A stretch of 64,000 nucleotides of DNA from Spiroplasma endosymbiont of Poecilobothrus nobilitatus. Its GTDB lineage: Bacteria > Bacillota_I > Bacilli_A > Mycoplasmatales > Mycoplasmataceae. The translations under genes were made by a program, and so were the position numbers. The DNA lies in contig NZ_OZ034915.1 in NCBI RefSeq assembly GCF_964030655.1, positions 248,001-312,000 on the forward strand. Reading direction: 5' to 3'. Of this stretch, positions 1 through 64,000 are shown piece after piece. Position 1 is the stretch's first letter, and the number at the start of each line of letters is the position of its first letter. The notes under the pieces were generated by a model that was not told where the DNA came from, did no database searches, and was given only the letters and a program-made list of their open reading frames with translations.

Positions 1-661
1 TAAAAACAATTAGAAAACACCAAATTAAAATTTAAAACGTTAAATGGCCAAATTCAAATCGATGAAACATTTATTAAAGAAATCCACAAAGGTAATTTTA
101 AAGATAAATTTGATAAAAGAAAAATTCATCTTGATTCAATTCATTTTCAACCAACACTAAATGTTGTATTCAAATGGCTGTTGATAGCAATAATAATATT
201 TATGTTAAATCAACCAACACAAAATGATTACAAAAACAGTGAATTATTGAAAATATTAATAAACAATTAATCAAAGAAAATTCAATTATTATTTCTGACA
301 TACAACCATTATATTTATTAGTAGCAAAACAAACAAATTCTATTTTATTAGCAACTAAAACTAGTACAAATCCTGATGCTAGTTATCGGAAGTTAAATAA
401 AATTAGTAAATTACAATCAAATCTTAAAGAATCCTTAATTCATTATCATGGCTTAGGTTTCACGAACATTCAAAATTATTTAAATCTCTGAAAATGAAAA
501 TACCAGCATAAAGGTTTAACACCAAACCAACAATCATCGGTATTATATTTTAACGTATAAAAAAGTTAAATAACAATATTAAAATTTTATATAATTTTCT
601 TTTAAAGTTATCATATTGATGATTTTTTTTATTTCATCAAGAGTTTTCTACAAAATTAAAA
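1..661 (+). mobile_element. IS-C copy C1 (IS1595/ISXO2-like), 3' part, decayed
   Basis: The window opens inside the transposase of an IS1595-like element whose full copies lie at 32.0, 42.0, 45.5 and 61.4 kb. Residues from the IQIDETF motif (first catalytic Asp) to the C terminus are recognisable up to the stop near 559. Compared with the intact copy, the third visible codon-equivalent Ser is TAA at position 1 and a 5-bp duplication near 138-145 shifts the frame, so the copy is dead. The right inverted repeat (ATCAAGAGTTTTCTAC, 636-651) is intact. A short hairpin with a T-run precedes it. Confidence 0.9.
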
Positions 662-928
662 AAAAATAATTTAAAATAATTATTAAAATGTGCATCTAAA
701 AAAGTTAGTATCCTTAAAAAACTTTACGAACTTTTTAAAAGAGATGCATTTTTATTTGGGGAAAATTGATTACAATAATAATTTGATTATATTAATGTTA
801 CTTATTAAATTTATATAAAAAAAGTTAAAAAAGTTAAACTTTTTTTATGTTTAGTGTAAGATATAACTAATAGTTTTTAAAGAAAAACAATATTATAGTA
901 AAAAAGAATGGAATAGAAAAGTATAAAT
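662..928. other. Intergenic region upstream of the EamA-like gene, with two hairpins
   Basis: No gene is seen. A long imperfect hairpin pairs TGCATCT (691-697) with AGATGCA (742-748), and the inner AAAAAAGTT with AACTTTTT. A second, terminator-like hairpin with a T-run lies at about 818-848. No convincing -35/-10 pair for the downstream gene was found. The hairpins could be terminators left by a gene that the IS insertion removed. Confidence 0.4.
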
Positions 929-2092
929 ATGGCAGATCAGGTTACCGCAGATCAACAATTACTACAAAAAGAAAAAATTGTAAAAAATGAATTAGATACT
1001 ATTCGCGCAAAACGCCGCATTATTCTGGGAATTATGTATGGATTAATTTCTGCAGTTGGGTATTCTATTGTCCCATTAATGCTATATATTATTCCAAAAC
1101 AAGGACCATATGGTAATTTAGCAGCGCCAATTAATGCCACTTTTTATGTGACAGTTCAAGAAATAATGGCAACTTTTGTGATGTTTATTTTTTATAAGCC
1201 AAAAAATTTTATTAATTTTTTAAAATTACTTCGCCACAAAGAAACTTGACTAATTGTATTATATGGTTTTTTAGGTGGCCCCGTTGCAATGGTATTTTTT
1301 CAATTATCAGTTTTATTAACAATTAATAATCAAGGTGGCACAGATGGAACTGTTCCAGGATTATTGTTAAATTTAAATGTTATTTTAGCGGCAATTGGAA
1401 GTGCTATTTTCTTTCGTACTCGTCAAAGTAAATATGCCTTAACTGCTTTAGCAATTTCTACATGTTTAATTTTAGGAATGTCAATTCATTTTGCAATTGA
1501 AGAAGGATTAGCTTGATTATCGATTGGAGGGATGTGTTTAGCGTTAGTGACCGCTGGCTTTTATGCAATGGAAGCATTAGGAATGTCCCATTTAATGAGT
1601 TCTTCAAAAATTAAATTTACAAATCATGAAACAGTATCAATTAAAACAAGTTCTTCAGCGATATTAATGTTATTATTAGGAACACCAATTGCTGCAGTTT
1701 TTTCCCATCAAAGTTTCTTAGATGGTTATAAAATTTTTGCTAATTTTCAATATTATGATTATGCATTAATTGTTCTTACTGGAGGAATTATTATGGGTAG
1801 TTCTCGAATGCTATATTATGCATGTTTAGCAATGTCTGGACCAACCTATACAACTTCAACCCAATTATTAATGTTTTTTTGAACCCCAATTTTTCAATAT
1901 ATTTTTATTGCAGTAAATGTTCCAAATAAAATTTCAGAACCAACATGATATTATTGAGTTTGTGTTATTCCAATTGTCTTTTGTACTTTTATTATTTCCA
2001 GCAATGAATTTTTAGTTCACGCTAGTAAGGTTGGATGAAAGCGGGCCTTTCATGAATTATTTGGTAAGATTCCGAAACAAAATACAAAATAA
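929..2092 (+). CDS. EamA/DMT-like multi-spanning membrane transporter
   Basis: A 387-residue protein read with TGA as Trp (1247, 1514, 1880, 1948 and others). After a charged cytoplasmic N terminus of about 32 residues there are about ten hydrophobic segments, the usual arrangement of drug/metabolite transporters. A Gly-Gly-Pro segment near residue 115 and a Gly-Ser-Ser-Arg segment near 291 lie at membrane boundaries. The start ATG 929 has only a weak purine-rich upstream region. A hairpin terminator follows, so the gene is probably a single transcription unit. The substrate is unknown. The DMT assignment rests on topology and length, not on a diagnostic motif. Confidence 0.6.
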
Positions 2093-2102
2093 GGTTAATA
2101 AA

Positions 2103-2137
2103 AAATAAAAATGTAAGGTATTTTACATTTTTATTTT
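2103..2137 (+). terminator. Rho-independent terminator after the EamA-like gene
   Basis: The stem AAAATGTAA pairs with TTTACATTTT and is followed by a T-rich tail, 10 bp after the stop at 2092. Confidence 0.7.
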
Positions 2138-2182
2138 GGAAATTATATGATTAAATATTAGTAGCAAGCAAAGGAATGAACA

Positions 2183-2649
2183 ATGGAAACAAATAGTCTT
2201 TTATTTTTACGTGCGGTCCAGTTAGCTGTGATTGCTTAATATGAATTGGTTGGTAAAAATGATAAAAATATGTTAGACCAAAAAGCAGTTGATATTATTA
2301 ATAAATTATTAACAAGTAATGATGTTAAAGCAAAAATTGCAATTGGTGAAGGTGAACTTGATGCAGCACCAATGTTATATAAAGGGCAAACTTTTTCTCA
2401 TCAACAAGCAATTACGATTGATATTGCAGTTGACCCAATTGAAGAGACAATGCCGGCTAGCAAAAATGAGCCGGGTTCAATTTCATGTATTGCTGTTGCT
2501 AAAAATAATACAATGTTACAAATTCCAGAAATGTATATGGAAAAATTGTTTTTATCACAGGATTTAGCTGTAACAGTTGATTTTAATCAACCAATTAAAG
2601 CAATTTTATTGGCTTTATTAAAGATTAAACAAAATTTATCATGTATTTT
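2183..2649 (+). pseudogene. glpX: Class II fructose-1,6-bisphosphatase (GlpX), broken
   Basis: From ATG 2183 (AAAGGA ribosome site upstream) the frame encodes a GlpX N-terminal half: the LRAVQLAVIA opening, a VGKNDKN.LDQKAV segment, the KIAIGEGELDAAP metal-site motif and the DIAVDPIE.T motif. It is inactivated twice: an in-frame TAA at 2237 replaces a codon expected as Ser, and the gene stops at about residue 155 of the usual 320 or so, where MITE copy 1 begins at 2650. The remaining half is not in the window. Loss would remove the FBPase step of gluconeogenesis unless another enzyme exists. Confidence 0.85.
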
Positions 2650-2822
2650 GATAGTAAGAAAAAAGTTGAGGTTTGTAAGTATAACAAACAAAATTAAATT
2701 TAATTATTAATTAAGTAATGCAAAAAAAATGCTTAATATTAGGTTTTTAGTAAATTTATTTAATTTGTTTAGTTGTTTTTATTTATATTTTTTTGTAAAA
2801 TCTCAACTTTTGTAATGCCATC
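2650..2822 (+). repeat. MITE-like repeat, copy 1
   Basis: A 173-bp element nearly identical to 43068-43239 and, inverted, to 16470-16642. Its ends are imperfect inverted repeats (GATAGTAAG... and ...TGCCATC). It contains no ORF of its own. It interrupts glpX. The flanking 8-mers (TGTATTTT and TAATTTGT) do not match, so one side has been rearranged since insertion. Confidence 0.85.
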
Positions 2823-3108
2823 TAATTTGTTCCCTTCTTTTGCTATATTAATTAAAATTATTTTTAAAAAAGTAAAAATAACAAATTATTTCCATAGAAA
2901 CAAAAATTATATAGGTGTTATTATAAAATTTTATTATGGAAATATTTATTATTCTTATAATTTATTATTCTTATAATATTCAATACTTTCAATTTTAATT
3001 TAATTAATATAACAGCCTAAATTATTTTTCTGATTTAGTAATTGTATTTTAGCATTAAAAAAATGAAAATATTTTTTAATTGTCTTAAAGATAAAAAAAG
3101 AAATGTTT
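2823..3108. other. Gene-free AT-rich spacer
   Basis: No coding sequence or RNA is recognised. The missing glpX 3' half is not here, so this flank was joined by a rearrangement. A hairpin AGAAATGTTT/AAACATTTTCT at about 3100-3121 overlaps the stop of the downstream minus-strand gene and could terminate it. Confidence 0.5.
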
Positions 3109-3972
3109 TTAAACATTTTCTCCTTTTAATAGCTTTTGTAAATAATCACCAACACCGCCTTCATTATTAGTTAAGTGTGTAATTCCCCGAGCATTAGTTT
3201 TTAAATTATCATTTCCATTTTTCATTGCGATTCCATAACCAACATTTTGCAATAGTTCTAAATCATTCATTTCATCACCAAAGGCAATAACATCACGAAT
3301 ATCAACGTTATAATATTGTGCTAAAATATTAGCTGCAAATCTTTTTGAAACAAGTTTATTTGTAATGTTAATCATTATTTGCGCCTGACCGCTGCTATAA
3401 TGTCCGATGTTAACTTGGACAGAGTTTTTAAAATTTTCAAAAATTCGTAAAATTTGATCTTTTTCATTAGCATTGTTTAAATATAAGGCCATATTACTAG
3501 CTGGGCCTTTTCAAGCAGTATAAGGATTGGCAATAAAATATTCATCATCAGCAACATCATCAAGATGAAAGTAATTTTCAATTGCCTCATCTTTTTTTCA
3601 GCAAATTGCTTTATCATAATGTTCAATTAAGACATTTGCAACAATATTTTTTACATCAGGATGGTTGATAATACTAATAATAACATCATAAGAAATTGGA
3701 AAAACTAAACGTTTAAACTCTCGTTTCAATGGGTCATGAATATGACCACCATCAAAGTTTGTTAATAAGGTGTCTAACCCTAATTCACGATAAAAGCGAA
3801 TACTTGCTCGATGAGGGCGACCAGTTGTAATACATATTTTATGGCCAGCTTTAACAGCTTCTTTGATCACATCTTGTGTTTTTGGATGGATTGTTTTGCC
3901 ATCATTCATCAATGTTGTACCATCTAAATCAATTAGAATTAAACGTTTTTTATTTAGGTGTTGTAATTTCAT
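3109..3972 (-). CDS. HAD-superfamily hydrolase, Cof/YidA type
   Basis: A 287-residue protein with the HAD signatures in order: motif I DLDGTT near residue 16 (nucleophile Asp), motif II TTGRP near 49 and motif IV GDEMND near 240. A C2-type cap lies between motifs II and IV. The length is typical for Cof-like sugar-phosphate or nucleotide-phosphate phosphatases. One TGA Trp codon splits it at about 3598. The exact substrate cannot be told. It is transcribed towards the broken glpX region and divergently from clpB. A related HAD gene at 28.2-30.0 kb is broken. Confidence 0.88.
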
Positions 3973-4116
3973 GGGACTCCTTTCTAAAAAAATAATTATG
4001 TTTTTAATCCCTGTATCTATTATTATATATAATATTTTTATATTTATATTATTTTTAAAAATTTAGCAGCATTTAATTGACTTTGCTAATCAGTGTGATA
4101 ATATATAATTGTAAAA

Positions 4117-4143
4117 TTAGCAAACAAGCATATAGAGTGCTAA
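4117..4143 (+). promoter_or_regulatory. CIRCE operator (HrcA binding site) of clpB
   Basis: TTAGCAAAC-N9-GAGTGCTAA, 21 bp before the clpB start, matches the CIRCE consensus TTAGCACTC-N9-GAGTGCTAA except in the inner three bases of the left half. A -10 box TATAAT (4104-4109) and TTGACT (4077-4082) or TTGCTA (4083-4088) lie just upstream, so HrcA bound here would block the start of transcription. hrcA is the next gene after clpB. Confidence 0.9.
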
Positions 4144-4163
4144 AAATTAAAGGAGGCAAAAGC

Positions 4164-6305
4164 ATGGATTTAACACAACAATATGAACCAGGTAAAGACC
4201 AAAAAGTTCTTGAAAAATTTGCCAAAAATCTTAATAAAGAAGCCCTTGTTGGAAAATTAGACCCAATTATTGGGCGCGAAGATGAAATTAATCGAGTAAT
4301 TCGAATTTTATCACGAAGAACAAAAAATAATCCGGTCTTAATTGGCGAGCCTGGAGTTGGGAAAACAGCGATTGTTGAAGGACTAGCGCAGCGAATTGTT
4401 AAAGGTGATATTCCTAGTAATTTAAAAAATAAAACAATATATGAATTAGATATGGGAGCATTAATTGCTGGCGCCAAATTTCAAGGTGAATTTGAAGAAC
4501 GTTTAAAAGCGGTCTTAAATAAAGTTAAAGAATCAAATGGCGATATTATTTTATTTATTGATGAGTTGCATTTAATTGTGGGAGCTGGTAAAACACAGGG
4601 TAGTATGGATGCTAGTAATTTGTTAAAACCAATGTTAGCTCGTGGCGATTTACATTGTATTGGTGCAACAACTTTAGATGAACATCGTTTATATATTGAA
4701 AAAGATGCTGCGTTAGAGCGCCGCTTCCAAAAAGTAGTTGTTAGTGAATCAACCATTGATGAAAGTATTTCAATTTTACGTGGTTTAAAAGAACGATTTG
4801 AAACCTTTCATGGGGTTAAAATTCATGATAATGCTTTAGTTGCATCAGTTAACTTATCATCTCGATATATTACTGACCGGTTTTTGCCAGATAAAGCAAT
4901 TGACTTAATCGATGAAGCTTCAGCAACAATTAAAACAGAAATTGCATCAGTTCCAACCGAATTAGATAATTTAAATCGGCGAATTGTTCAGTTAGAAATT
5001 GAAAAAGCAGCTTTGCAAAAAGAAACTGATAAGGCATCTAATGAACGGTTAGTTGATATTGAAAATGAATTAAAACCATTAAAAGCAAAACAACAAAAAT
5101 TAGATATTCAATGAAATTCGGAAAAAGAAAGTATTACTAAATTAAAAAACCTAAAATCACAAGTTGAAAAATTGAAAAAAGAGTTAGATCAAGCGCAATT
5201 AAGTGGTGATTTTAATCGTGCTGGTGAAATTCAATATGCTTTATTACCAAAACTAGAAAAACAATTACATGAACAAGAAAAACAAGCTTCAGGTTCACAC
5301 CTTTTGAAAGAAGATGTAACTGAGCGTGATATTGCAGCAATTGTTGGAAAATGAACTGGTATTCCAGTTGACCGTTTAGTAGAAACAGAAAAGGCAAAAT
5401 TATTAAATTTAAGTAAGATTTTACGGCGTCGTGTTCGTGGGCAAAACGAAGCAATTCAAGTAGTTGCTGATGCAATTATTCGTAGTCGAAGTGGAATTAA
5501 AGACCCAAATAAACCAATTGGTAGTTTCTTATTTTTAGGACCAACAGGAGTTGGAAAAACAGAAGTTGCACGTAGTTTAGCATATGTTCTTTTCAATTCA
5601 GAAAAACAAATGGTACGATTAGATATGTCTGAATATATGGAAAAGCATTCAGTAAGTAAATTAATTGGGGCGCCGCCAGGTTATGTTGGTCATGAACAGG
5701 GTGGGCAATTAACGGAGGCTGTTCGTCGAAGTCCATATTCAATTGTTTTATTTGATGAAATTGAAAAAGCACATCCTGATATTTTAAATATTTTGTTGCA
5801 AATTTTAGAAGATGGTCGTTTAACTGATTCATTAGGTAAAACTGTTGATTTTAAAAATACAATTATTATTATGACTTCTAATATTGGGTCAGAATATTTA
5901 TTAAATGAAAATAATGATGGTGTTGGTTTATTAATTCAAAAAGAATTAGCTAGAAAATTTAAACCAGAGTTTTTAAATCGAATTGATAATGTTGTAACCT
6001 TTAATGCTTTATCAAAAGATGTTATTAAAGAAATTATTGAAAAAGAATTAGCTGAATTAACACAACGAATTGAAAATAGTAAAAACATTCGTATTAGTTA
6101 TTCTGAAAAAGTATTAGAAAAAATTTTAAACGAAGGATATGATCGTGAATTTGGAGCACGTCCAATTAAGCGATATATTCAACGAAATCTTGAATTGTTA
6201 ATTGCTCATGCTATTATTTCAGAAGAAGTTCAAGAGGGCAAATCTTATACAATTGATGTAGTTAAGAACGAAATGGTTATTAAGAATAGCACAAAATTAA
6301 ATTAG
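4164..6305 (+). CDS. clpB: ATP-dependent disaggregase ClpB
   Basis: A 713-residue AAA+ chaperone that resolves protein aggregates with DnaK/DnaJ/GrpE. Two nucleotide-binding domains are visible: Walker A GEPGVGKT near residue 73 with Walker B LFIDELH, and GPTGVGKT near 460 with [12 protein letters not shown] charged coiled-coil middle domain lies between them (about 300-410). The N-terminal Clp_N repeat domain of the 850-residue family members is absent: the protein starts almost at NBD1, as in other Mollicute ClpB. Start ATG 4164 follows AGGAGG at ideal spacing; the longer upstream frame would include the CIRCE site. Expression is probably heat-induced through HrcA. Confidence 0.97.
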
Positions 6306-6308
6306 CAC

Positions 6309-6368
6309 TTGCATTATTTAAATGATAAATTTATAATATTAAGTGTTAGCAATATTTAGTGTTAATTG
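6309..6368 (+). promoter_or_regulatory. Promoter of the hrcA-grpE-dnaK-dnaJ operon with possible degenerate HrcA site
   Basis: TTGCAT (6309-6314), 17-bp spacer, TATAAT (6332-6337) form a good sigma-70 type promoter. Around the start are CIRCE-like half-sites: TTAGCACTT at 6302-6310, AAGTGTTAG at 6341-6349, and TTAGCAATA at 6347-6355 followed by AGTGTTAA. None has the standard 9-bp spacing, so autoregulation by HrcA is plausible but unproven. The region begins right at the clpB stop. Confidence 0.6.
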
Positions 6369-6404
6369 CCAAATATTTATAAGAATTATAGAACGGAGGT
6401 GCTG

Positions 6405-7454
6405 CTGGTTTTAACTCAACGACAAGAAAACATTTTAAAAGTAATTGTAGAAGAATACACAAAAACAGCACAGCCTGTTGGAAGTAAAGCTATTATGGCT
6501 TCGCCCTTAATAGATTCTTCTTCTGCAACAATTCGTAATGAATGTGCAATTTTAGAAAAAGAAGGTTTTTTAGAAAAAGAACATGCTTCGTCGGGAAGAA
6601 TTCCATCAACAAAAGGTTATCGTTATTATGTTGATAACTTGATGGTTGAGAAAAATATTGATGATATTAAAAACCGGATTGAAGCCTTATTTGTTAATCG
6701 AAATATGTCAATTAATGATATTCTTGATCAAACAGGCCAAATTTTAAGTGAAATGACAAATTTAACAACGGTTGTTGTTGGTCCAAACTTTCAAGAAGAA
6801 TTATTAAAAAAAATTGAATTATTGCCAATTTCTGAAACACAAGCAGTTGTTGTCTTTGTTTTAACAAATGGGCATGTTGAGAATAAAATGTTTACAATTG
6901 ATAAAAATAGTTCAATGAACGATTTAAAAATTTCTGTTGAATTATTTAATACACGGTTAGAAAATACTAAAATAACTGATATTCCAACAAAATTTGAGGT
7001 AATTCGTCCAATCTTAGAACAACAAGTAAAACATTATGAATATATTTTAAAACAATTTGTTAACGCTTTAACAAGTATTGTTAAACCAAGTTATTCAACT
7101 CACGGGATTCAATATATGCTCCAAAATCCGGAATATAATAACCCAGAACGAATTAAACAAGTTATTCGCTTAATTGAAACAATTTCACCGTTTGATTATT
7201 TTAAAAAACAACAGAATAACACAAACGAAAATATTGTTTCAATTCAAATTGGAAATGAAACAGGTTTTAACAATGATGATATGGCTTTGCTGACAACAAC
7301 TTATAAGGTTGATGATATGCAAAAAGGAGGAATTGTTTTAGTAGGACCAAAGCGGTTAGAATATGATAAGCTTTATGAAGTTCTTGAATGATTAGCTTAT
7401 CGGATTAAAGAAGCATATCAAAAAGAATATAGAGAGGGTGAGATTAATGAGTAA
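6405..7454 (+). CDS. hrcA: Heat-inducible transcription repressor HrcA
   Basis: A protein of about 349 residues, the usual HrcA length. The N-terminal winged-helix region has the family stretch LTQRQENILK...TAQPVGSKAI and the SSATIRNE...LEKEGFLEKEHASSGRIPS recognition segment. The rest is the GAF-like dimer domain. There is no ATG at the N terminus: a strong GGAGGT (6395-6400) precedes CTG 6405, GTT 6408 and TTA 6411, so a non-ATG start (CTG or TTA) is likely; an ATG-free extension to 6366 lacks a ribosome site. One TGA Trp occurs at 7389. The 3' end overlaps grpE by 8 bp. Confidence 0.93.
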
Positions 7455-8070
7455 TGAAAAAAATGATAAATCTTCGCCAAACCAATTAAAAGAAAAAATT
7501 CAACAATTACGGAAAGAATTATCAAATAATCAACCTGCTGATTCACCGTCAGAATCACGAAAAACAGCAACAGCACCGACAGCTGAAATAAATAATTTGG
7601 CAATTATTGAAGATTTAGAACATGAAATTGATTTATTGTTAAAAGACAATTTACGCTTGCGAGAAGAAAAATTATTAGCTTTAGCTGATGGCGAAAATTT
7701 AAAGAAAAGAATTCATGAAGAAGTTGCTGATATTAAACGTTATCGTGCAGCAGGGATGGCAGAAAAATTATTGCCAACATTAGATAGCTTTGAACGTGCT
7801 TTGCAAGTTACTAATGTAACGCCAGAAGTGAAAAACTTTTTAACAGGGTTTGAAATGATTTATCGTATGTTTAAAACGGTTTTTGAAGAAGAAGGTATTA
7901 CCGCAATGGAGACAAAAGTAGGAGAACACTTTAATTCTAATTTCCATTCGGCAATTGAAATTATTAAAACAACTGATGTTTCATCAGGATGTATTGTTAA
8001 AATTTTACAAAAAGGATATATGATTCATGATCGTGTCTTACGTCATGCATCAGTGCAAGTTGCAAAATAA
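7447..8070 (+). CDS. grpE: Nucleotide exchange factor GrpE
   Basis: A 207-residue protein: a low-complexity N terminus, a long coiled coil (about 15-105), then the compact beta-domain with LLPTLDSFERAL and a C-terminal GYMIHDRVLRHASVQVAK, the classic GrpE end. It releases ADP from DnaK. ATG 7447 lies inside the end of hrcA (8-bp overlap, GAGAGGGTGAG ribosome site), implying translational coupling. An in-frame ATG at 7438 is too close to the ribosome site. Confidence 0.95.
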   Translation: MSNEKNDKSSPNQLKEKIQQLRKELSNNQPADSPSESRKTATAPTAEINNLAIIEDLEHEIDLLLKDNLRLREEKLLALADGENLKKRIHEEVADIKRYRAAGMAEKLLPTLDSFERALQVTNVTPEVKNFLTGFEMIYRMFKTVFEEEGITAMETKVGEHFNSNFHSAIEIIKTTDVSSGCIVKILQKGYMIHDRVLRHASVQVAK

Positions 8071-8074
8071 CTAA

Positions 8075-9880
<1,806 letters not shown>

Positions 9881-9893
9881 GACAATAATGATG

Positions 9894-9928
9894 ACTAAAA
9901 TTCTTTTAGTTATCTTTTCTTTAAAAGA
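9894..9928 (+). terminator. Hairpins between dnaK and dnaJ
   Basis: ACTAAAA (9894-9900) pairs with TTTTAGT (9904-9910), and TCTTTT (9913-9918) pairs with AAAAGA (9923-9928). They may act as a weak attenuator or mRNA-stability element that lowers dnaJ relative to dnaK. No long T-run follows. Confidence 0.4.
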
Positions 9929-9946
9929 GAAAGTAGGAAGATGGTA

Positions 9947-11092
9947 ATGGGAAAACAAGACTATTATGAAGTATTGGGCGTTAATCGTAATGCTACTGAT
10001 GATGAAATTAAACGTGCTTTTCGACAATTAGCAAAAAAATATCATCCTGATGTTTCAAAAGAGAAAGATGCCGAAGCAAAGTTTAAGGAAATTAATGAAG
10101 CTTATGAAGTTTTATCTGATCCAAATAAACGTCGCAATTATGATCAGTTTGGTCATGTTGGAACTGACCACAACTCTTTTGGTGGTTTTGGTGGCTTTAG
10201 TCATGGTTTTAGTAGTGCTGGAGATTTTGAAGATATTTTCTCTGGTGGTTTTGGCGGCTTTAGTGATATTTTTGAAAACTTTTTTGGTGGTGGTAAAAAA
10301 CGCAGTGGTTTTAGTAATCAACCAATTAGAGGAGAAAATATTGCTGCACGTGTTACATTAACGTTAAAAGAACAAATGTTTGGGAAGAAAATAAACCTAG
10401 ATTTAAATATTGATAAAAAATGTGAAATGTGTGATGGAACTGGGGCAAAAGACCCTAAAAAAGACATTCATACTTGTACAACTTGTGATGGTTATGGTTA
10501 TGTTAGCCTTAAACAGCGTAGTATTTTTGGTGTGATTCAATCACAACAACCTTGTCCTGATTGTAAAGGGCGAGGAAAAGTAATTACTAATAAATGTTCA
10601 AAATGTAAAGGTCAAGGGAATTATCGTGGGAAAGAAACAGTAGAAATTGAGTTACCGAAATCAATTTATGAAAATCAACAGTTACGAATTCGCGAAAAAG
10701 GAAACTGCGGTCTAAATAATGGTCCGCGGGGGGACATTTATTTAGAAATTTCAGTAAAACCAAATAAATATTTTAAGTGTGTTAATGATAACCTTCATTT
10801 AAATTTACCAGTATCTTATTTAGATGCTTTACTAGGAGCTGAAATTAAAGTTCCAACTTTTGATGGGGATGTTCATTTGAAATTACCACCAAATACAAAA
10901 ACAAATAGTATTTTTAATATTCCAAATCATGGGTTTTTCAAGTCACCAACATCGACAAAACGAGGAGATTTAATTGTTAATGTGATTGTAACAATTCCAA
11001 CAAAATTATCGCCAGAAGAAAAAACAATTTTACAAAAGTTAAGAAATAATAGTTCGTTTAAAATTACTGATGATTTCTATGAAGATTTATAA
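9947..11092 (+). CDS. dnaJ: Co-chaperone DnaJ (Hsp40)
   Basis: 381 residues: J-domain with HPD (KKYHPDVSK), a Gly/Phe-rich linker (about 75-120), four zinc-finger CxxCxGxG-type repeats ([32 protein letters not shown]) and the C-terminal substrate-binding domains. The first Gly of the family repeat pattern is kept in all four. The start is taken as ATG 9947, since AGGAAG at 9935-9940 directly abuts ATG 9941 and leaves no spacing. Last gene of the heat-shock operon, closed by a strong terminator. Confidence 0.97.
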
Positions 11093-11100
11093 TTATTAAA

Positions 11101-11140
11101 AAAAGTTTTAATTATGATATTAATCATGATTAAAACTTTT
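11101..11140. terminator. Bidirectional terminator between dnaJ and the rhodanese remnant
   Basis: An 18-bp stem (11101-11118 with 11123-11140, one G-U pair) with loop ATTA and T-runs outside on both strands. It serves dnaJ on the plus strand and the converging minus-strand gene. Confidence 0.9.
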
Positions 11141-11466
11141 TATTTTTTTGTTTCTTGTTCTTTTCAACGGTAATAACCATAAATCCCAGTTTTTAAAACA
11201 TAAGCATTATGATATCCTAATTGCCGTAGTTCTAATGCTGCTTAGCTACTGCGATTACCACCATTGCATAATGTAATAATTAATTGGTTTTTGTCTGATA
11301 AGTAACGCGATGTATCTTGGAACAAATCAAAAATATAAACATTGATTGAATTTGGAATTTGTCGTAACGCTTTAAATTCAATCTCAGTGCGGTCATCTAA
11401 TAATAAAGCCCGTTCTTTTTGTGCTTCAAAGATTTCATTATCTATATAGACTGCTTTTTGGTTCAT
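11140..11466 (-). pseudogene. Single-domain rhodanese-like protein, interrupted
   Basis: 109 codons including the stop; the reading frame has the rhodanese features LLDDRTEIEF, IPNSINV and the active-site loop LCNGGNRS (Cys nucleophile). A TAA at 11242-11244 comes directly after the Ser-Ser of the loop; the frame then continues to a natural end (AALELRQLGYHNAYVLKTG...). Without that last helix and strand the truncated product is unlikely to fold. It is divergent from pnp. A single substitution would restore the frame, so inactivation is recent. Confidence 0.8.
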
Positions 11467-11573
11467 TGTGTACTCCTTATTTTTTTTGTATATTTATATC
11501 ATATCGTAAATATAAAATAATGTGTGATAAAATTAAGAAGATTAAGTATCACAGAGAGGAATTAAGAGTTTTG

Positions 11574-13682
11574 ATGGCAAAACAAGTATTTAAAAAAAAA
11601 ATAAATAATCAGGAACTAATTGTTGAGCATGGCCAATTAGCAAAACAAGCAAGTGGTTCAATTTTAGTGCGTTATGGTGAAACTGTTGTTTTAGTAACAG
11701 CAACAGTTAATAACAAACTTAGTGAAGGTGATTTTTTTCCTTTAACAGTTGTTTTTCAAGAAAAATTATATTCAGTCGGGAAAATTCCGGGTGGATTTTT
11801 AAAACGAGAAGGGAAACCATCTGAATATGGTACTTTATCAGCGCGAGTAATTGACCGTACTTTACGGCCATTATTTTCAGAAAATTTTCGTAATGAAGTT
11901 CAAATTGTTATTAATGTTCTTGCTGTTGATAATGATCATGATGTGCGGGTGGTTAGTTTATTTGCGGCATCATTAGCACTTGGCACTTCTAAAATTCCAT
12001 TTGCTGGTTCAGTAGCGGGAGCATTGGTAACTGTTGATCAAAAAAATAATATTATTATTAATCCAACATTAGAACAAATTAATAATGGCAAAATGGAATT
12101 AATTCTTGCCGGAACAGCGGAGGCAATTAATATGGTTGAAGCGGGGGCAAAAGAAGTTTCTGAAAGTTTAGTGTTGCAAGCAATTTTAGCGGGTCATGAT
12201 GTTATTCAACAATTAATTGCTTTTCAGCATGAAATTATTGCAAAAGTTGGGGTTCCGAAAATGGAAGTTGAGTTGTTTCAAATTCGTCCTGAAATTATTA
12301 CTTATGTTAATAACAATTATGCAAAAGAGTTAATTACAGCTGCTCGAATTAAAAAAAAAACAAAACGTTATGAAACAATTGAACATTTAGTTGAACAAGC
12401 AATTAATAATTATCCTATACTAGTTCCACTTTCAGAAAAAGAACAGAAACAATTGACTGTAGAATTAAAAACAGCCTTACATAATATTATTCGCCAAGAA
12501 GTGCGCCGCCAAATTTTAATTGATAAAACACGCTTAGATGGACGAAAATTAGATCAAATTCGCCCATTAAGTAGTAAAATTGATATATTACCAGTTGTTC
12601 ATGGTAGTGCTTTGTTTACTAGGGGCGAAACACAAGTTTTATCAGTTGTAACATTAGGTGCACTAGGTGAAAATCAAATTATTGATGGAATTACCGATGA
12701 AGAAGGTAAACGTTTTATGCATCATTATAACTTTCCGCCATTTTCAGTTGGTGAAACTGGGCAGATTGGTCATCCTTCACGGCGAGAAATTGGTCATGGC
12801 GCATTAGGAGAAAAAGCATTATTACAAATTATTCCTAGTGAAAAAGTGTTTCCATATACAATTCGAATTGTTTCCGAAGTTTTAGAATCAAATGGCAGTA
12901 CTTCACAAGCATCAATTTGTGCTGCTACATTAGCTTTAATGGCGGCTGGAGTGCCAATTACAGCTCCAGTAGTTGGGGTTGCAATGGGTTTAATTAAAGA
13001 AAAAAATAACTATACTATTTTGACTGATATTCAAGGGATGGAAGATCATCTTGGTGATATGGACTTTAAAGTAGCCGGAACTGCGAATGGAATTTGTGCC
13101 TTACAAATGGATATTAAAATTGCAGGAATTAACAAGGCAATTCTCCAAGAAGCTTTAATGGCGGCAAAAAAAGCGCGGTTAACAATTTTAGATAATGTTT
13201 TAGCAACTATTTCTGAACCACGAGCACATTTAGCACCAACAGCACCAAAAATTAAAACATTTATGATTCCTGTTGATAAGATTCGGCAAGTTATTGGTCC
13301 GGGTGGTAAAATAATTACAGCTATTATTGAAAAATCAGATGATGTTAAAATTGATATTGAGGATGATGGCCAAGTGACAATTTACCATAAAGAAATCACA
13401 GCGATTGAAAAAGCATATCAGTTAATTAAAGCAATTGCAATGCCAGTTATTGTTGGTAAAGAAATAATTGGATCAGTTGTTAAAATTGAAAAATTTGGTG
13501 TTTTTGTTAATTTAAAAGAAAATCTTGATGGTTTAATTCATATTTCTAAATTAGCTAAACAGCATGTTGAAAAAGCAGAAGATATTGTTCAATTAAACGA
13601 TATTGTTAAAGTTAAAGTAATAGAAATTGATGGGAAAGGGAAAATTAAGTTACAATTAATTGAAATATTACCTAAAAAGTAA
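11574..13682 (+). CDS. pnp: Polyribonucleotide nucleotidyltransferase (PNPase)
   Basis: 702 residues, normal for PNPase: two RNase PH domains, an alpha-helical linker, then KH (VIGPGGK near residue 575) and S1 (IIGSVVKIEKFGVFVNL near 630) domains. The catalytic second core has the FPPFSVGETGQIG and RREIGHGALGEKAL motifs. It degrades RNA 3' to 5' by phosphorolysis. ATG 11574 follows GAGAGGA at 11554-11560; TTG 11571 is an alternative start. A longer open frame upstream has no ribosome site and crosses the divergent gene. Confidence 0.96.
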   Translation: MAKQVFKKKINNQELIVEHGQLAKQASGSILVRYGETVVLVTATVNNKLSEGDFFPLTVVFQEKLYSVGKIPGGFLKREGKPSEYGTLSARVIDRTLRPLFSENFRNEVQIVINVLAVDNDHDVRVVSLFAASLALGTSKIPFAGSVAGALVTVDQKNNIIINPTLEQINNGKMELILAGTAEAINMVEAGAKEVSESLVLQAILAGHDVIQQLIAFQHEIIAKVGVPKMEVELFQIRPEIITYVNNNYAKELITAARIKKKTKRYETIEHLVEQAINNYPILVPLSEKEQKQLTVELKTALHNIIRQEVRRQILIDKTRLDGRKLDQIRPLSSKIDILPVVHGSALFTRGETQVLSVVTLGALGENQIIDGITDEEGKRFMHHYNFPPFSVGETGQIGHPSRREIGHGALGEKALLQIIPSEKVFPYTIRIVSEVLESNGSTSQASICAATLALMAAGVPITAPVVGVAMGLIKEKNNYTILTDIQGMEDHLGDMDFKVAGTANGICALQMDIKIAGINKAILQEALMAAKKARLTILDNVLATISEPRAHLAPTAPKIKTFMIPVDKIRQVIGPGGKIITAIIEKSDDVKIDIEDDGQVTIYHKEITAIEKAYQLIKAIAMPVIVGKEIIGSVVKIEKFGVFVNLKENLDGLIHISKLAKQHVEKAEDIVQLNDIVKVKVIEIDGKGKIKLQLIEILPKK

Positions 13683-13761
13683 CTTAATTTTTTAATTTTG
13701 GTTCTTAAATAAATAACTAAAATATTTGTTATAATTAAATAAAGAGTTAGGAGATTTAATT

Positions 13762-14766
13762 ATGAGTAAAATTGCAATTGATATGATGGGAACTGATTTA
13801 GGCATTAAACCAATTATCGACGCTTTGAAAGTTTTTATGAAGAAATATGACGATGTTACTTTTATTTTAATTGGAGCCGAGAAGGAACTGAAGGCTGCCA
13901 CAGCAGCAGCAAAATTAGATAATACAAAATATGAAATTTTTGCTACAACAGAAGTAATTGCAATGACAGAAGGTATGATTGAAATTCGTCGTAAGCCAAA
14001 TAGTTCAATGGTTCGTGGAACTGAATTATTGCGTGATCAAAAAGTAAATGCTTTGGTATCCGGTGGTTCAACTGCAGCTTTTTTAGCAGCGTGTCATTTT
14101 ATTGTGGGGGAAATTTCGGGAGTTTCACGGCCAGCTTTTATGCCTTTTATTCCAACAGTTAACAAGAGAAAGTCTGTTTTAATGCTAGATGTTGGTGCTA
14201 ATTTAGAAAATGATGCCCAAGATCTTGTTAATTTTGCAATTATGGCTAGTGTTTATGCGCAAGAAATTATGCACAATCCAAAACCAAGCGTGGCAATCTT
14301 AAATATTGGTGAAGAAGCATCAAAAGGAAAAGAATATCATAAAGAAGCTTATAAATTATTAACAAATAATAAAAAAATTTTTTTTAAAGGAAATATTGAA
14401 TCGCGTGATATTACTAGTGATGTTGTTGATATTATTGTAACAGATGGTTTTACTGGTAATATTGCTCTAAAAACATTGGAAGGAATGGCTAAAAATTTAA
14501 TGGGTGTTATTAAACGCGAATTAACAAAGAATTTTTATCGAAAATTAAAAGCTTTTTCGTTACGAAAATCTTTTCGGGGAGTTCGTGAAACCTTTGATTA
14601 TCGAAATAATGCAGCGGCATTAGTCTTAGGATTAAAAGCAATTGCTGTTAAAACTCATGGTAGTAGTGATGAAAAATCATGAATTAGTACTTTAGAATTA
14701 ACTCGTACCGCAGTTGTCAATGATTTTGTACAAAAAATGACAGTAAAATTGTTAAAGGGGGATTAA
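13762..14766 (+). CDS. plsX: Phosphate acyltransferase PlsX
   Basis: 334 residues, typical of PlsX, which converts acyl-ACP to acyl-phosphate for phospholipid synthesis. Landmarks: [11 protein letters not shown] at the N terminus, [13 protein letters not shown](D)VGAN, and [18 protein letters not shown] membrane-associated basic region lies near 245-265. TTAGGAG precedes ATG 13762. An extended -10 (TGTTATAAT, 13727-13735) gives it its own promoter after pnp. rnc follows 7 bp downstream, the common plsX-rnc arrangement here without acpP between. Confidence 0.95.
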
Positions 14767-14773
14767 TTATACG

Positions 14774-15523
14774 ATGCAGTTTATAAACAAACAGCCAGAA
14801 CAACTTTTTTTTGAATTAAAATCTTTTTTTAAACAGTATCATGTTTTTATTAAAGAGCCACAATATTATTTAGAAGCCTTAACCCATAATTCTTATGCAA
14901 ATGAACATAATTTAAGTTATACTTATCAACGAATGGAATTTTTGGGTGATGCAATTTTAACAAAAGAAATTTCCTTATACTTATTTTTAAGTTTTCCTGA
15001 TAAAAATGAAGGTGAAATTACTAATTTACGTAGTAAAATTGTTCGTGAAGGAACATTAGCAGAATTAGTTCGTCGAATGAATTGAGCACCTTTCTTATTA
15101 TTAGGAAAAGGAGAAATTAAAACAAAAGGATATGAAAAAAATCGTATTTTAGCTGATATTTATGAGTCAATGATTGCTGCATTATATCTTGATTTGGGTG
15201 AAGAGGTTGTTCGTAATTTTATTAATGATACCCTTATTCAAATGGTTTCTAATCCTGGTTTTTTTGATCAAATTCGAGATTACAAAACTGAATTACAAGA
15301 ATTTTTACAAGCTGGTGATGCGCGAACATTAGAATATAAATTAATTAAAGAATCGCCACCATTAGAAGGAAATCGAGTTTTATATACTGTGGTTGCAGAA
15401 ATTGGGGGAATTCGTTATGGCGAAGGATGCGGTTATACTCATAAAGAAGCTGAGCAATTAGCTGCTCGTGATGCGCTACAAAAATTAGCAACAAAATCAA
15501 AATATCATTTCGAAAATAAATAA
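14774..15523 (+). CDS. rnc: Ribonuclease III
   Basis: 249 residues. The catalytic RNase III domain carries the signature [10 protein letters not shown] with the metal-binding Glu/Asp residues, and the second Glu of the pair in [16 protein letters not shown] double-stranded RNA-binding domain occupies about 155-240. It cleaves rRNA precursors and structured RNA. It is probably co-transcribed with plsX (ribosome site AAAGGGGGA overlaps the plsX end). One TGA Trp at 15083. Confidence 0.96.
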
Positions 15524-15570
15524 CAATGTAATATGATTAAACCAATTTAAATATATAGAGATGAAAAGTA

Positions 15571-16469
15571 ATGATGATAAGACATTTGTTTAAGAATTTT
15601 TGATTAAGTTTTACTAGAAATAGTTTACAAGTTTTGGGACTATTTTTAATGTTAGGAATTATTATTACCTTGTTTGGGGGAATGATTATGTAAATCAGTT
15701 TAAGTGTGGCTCAATTAGTATTGATTAGTAATGACTTGTATGATACTAATATTTCATTTCAATTTAATCATAATTTAGAAATTGTTTCAAACCATCAAAA
15801 TTTATCATATGGTTTAAACAATATTAATTATATTAACGAGGAGATGGAGAGTTAGACAATAATAAAGTAGAAAGTCCTTATTTTCAGTTAAAACCAAATG
15901 GCAAAGATACTTATCAAATTGTATTGGATTCAGAAAGTAACCAGCCAGGAAAATGACTTGCTTCAAATAGTTCAAATTCATATTTTATGGAACAGTTAAA
16001 GGAAAAAGGTGAAGTAATATTAAACTTTAGTACTAATATTGTTCCTGATAGTGTTTATTTTTTTAGTAATGCTGATTATCATGAATTGCTTAGTTATTTA
16101 CAAAATCCAGCCAACTTAATTTCATTCGTAAGTTCACCAGATAATCCTTGATTAGTAACAGATACATTAATTTTTACTAATGCTTATAAGGATTTTAGTA
16201 CAAATCAGAAACGAATTTATGACTTACAAACACGTCTTTTAAATTCCGTTATTATTGGTTCAGTTTCTGATCGTGCTCTAATGAGTGAAACAATGCGACT
16301 TTACGATATTTTTAAAGCAGAAAACTTTTATATTCAAAGTTTGCAACCATATTATTTGACAACACCAATTATGGTAAAAGGAAATTATCAATATTTTTTA
16401 AATTATAAGGTAATCGATGATTACCCTCCAATTATTATTAATAATTCTTATGCTTCACATAATAAAATC
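15571..16469 (+). pseudogene. Membrane protein with large extracytoplasmic domain (ABC-permease/FtsX-like?), broken
   Basis: ATG 15571 opens a basic N terminus and one transmembrane helix (about residues 13-36), then a hydrophilic domain, the opening layout of Spiroplasma permease-like proteins. It has an in-frame TAA at 15691, a frameshift near 15840-15855 (frame changes from that of 15571 to that of 16281) and a cut at 16470 by MITE copy 2. No family motif is secure, so the permease suggestion is inference only. Confidence 0.5.
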
Positions 16470-16642
16470 GATAGCATTACAAAAGCTGAGATTTTACAAA
16501 AAAATATAAATAAAAACAACTAAACAAATTAAATAAATTTACTAAAAACCTAATATTAAGCATTTTTTTTGCATTACTTAATTAATAAGTAAATTTAATT
16601 TTGTTTGTTATACTTACAAACCTTAACTTTTTTCTTACTATC
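16470..16642 (-). repeat. MITE-like repeat, copy 2
   Basis: 173-bp inverted copy of the element at 2650-2822 and 43068-43239, starting GATAGCATTAC and ending CTTACTATC. It joins a broken membrane-protein gene on its left to an IS-B remnant on its right. The flanking 8-mers (ATAAAATC, GATATTTT) do not match, so recombination or deletion has occurred across it. Confidence 0.85.
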
Positions 16643-17024
16643 GATATTTTGCTTTGTTATTTTTAATGATTGCTATTTTTTGCCGATTATCAGTGCGGCT
16701 TGCTTTAAAATGTCATTTTCCATTTCTAATTATTTAACTTTTTTACGTAATTGAATTAATTCGTTTTCTTCTGGCGTTCTATTGTCTTTAGCTTTAAATG
16801 AGCCCGAGTTGCTAAATTGGTGATCTCATTTCCAAACAGTAGATTTACCAATTTGATAATCATTGACTAATTGTTCAGGAGTTTGACCCATTTTGTAAAG
16901 ACCAACAATTTGTTGCTTAAATTCATCATTATAATGATTCTTTGCCATAATTACACCTCCATTGTATTTTAATTATAAATATTTACTCTACATTATTGTT
17001 GTCCAATTTATCTTAAACCATCCA
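16643..17024 (-). mobile_element. IS-B copy B2, remnant with orfA
   Basis: Matches the orfA end of IS-B copy B1 (58.27-58.66 kb). OrfA starts at 16948 (MAKNHYNDEFKQQIVGLYKMG, helix-turn-helix; Trp codons TGA) and has an in-frame TAA where B1 has CAA (Gln). The outer end is the ...ACCATCCA terminal repeat at 17024. orfB and the other end are missing, cut at MITE copy 2. Confidence 0.85.
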
Positions 17025-17025
17025 C

Positions 17026-17112
17026 AATAATTTAAATAAAACATTTAGAGTGCCAGTTGATTATGTAATTCCAGCACCAAAGCCAGAATCTAAACCAAAC
17101 TCACAAGGTTAA
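17026..17112 (+). pseudogene. Orphan C-terminal coding fragment, Pro/Lys-rich
   Basis: After the IS-B end a frame reads VPVDYVIPAPKPESKPNSQG and stops at 17110. It looks like the tail of a surface or viral protein cut off by the IS. There is no start and no known family. Confidence 0.3.
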
Positions 17113-17190
17113 TAGAAAATGAATTTACTAATATTACGAGTTTTAACTTTATTAGTATCTAATTTAGAAAATAAACCTTTAATAAGTAAA

Positions 17191-17346
17191 TTGGTAGTCG
17201 GAAAAAAGCTTAGGTTTTATAAAAATTATAAATAAAGTAATTAAATATAAATTAAAGTAATCGCTCTAATAAACGATTACTTTAATTTATATTTAATTAC
17301 TTTATTTATAATTTTTATAAAACCTAAGCTTTTTTCCGACTACCAA
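17191..17346. repeat. Perfect 73-bp inverted repeat with 10-nt loop
   Basis: The left arm 17191-17263 and right arm 17274-17346 are perfectly complementary over 73 bases; the loop is CTCTAATAAA. As RNA or single-stranded DNA it would form a very stable hairpin. It sits between the orphan fragment and the end of the minus-strand gene at 17442. It is much longer than any terminator in this window. Confidence 0.95.
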
Positions 17347-17441
17347 AATTCATAAATTTAAGACAAAACTACTAAATTTTTTAAAAATAAATTATATTGA
17401 ACATTTATTTTATTGATGTTATAATGATATCAAATAAACTG

Positions 17442-17879
17442 CTACACTTCATAGTAAAATTTACATCCTAAAATAGAAAACACAACAGCATAAATTAAAG
17501 CAAAACCAAAGTTAATTCCAAGCGTAGCAAGCAGAATAAAACCTTTTTTCTTTAAATATCAGACATAACCATTATATTCAGTTTTCAAATGTGAATATTT
17601 TGTAATAATATGAAAACCAAGGTCTGCTTGTCAGGGCGCTAATTCTTTTGTTGCATTTAGTTTTCGGAGTGGATTTTTAACTAGAATTCAGTTAGTAATA
17701 AACATTACTAAAATAATAATAATTAGAATACCAAAGAAAATTTGGGATAAGTCACTATTACTTAATTGTAATTGTTTTTGACATAATATTAGTGGAATCA
17801 TGATGCTAACTTGGATTAATAAAAAAATGATATTAGTAATTAAACTAATAATTCAAAAATTTTTAAGAGATGTTTTCAT
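17442..17879 (-). CDS. Small membrane protein, three predicted transmembrane helices
   Basis: 145 residues read through several TGA Trp codons. Hydrophobic helices at about 10-35, 48-68 and 118-140; the middle stretch is polar (LNATKELAPWQADLGFHII). No ribosome site of note precedes ATG 17879, which lies 41 bp after the nitroreductase stop, so it may be a second gene in that unit. The family is not recognised. The intact frame across 145 codons and conserved use of TGA for Trp support a real gene. Confidence 0.65.
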
Positions 17880-17920
17880 TAGTTAATTAAATTTTTTAGT
17901 AAAATTTTTATTGAGTAAGT

Positions 17921-18559
17921 TTAAAAAATGCTAACAAATTCATCCTCAGCAATTCGTAAGCGAGGGAAACTTGTTCTTTTAACATTATCATCATAATATC
18001 CAAATAGCATTCCTAATGATAAATGTCATTTTGTTGGGTCCACAATATTATGTTCTGTAAAGAATGAGGTTGCCTGCAGTGGCATAATTCCGCCCATAAT
18101 ACTTGATCCAATTTTTAATTCAGCAGCTTGTAATGCCATAAAACTAGCGACAATATGTACTTGTTCATCAGAAAACATATCTGGACTTGGATAACTTTTT
18201 AAGTAATTACTCATTCCTCGCACATTTGTTTTTAATGTTTCACCACTAAAAATTCGTTCTAAGCGATTGGTTAAAAATTCTTCAGATGTTAAATAATCAC
18301 CATTTGTTCCTAATAGTAATGCTAAAATTGGGGCATCTTTTATTTTTTGCTGATTGCCAGGCATAAAACAGTTTAATGCTGCTTGTTCTTTTAATTTCTG
18401 TTCTTTGATAATAATAACTTTTACTGGTTCTAAGCCATTAGAACTAGGTGCTAAGGCTCCAGTTGTTAAAATTGTTTTTAAATTACTTTCACTAACTGCT
18501 TTTGTTTTATCATAGATTTTAATTGCTTTTCGAAACTTTGCTGCTTCTTGCACGCTCAT
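17921..18559 (-). CDS. Nitroreductase-family flavoprotein
   Basis: 212 residues. The N-terminal FRKAIKIYD segment resembles the R.S.R.F/Y pattern of FMN-binding nitroreductases. LAPSSNGLEPVKVIII and the Gly-rich GSSIMGG near the C-terminal third match the family's FMN pocket. It is likely a homodimeric NAD(P)H-dependent oxidoreductase for quinones or nitro compounds. ATG 18559 follows GGGGGAAA. It is divergent from leuS. Confidence 0.85.
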
Positions 18560-18696
18560 GATTTTCCCCCATTCTGTAATTTATTTATAAATTTATTATA
18601 CGCTAATAAAAATGTAATTAAAAGTGCTTAAATTACTAACAAATTTCGGAACAATGTTATAATTAAAAATATAAAAATTTAGAAAGGGTAATAAAT

Positions 18697-21114
18697 ATGG
18701 AATTTTCGCATAAAGAAATTGAACAAAAATGACAACAATATTGAGAAGAACATCAAACTTTTAAAACAACAAATAATTCAGAGCAAAAAGCTTATATTTT
18801 AGATATGTTTCCATATCCATCAGGAGCAGGTTTACATGTTGGACATCCAAAAGGATATGTTGCAACTGATGTAATTAGTCGTATGCGAAAATTGCAAGGT
18901 TATGATGTTTTGCATCCAATTGGTTGAGATGCATTTGGTTTACCAGCTGAACAATACGCCTTACAAACAGGGAATGATCCAGCGCAATTTACTTTGCAAA
19001 ACATTGCTAATTTTCGTAACCAATTAAAAGCACTTGGTTTTAGTTATGACTATGAAAAAGAAGTTAATACTTCTTCGCCAGAGTTTTTTAAAACAACACA
19101 ATTAATTTTTGAATTATTATATCAAAATGGATTAGCTGAGATGTGTGATGTTGATGTTAATTGATGTCCTGAATTAGGTACAGTCTTAGCTAATGAAGAA
19201 GTCTTGAATATTAATGGAAAAATGGTTTCTGAACGTGGACATTTTCCAGTTTTTAAGAAACCAATGCGACAATGAGTTTTAAAAATTACTGCCTATGCAG
19301 AAAAATTATTAGCAGGATTAGATGAAGTTGATTGACCAGAATCAGTTAAAGAGTTACAACGAAATTGAATTGGAAAAACAGTTGGTGCTGAAATTAAGTT
19401 TGCGGTCCAAAATAATCCAGAAATTATTAATGTTTTTATAACCCGTGCTGATACAATTTTTGGTGTTGAGTATCTTGTTTTAGCACCTGAGCATCCATTA
19501 GTTTCAAAATTAACAACACCTGAATATGAAGCTGCTGTTACAAAATTTTTAGCAGCAACAAAAGCAAAAACGGACTTAGATCGTCAAGATATTAGTAAAG
19601 AAAAAAATGGAATGTTTATTGGTAGTTATGCTATTAATCCAATTAATGAAAAGTTTATTCCAATTTGAATTGCTGATTATGTGTTACCATTTTATGCAAC
19701 TGGAGCCGTGATGGCTATTCCAGGTCATGATGAACGGGATTATTTATTTGCTTTAAAATATCATTTACCAATTAGTTATGTTGTTGAAGGAAAACATCAT
19801 AATAAATTACATAATAAATATGGTAAACATATTAATTCTGATTTTTTGAATGGTTTAATGACAGAAGAAGTGACAAAAAAAGCAATTGATGTTTTAACAG
19901 CAGCTGGAAAAGCAAAAGTTAAAACTACTTATAAGCTTCGTGATTGGTTATTTTCTCGTCAACGATATTGAGGAGAACCTTTCCCAATTATTCATTGAGA
20001 AGACGGTTCAATTAGTTTAATTGATGAAATAGAATTACCGTTAGAATTACCAAAAATGACAAATATTAAACCATCACAAACGGGAGAATCACCATTAGCT
20101 AATGCAACAGAATGATTAACTGTTATTGATAGTACCGGAAAAAAAGGCCGCCGAGAAACTAATACGATGCCACAATGAGCAGGTAGTTGTTGATATTATT
20201 TAGCTTATATTTTAATGGAAGATAATCAGCTGTTAGATTTACGTAGTTCCAAAGCACAAGCTTTGTTAAAAAAATGATTACCAGTTGATTTATATGTTGG
20301 TGGGCAAGAACATGCTGTTTTGCATTTATTATATTCACGTTTTTGACATAAATTTTTATATGACCAAAAATTAGTTCCAACTTCTGAACCATTTTATAAA
20401 TTAGTTAATCAAGGAATGATTTTAGGGACAGATGGTTCAAAAATGAGTAAATCAAAAGGAAATGTGATTAATCCTGATGATATTATTAAATCACATGGGG
20501 CTGATACATTACGTTTATATGAAATGTTTATGGGACCAATTGAAGCATCATTGCCTTTAAATCCAAATGGGTTAGATTCAGCACGAAAATGATTAGATCG
20601 AGTTTATCGTCTTATTAAAAATAATAATTTTTCGCAAGATAATAATCATGAGTTAGATTTTGTTTATCATAGAATGGTTAAAAAAGGCACAGAAATGTTA
20701 GAAAAATTAAGTTTTAATACAGCAATTTCACAACTAATGGTCTTTATTAATGCTTGTTATAAAATAAAAGGTCCAATTTATCAACCATATTTTGAAGGGT
20801 TTACTAAAATGTTTAGTTTGTTTGCCCCACATTTAGCAGAAGAAATTTGAGCAAAATTAAATCAACAATCATCGGTTGCATTGTCAACATGACCAACATA
20901 TGATGAAAAATATTTACAAAAAAATGAGGTTATAATTGCAGTTCAAGTTAATGGTAAATTACGTGCTAAATTAGAAGTGCCACTTGATACATCAGAAGAA
21001 GAATTATCAGCTTTTGCTAAAGCTAATAGCAATGTTCAAACCTTTTTAGATAAGCATGAGATTATTAAAGAAATTATTATTAAAAATAAAATTGTTAATT
21101 TTGTTATAAAATAG
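18697..21114 (+). CDS. leuS: Leucyl-tRNA synthetase
   Basis: 805 residues, class I synthetase. HIGH-type motif [12 protein letters not shown] near residue 49, KMSKS motif (SKMSKSKGN) near 585, and the CP1 editing domain with the T-rich [19 protein letters not shown] segment. About 17 Trp codons are TGA, and only TGA, which chops the frame under the standard code. An extended -10 (TGTTATAAT, 18652-18660) lies just upstream; AGAAAGGG precedes ATG 18697. The 5' leader is too short for a T-box. Confidence 0.97.
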
Positions 21115-21154
21115 ATAGAAAAAATATTAATTATTTAATCAAAGGAGAAAAGTA

Positions 21155-22234
21155 ATGAAATTTGTTCGTTCTAACAATGGACTATGAGGTTTTTTTGACC
21201 CAGCGGGTTCATATCTGCCAGGCGCTGTTTGAACTGACCAGTGATTTTTTAAAGGTCATAATTATGTCTTTCAATTAGTCGGCATTAGTATTTTTGTTTT
21301 AATTATTGGCTCATTATTTGTTTGTAGAAAGTATTATGCAAAAACTGTTAATTGAAAATGGTTTCGGATTTCAATCGGGATTTATCAAATTATAACTTAT
21401 TTCTTAACATATGCGATTTGAGTAACTTATTTAGCAATTGTTTTAAAAACAGAGTGAATTTGAGGACCGGTGGGACATTCGCAAATTCGTGGTTTAAGTG
21501 AAGTTATGCCATTACACTTATGTAGTTTACACCAGCTATTATCGGGCTTTATCTTAATTTTTCCTAGTCGAAAATTTTTTGAAGTTGTTGCTCCTTCAGC
21601 AATTGTTTTACCAATTTTAGCAATTATAACGCCAGTTAATGGTTATTGAAGTTTAGATAATTTCTTTTACTATAATTACTTTATTCTTCATACATTAATT
21701 ATTTTTGCTTATTTATATGTTTATAAATATGGTTTAGTTGGAAAGCCTTATAGTGGTTTATTATTTAAATGACAGTTATTATGATTAACATTATTTTCTA
21801 TTATTGCAGTAATTTGAGACTGAATTTTTAAAACAAACCAATTATTTGTGGGACCAAGTAGCGGTGAACCATGAAACAATGGCGGTTTTAATGTTGGTGG
21901 TTGAAATACAAACTTTATTGGTGCAAAATATATGTGGCCATTTGCTTGATTACCAATGTTTTTCTTAGGGATTGTAATTGTTTCATTAACCCATATTTTA
22001 TTATTTTATCTACCACAAAGTTTTTTATATGATAAAAAAACAAAAAAATTAGAATCTGTTCCTCGCGGCGTATGTAATAAATTTCATGCTAAAGAAAGAT
22101 TAACTTACATTACTTTTACTTTTAAATATATTTTTTGACCAGATAATAAAATTCATTATCATATTAATCAAAATAATTTATTAAAATTTACTGATATTGA
22201 ATTATTAACAATTCGCAATAAGAATAATAGTTAG
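21155..22234 (+). CDS. YwaF/TIGR02206-like integral membrane protein
   Basis: 359 residues, seven or more transmembrane segments, very Trp-rich with TGA codons. The central PLHLCSLHQLLSG motif matches the His/Cys signature of YwaF-like (TMEM164-related) membrane proteins. The function in bacteria is uncertain; the motif suggests a membrane-embedded acyltransferase-like activity, by family inference. AAAGGAGAAAAG precedes ATG 21155. A 13-bp terminator hairpin overlaps the stop. Confidence 0.7.
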
Positions 22235-22251
22235 CTTTGCTAACTATTATT
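22223..22251 (+). terminator. Terminator overlapping the end of the YwaF-like gene
   Basis: AATAATAGTTAGC pairs perfectly with GCTAACTATTATT around a TTT loop; the stop codon TAG (22232) lies in the 5' arm. A short T-rich tail follows. Confidence 0.85.
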
Positions 22252-22321
22252 TATTTAATTAAGTTTTCAATTTAAAATAAAGGTATAATATAAGTAAATG
22301 AAAGAAAAGGTTGTGAGAACA

Positions 22322-23188
22322 ATGGTTAAATATGCAATTATTGCAAATGATTATCAAGAATCAACACAGTTAGTTAATAAAATTAGCAAACTTTTACAAG
22401 AAAATCATTTAAAAGAAGATCTTAGTAACCCACAGTATGTTTTTATCATTGGCGGAGATGGAACTTTATTAAGAGCGGTTAATAAATTTCAAGATATCAT
22501 TGATAAAGTTTTTTTTATTGTAATTAAATCTGGTTCATTAGGATTTTATGCCAACTATGATGAAAATACTTATCCTAAAGCAATTAAAGCAATTATTAAT
22601 AATAAAGTTCATATTCGCCAAATGCCATTATTAGAAATTAAATATAATGGTAATCTTATTTGCTATGCACTAAATGAAGCAAAAGTTGTTGACCATGTTA
22701 AAACAATTTGTACTGACATTTATGTTAATAATGATTTATTGGAGCATTTCCGGGGAAGTGGCCTTGTTTTTGCAACTAAAACTGGTTCAACAGGTTATAT
22801 GCGAGCAATTAATGGTTCCATTATTGCGGCTAATATTTCAACTCTATGGCAATTAAAAGAAATTGCTCCGGTGGCAAATTCAACTTTTTCCACAATTAAC
22901 GCTTCAATTATTTTAGACCAAGATCAAATAATAAGGTTAAATGGTGAGTTGAAAGGAAAAAGTTTAGTCATTGATACTTATGAATCAGAAATTTTAAGTT
23001 CCGATGTAGAGTTAAAAATTAGTCAAAAAACATTAAACTTATGCTATGATAAAGAAAATGATTTGAGTCTAATTGCGAAGATGAAGTTATTATTTGCTCA
23101 TTGCAATGATAACAGAGGAGAGGCGCCCTGTGCGATGAACCGTCAAAAAAACAATTATTGTGAGATTGTTTTTTTATTTTTCTATTAA
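22322..23188 (+). CDS. nadK: NAD kinase
   Basis: 288 residues. The GGDGTLL motif near residue 44 (catalytic Asp) and TGSTGY near 153 are diagnostic. It phosphorylates NAD to NADP. The start is ATG 22322 (AAAAGG upstream); ATG 22298 lies only 8 bp after a TATAAT box (22284-22289) and would be outside or at the very start of the mRNA. The last 30 or so residues (after MKLLFAH) look unlike the family and read into a terminator hairpin, so the original stop may have been lost at the junction with the following unusual segment. Confidence 0.93.
   Translation: MVKYAIIANDYQESTQLVNKISKLLQENHLKEDLSNPQYVFIIGGDGTLLRAVNKFQDIIDKVFFIVIKSGSLGFYANYDENTYPKAIKAIINNKVHIRQMPLLEIKYNGNLICYALNEAKVVDHVKTICTDIYVNNDLLEHFRGSGLVFATKTGSTGYMRAINGSIIAANISTLWQLKEIAPVANSTFSTINASIILDQDQIIRLNGELKGKSLVIDTYESEILSSDVELKISQKTLNLCYDKENDLSLIAKMKLLFAHCNDNRGEAPCAMNRQKNNYCEIVFLFFY
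23145..23175 (+). terminator. Terminator inside the 3' end of the nadK frame
   Basis: AAAAAAACAAT (23145-23155) pairs with ATTGTTTTTTT (23165-23175), loop of 9, followed by T-rich DNA. It lies before the annotated nadK stop at 23186-23188, which hints that nadK formerly ended earlier. Confidence 0.75.
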
Positions 23189-23825
23189 AAAAATAAATTT
23201 ATTTGCATTATTCATCGGATAGTATCTTTAAATTTAGAACTTTTATCATAAAAACAGATGTTATTCTGTTTTCCCTACACAAAATAAATGATATTTTTAT
23301 AAATTTCCTTTCAATAAAGGTATTATCCGTTGAATAATACAACGCTTAAAACTTAATATTTTGATACTTAAAGATGGATAACTCATCTATGGCACGAAGC
23401 CTTAAAGAAAGTGTGAAAGCAAATGGATTTATTCCTATTTATTTCTTTAATTCTCGGCAAGATTAATCACTTGCGAAATGTCAGAACACGTGTTTTTTGG
23501 CTTGTTTTCATAAAAAGAGTGCTGTTAAACCGAAAAAAACAATATCGGACACTAAAAAAACAAGAGGGTTGGAGCTCCAAAAGGTTATTTTCTTTATATA
23601 AAGTTGTCTAGGGGTGGATGAAACGCAATTAATAACTGGGTAAACTTTTTTTGTTTATTTCCGTAGGGGGATAAACTCTGTTTAAATATCCTACCGCCTC
23701 CGCTCACTCCCAAAGTGAAGCGGGCGGCGAAGTAAATAAATAATAAAATACAAAATACATTATTTACTAAATATCAAAATATTAACCAATAAAAAAATAT
23801 TTTTTTACAAAAAGGAAAATATTTG
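23189..23825. other. Unexplained segment with atypical composition; possible viral intergenic or structured RNA region
   Basis: About 640 bp with higher GC and unusual words compared with its surroundings. One ORF at 23423-23611 could encode 62 residues (hydrophobic start, then Arg/Lys-rich) and uses TGG, AGG and CTC codons rare in this genome, so it may be viral or not coding at all. I looked for RNase P RNA, tmRNA and SRP RNA core motifs and found none. It ends in two GC-rich hairpins and is followed by phage-type genes. Confidence 0.45.
23663..23727. repeat. Tandem GC-rich hairpins
   Basis: The first hairpin pairs GTAGG (from 23663) with CCTAC (ending about 23694) plus inner ATAAAC/GTTTAAAT pairing. 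The second pairs CCGCC.CCGCT.ACT (from 23694) with AGTGAAGCGGGCGG (ending 23727). Such GC-dense stems are conspicuous in this AT-rich DNA and recall origins or packaging signals of single-stranded DNA phages; that role is inference. Confidence 0.6.
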
Positions 23826-23942
23826 ATGAAAAAATGAAATAAAAAAATTGAAAGTAAATTACAATAATTAATGATATGAGCTTATCCAGTTTCAGTAGAT
23901 GAAATAACTGATGAATATTGAGCATTAGGCAAAACTAATTAA
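23826..23942 (+). pseudogene. Small phage-type protein, interrupted
   Basis: 38 coding codons from ATG 23826, reading MKKWNKKIESKLQ, then an in-frame TAA at 23865, then LMIWAYPVSVDEITDEYWAL to the stop at 23940. TGA encodes Trp. It is tightly followed by the next gene (ribosome site GAAAGGA). The family is unknown. Confidence 0.45.
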
Positions 23943-23958
23943 TGAAAGGATTATTATA

Positions 23959-24228
23959 ATGACAGAATATAAAAGTTTGTATATTAATAAAACTTGAAAT
24001 GAAATAACAACTTCATTTGATTGAATTAATTGTAACCTTGTTAATTGTCGTATTTCTCATCATAAAAATCATTATGATTTGCAATGTTTAGAATTAGCAA
24101 AAATGTACTTAAATTTATTTAAAAATAAATGAGATGTAATTGCTTCTTATATGCAGCATTACAAAATTAACGATATTTTATATTTGGCTTCCGATGGATG
24201 AAAAATATTACAAATTGACAAAAAATAA
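23959..24228 (+). CDS. Phage-type protein of unknown function
   Basis: 89 residues, acidic/aromatic, with several TGA Trp codons; it contains two Cys (NCNLVNCRISHHKNH) and a His pair that might bind metal. It overlaps the next gene by 35 bp, a phage-like packing. No family was recognised. Confidence 0.55.
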
Positions 24229-25054
24229 ACCAAATAAATTAAAATATATTATTGCAATTGACCCTGCTGGAGGTGGGCAAACTGGTATTATTATTTATAA
24301 TGTTTTGCAACAGAAAATAATTAATAATATTACTTTTCATTCTAAAAACGAAGAAGAAGCAATAAATAATATCTATTTAATATTAAACAACTTTCAAAAG
24401 AAAACTTGTTCTTATTTAAATAAAGTTCTTGTAATAATTGAAGATTATCAACTTCATAAGGGATTAAAAATAACAAACCCACTATCTAAACCTAAATTTA
24501 TCAGTGGTTTAAAAGTTTTATGCAAATACCTATTTAATTTAAAATATGTTTTACAATCACCAGTTGCTAAGAAAAATTATAGCTATAAAGGAAATATTAA
24601 AATGACAGAGCATGAACACGATGCATGAAAACATTTACAATATTTTTTAACAAAAGGAGTTTATAAAAATGGTACAAACAAAAAGCAATTTATTGAAAAA
24701 ACAGTTAGCAGTAAAACAAAAAATAAAAGAGTTAATAAATTAGAATTAACTGTTAGATTAAACGAAAACCCGATTAAAACTAAGATTAAAGCGCTTGTTG
24801 CTGGTGGGGTTGAAGTTGATGCATGTTCTGCTAAATGTCAGTGAGAGGTATTAAATTATTCAACATTATCAATATATAATTCGCCAATTGCATCTGAGTT
24901 TTTGAAATTAAGAAAAGATGATGAAATAAAAATTAAAGGCTCGGTATTTAATCAACTAAATTTAAAAACTAAACGTTATTTTTTATCTTTTCGGGTAGAT
25001 AGCTTTGAAATTATAAAAAAAGCAATTAGAAAAAGAACAAATATCAAAAAATAA
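24194..25054 (+). CDS. RuvC-like nuclease, possible Holliday-junction resolvase, with C-terminal OB-like domain
   Basis: 286 residues, intact. The N-terminal half has an RNase H/RuvC pattern: IIAIDPAGGGQTGIIIY (first Asp, residue 21), VLVIIEDYQLHKG (Glu after a hydrophobic strand) and EHEHDAWKHLQYFL (His/Asp before a helix). The Lys-rich C-terminal half (about 170-286) is beta-rich, with KALVAGGVEVDACSAKCQWEVL and KGSVFNQLNL, and could be an OB fold. The likely role is resolving branched phage DNA before packaging. ATG 24194 lies inside the preceding frame. The domain calls come from motif spacing only. Confidence 0.6.
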
Positions 25055-25066
25055 GGAAGTGAAGAA

Positions 25067-25522
25067 ATGATAAAAAATGTAAAGTATGTTCTAATTGATG
25101 AAAACAATGAACCGATTAAAAATGAGAATGATAGTTTTAATATCAAAACTGCATAAGTTATTTTAGAGAATTCTGAAGAAATTACTGAATTTAATGCAAG
25201 TAATTTAGAAAATAGTAATCAGCAAATCAACGAATTACAAACAAAAAACACTAAATTAATTTCACAATTAGAACAACAAACCCTACAATTAAAACAAATT
25301 GAAATTAATAATTTTAATAATTCTTTAACTGATAATGAATAATTTAAAAACGTCTTATTAAAATCTTATGATATTAACTATGATATTGTAGTAATTAAAA
25401 CACACTTACAAAGTGTTTGTGATTAATTAATCAAAGTACAAATCGTTAATACCGGCGGCGCACAAAAAACAGAAAACAACGAAAATAATATTATCGATGA
25501 AGATAATGTATTTAATAAATAG
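25067..25522 (+). pseudogene. Phage-type coiled-coil protein, three in-frame TAA codons
   Basis: One continuous frame of 152 codons from ATG 25067 (GGAAGTGAAGAA ribosome site) to TAG 25520, broken by TAA at 25154, 25340 and 25424. The centre (about 45-90) is a Gln/Leu-rich coiled coil (QINELQTKNTKLISQLEQQ), as in scaffolding proteins. The tail is acidic. No indels are evident: it is damaged only by substitutions to TAA. Confidence 0.55.
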
Positions 25523-25539
25523 AAAGAAGGAATAAAACT

Positions 25540-25880
25540 ATGGCACAAAATCCACAAAGAATTTTTGATGATATTGTTAATCAAGCAACAAAAAATGATC
25601 GTGAATCATTTGATCAATGATATTTACAAACTTATCAACAAAAATTTAGTTGAGAGGCACTATTTGCTTGAAAAGAAGCCAATAAATTTGGCTTAACATA
25701 TAAAAGAAAGAAAAATATTAAATATAATGAAGGTTTAGGATCAAACGGAAAAGTATTTAATACCGATGATAATTTATTAAAATATTCAACAGTTGAATTT
25801 GAAGATGAAATTGTTGAATTAGATACAATTTTAACTTTTGCTCGTAAATTAGACCCCGTAGAAAGTGAATTTAATCCTAA
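25540..25880 (+). pseudogene. Phage-type structural protein, 5' part cut by IS-A
   Basis: From ATG 25540 (AAGAAGG upstream) 113 residues are readable, with many TGA Trp codons in QWYLQTYQQKFSWEALFAWKEANKFG. The order RuvC-like, coiled coil, then this gene would suit scaffold and capsid genes, but no motif proves it. The element A1 starts at 25881 and the rest is not found in the window. Confidence 0.5.
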
Positions 25881-27102
25881 TGGATATGCTACAATTATTA
25901 GGACCATAATTATATAGACTTCAAAATTAGATAAAATTATTAAGAAAGAAGGAATATAAAAATGGGAAATAAAACTTCATACTCTGAAGAATTTAAAAAA
26001 CAAATTGTCATGCTATATAAAAATGGTAAAAGTGTTATTAATCTAGGGCAAGAATATAATTTACCAAAACCAACTATTTATAGTTGAGTTAAAAATTATA
26101 ATAATTCTGGTTCATTTAAAGCAAAAGACAATCGCACACTAGAAGAAAATGAAATAATAACTTTACGAAAATAACTTAAAGACTTGAAAATGGAAAATGA
26201 CATTTTAAAGCAAGCCGCACTGATAATGGCCAAAAAATAACAATAATTAATAACAACAAAACAAAATATTCAGTAAGAAAAATATGTAAGATTTTGGGTT
26301 TATTAAAATCAACGTATTATTATCAAACTAATAAATGTATTAACAAGCAAGTTAATAATTATGAACAAGAAATTATCAGTGCCTTTAATAAAAGTCGCAA
26401 AATTTATGGGGCTCGCAAAATTAAAGTTATTTTAAATAGAAAATATATCATCTTATCGCGGCGAAAAATCAGATTCTTTATGATCAAAAATAATTTGGTT
26501 TCTAAATACACCAAATTAAAATATCATAATCATAAAACAACAGTCAATAATGATCAAATTAATAATATTTTAAATCGTCAATTTAACAACAAAAAACCTA
26601 ATGAAGTTATTGTTAGTGATTTAACATATGTTCAAGTTGGCGCTAAATGACATTATATTTGTTTATTAATTGACTTGTTTAATCGTGAAATAATTGGTTA
26701 TAGTGCTGGGTCGAATAAAACAGCCGAACTGGCCCAACAAGCTTTTCATAAAATAACACGACCATTAAATCAAATAACTCTATTTCATACTGATCGTGGT
26801 AATGAGTTTAAAAATAAAATCATTGATGAAATTTTAATAACTTTTAATATTAAAAGATCATTAAGCAATAAAGGTTGCCCTTATGATAATGCTGTGGCTG
26901 AAACAACTTACAAAACTTTTAAAACCGAATTTATTAAGGGTAAAAAATTTAAAAATTTAACACAATTAAAATACGAAATTTTTGATTTTGTGCATTGATA
27001 TAACAATATTCGAATTCATGGCAGTTTAAATTATTTATCTCCAGTTACTTTTAGAAAACAAATGTCTATATAAAAAGTGTCCTAAAAAGTATTGCCATTC
27101 CA
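25881..27102 (+). mobile_element. IS-A copy A1 (IS3 family, IS150-type)
   Basis: Terminal repeats TGGATATGCTAC... (left) and ...GTATTGCCATTCCA (right). OrfA (25962-26240, 92 residues, helix-turn-helix) is interrupted by TAA at 26172, where other copies have GAA. OrfB runs in the -1 frame to 27073 and is intact, with the DDE residues in [17 protein letters not shown] and [11 protein letters not shown] run of six A (26232-26237) at the end of orfA suits programmed -1 frameshifting into orfB. The insertion cuts a phage gene on the left and an older IS orfA on the right. Confidence 0.93.
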
Positions 27103-27477
27103 TATTTCCAAAATTTTACACATTCATTTGACATTATATTTGCGCCGTAAATCACAAATAATTCTAAATTTTTTCTTTTTCGATAAGACGACAAACTTTT
27201 TTATGTCTTCTGATAAGTTAATATATTCAATTAATTCTTCTCGCGACATTAAATTTATATCAACATTTTTTTCTCTTCTTGGTTTATGTTTATGTGTTGT
27301 AGCTTGTTTACCATTTCCTCATTTTAAACCATATTACCCATGTTTTTTAAATTCACTTCGCCATCGAATAATAGTAGTATAGTTAATATTAAATTTTTTG
27401 ATTGTTTTATTAATCCCATATTTATTTGAATATTTAATTGCTTTAATTTTTTCTTCTTTACTTCATTGTTTGGACAT
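27103..27477 (-). pseudogene. OrfA fragment of another IS3-like element
   Basis: From ATG 27477 the frame reads MSKQWSKEEKIKAIKYS...NINYTTIIRW (helix-turn-helix), with an in-frame TAA at about 27336, then a Leu/Lys-rich helix and KWMCKILEI up to the A1 end. It is a longer OrfA than those of IS-A and IS-B, so a distinct element. Its C-terminal and orfB parts are missing. Confidence 0.7.
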
Positions 27478-27719
27478 AAAAAATGAACATCTCCTTTAAA
27501 ATAATTTAACAAATAATAACTCATTTTGAGTTCTTTTTTTGTGTCTATTTTATTTTAGATGTTCATAATTAAGTGTTTTTATTGTAAAATATTTTTTTAA
27601 TTTTATAAAAATCCTTAGATAAATTAGGTTATAATTGTTGATTTAATAAATTTTTTATTTAAAAAGTTCATTACTATATTTTCATTAAATTAAACATTGT
27701 ACATTAAAGATTAAATATC

Positions 27720-27836
27720 CTACTTTAAAACTTTTGTTTCTTCTTTTTGTTTTTTTGCAGCTTCTTTACGAGCTAAGATTTTCGCCGCTTTTTGCTCTGC
27801 CATTAAACGGCGGCGTTTTTTCATTGACATTGCCAT
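27720..27836 (-). CDS. Small, highly basic 38-residue protein upstream of nothing but downstream of trxA
   Basis: The frame reads MAMSMKKRRRLMAEQKAAKI and a Lys/Ala-rich helix to the stop at 27720. It has 15 Lys/Arg in 38 residues and relatively GC-rich codons (CGC CGC CGT, GCG GCG), unlike a chance ORF here. GAAGGTG precedes ATG 27836. It lies 44 bp after trxA on the same strand, so probably one transcript. It may bind RNA or ribosomes; no family was recognised. Confidence 0.65.
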   Translation of the reverse strand: MAMSMKKRRRLMAEQKAAKILARKEAAKKQKEETKVLK

Positions 27837-27880
27837 TTTTTATTCACCTTCTCTTTTTTAAATTATTAGTAAAAACTTTG

Positions 27881-28192
27881 TTAACTTAATAAATCTTGTT
27901 CAATTTCGTTAGCAGTTACAAATCCTGTTTTACGTTTTAATTCATTTCCATTTTGAAAGGTAATTAATGTTGGTATTGATAAAATTCCATAATTCTGAGC
28001 AAGATCTTGTAAAACATCAACATTAACTTTAATAAAATTAACATCACTACGCTTTTTTGCTAATTCATTAATAATTGGAGCAATCATTTTACATGGCCCA
28101 CATCAATCAGCATAAAAATCAACTAAAGTTAACTTTGCATCACCAATTGTTTTTTCGAATTCATCAATATTTTTTATTTCATTTACAGCCAT
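27881..28192 (-). CDS. trxA: Thioredoxin
   Basis: 103 residues with the active site VDFYADWCGPCKMIAPI (Trp is TGA), the conserved Asp before it, and the cis-Pro loop ILSIPTLITFQNG. The length is that of a classic single-domain thioredoxin. GGAGAGAA precedes ATG 28192. It keeps cytosolic disulfides reduced. Confidence 0.97.
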
Positions 28193-28246
28193 TTTAATTC
28201 TCTCCTTTACTGAATTCTCTTGCTTTTTTATCATATCATAAAAGTA

Positions 28247-30005
28247 CTATTTTTTTAATAAAAACTGTTGCAAATATTTTGCTGGCCCATTTTCACGATT
28301 TGATAATGTTACTTCATTCGCCATTGTTTTTAACTCATCAATCGCATTGCTAACCGCAATCCCAACTCCAGCTTGGCGAATTAATTCAAGATCATTATAA
28401 GAATCACCAAATGAATAAGTTTGACTAATATCAATTCTAATGTGATGGGATAAAAATTGCAAGGCACTATCTTTTGGAATCTCATTGCAAGCAATTTCAA
28501 AAACACGGTTTGGATAGAGGCTACAATTATTAGGACCATAATTATATAGACTTCAAAATTAGATAAAATTATTAAGAAAGAAAGAATATAAAAATGGGAA
28601 ATAAAACTTCATACTCTGAATAATTTAAAAAACAAATTGTCATGCTATATAAAAATGGTCAAAAGTGTTATTAATCTAGGGTAAGAATATAATTTACCAA
28701 AACCAACTATTTATAGTTGAGTTAAAAATTATAATAATTCTGGTTCATTTAAAGCAAAAGACAATCGCACATTAGAAGAAAATGAAATAATAACTTTACG
28801 AAAAGAACTTAAAGACTTGAAAATGGAAAATGACATTTTAAAGCAAGCCGCACTGATAATGGCCAAAAAATAACAATAATTAATAACAACAAAACAAAAT
28901 ATTCAGTAAGAAAAATATGTAAGATTTTGGGTTTATCAAAATTAACGTATTATTATCAAACTAATAAATGTATTAACAAGCGAGTTAATAATTATGAACA
29001 AGAAATTATCAGTGCCTTTAATAAAAGTCGCAAAATTTATGGGGCTCGCAAAATTAAAGTTATTTTAAACAGAAAAGATATCATCTTATCGCGGCGAAAA
29101 ATCAGATTCTTTATGATCAAAAATAATTTGGTTTCTAAATACACCAAATTAAAATATCATAATCATAAAACAACAGTCAATAATGACCAAATTAATAATA
29201 TTTTAAATCGTCAATTTAACAACAAAAAACCTAATGAAGTTATTGTTAGTGATTTAACATATGTTAAAGTTGGCGCTAAATGACATTATATTTTTTTATT
29301 AATTGACTTGTTTAATCGTGAAATAATTGGTTATAGTGCTGGGCCGAATAAAACAGCCGAACTGGTCCAACAAGCTTTTCATAAAATAACACGACCATTA
29401 AATCAAATAACTCTATTTCATACTGATCGTGGTAATGAGTTTAAAAATAAAATCATTGATGAAATTTTAATAACTTTTAATATTAAAAGATCATTAAGCA
29501 ATAAAGGCTGCCCTTATGATAATGCTGTGGCTGAAACAACTTACAAAACTTTTAAAACTGAATTTATTAAGGGTAAAAAATTTAAAAATTTAACACAATT
29601 AAAATACGAACTTTTTGATTTTGTGCATTGATATAACAATATTCGAATTCATGGCAGTTTAAATTATTTATCTCCAGTTACTTTTAGAAAACAAATGTCT
29701 ATATAAAAAGTGTCCTAAAAAGTGTTGCCATTCCAATTATTATATTGAGTAATATCTAATTGCGGTAATAATTGTCGTAACTTTGTCATTAATTCATTAG
29801 CAGCCTTATCATCTAAGGACTGATGGGCAATAACACTAGCATGCGTAATATCTTCTGTAATATCAGTCGCCTTGGTAATAATTTTATATTTTGTTCGCAT
29901 TATTTTTGATCAATAATAAGAATTCTCACCATATTTGTAAACATAAGTACTATTATTACTAAAAAAATGAACTTTATATTTGCGATAAGTAAAATCAAAA
30001 TAAAA
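28247..30005 (-). pseudogene. HAD (Cof-type) hydrolase split by IS-A copy A2 and truncated at A3
   Basis: The C-terminal part (28247-28510) has the HAD motif IV (SFGDSYNDLELI) and the AVSNA...LSNRENGPAKYL tail. The middle part (29736-30005) ends QLDITQYN. Joining the two across A2 gives ITQYN-NRVFEI followed by the family's E...K..AL stretch, with the spacing of other Cof proteins. The N terminus with the catalytic DxDGT is missing beyond 30005, where A3 begins. An intact HAD paralogue lies at 3.1-4.0 kb. Confidence 0.85.
28511..29735 (+). mobile_element. IS-A copy A2
   Basis: Full-length, inserted in the HAD gene; the flanks GTT (28508-28510) and ATT (29736-29738) look like a 3-bp duplication with one change. 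OrfA is dead: TAA at 28621 (GAA elsewhere), TAA at 28682 (CAA elsewhere) and one extra base near 28660. OrfB is open to 29706 with one Cys-to-Phe change after KWHYI. The left end has two extra bases (TGGATAGAGGCTAC). Confidence 0.9.
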
Positions 30006-30029
30006 TGACAACAATTTTTAGGACACTTT

Positions 30030-30867
30030 TTATATAGACATTTGTTTTCTAAAAGTAACTGGAGATAAATAATTTAAACTGCCATGAATTCGAATATTGT
30101 TATATCAATGCACAAAATCAAAAAGTTCGTATTTTAATTGTGTTAAATTTTTAAATTTTTTACCCTTAATAAATTCAGTTTTAAAAGTTTTGTAAGTTGT
30201 TTCAGCCACAGCATTATCATAAGGGCATCCTTTATTGCTTAATGATCTTTTAATATTAAAAGTTATTAAAATTTCATCAATGATTTTATTTTTAAACTCA
30301 TTACCACGATCAGTATGAAATAGAGTTATTTGATTTAATGGTCGTGTTATTTTATGAAAAGCTTGTTGGAACAGTTCGGCTGTTTTATTCGGCCCAGCAC
30401 TATAACCAATTATTTCACGATTAAACAAGTCAATTAATAAACAAATATAATGTCATTTAGCGCCAACTTGAACATATGTTAAATCACTAACAATAACTTC
30501 ATTAGGTTTTTTGTTGTTAAATTGACGATTTAAAATATTATTAATTTGGTCATTATTGACTGTTGTTTTATGATTATGATATTTTAATTTGGTGTATTTA
30601 GAAACAAAATTATTTTTGATCATAAAGAATCTGATTTTTCGCCGCGATAAGATGATATCTTTTCTGTTTAAAATAACTTTAATTTTGCGAGCCCCATAAA
30701 TTTTGCGACTTTTATTAAAGGCACTGATAATTTCTTGTTCATAATTATTAACTTGCTTGTTAATACATTTATTAGTTTGATAATAATACGTTGATTTTGA
30801 TAAACCCAAAATCTTACATGTTTTTCTTACTGAATATTTTGTTTTGTTGTTATTAATTATTGTTATT
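30030..30867 (-). CDS. IS-A transposase OrfB (copy A3)
   Basis: Read in the -1 frame after the A6 run at the orfA end, about 278 residues. The integrase core carries DDE residues in VSDLTYV (Asp), [11 protein letters not shown] (Asp) and [14 protein letters not shown] (Glu), with Trp as TGA. There is no good start codon with a ribosome site near the N terminus, so synthesis as an OrfAB fusion by -1 frameshifting is likely, as in other IS3 members. Confidence 0.88.
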
Positions 30868-31141
30868 TTTTGGCAATTATCAGTGCGGCTTGCTTTAAAA
30901 TGTCATTTTCCATTTTCAAGTCTTTAAGTTCTTTTCGTAAAGTTATTATTTCATTTTCTTCTAGTGTGCGATTGTCTTTTGCTTTAAATGAACCAGAATT
31001 ATTATAATTTTTAACTCAACTATAAATAGTTGGTTTTGGTAAATTATATTCTTGCCCTAGATTAATAACACTTTTACCATTTTTATATAGCATGACAATT
31101 TGTTTTTTAAATTCTTCAGAGTATGAAGTTTTATTTCCCAT
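30863..31141 (-). CDS. IS-A OrfA (copy A3), helix-turn-helix protein
   Basis: 92 residues: [20 protein letters not shown], a helix-turn-helix ([20 protein letters not shown]) and a leucine-zipper-like C-terminal helix ([20 protein letters not shown]). It binds the terminal repeats. AGAAGGAATAT precedes ATG 31141. Intact here; in A1, A2, E and F it carries TAA changes. Confidence 0.9.
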
Positions 31142-31222
31142 TTTTATATTCCTTCTTTCTTAATAATTTTATCTAATTTTGAAGTCTATATAATTATGGT
31201 CCTAATAATTGTAGCCTATCCA

Positions 31223-31284
31223 ATGAATGATATTGATTTATAACAATCATTAACATCACATATTTTTTGTTGTTTAATTATCAT
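31223..31284 (-). pseudogene. Truncated 5' gene fragment at the A3 boundary
   Basis: A good ribosome site (AAAAGGAGG) and ATG 31284 open a frame MIIKQQKICDVNDCYKSISF that runs into the A3 end. The rest of the gene is lost. It could be the start of the split HAD gene, but no DxDGT motif appears within the visible 20 residues. 31285-31429 holds no gene; a weak hairpin near 31393-31413 may terminate the tRNA operon. Confidence 0.45.
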
Positions 31285-31429
31285 TACCTCCTTTTAGAGA
31301 TTTTTTTATTTCAAATAAAAAAACAATTCTTTAATAATAGTTGTTTTGTTATAATTGGTTTACACTATACATATTTATAATTTTATAAATAAAAAACACT
31401 CTGAAAGTGCTAATTTGTTTTTTTAATTA

Positions 31430-31514
31430 TGGTCCGGGTGAAGGGACTTGAACCCCCACGAGTTACCCCGCCAGATCCTAAGTCTGGTGCGTCTGCCAAT
31501 TCCGCCACACCCGG
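31430..31514 (-). tRNA. tRNA-Leu (anticodon TAG)
   Basis: 85 nt with a long variable arm; acceptor CCGGGTG pairs with CACCCGG, CCA encoded. Anticodon loop CTTAGGA between CCAGA and TCTGG. Last gene of a six-tRNA operon. Confidence 0.96.
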
Positions 31515-31531
31515 TTACTCCGTTTTAAAAA

Positions 31532-31607
<76 letters not shown>

Positions 31608-31615
31608 ACAGGCAA

Positions 31616-31691
31616 TGGTGCTGGCTAGAAGAATTGAACTCCCAAACTACTGATTACAAGTCAGTTGCTCTACCTATTGAGCTAAGCCAGC
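31616..31691 (-). tRNA. tRNA-Thr (anticodon TGT)
   Basis: 76 nt; acceptor GCTGGCT/AGCCAGC, anticodon loop CTTGTAA, CCA encoded. Confidence 0.97.
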
Positions 31692-31707
31692 TTATTAATA
31701 TAAAAAA

Positions 31708-31783
31708 TGGTCGGGTGTAACGGACTTGAACCGCTGACCACCTGCTTGTAAGGCAGGCGCTCTCCCAACTGAGCTAACACCCG
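31708..31783 (-). tRNA. tRNA-Val (anticodon TAC)
   Basis: 76 nt; acceptor CGGGTGT/ACACCCG, anticodon loop CTTACAA, CCA encoded. Confidence 0.97.
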
Positions 31784-31787
31784 AAAA

Positions 31788-31863
31788 TGGTGACCTGTAC
31801 GGGGTTTGAACCCGTGAATGCATGCGTGAAAGGCATGTGTGTTAACCGCTTCACCAACAGGCC
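31788..31863 (-). tRNA. tRNA-Glu (anticodon TTC)
   Basis: 76 nt; acceptor GGCCTGT/ACAGGTC (one G-U), anticodon loop CTTTCAC, CCA encoded. Confidence 0.97.
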
Positions 31864-31896
31864 GGTAAATATTGATAAAAATTTTCAAAAAAATAA

Positions 31897-31972
31897 TGGC
31901 GCCTAGTGCAGGACTCGAACCTGCGACCGATCGGTTAACAGCCGAGTGCTCTACCGACTGAGCTAACTAGGC
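31897..31972 (-). tRNA. tRNA-Asn (anticodon GTT)
   Basis: 76 nt; acceptor GCCTAGT/ACTAGGC, anticodon loop CTGTTAA, CCA encoded. First gene of the operon, whose order Asn-Glu-Val-Thr-Lys-Leu is familiar from Firmicutes/Mollicutes. Confidence 0.97.
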
Positions 31973-31997
31973 ATGGCATATCTTTTTAGCCTTACTC

Positions 31998-32027
31998 ATT
32001 ATATACTAAAAATGAAAAAACAAGCAA
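31998..32027 (-). promoter_or_regulatory. Promoter of the tRNA operon
   Basis: On the minus strand TTGCTT (32022-32027), 18-bp spacer, TATAAT (31998-32003), 26 bp before tRNA-Asn. IS-C copy C2 begins at 32035, only 7 bp beyond the -35 box. Confidence 0.8.
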
Positions 32028-32034
32028 CTATTTT

Positions 32035-33177
32035 TTTTAATTTTGTAGAAAACTCTTGATGAAATAAAAAAAAACATCAATATGATAACTTTAAAAGAAA
32101 ATTATATAAACTTTTAATATTGTTATTTAACTTTTTTATACGTTAAAATATAATACCGATGATTGTTGGTTTAATGTTAAACCTTTATGCTGGTATTTTC
32201 ATTTTCAGAGATTTAAATAATTTTGAATGTTCGTGAAACCTAAGCCATGATAATGAATTAAGGATTCTTTAAGATTTGATTGTAATTTACTAATTTTATT
32301 TAACTTCCGATAACTAGCATCAGGATTTGTACTAGTTTTAGTTGCTAATAAAATAGAATTTGTTTGTTTTGATACTAATAAATATAATGGTTGCATGTCA
32401 GAAATAATAATTGAATTTTCTTTGATTAATTGTTTATTAATATTTTCAATAATTCACTGTTTTTGTAATCGTTTTGTGTTGGTTGATTTAACATAAATAT
32501 TATTATTGCTATCAACAGCCATTTGAACACAACATTTAGTGTTGGTTGAAAATGAATCAAGATGAATTTTTCTTTTATCAAATTTATCTTTAAAATTACC
32601 TTTGTAGATTTCTTTAATAAATGTTTCATCGATTTGAATTTGGCCATTTAACGTTTTAAATTTTAATTGGGTGTTTTCTAATTGTTTTGATTTCATTATT
32701 TTTTGGCGATTATATCAAGCGGTTTTCGGTGATGTTTTAATAAAGCGGGAAATCATTTTACTAGATTGGCCTAATAATGAAATTTGAATCAATAAATTTC
32801 ACTGTTCATATTTTAAATGACTTCAATACGTAAAATGATCACGAAAAGCATCAAAACTAGCACGAAATTTTTTGCATAAATATTTTTGTTTTCCTTCAGT
32901 ATTATGACCATTTTTAACACAATAAAAAGATTGACAATTAGGACATTTAATACCTTTATCCCTAAATTTTTGTTCAATTTCATTTAAGCGTTTTTGTTTT
33001 TTAATTAATTCTGCTTCTTTTTTGACTTTTTCATGAAATTCTAAAAATTGATCATCTGTTAAACTATTTATTAATTCTTCAATTATTTTTTTCTTTAATT
33101 ATTCACCTCTTATATTAAAAATATACCTAATTTTAGGTATATTTTATAAATATCAATAGTTTTCTACAAAATTAAAG
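32035..33177 (-). mobile_element. IS-C copy C2 (IS1595/ISXO2-like), start codon lost
   Basis: Inverted repeats TTTTAATTTTGTAGAAAACTC and the complement ...GAGTTTTCTACAAAATTAAAG bound the element. The transposase frame is 32136-33095, but the start is AAG where intact copies have ATG, and the second zinc-ribbon pair reads KFRASF instead of KCRASF. The left flank ACTATTTT (32027-32034) recurs not at the right end but at 33257, suggesting about 79 bp of later insertion or rearrangement. Confidence 0.9.
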
Positions 33178-33357
33178 TTTTTTTGTATTATGTAAATTCA
33201 AGCAGCAAATTCTGTCTCTTGTTATTATGATAATAACATCATTTAAAATAAATGCAACTATTTTTTTAAAAAAAATAAAATATTTGTAAGTTTAGTCTAT
33301 TTTAAACATATTTAAGCACACTGAAAAATAATTTATTAAATTTTACTTCAAATAAAC
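33178..33357. other. Spacer between IS-C copy C2 and the IS30-type transposase
   Basis: No gene. It contains AAATTCTGTCTCTT at 33207-33220, repeated directly at 34445-34458 on the other side of the transposase, and a GCAACTATTTTTTT block matching the left flank of C2. Confidence 0.5.
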
Positions 33358-34341
33358 TTATTTAAAATTCTCTAAAAATACTTCTTTAGATGTTCTTCAA
33401 TTTAAACAAGGCCTTAATTTTTCATTTATAACATCAACTACTCAATCTATTTTTTGTTGAGTAACAAGGTTAAAATCTGTTCCCTTAAGGTATCTTTTCC
33501 TAAATTCACGGTTTATTCTTTCAATTAAGGGTTTTTGTTTAGGTGAACCTGGGTCACAATAATAAACATTAGCTCCAGCAATCTTTTCCATTTCTTCAAA
33601 TTTACTAAATTCTTTTCCTCTATCTGTTATTATTCCTTTAATTTTTCCAACTAAATCATTAATTCTAACTATATGTTCAATTTTTTCTAAAACTTCATTA
33701 GCAGTATGTTCTTCTAATTTCATAGCAAAGTATTTTTTGCTTGATTGCTCAACTAATACTAAACAACTAGATTGATGTTCTTTACCAACTACCGTATCCA
33801 TTTCAAATCAACCAACATTAGATTGTTTATTTTCAATATCTCAAATTGATCTAAATCTTTCATCTAATTTTCCGCGATTATCAGGTCTTTTCTTTGTTCT
33901 ATTTCTTCTACCACCATTTAATAAATTTTTCTTTAACAAACCCAAAAGACCTAAATAAATTCATTTATAAAATGTTTTAAGACAAGCAGAAAATTTGACA
34001 CAAAACTTTATTAAAAATCGTTGAATAATTTCTGCTGGTGAATCGTAAAGAATATTAAATCGTAAATTTAAAAATTCTTGTTGTTCGTCTGTAAATGTGG
34101 GCAGTTTTTTAATACATTTTTTTCTTTTTTGTTTATAATCTTTTTGTGCTTCAACTGGCATATAATCTTCTACCTTTTTAAATCGATTTATTTCTCTTTT
34201 AATAGTATTAACTGCACGACCCGTTTGTCTTGATATTTCAGATAAATTAAGTGTGCCATTCTTCTTTTTACAATTATCAGATAATAATAAATCTTTAAAT
34301 AAATTTCGTTCATCATATTTTACATGTTTATATTTTTGCAT
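33358..34341 (-). CDS. IS30-family transposase
   Basis: 327 residues, usual for IS30. N-terminal helix-turn-helix (LNLSEISRQTGRAVNTIKREI), then the DDE core: WFEMDTVVGKEH (Asp), GIITDRGKEFSKF (Asp) and KPLIERINREFRKR (Glu with the flanking Arg pattern typical of IS30). Trp is TGA. The frame is intact, so it is potentially functional. Clear terminal inverted repeats were not found, but a direct 14-bp repeat flanks it. Spiroplasma plectroviruses also carry IS30-type transposases. Confidence 0.9.
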
Positions 34342-34393
34342 TTTTCTGTCTCCAATTCTTTTTAAAATATTTATAACATTAAATTAAAAATTA

Positions 34394-34422
34394 TTGACAA
34401 ATTATTTTTATAGGTATATAAT
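34394..34422 (+). promoter_or_regulatory. Consensus sigma-70 promoter facing the phage block
   Basis: TTGACA (34394-34399), 17-bp spacer, TATAAT (34417-34422): a perfect match to both hexamers with ideal spacing, the strongest promoter in the window. It is divergent from the IS30 transposase. Confidence 0.85.
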
Positions 34423-34428
34423 TTAAAT

Positions 34429-34515
34429 AATAAACAGTAAGTAAATTCTGTCTCTTAAAGCTGTTTATAAAAAAAATAAAGTAATTAAGTTTACTTTTTT
34501 TTATTTTGGTGTAAA
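34429..34515 (+). ncRNA. Candidate small RNA between the consensus promoter and a terminator
   Basis: A start about 7 bp after the -10 would give a transcript of about 85 nt. It has one stem TAAACAG (34431-34437)/CTGTTTA (34470-34476) and a terminator-like A-rich/T-rich stem around TTAAG with a run of eight T and TTATTTT (about 34480-34515). No ORF of note. A second terminator-like hairpin AAAGAACT/AGTTCTTT follows at 34531-34554. It may simply be an attenuated leader of the phage genes. Confidence 0.4.
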
Positions 34516-34636
34516 ATATAGATAATAAAAAAGAACTTGTGAGAGTTCTTTTGTATATTTAACAGAATTTTATACTCTTTTATTTAATCATATTCATTAA
34601 ATAATAGCAATTTTAATATGCAAAAAGGAGCAAAAA

Positions 34637-35036
34637 ATGAAAGAATTTAATCCAAAAACAAGCAAGTTTAAGCACATTTAATCGTAAAATAGATGAATTT
34701 TGAGCCAATAAGAAACCTAATATTCCCTATACTTTGAACGATTTAACCAATAAATTCAATCTTTCTCGCAAGTGAAGACATGATACTTATGCGAGCGAAA
34801 AGATAGTTCCTTTAATTGAAAGACAAATTAATAGGATTGAAAGTGAAATAATTGAATATATGATGCGTTCACCTGATGGTGCTAAATTATATTGACAGCG
34901 TGCATTTAATTATAAATATTCACTACAAGAAAAAGAACTTGAAAAAGAATTAAACTTAAATAATCAACAACCAATAATTGTTAATTTACAAACTGATATT
35001 AGAGATATTAAAAAAGAAAGTGATAATAATGCTTAA
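34637..35036 (+). pseudogene. Phage terminase small subunit-like protein, frameshifted
   Basis: ATG 34637 follows AAAAAGGAG. After about 9 codons the frame shifts; the continuing frame reads LSTFNRKIDEFWANKKPNI, LNDLTNKFNLSRKWRHDTYASE (helix-turn-helix-like) and then long helices ending KKESDNNA. Size, HTH plus oligomerisation helices, and position directly before TerL support TerS. Overlaps TerL by 8 bp. Confidence 0.6.
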
Positions 35037-36489
35037 TCATTTTACTTATTTGTTAGAAACTCCTTATTGGTTATTACAAAATAGTAGTATTGGTAATAAA
35101 TATCCGTTTGCTAAAAAATATGAATTAGTTAATGAAATTAATCAAATTGGAACACGATATAGTGGTAAAACTATATCAAATATTAAAATGTTTGGTGAAT
35201 TATTAAAAATTAGTTTATTAATTAAACAACCAATTTGTATCATTGCTAGTATGTATTGGAGTAAAGATTTAAAAGATAGTGTATTTCAAAATATATTAAA
35301 TATGTTAGATGAAAATCATATTCCTTATACTATTAATCTATCTAATTTTACTTTTACTTTATCAAATGGTAGCAAAATATATTGTAAATGTTTACATTCA
35401 CCAAGTAGGAAAGAAAAATTAAAAGCCTTTGCTGATTTGAATAAATATAAATTAGTTATTGATTGAAGAGAAGAATGTGATCAATTTCAACAAAAAGACT
35501 TAAGTGATTTAGAGTTTGCTATTCGTGGTTATCAAAATAAAATAACAATTAATACCTGTAATCCCGAAAGTTTAAAAAGATATATTGTTGGTTATTGTAA
35601 TGAATTATTACCTTTTAATGAAGAAATAATGCGTAGTAAATATGAACAAATTACTTATATAGAAAAATGAAATATGAAAATTATTATTCATTATTCTAGT
35701 TGAAGATTAAATTATGAATTACCACAAGAAAAAGTTAATGAACAATTAAGATTAGAACAATTAGATATTGAAAGAGCAAGAGTATGAAGTTGAGGTTTAC
35801 CAGGCAATACTAGTGGGTCAATCTTTGCACGATATATTGATATTATGCAAGCAACAGATATTATTCAACCAGCTAAGTTATTAGGTGGTGTTGATATTGC
35901 GAATGCTACAAGTCCTAAGGGACATACAACAGCAGCAAGTTTCTGAATATATAATTCATTTGATAAAAAAGCATATAAAGTGGCATAATATACGCATTCA
36001 AATGCTACTCAGCAATTTAAAACTGAATTAGAACAAGTAAAAGATATTTTAGAGTTTTATAATAATCAATTAAATAAATATTTTAATTTAATACAACAAG
36101 GAATATCAATTAATGTTGATGATAGTGCATATTCAACATTGCAAAGTTTAAATCGAGAGAAATATAATTACTCTTTTGGTCAATACATGACATTTAAACC
36201 AGCACAAAAACAAAAATTTAAAATAAAACATCGTATAGAGGCATTTACTATGTTAATAAATACTAATCAATTAAAATGATTATGAGAAAAATGTCCTGTA
36301 AGTAAAACCCAATATGAATTAATTCAATGAGAAGATAAACCAGATGCCAGAGAAGAACGAATGTTGGACTTATACGATGATACATTTGATAGTGATTTTT
36401 ATGCCTTACACTTTGAATTAATACCAATGGTTAAACATAATAGTTCAGCATATTATAAATTATGACAACAAAGGGAGTGAATAACTTAA
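35029..36489 (+). pseudogene. Phage terminase large subunit (TerL), one in-frame TAA
   Basis: 487 codons including the stop. ATPase domain: Walker A-like GTRYSGKTISN near residue 45, Walker B-like YKLVIDWREE near 145, and a coupling motif INTCNPE. Nuclease domain: GGVDIANATSPKGHTTAASF (metal Asp) and INVDDSAY. TAA at 35986 lies between the first nuclease Asp and the rest, so the nuclease would be lost. The natural stop TAA overlaps the next ATG (TAATG). It packages DNA into proheads; the match is to tailed phages, not to plectroviruses. Confidence 0.8.
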
Positions 36490-36767
36490 TGAAAAAAGAT
36501 ATTTATGTAATACATGATGAGCGTGTAATAAATGCAAAAAGACCTTATATGTCTGTTTGTGGACAAGTTAAAAAAATACTTTGTCAAGAATTAAAAAAAG
36601 ATAATATCGCAATATGTAAATTAAATTTATATAACGAATATATTAAACAATATCAAAAAGTTAAAGTATGTGTTCAAGTTTTAGCAAATGAACCAAATTT
36701 ATTAACAGTAAATATTATTAATTATGCACTTATCTTAAAATTAAAGGAGCAAAATAACAATGAATAA
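36489..36767 (+). CDS. Small phage protein between TerL and portal
   Basis: 92 residues, MKKDIYVIHDERVINAKRPY, with mixed alpha/beta character and two Cys. It starts in the TAATG overlap with TerL (AAAGGGAG upstream) and overlaps the portal start by 8 bp, so it is translationally coupled. The family is unknown. Confidence 0.65.
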   Translation: MKKDIYVIHDERVINAKRPYMSVCGQVKKILCQELKKDNIAICKLNLYNEYIKQYQKVKVCVQVLANEPNLLTVNIINYALILKLKEQNNNE

Positions 36768-38151
36768 TACTTTCCCTAGTTTACAAAACTTAAATGATAT
36801 TAATAGTGTTTTAAAATTTTATAATTATGATTTAACAATTAATTTAACAAATATTATTGCTCGCCATCAAATGCGATTAGTAAATGGCAAAGATATTTTA
36901 TTTAAGTCTCATCGTAAAGACATTTTAGAAAAATTAAATTGATGATATGAAACTTATAAAATAAAAGAAAAATTAGATAAAAATGAATTAACCGCAAGTT
37001 TAATGGGCAAAACTATTTTTGGTTTATTAGAAACTAGTGATGGTAATATTGATTTATGAATTAACCCTTTTAACTTTACATCACGCGTAAGCAAAATAAA
37101 TGAAATTGAACAAGGTGCTGATATTTGATTAAATTATCATCAATCAGATAGTGGTTTTATTTTAAATTTAATTTGTACAAAAGATAAAATTGTTATTAAA
37201 GGTTGAACTAAAAATAATGATGTAGTTGTTGGACAAAGTAAAACACAAATTAAAGATGATGTTAAACCTGTTTTAGTACAAGAATTTAAAAACAAATTAG
37301 GCATAGTCCCTTTTTGGAAAATGATTAATTAACCTAATCCTTTATTTTTATCTACTTCAACTACATTAAACCCATGACCTACTATGGCTAATTGTTATAA
37401 ATTACAATTTGATTTAGAAGATAGTTTTAATATTAAATCAAAAGAAAGATGAGCAAATCGTACGCATTGATATGGGATATTAGATGATGATTTAATGACC
37501 GCTTATAACAAAGGCAATAAAAAAGTATTACAAGATGCTTTTGATGATATTTTTATTCAGTCAGGTCAATCATCAGTAGATGGTCAATTATCACAATCTT
37601 TACAAGTAGTACAAGGTACCCCAGCTTTAGAAACATATACGGAAGATCAAAAAGCAATTATTGAACAAGTATATTTAGCATGTCATTTTTCTAGTCCATT
37701 TGGTGATAAATCAGATAATGACCAAAATAAAACACAATCATTATTAACTAAGACAAAAGACTTAGAAAAACAAGCATATTTACAAGCATATCGTAAGCAA
37801 TATTATATTAAGATGTTTGATACAGTTTTAAAATATTATGGTTTATGAGATAGAAATGGTGAACGCCCCTATGGTTTTGATTTTATTAGTGCTAGTTTGG
37901 TTGACCAAATGCGACAAAATGAATTAATTACTGCTAGATTAGATAATGGCACAATGGAACCAATTAGAGCCATAACTGAATATGATAATATTGATGAATT
38001 AGAAGCAACTAAATATTTTGAAAAAGTAGAAGCATGACAAGATAAAATGCAAGCCAAAGAAATAGAACATAATAATAAATTAATGGAATATGATGAAACT
38101 GGTAATAATCAAAACGCCTTACAAGGTAGAACAGAAATAAAGGAGAATTAA
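36760..38151 (+). pseudogene. Phage portal-like protein, one in-frame TAA
   Basis: 464 codons including the stop, overlapping the previous gene. Its length, position after TerL and long helical C-terminal half (AYLQAYRKQYYIKMFDTVLK, then a Lys/Glu-rich tail) fit head-tail connector/portal proteins. TAA at 37330 replaces one codon within WKMIN-PNPLF. AAAGGAGCAAAATAACA precedes ATG 36760. The assignment rests on synteny and size; no diagnostic motif is seen. Confidence 0.55.
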
Positions 38152-38154
38152 AAA

Positions 38155-40653
38155 ATTAGTAGAATTAACCCAGGAGTTATAGAAGAATTAAGAAGACAAG
38201 CCCACGATACTTTAATAGATATCAGAGAAAACATAAAAGATAACAGACATTGAATGGTATTTCCTTTTAATGTTTATAGTTCATATATTCCTGATACTGA
38301 AACAGGTTGAAAACCTAATAATGCTAAACCAAGTGATTATGGTAGTTATTCAAGAATATTTGATAACATGGAAAGTACTATTGCTCAATGGCAAAATAGT
38401 TTAAAAATAGTTCAAAAATATAAAGGTGAAGAAATAAAATTATTAAAAATTGATGATTTTAATAAACAACCAGTTAATTCAACAATCTGAGCAAATAATG
38501 AAACGCCTTTTGCGATGAAATTAAAAGATGAAAATAGCAATGTTTATTGAAAATTAATTGATGGTGAAAATATTTATGATATTAATAAAATGTTAGAATA
38601 CTTAAACCAATATAAATTAAGTTATTTTATTAATAACGGTAATAAAGCGGATAACTTTTATACAAAAGAAGTTAAAGTTGGTAAACATTGAGATGCTTAT
38701 ATGATTGATGATAGAAGTTCAATTCAATTTGGTGAAGCCAAATTTGAACAAGTATTTACACAGCAATCAACCAAAAGACAATATACTTTATTAATTTTAG
38801 ATGAAGATGTAAATAAATTAAATATTAATGATTATTATAATTTTTATACTGTATTTAATGATCGTGGTTTAAATATTGGTGGTGGTAATATAAATACTGC
38901 ACCCCAAGATAGACAATGATTATATCCATCAAATGTTATTAATTATTATTCGCCATGAGATGGTAGTTTTTTATGACAAGAAATTACTTTTTCAAGTATT
39001 AATGACAAAATTAGTAATAGTGGTTTATCTGTTAGACAGTTTATTCAAACATAAGCACCAGGGGAATGCTATTGTTTTCCTAAGATAACTTATGATGAAA
39101 AGACAAATACGGCAATTATTGAATTAGATGATATTTTATTAAAAGACCAGGGTGTTAGAGCAATGGCAGTTAAATTTTATGGTAATCCGATCTTTTTTGA
39201 TATTCCAGTTATTGGGCGGCCAATTATTAAAGGTCAATTTAATAAAAAAGTAATGAATTCACGCGATTTATTAATGTATAACATGTTTCCTGCTCCCCCT
39301 GATAAAATAAACACTTGTGCTTCACCCGAAGTAAGTTGATATAACATTCAAGGGATTCAACCAACTATGATAACTGGTTATAAAGATTGAAAAACAGATA
39401 TGGAAAGTAGATATGATTTTTGAAAGCAAAAAAATAGTGAAGGTATTGTTATAACTGACCCTTCTACTACATCAGCAACTAATTCTACTGTTGGTAGAAA
39501 TATTCATAAAGAAGATAAAGATTCTAAATTTTATTGGTCTAAAGATTGAAAAATAACACCACCAAGCAAAATAAAAGTAAATGGTGGTACAGTTGATAAT
39601 ATCATTAGTACCCAAGCATCATCTTATTTTAGAAGAAAAGATGAATTTGGCAATACGGTTGGATCTATTCAAATTGAATATAATAAAATGTGGGTATGTA
39701 ATGTTTGAGATATTTTAAATATGAATAATTTTATTAATCGTCAAATTACAGTATTACCTTTAAACTATACACAAAAACTAGTTTTTAATCCTTTTACTAT
39801 TCCGGGTGGAGTTGGTAAATTCTTAAACTTTATTTCATTTGGTATTCCATGAGGTTGAGTAATTAATCAAGATGAAAAAACTTGACCTAATTTTCAATGA
39901 CTTAATGGTTTTATGAGTGCTAATATTTATAGTTTTTATAATGATGCTTTTTGGTCTGAAAACTCAAAAGGTAAAGGTTATTTACCATTTGAAATATTTA
40001 GAGAACAAGGTAATGATAAAGTTGGTGCTATTTTTGGGGCAAATGCTAATAGTTTGGGTTTTACTACTTTATTAACTGATAAATTAAAAGGTACTGTTTT
40101 AACTAAAGATGGTAAACAAACAAGTGAATTAGTTTATTCAACTTATAATTTAAAACAATTAAATCAAAAAACTAACCGAGTTTATTTAATTAATGAACAA
40201 ACCAAAGCACTTGATGCTCAAACACCAGTTAGTAATAGTGAAAAAGATAATGATTGTGAATTATTACAAACACCAGATGGGACAAATTGTATTTATATTA
40301 TTGATATGTTTTCAATCCAAGCACTATATAAAGGTAATTTTGAAATTATCTTTTATGCTGATAACCCATATACTAATAATGAAGAAGATTATTTACGCTT
40401 ATCAGTATGAAGCTTTCGTGGTAAAACAAAAAGTACATTAAATAATTATTTACGCGATATGACAACTAATTATAAAACAAGTTTCTTATTACCACATGAT
40501 TATGAATTACCAACCTTTAATTATCCTAAATATGTATTACCACCAGTTCCATATAACTATAAACCATATACAAAAGATATTATGCCTGCTGGTGTATTAT
40601 TACCATTAAAAACTAAAATTACCGCACCAGTACAATGTACTAATACTAAATCT
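38155..40653 (+). pseudogene. Large phage structural protein, cut by IS-A
   Basis: One frame of about 833 codons from ATT 38155 (AAGGAG 9 bp upstream; the start may be ATT or a mutated ATG) to the A4 junction, with a single TAA at 39052. It is rich in aromatic residues, Asn and Gly (PGGVGKFLNFISFGIPWGWV), with many TGA Trp codons, and beta-rich. Position after the portal suggests a tail or connector protein, perhaps of podovirus type. The 3' end is missing. Confidence 0.55.
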
Positions 40654-41876
40654 TGGAATGGCAACACTTTTTAGGACACTTTTTATATAGACATTTGTTT
40701 TCTAAAAGTAACTGGAGATAAATAATTTAAACTGCCATGAATTCGAATATTGTTATATCAATGCACAAAATCAAAAAGTTCGTATTTTAATTGTGTTAAA
40801 TTTTTAAATTTTTTACCCTTAATAAATTCAGTTTTAAAAGTTTTGTAAGTTGTTTCAGCCACAGCATTATCATAAGGGCAGCCTTTATTGCTTAATGATC
40901 TTTTAATATTAAAAGTTATTAAAATTTCATCAATGATTTTATTTTTAAACTCATTACCACGATCAGTATGAAATAGAGTTATTTGATTTAATGGTCGTGT
41001 TATTTTATGAAAAGCTTGTTGAACCAGTTCGGATGTTTTATTCGGCCCAGCACTATAACCAATTATTTCACGATTAAACAAGTCAATTAATAAACAAATA
41101 TAATGTCATTTAGCGCCAACTTGAACATATGTTAAATCACTAACAATAACTTCATTAGGTTTTTTTGTTGTTAAATTGACGATTTAAAATATTATTAATT
41201 TGGTCATTATTGACTGTTGTTTTATGATTATGATATTTTAATTTGGTGTATTTAGAAACAAAATTATTTTTGATCATAAAGAATCTGATTTTTCGCCGCG
41301 ATAAGATGATATCTTTTCTGTTTAAAATAACTTTAATTTTGCGAGCCCCATAAATTTTGCGACTTTTATTAAAAGCACTGATAATTTCTTGTTCATAATT
41401 ATTAACTTGCTTGTTAATACATTTATTAGTTTGATAATAATACGTTGATTTTGATAAACCCAAAATCTTACATATTTTTCTTACTGAATATTTTGTTTTG
41501 TTGTTATTAATTATTGTTATTTTTTGGCCATTATCAGTGCGGCTTGCTTTAAAATGTCATTTTCCATTTTCAAGTCTTTAAGTTCTTTTCGTAAAGTTAT
41601 TATTTCATTTTCTTCTAGTGTGCGATTGTCTTTTGCTTTAAATGAACCAGAATTATTATAATTTTTAACTCAACTATAAATAGTTGGTTTTGGTAAATTA
41701 TATTCTTGCCCTAGATTAATAACACTTTTACCATTTTTATATAGCATGACAATTTGTTTTTTAAATTCTTCAGAGTATGAAGTTTTATTTCCCATTTTTA
41801 TATTCCTTCTTTCTTAATAATTTTATCTAATTTTGAAGTCTATATAATTATGGTCCTAATAATTGGAACCTATCCA
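40654..41876 (-). mobile_element. IS-A copy A4
   Basis: Full-length with ends TGGAATGGCAACAC... (40654) and ...GGAACCTATCCA (41876). OrfA is open, but orfB has one extra T in the run at 41160-41166, which shifts the frame after NRQFNNKK, so the copy is inactive. It ends the large phage gene. The flanks ATC and GTT do not match, so a deletion probably joined unrelated DNA. Confidence 0.92.
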
Positions 41877-42067
41877 GTTTTTTTAATTTTATAAAATAAA
41901 AAAATAAAATAGTTACTTAAATTTATTGTTTTTTTACAGAAAATAATGTCTTATAACAAAAAGTCTTTTTAATTTTGTAGAAAACTCTTGATGAAATAAA
42001 AAAAATCATCAATATGATAACTTTAAAAGAAAATTATATAAACTTTTAATATTGTTATTTAACTTTT

Positions 42068-43027
42068 TTATACGTTAAAATATAATACCGATGATTGTTG
42101 GTTTGGCGTTAAACCTTTATGCTGGTATTTTCATTTTCAGAGATTTAAATAATTTTGAATGTTCGTGAAACCTAAGCCATGATAATGAATTAAGGATTCT
42201 TTAAGATTTGATTGTAATTTACTAATTTTATTTAACTTCCGATAACTATCATCAGGATTTGTAATAGTTTTAGTTGCTAATAAAATAGAATTTGTTTGTT
42301 TTGATACTAATAAATATAATGGTTGCATGTCAGAAATAATAATTGAATTTTCTTTGATTAATTGTTTATTAATATTTTCAATAATTCACTGTTTTTGTAA
42401 TCGTTTTGTGTTGGTTGATTTAACATAAATATTATTATTGCTATCAACAGCCATTTGAATACAACATTTAGTGTTGGTTGAAAATGAATCAAGATGAATT
42501 TTTCTTTTATCAAATTTATCTTTAAAATTACCTTTGCGGATTTCTTTAATAAATGTTTCATCGATTTGAATTTGGCCATTTAACGTTTTAAATTTTAATT
42601 GGGTGTTTTCTAATTGTTTTGATTTCATTATTTTTTGGCGATTATATCAAGCGGTTTTCGGTGATGTTTTAATAAAGTGGGAAATCATTTTACTAGATTG
42701 GCCTAATAATGAAATTTGAATCAATAAATTTCACTGTTCATAATTTAAATGACTTCAATACGTAAAATGATCACGAAAAGCATCAAAACTAGCACGACAT
42801 TTTTTGCATAAATATTTTTGTTTTCCTTCAGGATTATGACCATTTTTAACACAATAAAAAGATTGACAATTAGGACATTTAATACCTTTATCCCTAAATT
42901 TTTGGTCAATTTCATTTAAGCATTTTTGTTTTTTAATTAATTCTGCTTCTTTTTTGACTTTTTCATGAAATTCTAAAAATTGATCATCTGTTAAACTATT
43001 TATTAATTCTTCAATTATTTTTTCCAT
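42068..43027 (-). CDS. IS-C transposase (IS1595/ISXO2-like), copy C3
   Basis: 319 residues, intact with TGA as Trp. N-terminal zinc ribbon CPNCQSFYCVKNGHNPEGKQ followed by LCKKCRASF; middle helix-turn-helix (SLLGQSSKMISHFIK); then the ISXO2-like DDE domain with QIDETFIKE (Asp), IIISDMQPLY (Asp) and a C-terminal FTNIQNYLNLWKWKY stretch carrying the third residue. GAGGTGAA precedes ATG 43027. The MITE lies 41 bp upstream of the start and may separate it from its promoter. Confidence 0.9.
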
Positions 43028-43067
43028 TAATTATTCACCTCTTATATTAAAAATATACCTAATTTTA

Positions 43068-43239
43068 GATAGTAAGAAAAAAGTTGAGGTTTGTAAGTAT
43101 AACAAACAAAATTAAATTTACTTATTAATTAAGTAATGCAAAAAAATGCTTAATATTAGGTTTTTAGTAAATTTATTTAATTTGTTTAGTTGTTTTTATT
43201 TATATTTTTTTGTAAAATCTCAACTTTTGTAATGCTATC
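43068..43239 (+). repeat. MITE-like repeat, copy 3, with 8-bp target duplication
   Basis: 172 bp, ends GATAGTAAG and TGCTATC as inverted repeats, flanked by TAATTTTA (43060-43067 and 43240-43247). The empty site is visible in the other IS-C copies (CCTAATTTTAGGTAT), which proves the boundaries. No ORF inside, so it must be mobilised by a transposase acting in trans. Confidence 0.95.
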
Positions 43240-43377
43240 TAATTTTAGGTATATTTTATAAATATCAAGAGTTTTCTACAAAATTAAAGAAAAGTCTAGT
43301 TAAAATGCAACAATTTTCCAGTTTTCGGTATATAATAAAAATAGTTTTAGTAGAAAGAGAAGTGATGATTTTTTATT

Positions 43378-45111
43378 ATGTCAAAAAAAATGCGCGGGAT
43401 AGGTGCTAGCAATGGAATTGCAATTGCCAAATTTTTTAAATTAGAAGAACCAAAATATGAAATTTCGAATAATACGGTTTCTGATTCAGCAAAAGAAATT
43501 AAAATACTAGAAGCAGCAATGCAAAAGGCAAATACAGATATTGAAAAACTACAAAAGATTGCCTTAGAAAAATTAGGAGCGGAAAAAGCAGCAATTTTTG
43601 AAGCACATAAGGAAATTTTGCGTGATCCAGCAATGATTGATGAAGCAAAAAATATCGTTAAGAGTAATAACAATAATGCAGCATATGCAATTCATACTGT
43701 TGCTCAAAAGTTTATTACAATGTTTGCAAGTATGGATGATCCATATTTTAAAGAGCGTGCAGCTGATGTTAAGGATGTAATTGATCGTTTAATTAAGTAT
43801 ATTTTAAATGTTCCGGTCTTAGATTTAGCAACTATTAATGAAGAAGTTATTATTGTTGCTGAAGATTTAACACCTTCACAAACGGCGCAGTTAAATCCTA
43901 AATTTGTTAAAGGATTTAGTTGTGACATGGGAGGGCGTACTAGTCATGCTGCAATTATGGCTCGTAGTTTAGAAATTCCAGCTGTCTTAGGATTAAAAGA
44001 TATTACAAAACAAGCAAACCATCATGAAATAGTTATGATTAATGGAACAACAGGAGAAGTTATCTTAAATCCAACATCGGCGGAGATTAAAACTTGGACA
44101 ACAGAAAAAGAAAAATTTTTACAATTGCAACAGGAACTGTTGGCATTTAAAGATAAACCAACAGTTTCAAAAGATGGATATCAAAAATTTGTTTTAGAAG
44201 GAAATATTGGAGCGCCAAAAGATGTTCAAGGTGTTTTGGATAATGGCGGTCAAGGAATTGGTTTATTTAGAAGTGAGTTCTTATATATGGATAATGACCA
44301 TTTCCCAACTGAAGATGAGCAATATGAAGCTTATAAAGGTGTCTTAGAAGAAATGCAATGGCGCCCAGTGATTATTCGAACATTAGATATTGGTGGCGAT
44401 AAAAAATTATCATATTTTAAATTCCCAGAAGAAATGAACCCATTTTTAGGATATCGTGCGATTCGCCTTTGTTTAGATAAAACAGATGTTTTTCGAACAC
44501 AATTACGTGCTTTATTACGTGCTAGTGTGCATGGTAAAGTTGGTATTATGTTTCCAATGATTGCGACAGTTGATGAATTTAAAACTGCAAAAAAAATTAC
44601 CTTAGAAGAAAAAGCAATTTTAATTAAAGAAGGACATAAAGTTGCAGATAATATTGAAATTGGAATGATGATGGAAATTCCAGCAGCAGCAATGTTAGCT
44701 GATCAGTTTGCAAAACACGCTGATTTCTTTTCAATTGGAACTAATGATTTAATTCAATATACAATGGCAGCTGATCGAATGAGCCAATTTGTGGCATATT
44801 TATACCAACCATATAACCCATCTGTTTTACGTTTAATTAAAACAATTATTGATGGTGCCCATAAAGAAGGAAAATGGGTTGGAATGTGCGGTGAAATGGC
44901 TGGAGATGAACAAACAATTCCGCTTTTAATGGGAATAAAATTAGATTACTTTTCAATGTCTGCCACAAGTATTTTAAATGCTCGTCGTATTATTAGCAAA
45001 TTAGAAGTTTCGGCAATGGAACAATTAGTAACAGAAGCATTAGAATGTCAAACAGGTGATGAAGTTTTAGCTTTAGTTGAAAAAAGAACAAAAAATGCTT
45101 TAGAAGCCTAA
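43378..45111 (+). CDS. ptsI: PTS enzyme I (phosphoenolpyruvate-protein phosphotransferase)
   Basis: 577 residues. The active-site His lies in GGRTSHAAIMARSLEIPAV near residue 189; the PEP-binding barrel shows FRSEFLYM, the FSIGTNDLIQYTMAADR motif and the catalytic Cys loop GMCGEMAGD near 500. It moves phosphate from PEP to HPr for sugar uptake. All three Trp codons are TGG, unlike most genes here. A TATAAT at 43331-43336 serves as -10; IS-C copy C3 ends just upstream. A terminator follows, and ptsH is not adjacent. Confidence 0.98.
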   Translation: MSKKMRGIGASNGIAIAKFFKLEEPKYEISNNTVSDSAKEIKILEAAMQKANTDIEKLQKIALEKLGAEKAAIFEAHKEILRDPAMIDEAKNIVKSNNNNAAYAIHTVAQKFITMFASMDDPYFKERAADVKDVIDRLIKYILNVPVLDLATINEEVIIVAEDLTPSQTAQLNPKFVKGFSCDMGGRTSHAAIMARSLEIPAVLGLKDITKQANHHEIVMINGTTGEVILNPTSAEIKTWTTEKEKFLQLQQELLAFKDKPTVSKDGYQKFVLEGNIGAPKDVQGVLDNGGQGIGLFRSEFLYMDNDHFPTEDEQYEAYKGVLEEMQWRPVIIRTLDIGGDKKLSYFKFPEEMNPFLGYRAIRLCLDKTDVFRTQLRALLRASVHGKVGIMFPMIATVDEFKTAKKITLEEKAILIKEGHKVADNIEIGMMMEIPAAAMLADQFAKHADFFSIGTNDLIQYTMAADRMSQFVAYLYQPYNPSVLRLIKTIIDGAHKEGKWVGMCGEMAGDEQTIPLLMGIKLDYFSMSATSILNARRIISKLEVSAMEQLVTEALECQTGDEVLALVEKRTKNALEA

Positions 45112-45122
45112 ATTTTTGATAA

Positions 45123-45150
45123 AATAACACTATATAGTGTTATTTTTTAT
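45123..45150 (+). terminator. Terminator of ptsI
   Basis: AATAACACTAT (45123-45133) pairs perfectly with ATAGTGTTATT (45134-45144), followed by a T-run. Confidence 0.9.
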
Positions 45151-45167
45151 TAAAATAGGTGGTTTAA

Positions 45168-45458
45168 ATGATAAATCTAAATACTCACGCAATAATTGAC
45201 TTTCCATTGCCAGTTTTAATTGCTTTTGTTGTTATTTTTACGGCATTATTAATTATTAGTGGATTTTGATATTGAAGACAATGGTGTAAAACACGCCATA
45301 ATGCTAAAAATGATAATTTTGCAGTTAAACAGAAGACAACAATTCGGGCTGCTTTTCAAAAAAATAAGTATTTAATTTTATTTTTATTATGTTTCTTTTG
45401 CTTAATTGGTTCTGTTTTGGTCTTAGTTAAACAACTAGTTGGTTTTCCATTGTTTTAA
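45168..45458 (+). CDS. Small membrane protein with two transmembrane helices
   Basis: 96 residues; helices at about 12-35 and 70-90 separated by a basic loop (RQWCKTRHNAKNDNFAVKQK). AGGTGG lies 6 bp before ATG 45168. TGA is used for one Trp. It lies between ptsI and crr but after the ptsI terminator. The family is not recognised. Confidence 0.65.
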
Positions 45459-45474
45459 AAATAGCACATAAATT

Positions 45475-46628
45475 TTTTAATTTTGTAGAAAACTCTTGAT
45501 TAAATAAAAAAAATCATCAATATGATAACTTTAAAAGAAAATTATATAAACTTTTAATATTGTTATTTAACTTTTTTATACGTTAAAATATAATACCGAT
45601 GATTGTTGGTTTGGCGTTAAACCTTTATGCTGGTATTTTCATTTTCAGAGATTTAAATAATTTTGAATGTTCGTGAAACCTAAGCCATGATAATGAATTA
45701 AGGATTCTTTAAGATTTGATTGTAATTTACTAATTTTATTTAACTTCCGATAACTAGCATCAGGATTTGTACTAGTTTTAGTTGCTAATAAAATAGAATT
45801 TGTTTGTTTTGCTACTAATAAATATAATGGTTGCATGTCAGAAATAATAATTGAATTTTCTTTGATTAATTGTTTATTAATATTTTCAATAATTCACTGT
45901 TTTTGTAATCGTTTTGTGTTGGTTGATTTAACATAAATATTATTATTGCTATCAACAGCCATTTGAATACAACATTTAGTGTTGGTTGAAAATGAATCAA
46001 GATGAATTTTTCTTTTATCAAATTTATCTTTAAAATTACCTTTGTGGATTTCTTTAATAAATGTTTCAACGATTTGAATTTGGCCATTTAACGTTTTAAA
46101 TTTTAATTTGGTGTTTTCTAATTGTTTTGATTTCATTATTTTTTGGCGATTATATCAAGCGGTTTTCGGTGATGTTTTAATAAAGTGGGAAATCATTTTA
46201 CTAGATTGGCCTAATAATGAAATTTGAATCAATAAATTTCACTGTTCATAATTTAAATGACTTCAATACGTAAAATGATCACGAAAAGCATTAAAACTAG
46301 CACGACATTTTTTGCATAAATATTTTTGTTTTCCTTCAGGATTATGACCATTTTTAACACAATAAAAAGATTGACAATTAGGACATTTAATACCTTTATC
46401 CCTAAATTTTTGATCAATTTCATTTAAGCGTTTTTGTTTTTTAATTAATTCTGCTTCTTTTTTGACTTTTTCATGAAATTCTAAAAATTGATCATCTGTT
46501 AAACTATTTATTAATTCTTCAATTATTTTTTCCATTAATTATTCACCTCTTATATTAAAAATATACCTAATTTTAGGTATATTTTATAAATATCAAGAGT
46601 TTTCTACAAAATTAAAGCAAAATTAAAG
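45475..46628 (-). mobile_element. IS-C copy C4, catalytic Asp lost
   Basis: Flanked by an exact 8-bp duplication CATAAATT (45467-45474 and 46629-46636). The right end carries a tandem 11-bp repeat CAAAATTAAAG. The transposase frame 45576-46535 is open, but the first DDE Asp is Val (IQIVETF instead of IQIDETF), so it should be inactive. Inserted directly upstream of crr. Confidence 0.95.
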
Positions 46629-46705
46629 CATAAATTTAATAATTTTATAGTATACTAAAGATAGATGACAAAGTTGTCTGCTTAATGAAAAAAGGAGAAG
46701 AAAAG

Positions 46706-47188
46706 ATGGGATTATTTAGTAAAAAACCAAAAGAACTTGAAATAATTGCCCCTGTAGATTGTGAAGTTATTGCTTTAGATAAAGTTGAAGATGAAGTATT
46801 TTCACAAAAAATGTTAGGTGAGGGTTTAGCAATTAAACCAAGTGCTGGTAATTTTATTGCTCCAATTGCTGGGAAATTAATTACCGTTTTTCCGACAGGT
46901 CATGCTTATGGAATTAAAAGTAATAATGGTGTTGAAATGTTATTACACATCGGAATGGATACAGTTTCATTAAATGGAAAAGGATTCGATATTCAAGTAA
47001 AACAAGATGATAATGTTAAACAAGGAGATTTATTATGTAATGTTGATTTAGCTGTTTTAAAAGCTGAAAATGTACCAAGTTTAGATACGCCAATTGTTTT
47101 TACGCCAGAAACAATGAGCGGTAAGACAATTAATATTGTTAAAATAGGAAATGTTAAACAAGGAGAAATTATTGCTGTTATTAAATAG
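46706..47188 (+). CDS. crr: PTS glucose-type EIIA component
   Basis: 160 residues, single-domain EIIA-Glc. The two active-site His are in GHAYGI and MLLHIGMDTVSLNGKGF, the latter being the phosphorylated His; Gly-rich turns and VKQGDLL follow the family. It passes phosphate from HPr to the membrane EIIBC. AAAGGAG precedes ATG 46706. The -10 TATACT (46651-46656) lies 14 bp after the C4 target duplication, so the IS may have replaced upstream promoter sequence. Confidence 0.97.
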   Translation: MGLFSKKPKELEIIAPVDCEVIALDKVEDEVFSQKMLGEGLAIKPSAGNFIAPIAGKLITVFPTGHAYGIKSNNGVEMLLHIGMDTVSLNGKGFDIQVKQDDNVKQGDLLCNVDLAVLKAENVPSLDTPIVFTPETMSGKTINIVKIGNVKQGEIIAVIK

Positions 47189-47226
47189 GAAATAATTTTA
47201 AACTAATAAGTGATTTATAAAATAGT

Positions 47227-47270
47227 AGAGTGCACCCATTTTAGTAAGTACTAATAAAAAGTATTTACTA
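47227..47270 (-). repeat. Solo terminal repeat of IS-D
   Basis: AGAGTGCACCCATTTTAG and about 25 further bases match, inverted, the IS-D end at 58794-58837. The rest of this IS-D copy has been removed; IS-A copy D starts 20 bp further on. It lies 38 bp after crr. Confidence 0.85.
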
Positions 47271-47290
47271 TTTTTTTAATTATATCTTTT

Positions 47291-48064
47291 TGGAATGGCA
47301 ACACTTTTTAGGACACTTTTTATATATACATTTGTTTTCTAAAAGTAACTGGAGATAAATAATTTAAACTGCCATGAATTCGAATATTGTTATATCAATG
47401 CACAAAATCAAAAAGTTAGTATTTTAATTGTGTTAAATTTTTAAATTTTTTACCCTTAATAAATTCAGTTTTAAAAGTTTTGTAAGTTGTTTCAGCCACA
47501 GCATTATCATAAGGGCAGCCTTTATTGCTTAATGATCTTTTAATATTAAAAGTTATTAAAATTTCATCAATGATTTTATTTTTAAACTCATTACCACGAT
47601 CAGTATGAAATAGAGTTATTTGATTTAATGGTCGTGTTATTTTATGAAAATCTTGTTGGACCAGTTCGGCTGTTTTATTCGGCCCAGCACTATCTATAAC
47701 TAATTATTTCACGATTAAACAAGTCAATTAATAAACAAATATAATGTCATTTAGCGCCAACTTGAACATATGTTAAATCAATAACAATAACTTCATTAGG
47801 TTTTTTGTTGTTAAATTGACGATTTAAAATATTATTAATTTGGTCATTATTGACTGTTGTTTTATGATTATGATATTTTAATTTGGTGTATTTAGAAACC
47901 AAATTATTTTTGATCATAAAGAATCTGATTTTTCGCCGTGATAAGATGATATCTTTTCTGTTTAAAATAACTTTAATTTTGCGAGCCCCATAAATTTTGC
48001 GACTTTTATTAAAGGCACTGATAATTTATTGTTCATAATTATTAACTTGCTTGTTAATACATTT
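47291..48064 (-). mobile_element. IS-A copy D, partial
   Basis: Starts with the right end TGGAATGGCAACAC and covers most of orfB in reverse. It contains an insertion in the ...GYSAG region (about 47692-47700), TAA-type and other changes, and stops within the N-terminal part of orfB, where copy E is inserted in the opposite orientation. Confidence 0.9.
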
Positions 48065-49286
48065 TGGATAGGCTACAATTATTAGGACCATAATTATATA
48101 GACTTCAAAATTAGATAAAATTATTAAGAAAAAAGGAATATAAAAATGGGAAATAAAACTTCATACTCTAAAGAATTTAAAAAACAAATTGTCATGCTAT
48201 ATAAAAATGGTAAAAGTGTTATTAATCTAGGGCAATAATATAATTTACCAAAACCAACTATTTATAGTTGAGTTAAAAATTATAATAATTCTGGTTCATT
48301 TAAAGCAAAAGACAATCGCACACTAGAAGAAAATGAAATAATAACTTTACGAAAAGAACTTAAAGACTTGAAAATGGAAAATGACATTTTAAAGCAAGCC
48401 GCACTGATAATGGCCAAAAAATAACAATAATTAATAACAACAAAACAAAATATTCAGTAAGAAAAATATGTAAGATTTTGGGTTTATCAAAATCAACGTA
48501 TTATTATCAAACTAATAAATGTATTAACAAGCAAGTTAATAATTATGAACAAGAAATTATCAGTGCCTTTAATAAAAGTCGCAAAATTTATGGGGCTCGC
48601 AAAATTAAAGTTATTTTAAACAGAAAAGATATCATCTTATCACGGCGAAAAATCAGATTCTTTATGATCAAAAATAATTTGGTTTCTAAATACACCAAAT
48701 TAAAATATCATAATCATAAAACAACAGTCAATAATGACCAAATTAATAATATTTTAAATCGTCAATTTAACAACAAAAAACCTAATGAAGTTATTGTTAT
48801 TGATTTAACATATGTTCAAGTTGGCGCTAAATGACATTATATTTGTTTATTAATTGACTTGTTTAATCGTGAAATAATTGGTTATAGTGCTGGGCCGAAT
48901 AAAACAGCCGAACTGGTCCAACAAGATTTTCATAAAATAACACGACCATTAAATCAAATAACTCTATTTCATACTGATCGTGGTAATGAGTTTAAAAATA
49001 AAATCATTGATGAAATTTTAATAACTTTTAATATTAAAAGATCATTAAGCAATAAAGGCTGCCCTTATGATAATGCTGTGGCTGAAACAATTTACAAAAC
49101 TTTTAAAACTGAATTTATTAAGGGTAAAAAATTTAAAAATTTAACACAATTAAAATACGAACTTTTTGATTTTGTGCATTGATATAACAATATTCGAATT
49201 CATGGCAGTTTAAATTATTTATCTCCAGTTACTTTTAGAAAACAAATGTATATATAAAAAGTGTCCTAAAAAGTGTTGCCATTCCA
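48065..49286 (+). mobile_element. IS-A copy E
   Basis: Full-length, flanked by TTT on both sides (48062-48064 and 49287-49289). OrfA has TAA at 48236 where other copies have GAA. OrfB is open to the end, but the first catalytic motif reads VIDLTYV and DFHKITR replaces AFHKITR. Ends are TGGATAGGCTAC and GTTGCCATTCCA. Confidence 0.9.
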
Positions 49287-50700
49287 TTTATTCATTATTA
49301 TCAATTAATATTTTATATTCATTATTTTTGTTATTATTTATTCGTTATTGATTTAATATTAATTTATGAGATTAAAATCACGCCATTTTTTTTGTTGAAT
49401 TTGGTGTTTTTATGGCATTATACTATGCTAAAAATTATTTTATTGCTCCTTCAGGTTTAAACATTACTAATAGTTATATTTTAAGTTTTTACTTTTTTGC
49501 TTCAGTTGATAATAATATTATTTTTAAATTAAATCCAAATGTTACGATTGCTAATGCTCAAGCTTTAGCAACATTATCTTGGTTTACAAATGTTTCAGTT
49601 TGATTTGTAATGACCGGAATTGATCCAAGTGATATTATTTGAAATTTACTAAATATTTTAGATGCAATGCTATTTGCTTCAATTTTTGTAACATTATTGA
49701 GTAATTTTGCTAATAAAAAAAGTAATCGTTTTTTAATTGGTACTTTATCACTCCTTGTTTTATCTGCTTCAAAATTATTAATTTATTATTTTGGATATGA
49801 TTCATGGCATCAACAGAATATATTAACTGGTTTATTTTTTGTCACTTTTATTTTAATGACAATTTACACAAATGAAGAATATCGCAGTCGTAATATGCCT
49901 TGAATTATTGGCATTATTTTTGCAAGTTATATTACCTTCGAATGAGATGCATCGTATATTATGTTATTTATTATTTATGTTTCAACATGAATTAGTATGT
50001 TAAAATATAAAACTAATTTCTTAAAAGATATGGTTAAGTTTACCTTATTTTAAACATTATGTTTTATCTTTTACAACGCGCAAATAAAAAACATTTTACT
50101 AATTTTTATTTTTTTAGGATTATTTTTGTTAATGATAATTTTATCATTTTTGTTATATCGCAATTATTCACGAGTACATGATATTGAAATAATGATTTAC
50201 CTAGGACAAAAAAATTATTATTTGTTGTACCAATTATTTTTACTCTAATTTCAGTAGTCATTGTTTTAATAATGGGGGAAAATAACTTAAATTTCTGAAC
50301 ATTATAAACAATTGCATCAGCCTTATATGTGCAGTTAGAATTGGGGCGTTGAGAACCGTGAACAAATATTGTCTTCTTAATTATTTCTTTTATATTTTTA
50401 GGCTTAGCTTTAATTTGATTATTACTTTTTGAACGAATTCCCAATTTTGTTGCAAAAACTCCAATTAATATGCTATCAATTTTAACAGTAACTTTCTTTA
50501 ATCCGTTAGTTGGGCGTTTTTTAATTTTAATTTTTAATGAGCAGGCTTTGTTAAACAATGCTACGGTTTTTATTGTTGCGTTATTAGTTTCCTTAAATAT
50601 TAGTGTTTATGCATTGAAAATTAAACCGTTTAAAAAATGGCATTTTAAAAAACCAACAATTCCCCCACATCATAAAAAGAACCTAAAAATAATAAAATAA
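49287..50700 (+). pseudogene. Large polytopic membrane protein, broken
   Basis: After IS-A copy E a hydrophobic frame (49287-50250) shows at least eight helices, with TAA at about 49360 and 50052; coding then continues in another frame from about 50215 to 50698, with a further TAA near 50305. The 5' end is removed by the IS. The last helices end in a Lys/His-rich tail. The family is unknown. The 150-codon minus-strand ORF here is a shadow of the repeated hydrophobic codons. Confidence 0.7.
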
Positions 50701-50711
50701 AGGAGGATATT

Positions 50712-52715
<2,004 letters not shown>

Positions 52716-52716
52716 G

Positions 52717-53010
52717 ATGGCACGAATTACAAAAGAAGTGTTACAAATGTTAGCGCATGATATTATGCTAGATTTACAAGACGAGGAACTAACTAATTTA
52801 AGTCAAGAATTTGATGTTATTTTAAAACAAATGGATTTAGTACAAAAAATTGATACAACTAATGTTCATTCAATGCATTTTCCATTTGATTTAACAGTTG
52901 ACTATTTGCGTGAGGATGATGAGATTGATGTTGCTCCGCAAGCTGAAATTTTAGCGGCAGCACCCAAAAAAATAGATGATTATATTGTAATTAATAAGGT
53001 GGTTAAATAG
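52717..53010 (+). CDS. gatC: Asp/Glu-tRNA amidotransferase subunit C
   Basis: 97 residues, typical of GatC: ITKEVLQMLAHDIMLDL..EEL.NLSQEFDVIL helical part, then the extended tail with LREDD and a C-terminal VVK. Begins 1 bp after the ligA stop (GGAGG inside the ligA end). Confidence 0.95.
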   Translation: MARITKEVLQMLAHDIMLDLQDEELTNLSQEFDVILKQMDLVQKIDTTNVHSMHFPFDLTVDYLREDDEIDVAPQAEILAAAPKKIDDYIVINKVVK

Positions 53011-53011
53011 A

Positions 53012-54487
53012 ATGGCAGCTTATTCAATCAAAGAATTACATCATCTTTTAGTTACTAAAAAAATTACTCCATCGCAAATAGTTAAGGATGCTTTTACTAA
53101 TTTAGGCAAATATCAGGTTTTAAATGCAACAGTGACAGAATTAAAAGCAGAAGCCACAGCTTTGGCAGCTAAATTAGACCACCTTGTTGTTCCTAAAAAT
53201 AATTATTTATTTGCTTTACCATATTTTGCAAAAGATAATTTTGCAAAAAAAGGAATTAAGACAACGGCGAGTTCAAAAATTTTAGAAAATTTTATTCCAA
53301 ATTATGAATCAACAGTAACTAATATTTTGAAAGAAAACAATAGTATTTTATTAGGAAAAGCAGCTTTGGATGAGTTAGGAATGGGTGGGCATGGTTTATA
53401 TGCCTTAACAGGAGATGTTTTAAACCCTTGAGATTTAAGCCGGATTACTGGTGGTTCATCATCTGGTTCAGCAGCTTTAGTTGCAGCTGGTGTTGTTCCA
53501 TTTGCATTAGGAACAGATACAGGTGATTCAGTACGAAAACCAGCTGGTTATTGTGGTATTGTTGGTTTTAAACCAACTTATGGTTTAATTTCACGGTATG
53601 GTGTTTTTCCTTATGCACCATCATTAGATACGGTTGGATATTTTACTCGAACTGTTGAAGACGGTGCAATTGTTTTTGATTACTTAGCACAAGAAGATCA
53701 CAAGGATGCAACCTCATTAAAGAGTAAGGAACAAGGTTATTTTAAAAATTTATCATCAGAAAAAATAAAAAAACAAAAATTTGCTTATTTAAAAAATGCG
53801 CATGCGATTCTTCCGGATGAAATTAGAATTCATTTTGATCATTTATATGATGAATTAATATCCCGCGGAATTAGTGTTACAGCAATTGATTTTTCAGAAG
53901 ATTTACTAAAAGCATTAATGCCAGTTTATATGGTGATTTCTTTTGCTGAAGCAGTAAGTAGTCATTCAATGCTGGATGGAATTAATTATGGGACACGAGT
54001 TGATGGGGACACTTATCAGGAAGTAATGATGAATTCACGAACTAATGGTTTTGGCCATGTTGTTAAACGTCGTTATGTTATTGGTTCGTACACTTTAACA
54101 AAAAATAACCAAACATTATTATTTTTAAAAGCGAAACGAGTACGCCGTTTAATTGTCAATGCTTTGACTACTGTTTTTGAAAAATATGACTTTTTATTAT
54201 TGCCAGCTGCATCAACGATTGCCCCAAAAATTACTACTATTAAGTGTCAAATTTTAACAGAGGCAGAACTAGAAAATTATGTTGATGATTTATTAGTATT
54301 AGGTAATTTAATGGGTAATCCATCATTAACTGTTCCACTTGCTTTTGTTGATAAAATGCCAATTGGAATAAATGTTAATGCTGCTCCTTTTGCTGACCAA
54401 AAGGTCTTTAATGCTGGTTTATTAATTGAAGAGATTGTTGGAATTAAAAATAAAGTGGCACCAGAAAGGGGGAACAATCATGATTAA
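53012..54487 (+). CDS. gatA: Asp/Glu-tRNA amidotransferase subunit A
   Basis: 491 residues. Amidase signature GGSSSGSAALVAAGVVPFALGTDTGDSVRKPA; the Ser-cisSer-Lys triad is in AKDNF (Lys), the GGSSSGS run and GTDTGDS. It releases ammonia from glutamine for transamidation of misacylated Glu-tRNA(Gln). Starts 1 bp after gatC and overlaps gatB by 8 bp. Confidence 0.97.
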
Positions 54488-55961
54488 TTTTGAGGTAGTA
54501 ATTGGAATTGAAAATCATGTTGAATTAAAAACAAAGACAAAAATGTTTTCTTCTGGCGCAGTGAGTTATGGGACTAAACCCAATAGTATGGTTAATCCAA
54601 TGGATGCTGGTTATCTGGGAATAATGCCAACAGTTAATAAAAAGGGGGTTGAGTTAGCATTAATTGCTTGCCAAGCACTTAATTTGACAATTGATCCAAT
54701 TGTTCAATTTGATCGTAAAAATTATTATTACCCTGATTTAGCGAAAGGTTTTCAAATTACGCAGCAATATTATCCAATTGGTCAAAATGGATATTTAACT
54801 ATTATTGATGAGAATAATAAACCTTTTAAAGTAGAAATTGAACGTCTGCATATTGAAGAAGATACTGCTAAACAGTTGCATGAAGAAGACCGAACGTTAT
54901 TAGATTATAATCGTGCTGGAATTGGTTTAATTGAAATTGTAACTCGCCCCGTATTACGGTCAGCGTTTCAAGTTCGTCAATATTTAGAAACTTTACGTGA
55001 GATTTTAGTTTATACCAAAGTTAGTGATGCTAAAATGAATGAGGGATCATTACGATGCGATGTTAACATTTCGTTACGTCCAATTGGTGTGAAAACATTT
55101 GGTGATAAGGTTGAATTAAAAAATCTTAATTCAATTGCAAATGTTGAAAAGGCAATTGAATATGAAATTAAAAGACAAAGTGAGCTTTTATTAATGGGAA
55201 AAATAATTGAACAAGAAACACGACGATTTGATGAAAAAACAAAAACAACGGTTTTAATGCGTCATAAAACTGATGCTATTGATTATAAATATTTTTCTGA
55301 ACCAAATATTTTTCCAATTAAATTGGATCCAAATTGAATGGCAAAAGTTCTTAAAAATATGCCAGAATTACCAGCTGTCAAACGCAAACGTTATTTATCA
55401 AAATTAAATTTAAAACCAGCTGATATTGAAATTATTTTACAAGATTATGCCTTAATGAATTTTTTTGAAGCAGCAATTAAGTTATCACCACATTATGAAA
55501 TGATTGCTCATTATTTAATTGGTGATATTAGTGCTTATTTAAACCAAAAGGGATTAACAATAAGTGAAACAGCATTAACACCACAAAATTTAGTTGAAAT
55601 GATTATGTTAATTAATCAAAATGTAATTTCAAATAAACAAGCTAAAACATTGTTACAACGAATTTTAAATGAAGATTGTGCTCCAACTAAAATTGTTGCT
55701 GAATTAGGATTAAAACAAATTAGTGACCCAGTTGAAATTAAAAAAATTATTGAACCAGTTTTTAATGCTAATATAGCAATGCTAGAACAATATGAACAAC
55801 GACCAGAACGAGTAATTAAGTTTTTTATGGGTGAATTAATGAAATTAACAAAAGGACAAGTTGCCCCAGAAATTGGCCAACAAGTAGTTATTGAATTAAT
55901 TACAGCGAAACAAGGGAGAAAAAAGATGGTTTTTAAAGACTGCACCCCAAAAAGTAAGTAA
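54480..55961 (+). CDS. gatB: Asp/Glu-tRNA amidotransferase subunit B
   Basis: 493 residues: GatB/E catalytic core (VVIGIENHVELKTKTKMFSS, DRKNYYYPDLAKGFQITQ) and the YqeY-like tail. GatB transfers ammonia to the activated Glu-tRNA. The start ATG 54480 follows AAAGGGGG in the gatA end. The last eight residues (KDCTPKSK) are encoded by the terminal repeat of IS-D (from 55937), so the native C terminus has been replaced; the core is untouched. Confidence 0.96.
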
Positions 55962-56113
55962 AATAAAAAAAGATTTTGTTAAATTTTTATAGGGGGTGCA
56001 TTTTTATGTGGCAAAAAAAGGACAAAAATATAACAAATATACATCAGAATTTATAACAAAAATCATTGAGGAAATTAAACAAAAAAGTTGTTGAATAGTA
56101 GCAAAACAATATA

Positions 56114-57335
56114 TGAATAGGCTCCAATTATTAGGACCATAATTATATAGACTTCAAAATTAGATAAAATTATTAAGAAAGAAGGAATATAAAAATGGGA
56201 AATAAAACTTCATACTCTGAATAATTTAAAAAACAAATTGTCATGCTATATAAAAATGGTAAAAGTGTTATTAATCTAGGGCAAGAATATAATTTACCAA
56301 AACCAACTATTTATAGTTGAGTTAAAAATTATAATAATTCTGGTTCATTTAAAGCAAAAGACAATCGCACACTAGAAGAAAATGAAATAATAACTTTACG
56401 AAAAGAACTTAAAGACTTGAAAATGGAAAATGACATTTTAAAGCAAGCCGCACTGATAATGGCCAAAAAATAACAATAATTAATAACAACAAAACAAAAT
56501 ATTCAGTAATAAAAATATGTAAGATTTTGGGTTTATCAAAATCAACGTATTATTATCAAACTAATAAATGTATTAACAAGCAAGTTAATAATTATGAACA
56601 AGAAATTATCAGTGCCTTTAATAAAAGTCGCAAAATTTATGGAGCTCGCAAAATTAAAGTTATTTTAAACAGAAAAGATATCATCTTATCGCGGCGAAAA
56701 ATCAGATTATTTATGATCAAAAATAATTTGGTTTCTAAATACACCAAATTAAAATATCATAATCATAAAACAACAGTCAATAATGACCAAATTAATAATA
56801 TTTTAAATCGTCAATTTAACAACAAAAAACCTAATGAAGTTATTGTTAGTGATTTAACATATGTTCAAGTTGGCGCTAAATGACATTATATTTGTTTATT
56901 AATTGACTTGTTTAATCGTGAAATAATTGGTTATAGTGCTGGGCCGAATAAAACAGCCGAACTGGTTCAACAAGCTTTTCATAAAATAACACGACCATTA
57001 AATCAAATAACTCTATTTCATACTGATCGTGGTAATGAGTTTAAAAATAAAATCATTGATGAAATTTTAATAACTTTTAATATTAAAAGATCATTAAGCA
57101 ATAAAGGCTGCCCTTATGATAATGCTGTGGCTGAAACAACTTACAAAATTTTTAAAACTGAATTTATTAAGGGTAAAAAATTTAAAAATTTAACACAATT
57201 AAAATACGAACTTTTTGATTTTGTGCATTGATATAACAATATTAGAATTCATGGCAGTTTAAATTATTTATCTCCAGTTACTTTTATAAAACAAATGTCT
57301 ATATAAAAAGTGTCCTAAAAAGTGTTGCCATTCCA
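56114..57335 (+). mobile_element. IS-A copy F
   Basis: Inserted in the IS-D orfA with a clean 3-bp duplication ATA (56111-56113, 57336-57338); removing it restores the frame CAA TAT AAT ATA AAT. Ends TGAATAGGCTCC and GTTGCCATTCCA. OrfA has TAA at 56222 (GAA elsewhere). OrfB (to 57306) is open with minor changes (TFKT to IFKT region, FRKQ to FIKQ). Confidence 0.95.
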
Positions 57336-57442
57336 ATAATATAAATGCAAATACAGTAGAATCTTGATGAACAAATCATAAAAAAAGTAAAATTAAACAA
57401 TCCTAAAGGACCTAAAATTTCTTTTGCCAAAAGAAATTTAGA

Positions 57443-58659
57443 TGGAATGGCAAGGGTTTTTTGGACAAATTTTATGTAGAATAATAATTTCTGTATTGCA
57501 ATGGTGTTAAATAATTTAGTTTGCTATGAATTCGAATATTATTGTACCAATTAATGTAATCAAATAATTCTAATTTAAACTGCTCAACGTTTTTAAATTT
57601 ATTATTTTTAATAAATTCAGTTTTAAAAATTTTGTATGTTGATTCCGCAACAGTATTGTCATAAGGACAACCTGGTTTACTGTAAGATTTTTGAATCCCA
57701 TTTTTAACTAACAGGTTATAAATAAGATTATTATTGAATTCACTGCCTTGATCAGTGTGAAATATTTTAATATTGCTTAATGAAAATTGAAGTTTATTAA
57801 AGCTGCTTTCAACTAATTTGGCATTTTTGTGTAAACTAACATCATAACCAATAATTTCTCGATTAAATAAATCAACTAAGAAACAGACATAATATCATTT
57901 GTTACTAATAAAAACATAGGTTAAATCACTGACAACAACTTCATGTAGTTTATAACTATCAAAATCTTGATTTAACAAATTGTTATATTTATATGTAACA
58001 TCATTTGTATTTTAATGTTTGTATTTGATTTTTGTATAATTTGAAATTAAGTTATATTTTTTCATTATGTTGCTGATTTTTACACGAGATAACATGATAT
58101 TTTTCTGAGCTAATATAACTTTAATTTTGCGTGTTCCATAATTTTTACGACTTTTTAGAAAAATACTGATAACAGCATTATCAATGTTTTGAGTATTCTT
58201 GGGATTATTTGCTTTTAATTGATAGTAATATGTTGATCTAGCAAATTTCAATGTTTTACATAAATTAATAATTGGATATTTTGCTTTGTTATTTTTAATG
58301 ATTACTATTTTTTGCCGATTATCAGTGTTGCTTGCTTTAAAATGTCATTTTCCATTTCTAATTGTTTAACTTTTTTACGTAATTGAATTAATTTGTTTTC
58401 TTCTGGCGTTCTATTATCTTTAGTTTTAAATGAGCCCCCCGAGTTGCTAAAATGGTGAGCTCATTTCCAAACAGTAGATTTACCAATTTGATAATCATTG
58501 ACTAATTGTTCAGGAGTTTGACCCATTTTGTAAAGACCAACAATTTGTTGCTTAAATTAATCAGTATAATGATTCTTCGCCATAATTACACCTCCATTGT
58601 AGTTTAATTATAAATATTTACTCTACATTATTGTTGTCTAATTTATCTTAACCCATCCA
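57443..58659 (-). mobile_element. IS-B copy B1 (second IS3-type element)
   Basis: 1217 bp, ends TGGAATGGCAAGGG... and the inverse of TGGATGGGTTAAGATAAATT. OrfA (58305-58583) resembles the IS-A OrfA in length and layout but has TAA near codon 9 (DEF expected) and one extra Gly codon. OrfB (57472 to about 58300) has DDE residues in VSDLTYVF, FHTDQGSEFNN and YDNTVAESTYK, and one TAA near 58014. Inactive. A remnant (B2) lies at 16.6-17.0 kb. Confidence 0.92.
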
Positions 58660-58819
58660 AAGTTTTCATTCATTACTTAAGAAAGCTACAATCCATAATA
58701 AAATATATAATTCACATGAAGAATATATACAAGATGTTATAAAATGAAATACATGATATTAAAATCGTAAAGAAAAAGATATAATTAAAAAAAAAGTAAA
58801 TACTTTTTATTAGTACTTA

Positions 58820-59536
58820 CTAAAATGGGTGCACTCTATTACCATCTTTTTCATATTCTTGATCAATTTTTTGTAATTTAATTGTTAAATCATTAATTGC
58901 ACTAATTTTAGCAATAAATAATAATTCATCATCTAATTTAATTGTTTCAACATCTCCGGGTAAAATAACACGGCCTTTACGTTTAACATAAACAATATTA
59001 TAATCTTTATTATTAATAAAACGTAATTCTGATAATGTTTGTCCTTCAATATTTGGATCAGTCACTTGAATAATTAATGATGCATAATTTTCATCAACAG
59101 TTTGCATTTCAATTTCAATATCAAACATTGCTTTAGTTGCAGTAATACTTCCGGCCATTGTATCGGGTTGGATAATATTGTTAATTCCTAATGCTTTTAG
59201 AATTCGTGCATGACGAATATCTTTTACTTTTGCAATAATATTAGTAATCCCAAGGTCTTGTAATCCAATAATTGTTAAAATACTAGCTTCAATATTACTT
59301 GCGATTGTGATAATGACAGTATCGTATTCGTCTAGTCCTTGCTCAATTAGATTTGTTTTAACTGTTGCATCTAATGCTACGCCATCAACTTGTTCATAAC
59401 TAGCAATCATATTATTAACCTTAGTTTGGTCAATATCAAAGACCATAATATGTTGTTTTCGCACAATTAGTGTTTCAATTATTGAACGTCCAAAATTATT
59501 TAGTCCAATAATTGCAAAACTTTTTCTTCTTGCCAT
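58820..59536 (-). CDS. K+ uptake regulatory subunit KtrC/TrkA-type
   Basis: 238 residues: RCK_N Rossmann domain (FAIIGLNNFGRSIIETL, VFDIDQTKV) binding nucleotide, then RCK_C (TDPNIEGQTLSELRF...GRVILPG..ETIKLDDELLFIA). It gates the membrane subunit KtrB, encoded divergently 102 bp away. The start is ATG 59536 with GGGGGGAAGGA upstream; the longer frame to 59653 overlaps the ktrB start and lacks a ribosome site. The last five residues (RVHPF) and stop come from the IS-D terminal repeat. Confidence 0.93.
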   Translation of the reverse strand: MARRKSFAIIGLNNFGRSIIETLIVRKQHIMVFDIDQTKVNNMIASYEQVDGVALDATVKTNLIEQGLDEYDTVIITIASNIEASILTIIGLQDLGITNIIAKVKDIRHARILKALGINNIIQPDTMAGSITATKAMFDIEIEMQTVDENYASLIIQVTDPNIEGQTLSELRFINNKDYNIVYVKRKGRVILPGDVETIKLDDELLFIAKISAINDLTIKLQKIDQEYEKDGNRVHPF

Positions 59537-59638
59537 TCCTTCCCCCCTTATTGCATCTTTAATTATACTATTTTTTTTATTATTAGCAATAATTACTAAC
59601 TTGTAGTATATAATAATATTAATGAAAGAGGGACACAA

Positions 59639-61231
59639 ATGGTTTTTTTTCAATTATATTTCAAAAATATTTTTAAAAGAAAAAATGATAATAAACAACA
59701 ACGTAATAATGATCCAACTGCACCATTAACACGACATCGTCATTGGTTACCCTTCTCAAAAATATCGGGAAGATTATTTTTAGTTTATATTTTAATTGTT
59801 CTTTTAGGTGGACTACTGTTATCAATTCCAGGTTTTGTTCATGGCGGAGAACGGATGATTCTTGATGGAAAAGGTAAAATTTTAAACCCTTCAGTTACTT
59901 TTGCGTGAAATTATTTAATTGGTTTATTTACTGCCGCTAGTTCTTTTTCTGATACTGGGATTACAATTAGTAATCCAGCAGCGGATTATAGTTTTTGAGG
60001 ACAGTTGGTAATTTTAATTTTAATTCAAACAGGTGGTTTTGGAATTGCCACTTTTAAAATTATGATTTTTGTATGATTAGGGCGCCGAATTTCAATTAAA
60101 GATAAAATGCTAGTGCAAGGTGAACGAGGAAGTAGTAACTTTGGGCATACAATGGATTTAATTAAAAATAGTTTTATTTTTTTAATTATTTTGGAATGTT
60201 TTGGGGCAATTTTATTATTTTGTAATTTTTATTTTTCACCGTTATCAGTAGAAGGAAAATTCATGATTGATAATGTTACTTATCATAATTTTTGACGAAG
60301 TTTATGAAGTGGTGTTTTCCACTCAATTTCATCAATAAATAATGCTGGGTTTGATATTATTGGTAATTCATCATTAATGCCTTATAATACTAATTATTTT
60401 ATTCAATTTGTGTTTTTATTCCAATTTATTATTGGTGGTTTAGGTTTTCCAACTTTTTACGATTTAAAACGAAAATTTGTAGCATGACGACGAAAAGAAC
60501 ATGTTAAATTTACCTTATTTACTAAAATTAATTTAATTACTTATATTGGTTTATCAATTATTGGTGTTTTTAGTGTTTGACTAATTGAATTTACGAATAT
60601 TAATATAATTCACCCTGAAACTGGTCAGCATATGGAAAGTATTTTACGAAATTCAAAATCAAATTGAAATGGTTTTATGAATATTTTCTTTAATACAATG
60701 TCAACCAGAAATGCAGGTTATTCAACAGTTGAAATGAGTAACTTTTTACCAGGATCACGAATAGTGATGTCAATTATGATGTTTATTGGTTCAGCGCCTT
60801 CTTCTACTGCGGGGGGAATTCGAACAACAACCTTAGCTGTTATTATCATTACAATTTGGTCTATTATTCGGAATAATAATAGTGTTAATGCTTTTAAACG
60901 GAAAATTCCAAATGAAACAGTAAAACGAGCTTTAGGAGTTACTGTTATTTCGGGAGGTTTAATTGCAATTGCTATTATTTGTATTAGTGTTGAAAATCCT
61001 CATCTTGATGTTTTAAATACTTTTTTTACAATTTGTAGTGCATTTGGGACAACAGGATTAAGTACTTTAAATTTTACCGAACTATATAACATTGGTATTT
61101 TAAGTACTTTAATATTGATTCTATTAATGTTTATTGGGCAATTAGGAGTTTCTTCAACATTATTAGTTTCAATTCGTGGAAGTGGCGAAAAAGAATACAG
61201 TTATGTTGAAAAAAATATTTTAATTGGATAG
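59639..61231 (+). CDS. K+ transporter membrane subunit KtrB/TrkH-type
   Basis: 530 residues with repeated M1-P-M2 modules. Selectivity-filter-like turns appear as SSFSDTGITI, SSINNAGFDIIG, MSTRNAGYSTV and CSAFGTTGLST. A long basic N terminus precedes the first helix. Many TGA Trp codons. GAAAGAGGGA precedes ATG 59639; TATAAT at 59609-59614. Works with the divergent RCK subunit for K+ accumulation. Confidence 0.95.
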
Positions 61232-61255
61232 GTTGAAAAAAATAATCTTTTTCTC

Positions 61256-61283
61256 TTGTTTAAAATGATATCTTTTGTATAAT
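61256..61283 (+). promoter_or_regulatory. Promoter of tRNA-Ser
   Basis: TTGTTT (61256-61261), 16-bp spacer, TATAAT (61278-61283), 17 bp before the tRNA. Confidence 0.75.
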
Positions 61284-61300
61284 ATATAGGGTATCACCAC

Positions 61301-61391
61301 GGAACAGTACTCAAGTTGGTGAAGAGGGCACCCTGCTAAGGTGTTAGGTCGGGTAACCGGCGCGAGAGTTCGAGTCTCTCCTGTTCCGCCA
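61301..61391 (+). tRNA. tRNA-Ser (anticodon GCT)
   Basis: 91 nt including the encoded CCA, with a long variable arm (GGTCGGGTAACCGGC). Acceptor GGAACAG/CTGTTCC; anticodon loop CTGCTAA between GCACC and GGTGT. Confidence 0.96.
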
Positions 61392-61439
61392 TTTAATTAC
61401 ATTTAACAAAAAAAAGTAATAAAGAGTTATAAATAATTT

Positions 61440-62582
61440 CTTTAATTTTGTAGAAAACTCTTGATATTTATAAAATATACCTAAAATTAGGTATATTTTT
61501 AATATAAGAGGTGAATAATTAATGGAAAAAATAATTGAAGAATTAATAAATAGTTTAACAGATGATCAATTTTTAGAATTTCATGAAAAAGTAAAAAAAG
61601 AAGCAGAATTAATTAAAAAACAAAAACGCTTAAATGAAATTGATCAAAAATTTAGGGATAAAGGTATTAAATGTCCTAATTGTCAATCTTTTTATTGTGT
61701 TAAAAATGGTCATAATCCTGAAGGAAAACAAAAATATTTATGCAAAAAATGTCGTGCTAGTTTTGATGCTTTTCGTGATCATTTTACGTATTGAAGTCAT
61801 TTAAATTATGAACAGTGAAATTTATTGATTCAAATTTCATTATTAGGCCAATCTAGTAAAATGATTTCCCACTTTATTAAAACATCACCGAAAACCGCTT
61901 GATATAATAGCCGAAAAATAATGAAATCAAAACAATTAGAAAACACCCAATTAAAATTTAAAACGTTAAATGGCCAAATTCAAATCGATGAAACATTTAT
62001 TAAAGAAATCCACAAAGGTAATTTTAAAGATAAATTTGATAAAAGAAAAATTCATCTTGATTCATTTTCAACCAACACTAAATGTTGTGTTCAAATGGCT
62101 GTTGATAGCAATAATAATATTTATGTTAAATCAACCAACACAAAACGATTACAAAAACAGTGAATTATTGAAAATATTAATAAACAATTAATCAAAGAAA
62201 ATTCAATTATTATTTCTGACATGCAACCATTATATTTATTAGTAGCAAAACAAACAAATTCTATTTTATTAGCAACTAAAACTAGTACAAATCCTGATGC
62301 TAGTTATCGGAAGTTAAATAAAATTAGTAAATTACAATCAAATCTTAAAGAATCCTTAATTCATTATCATGGCTTAGGTTTCGCGAACATTCAAAATTAT
62401 TTAAATCTCTGAAAATGAAAATACCAGCATAAAGGTTTAACGCCAAACCAACAATCATCGGTATTATATTTTAACGTATAAAAAAGTTAAATAACAATAT
62501 TAAAAGTTTATATAATTTTCTTTTAAAGTTATCATATTGATGATTTTTTTTATTTCATCAAGAGTTTTCTACAAAATCAAAA
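61440..62582 (+). mobile_element. IS-C copy C5, complete
   Basis: 1143 bp with terminal repeats CTTTAATTTTGTAGAAAACTC and ...GAGTTTTCTACAAAATCAAAA, flanked by an exact 8-bp duplication AATAATTT (61432-61439, 62583-62590). A hairpin ATCAT/ATGAT followed by eight T near the 3' end (about 62530-62550) can terminate the transposase mRNA. Inserted just upstream of the cls promoter. Confidence 0.97.
61522..62481 (+). CDS. IS-C transposase (IS1595/ISXO2-like), copy C5
   Basis: 319 residues, intact: zinc ribbon CPNC...LCKKC, DDE-type domain with IQIDETF and IISDMQPLY. All catalytic and zinc positions match the consensus of the five copies, with one notable change (GFTNIQ to GFANIQ). GAGGTGAA precedes ATG 61522. 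Best candidate for an active IS-C. Confidence 0.93.
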
Positions 62583-62656
62583 AATAATTTTTATAACTCT
62601 TTTTAAATTATTGGTATAATAAAAGTAGTAATATTGTGCAATAAAGGGGAAACATA

Positions 62657-64000
62657 ATGAAAAATTGATTAAAAATTATTTTATCAATGATTTTTTTATT
62701 TGGTATGGCGATTATGGGGTTACTTGTTGTAGTTGTTATTTTCAATGTTAAATTCTTATATATTTTTTTAGGAATTGTTATTATTGATTTAATTTTCTCA
62801 TTCTTTTTCTTTTTTTCCAAACGACGTTATGAAGTTAAATTTTCTTGAATTATTTTTATTAATTTTGTGCCATTTATTAGTTTATGTTCATATGTTTTTT
62901 TTGGACGAAAATACCATTATTCAAATAAAAAATCATTATTGTACAATCATTTAAATAAATTAGAATATGATACTTATTGTAAAAAAAATAAGATATGTTT
63001 AATAAAATATACTGCTCCTAATCAAAAATTTGGGAATGTTGTTGAATTATTAATGCGGCATGCAAATAAGCCATTATACCAAAATAATAAAATTAAAATA
63101 ATTACAAATGGGACCCGTGTTTTTAAATCATTGTTAACAGATTTACAACAAGCACAACAATATATTTTATTAACTTATTTTATTGTTGCTGATGGTGAAC
63201 TATTTGAATCTTTTTTAGCAGTGTTAGAAGAGCGAATTGCTGCTGGTGTTCGAGTTTATATGATTTATGACCATGTTGGTAGTTACTTTAAAATTAGTAA
63301 AAAAAGTATTAAAAAATTAATTAAAGCTGGTGTTCGAGTTCATAAATATTTGCCAATTATTACACCTTTTATTAGTGGGAATGCCAATTATCGTAATCAT
63401 CGTAAAGATGTTATTATTGATGGTTTAATTGGTTATACTGGTGGGATTAATTTAGCTGATTTATATGCTGATAAATCATGAAAATTTGGAATTTTTCATG
63501 ATACACAAGTACGAATTGAAGGTGAAGCGGTTCGAGGTTTGGAAGTAATTTTTGCTGATGACTGATTTTTTGCAACTACTAAACGTCATGAAATAATCAC
63601 ATATTTAGAACCAGCTATTTTAGCACCAAAAGATTACAATATGAAGGGTAAATCACATTTACAAATTGTTAATCATAGTCCTAGCATTGATCATTCCATT
63701 ACCAAAGACCTATATATTTCATTAATTAACAAAGCTCGTAAACGAGTTTGATTATCAACTCCTTATTTTATTCCACCAGATGATCTTATTCAAGCTTTAA
63801 TTCTTGCAGCACGCGCTGGAGTTGATGTTCGTTTAACAATTCCGGGTTTGACTGATAAAATTTTTGTTTTAGATATAACAAAAAGTTACTGTAAACCTTT
63901 ATTTGCTAATGGTGTTAAAATTTATGAAATGAATAATACTTTTAGTCATAATAAAATTGCTATTTTTGATGATGATATTGCTGTGATTGGGACTTGTAAT
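62657..64000 (+). CDS. cls: Cardiolipin synthase, partial at the window end
   Basis: 448 codons are visible without a stop (families are about 480-510). Two or three N-terminal transmembrane helices (residues 5-55 and 66-85) precede the phospholipase D-type domain. The first HKD motif reads NHRKDVIIDGLIGYTGGIN and the second SHNKIAIFDDDIAVIGTCN, at the very end of the window. Joins two phosphatidylglycerols into cardiolipin. AAAGGGGA precedes ATG 62657; an extended -10 (TGGTATAAT, 62612-62620) lies just after the C5 duplication. Confidence 0.96.

Follow-up and report, generated by a model that had tools for sequence, protein, structure and literature searches.

The window analysed here is a stretch of 64,000 nucleotides (positions 248001-312000) of the single-contig 1.43 Mb genome of the Spiroplasma endosymbiont of Poecilobothrus nobilitatus. 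Upstream of ptsI it carries, at 41967-43289 on the reverse strand, a copy of the insertion sequence IS-C, which is bounded by the inverted repeat ends TTTAATTTTGTAGAAAACTCTTGAT and by an exact 8-bp target-site duplication (TSD), AAAAGTCT, at 41959-41966 on the left and 43290-43297 on the right. The transposase gene of this copy (42068-43027, reverse strand) encodes 319 residues under genetic code 4 and matches PF12762 and PF03811. The copy is 1,323 bp long because it harbours a palindromic, MITE-like element of 170 bp (43069-43238), itself flanked by CTAATTTTAG repeats. About 12 near-complete copies of this small element and a few fragments occur in the 589 kb that we retrieved around IS-C copies, several of them within other IS-C copies. 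The -10 hexamer of ptsI, TATAAT, lies at 43331-43336 on the forward strand, at an offset of 34 bp (offsets are given throughout as the distance between the TSD edge and the hexamer's first base). It is present in all relatives aligned; these have one copy of the TSD sequence and an empty site, and both flanks are conserved in the closest of them.

Three further copies in the window also precede genes. Upstream of crr, IS-C occupies 45475-46628 on the reverse strand between TSDs CATAAATT at 45467-45474 and 46629-46636, and a -10-like hexamer, TATACT, follows at 46651-46656 on the forward strand (offset 15). The right end of this copy (46607-46628) reads CAAAATTAAAGCAAAATTAAAG: the final 11 bp of the tip, CAAAATTAAAG, are doubled while the TSD is otherwise perfect, which is perhaps a trace of the transposition mechanism. 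The copy upstream of cls (61440-62582, forward strand) lies between TSDs AATAATTT at 61432-61439 and 62583-62590, with TATAAT at 62615-62620 on the forward strand (offset 25). Nine IS-free relatives share a block that begins shortly past the insertion point, includes the -10 hexamer and runs to the cls start codon; IS-C thus sits at the upstream edge of a conserved promoter block, and the empty site is intact in these relatives. The copy upstream of the tRNA-Asn...Leu operon (32035-33177, reverse strand) has no clean TSD; its flank starts at 32027, and TATAAT lies at 31998-32003 on the reverse strand (offset 24). A fifth copy on the forward strand is cut by the left edge of the window (1-661), the whole element spanning about 247501-248661 of the genome. 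From the first four copies, the sequence-only reading had claimed that IS-C inserts beside the -35 region of host promoters, 14-33 bp upstream of a -10 box. The coordinates of these cases are real and the range is essentially right, with 34 bp for ptsI, but four cases alone decide nothing because TATAAT-like hexamers are common at about 25% G+C.

IS-C typically measures 1,143 bp, with terminal inverted repeats of about 25 bp and 8-bp TSDs. UGA codons within genes of the window, together with named relatives such as Spiroplasma phoeniceum, assign the genome to Spiroplasma. The predicted transposase of 319 residues scores 37.1 bits against the Pfam profile DDE_Tnp_IS1595 (PF12762, cut-off 27), and its N-terminal zinc ribbon of the InsA/IS1595 type exceeds the cut-off of PF03811 (Zn_ribbon_InsA) and scores 41.2 bits against NF050000 (cut-off 28). 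The NCBIfam equivalog domain NF033547 aligns over positions 2-214 of 215 and scores 68.5 bits, below a cut-off of 75 that is a naming threshold and not a biological feature. A profile search of the protein returned no match to Mutator-type (p-MULT) transposases and found the IS1595 domain instead. Judged by these profile matches, IS-C is a divergent member of the IS1595 family. A pattern search with the 25-bp inverted repeat located 118 forward and 104 reverse ends in the genome, so the copies number roughly 100 or more. About 22 of 88 paired IS-C copies have no matching TSDs, and likewise 43 of 55 IS3 copies, which suggests that copies often recombine with each other or that their sequences have decayed. 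At genome positions 245388-245481, 713373-713462 and 752180-752270, two IS-C right ends stand face to face in elements of about 90 bp, MITE-like derivatives that have no matching 8-bp duplications.

The ends of IS-C were paired in the 589 kb retrieved, and 66 empty sites, 65 of them unique, were rebuilt from TSD pairs with at most one mismatch (66 pairs). Gene calls came from a simple dicodon model that used genetic code 4, -10 motifs were scored by fixed consensus rules, and promoters were inferred by their -10 motif, with conservation as additional evidence for cls and ptsI. An exact TATAAT lies 25-27 bp beyond the TSD at 21 of the 65 sites, compared with 0.98 +/- 0.94 for intergenic positions matched for the target motif; A/T-matched positions give an equal value. 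If one mismatch is allowed, 40 of the 65 sites carry the hexamer at this distance versus 7.8-8.2 in the matched nulls. Offsets of 25, 26 and 27 bp account for 11, 7 and 3 exact hexamers, compared with about 0.5 at any other offset, and the peak is also visible in IS-C copies that have no matching TSDs. When two genomes were pooled (90 unique sites), 31 exact hexamers fell into the peak where 1.6 were expected (P = 1e-28). When all hexamers were scanned in all 3-bp offset windows across the 180 flanks of these sites (285,615 tests), TATAAT at 25-27 bp ranked first, with P of about 5e-29, and the entries next in rank were mostly overlaps of TATAAT. Within the wider range of 14-33 bp, 17 of 41 gene-facing flanks contain an exact TATAAT, compared with 4.6% of random intergenic positions (P = 1e-12).

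The preference for insertion beside the -35 region is therefore real, beyond both random intergenic and A/T-matched sites, the comparison that the sequence-only reading had itself called for. Its suggestion that A/T tracts attract the element did not hold as a cause: with about 1 exact TATAAT in the matched nulls against 21 seen, A/T-richness or a local target motif alone is ruled out. Orientation varies as had been proposed; the left end of IS-C faces the promoter 16 times and the right end 15 times, which excludes a one-sided arrangement. After correction for background, about 58% of insertions obey the rule in either genome. Among the four original cases, cls (25 bp) and the tRNA operon (24 bp, within 1 bp of the peak) are valid examples of it, whereas crr (15 bp) and ptsI (34 bp), that is, both cases from the phosphotransferase system, are off peak. 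The further idea of the sequence-only reading, that IS-C could rewire PTS, lipid and tRNA expression, gains no support: both PTS cases deviate from the register, and insertions on the peak spare the -35 and -10 region. The crr and ptsI copies belong to the roughly 42% of insertions that deviate, and which may represent untargeted insertions, other promoter types or sites that have decayed since insertion. Exact TATAAT hexamers also occur 1-13 bp from the target in 14.6% of facing flanks versus 3.1% of random ones, possibly a second, rarer insertion position between the -35 and -10 elements.

A register of this kind might arise by selection instead of targeting, if IS-C inserted at random into A/T-rich intergenic DNA and copies that harm genes, promoters or ribosome-binding sites were lost. 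Gene starts 60-110 bp from the insertion are over-represented (37% versus 14%) and those closer than 30 bp are depleted, a spacing in keeping with targeting; the depletion near start codons is also in agreement with such a loss, as is the fact that those few IS3 copies which have TSDs and lie outside IS-C are likewise absent from long open reading frames. Purifying selection should, however, produce a wide scatter of sites upstream of the -35 region instead of a peak of 2-3 bp. Moreover, random positions in the same gaps yield only 3.6 +/- 1.7 exact hexamers at 14-33 bp compared with the 17 seen, and IS3 of the same genome, although under the same selection, shows no peak (0 exact TATAAT at 24-28 bp, 1.8 expected). 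We therefore regard loss of harmful copies as a very improbable source of the register. Neither the gap type (tandem or divergent) nor the relative place within tandem gaps, measured from the start side, differs from random, so that the effect is seen mainly in the register with the promoter.

Aligned on the -10 hexamer, the IS-C sites are enriched in the TGn extension, with G in 22 of 43, a feature shared by the generic promoters of the genome. The sites thus look like genuine promoters of the host. A consensus TTGACA was not found at the -35 position of IS-C sites, and the generic promoters of the genome show only a weak enrichment of T there; since the -35 hexamer is weak in this host, the anchor could be the -10 element, the -35 element or the polymerase alike. 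Judged by their translations, the genes downstream of on-peak sites include rpsL, rpsB, efp, tig, prfA, greA, fba, cls and others, and one tRNA-Ile/Ala operon also follows such a site. In a bacterial promoter TATAAT occupies -12 to -7, sigma region 4 binds the -35 element, and the proximal UP-element region lies just upstream of it. On this scale the duplicated target spans about -44 to -37, adjoining the -35 region on its upstream side, and on-peak insertions leave the -35 and -10 region intact. The cut site itself shows a weak, palindromic preference: A in the position preceding the 8-bp target and T in the position following it.

The same register recurs in other genomes. Spiroplasma phoeniceum PmM2021 (CP110830) holds 26 copies of an element whose transposase is 86% identical to that of IS-C; the duplications of 25 are perfect, and the interval of 24-28 bp contains 10 exact hexamers where 0.8 were expected. 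In a genome from another family of the same order (G349; transposase 80% identical), in which sites were assessed mainly by single edges as the TSD is kept at only 31 of them, exact hexamers number 5, 7 and 2 at offsets of 25, 26 and 27 bp, compared with 0.23 at each of the other offsets. Extended -10 motifs there amount to 16 against 1.6, and a few of these lie in related repeats. A more distant IS1595 relative (G342; 53% identical, 22 sites) shows no clear peak: 2 exact hexamers were found where 0.33 were expected (P = 0.04), 5 matches with one mismatch where 4.7 were expected, and no extended -10 motif. Its sites lie in long open reading frames in 73% of cases (random, 78%), compared with 21% for IS-C and 12% for S. 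phoeniceum. Close IS1595 relatives thus differ sharply in target choice. The G342 relative (loci L186 and L209-L237) seemingly favours targets like GAANNTTC, mostly inside open reading frames. Two further relatives, G187 and G439, contributed only 9 and 8 sites; element ends were set by the drop-off in conservation, as internal repeats confuse the detection of direct repeats. Targeting as a general property of IS1595 is not supported: G342 has no clear peak, and G187 and G439 offer few sites. With a peak at one narrow position in three genomes, none in IS3 and no clear one in G342, promoter targeting is a trait of a clade and not of IS1595 as a whole. The transposases of IS-C and the G342 relative diverge most in the N-terminal third, which contains the zinc ribbon, and this region may be a lead, though only a lead, to the seat of the difference.

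The targets also allow a reading by positive selection: the IS tip, rich in A/T and situated at about -56 to -45, would serve as an UP element, and insertions would be kept where they increase expression of the downstream gene. The tip beside the target, ACAAAATTAAAG, is indeed A/T-rich, UP elements take up the same position as the tip, and rpsL, rpsB, efp, tig, fba and tRNA operons, as identified from translations, are among the targets. Yet selection would have to favour one and the same register in three genomes, at dozens of genes that have nothing in common, and no clear peak is seen for the 53% identical relative, whose tips are almost identical in sequence (TTTAATTTTGTAG). We give little credence to this explanation.

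The main competitor to guidance by the polymerase is that the transposase reads promoter DNA directly. It would recognize a TGnTATAAT-like sequence, for instance via its N-terminal zinc ribbon, and cut about 25 bp upstream without RNA polymerase. The narrow register of 25-27 bp to the -10 hexamer and the enriched TGn extension are consistent with this possibility, and so is the divergence of the non-targeting relative in the zinc-ribbon third. Then again, the spread over 25, 26 and 27 bp resembles the usual variation of the spacer between -35 and -10 and fits an anchor at the -35 element or the polymerase at least equally well, and the hexamer lies 33-35 bp away from the IS tip, a long reach for one small protein. 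Direct reading is in our judgement unlikely, albeit the most serious alternative.

We propose that IS-C probably chooses its targets by promoter architecture, and we infer that its transposome is guided by promoter-bound RNA polymerase. Recognition of promoter-bound polymerase had been suggested by the sequence-only reading; recognition of the promoter or of the polymerase fits the observations, which do not choose between the two, and we consider guidance by the holoenzyme most likely. In this model the transposome would dock on promoter-bound RNA polymerase or prefer the DNA bent by it, with sigma region 4, the alpha-CTD or the bend they make as candidate contacts. This would place the 8-bp target, in about 58% of insertions, between about -44 and -37 in a sigmaA-type promoter, and the weak palindromic A/T preference would then fix the exact base of the cut. 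As both IS ends are used equally, the whole strand-transfer complex, and not one end, would be aligned with the promoter. Promoter targeting might offer IS-C safe and frequently occupied sites in a crowded genome. We are inclined to think that this IS1595 clade independently evolved polymerase-guided integration at about -44 to -37 and used it to reach about 100 copies per genome in Spiroplasma-type bacteria.

Together with its close non-targeting relative, IS-C would make up a small, tractable system for studying how a bacterial transposase recognizes promoters or polymerase, in which the determinant could be mapped because the 53% identical relative lacks the trait. The insertions also provide a natural promoter map in genetically hard organisms.

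In its DDE_Tnp_IS1595 domain, inverted repeats of about 25 bp, 8-bp TSD and A/T-rich targets, IS-C conforms to the IS1595 family, whose members, including the mobilizable MTnSag1 and tISCpe8, are described as inserting with low specificity into A/T-rich regions (PMC5704250). That review reports no promoter register, whereas IS-C has one; a search of openly accessible literature likewise turned up no IS1595 element described as having a promoter register, and a prior description is possible. The closest parallels are TnGBS and ISLre2, whose insertions lie 15-17 bp ahead of the -35 region of sigmaA promoters; contact with the RNA polymerase initiation complex was proposed for them (Guerillot et al., PMC3942029). 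Like IS-C, they choose intergenic sites at a fixed short distance upstream of the -35 element of sigmaA promoters. They differ from it in their Mutator-type transposase as opposed to the IS1595 enzyme of IS-C, in the distance from the inverted-repeat tip to the -35 element (15-17 bp versus about 10-12 bp for IS-C if a 17-bp spacer is assumed) and in their single orientation, where IS-C uses both. The ISKra4 group (p-MULT 4) targets promoters as well and, like IS-C, can have the promoter on either side of the element when its inverted repeats are near-perfect (PMC3942029), but its transposase superfamily and its register are different. The Ty3 retrotransposon integrates by position next to Pol III promoters via the transcription machinery (cited in PMC3942029); being a eukaryotic retroelement, it offers an analogy only. 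Promoter-adjacent integration is well known in eukaryotic retroelements, and within the literature searched its bacterial cases are two Mutator-type lineages. Establishing a 2-3 bp register in a second transposase family would show that promoter targeting evolves repeatedly as a safe-site strategy.
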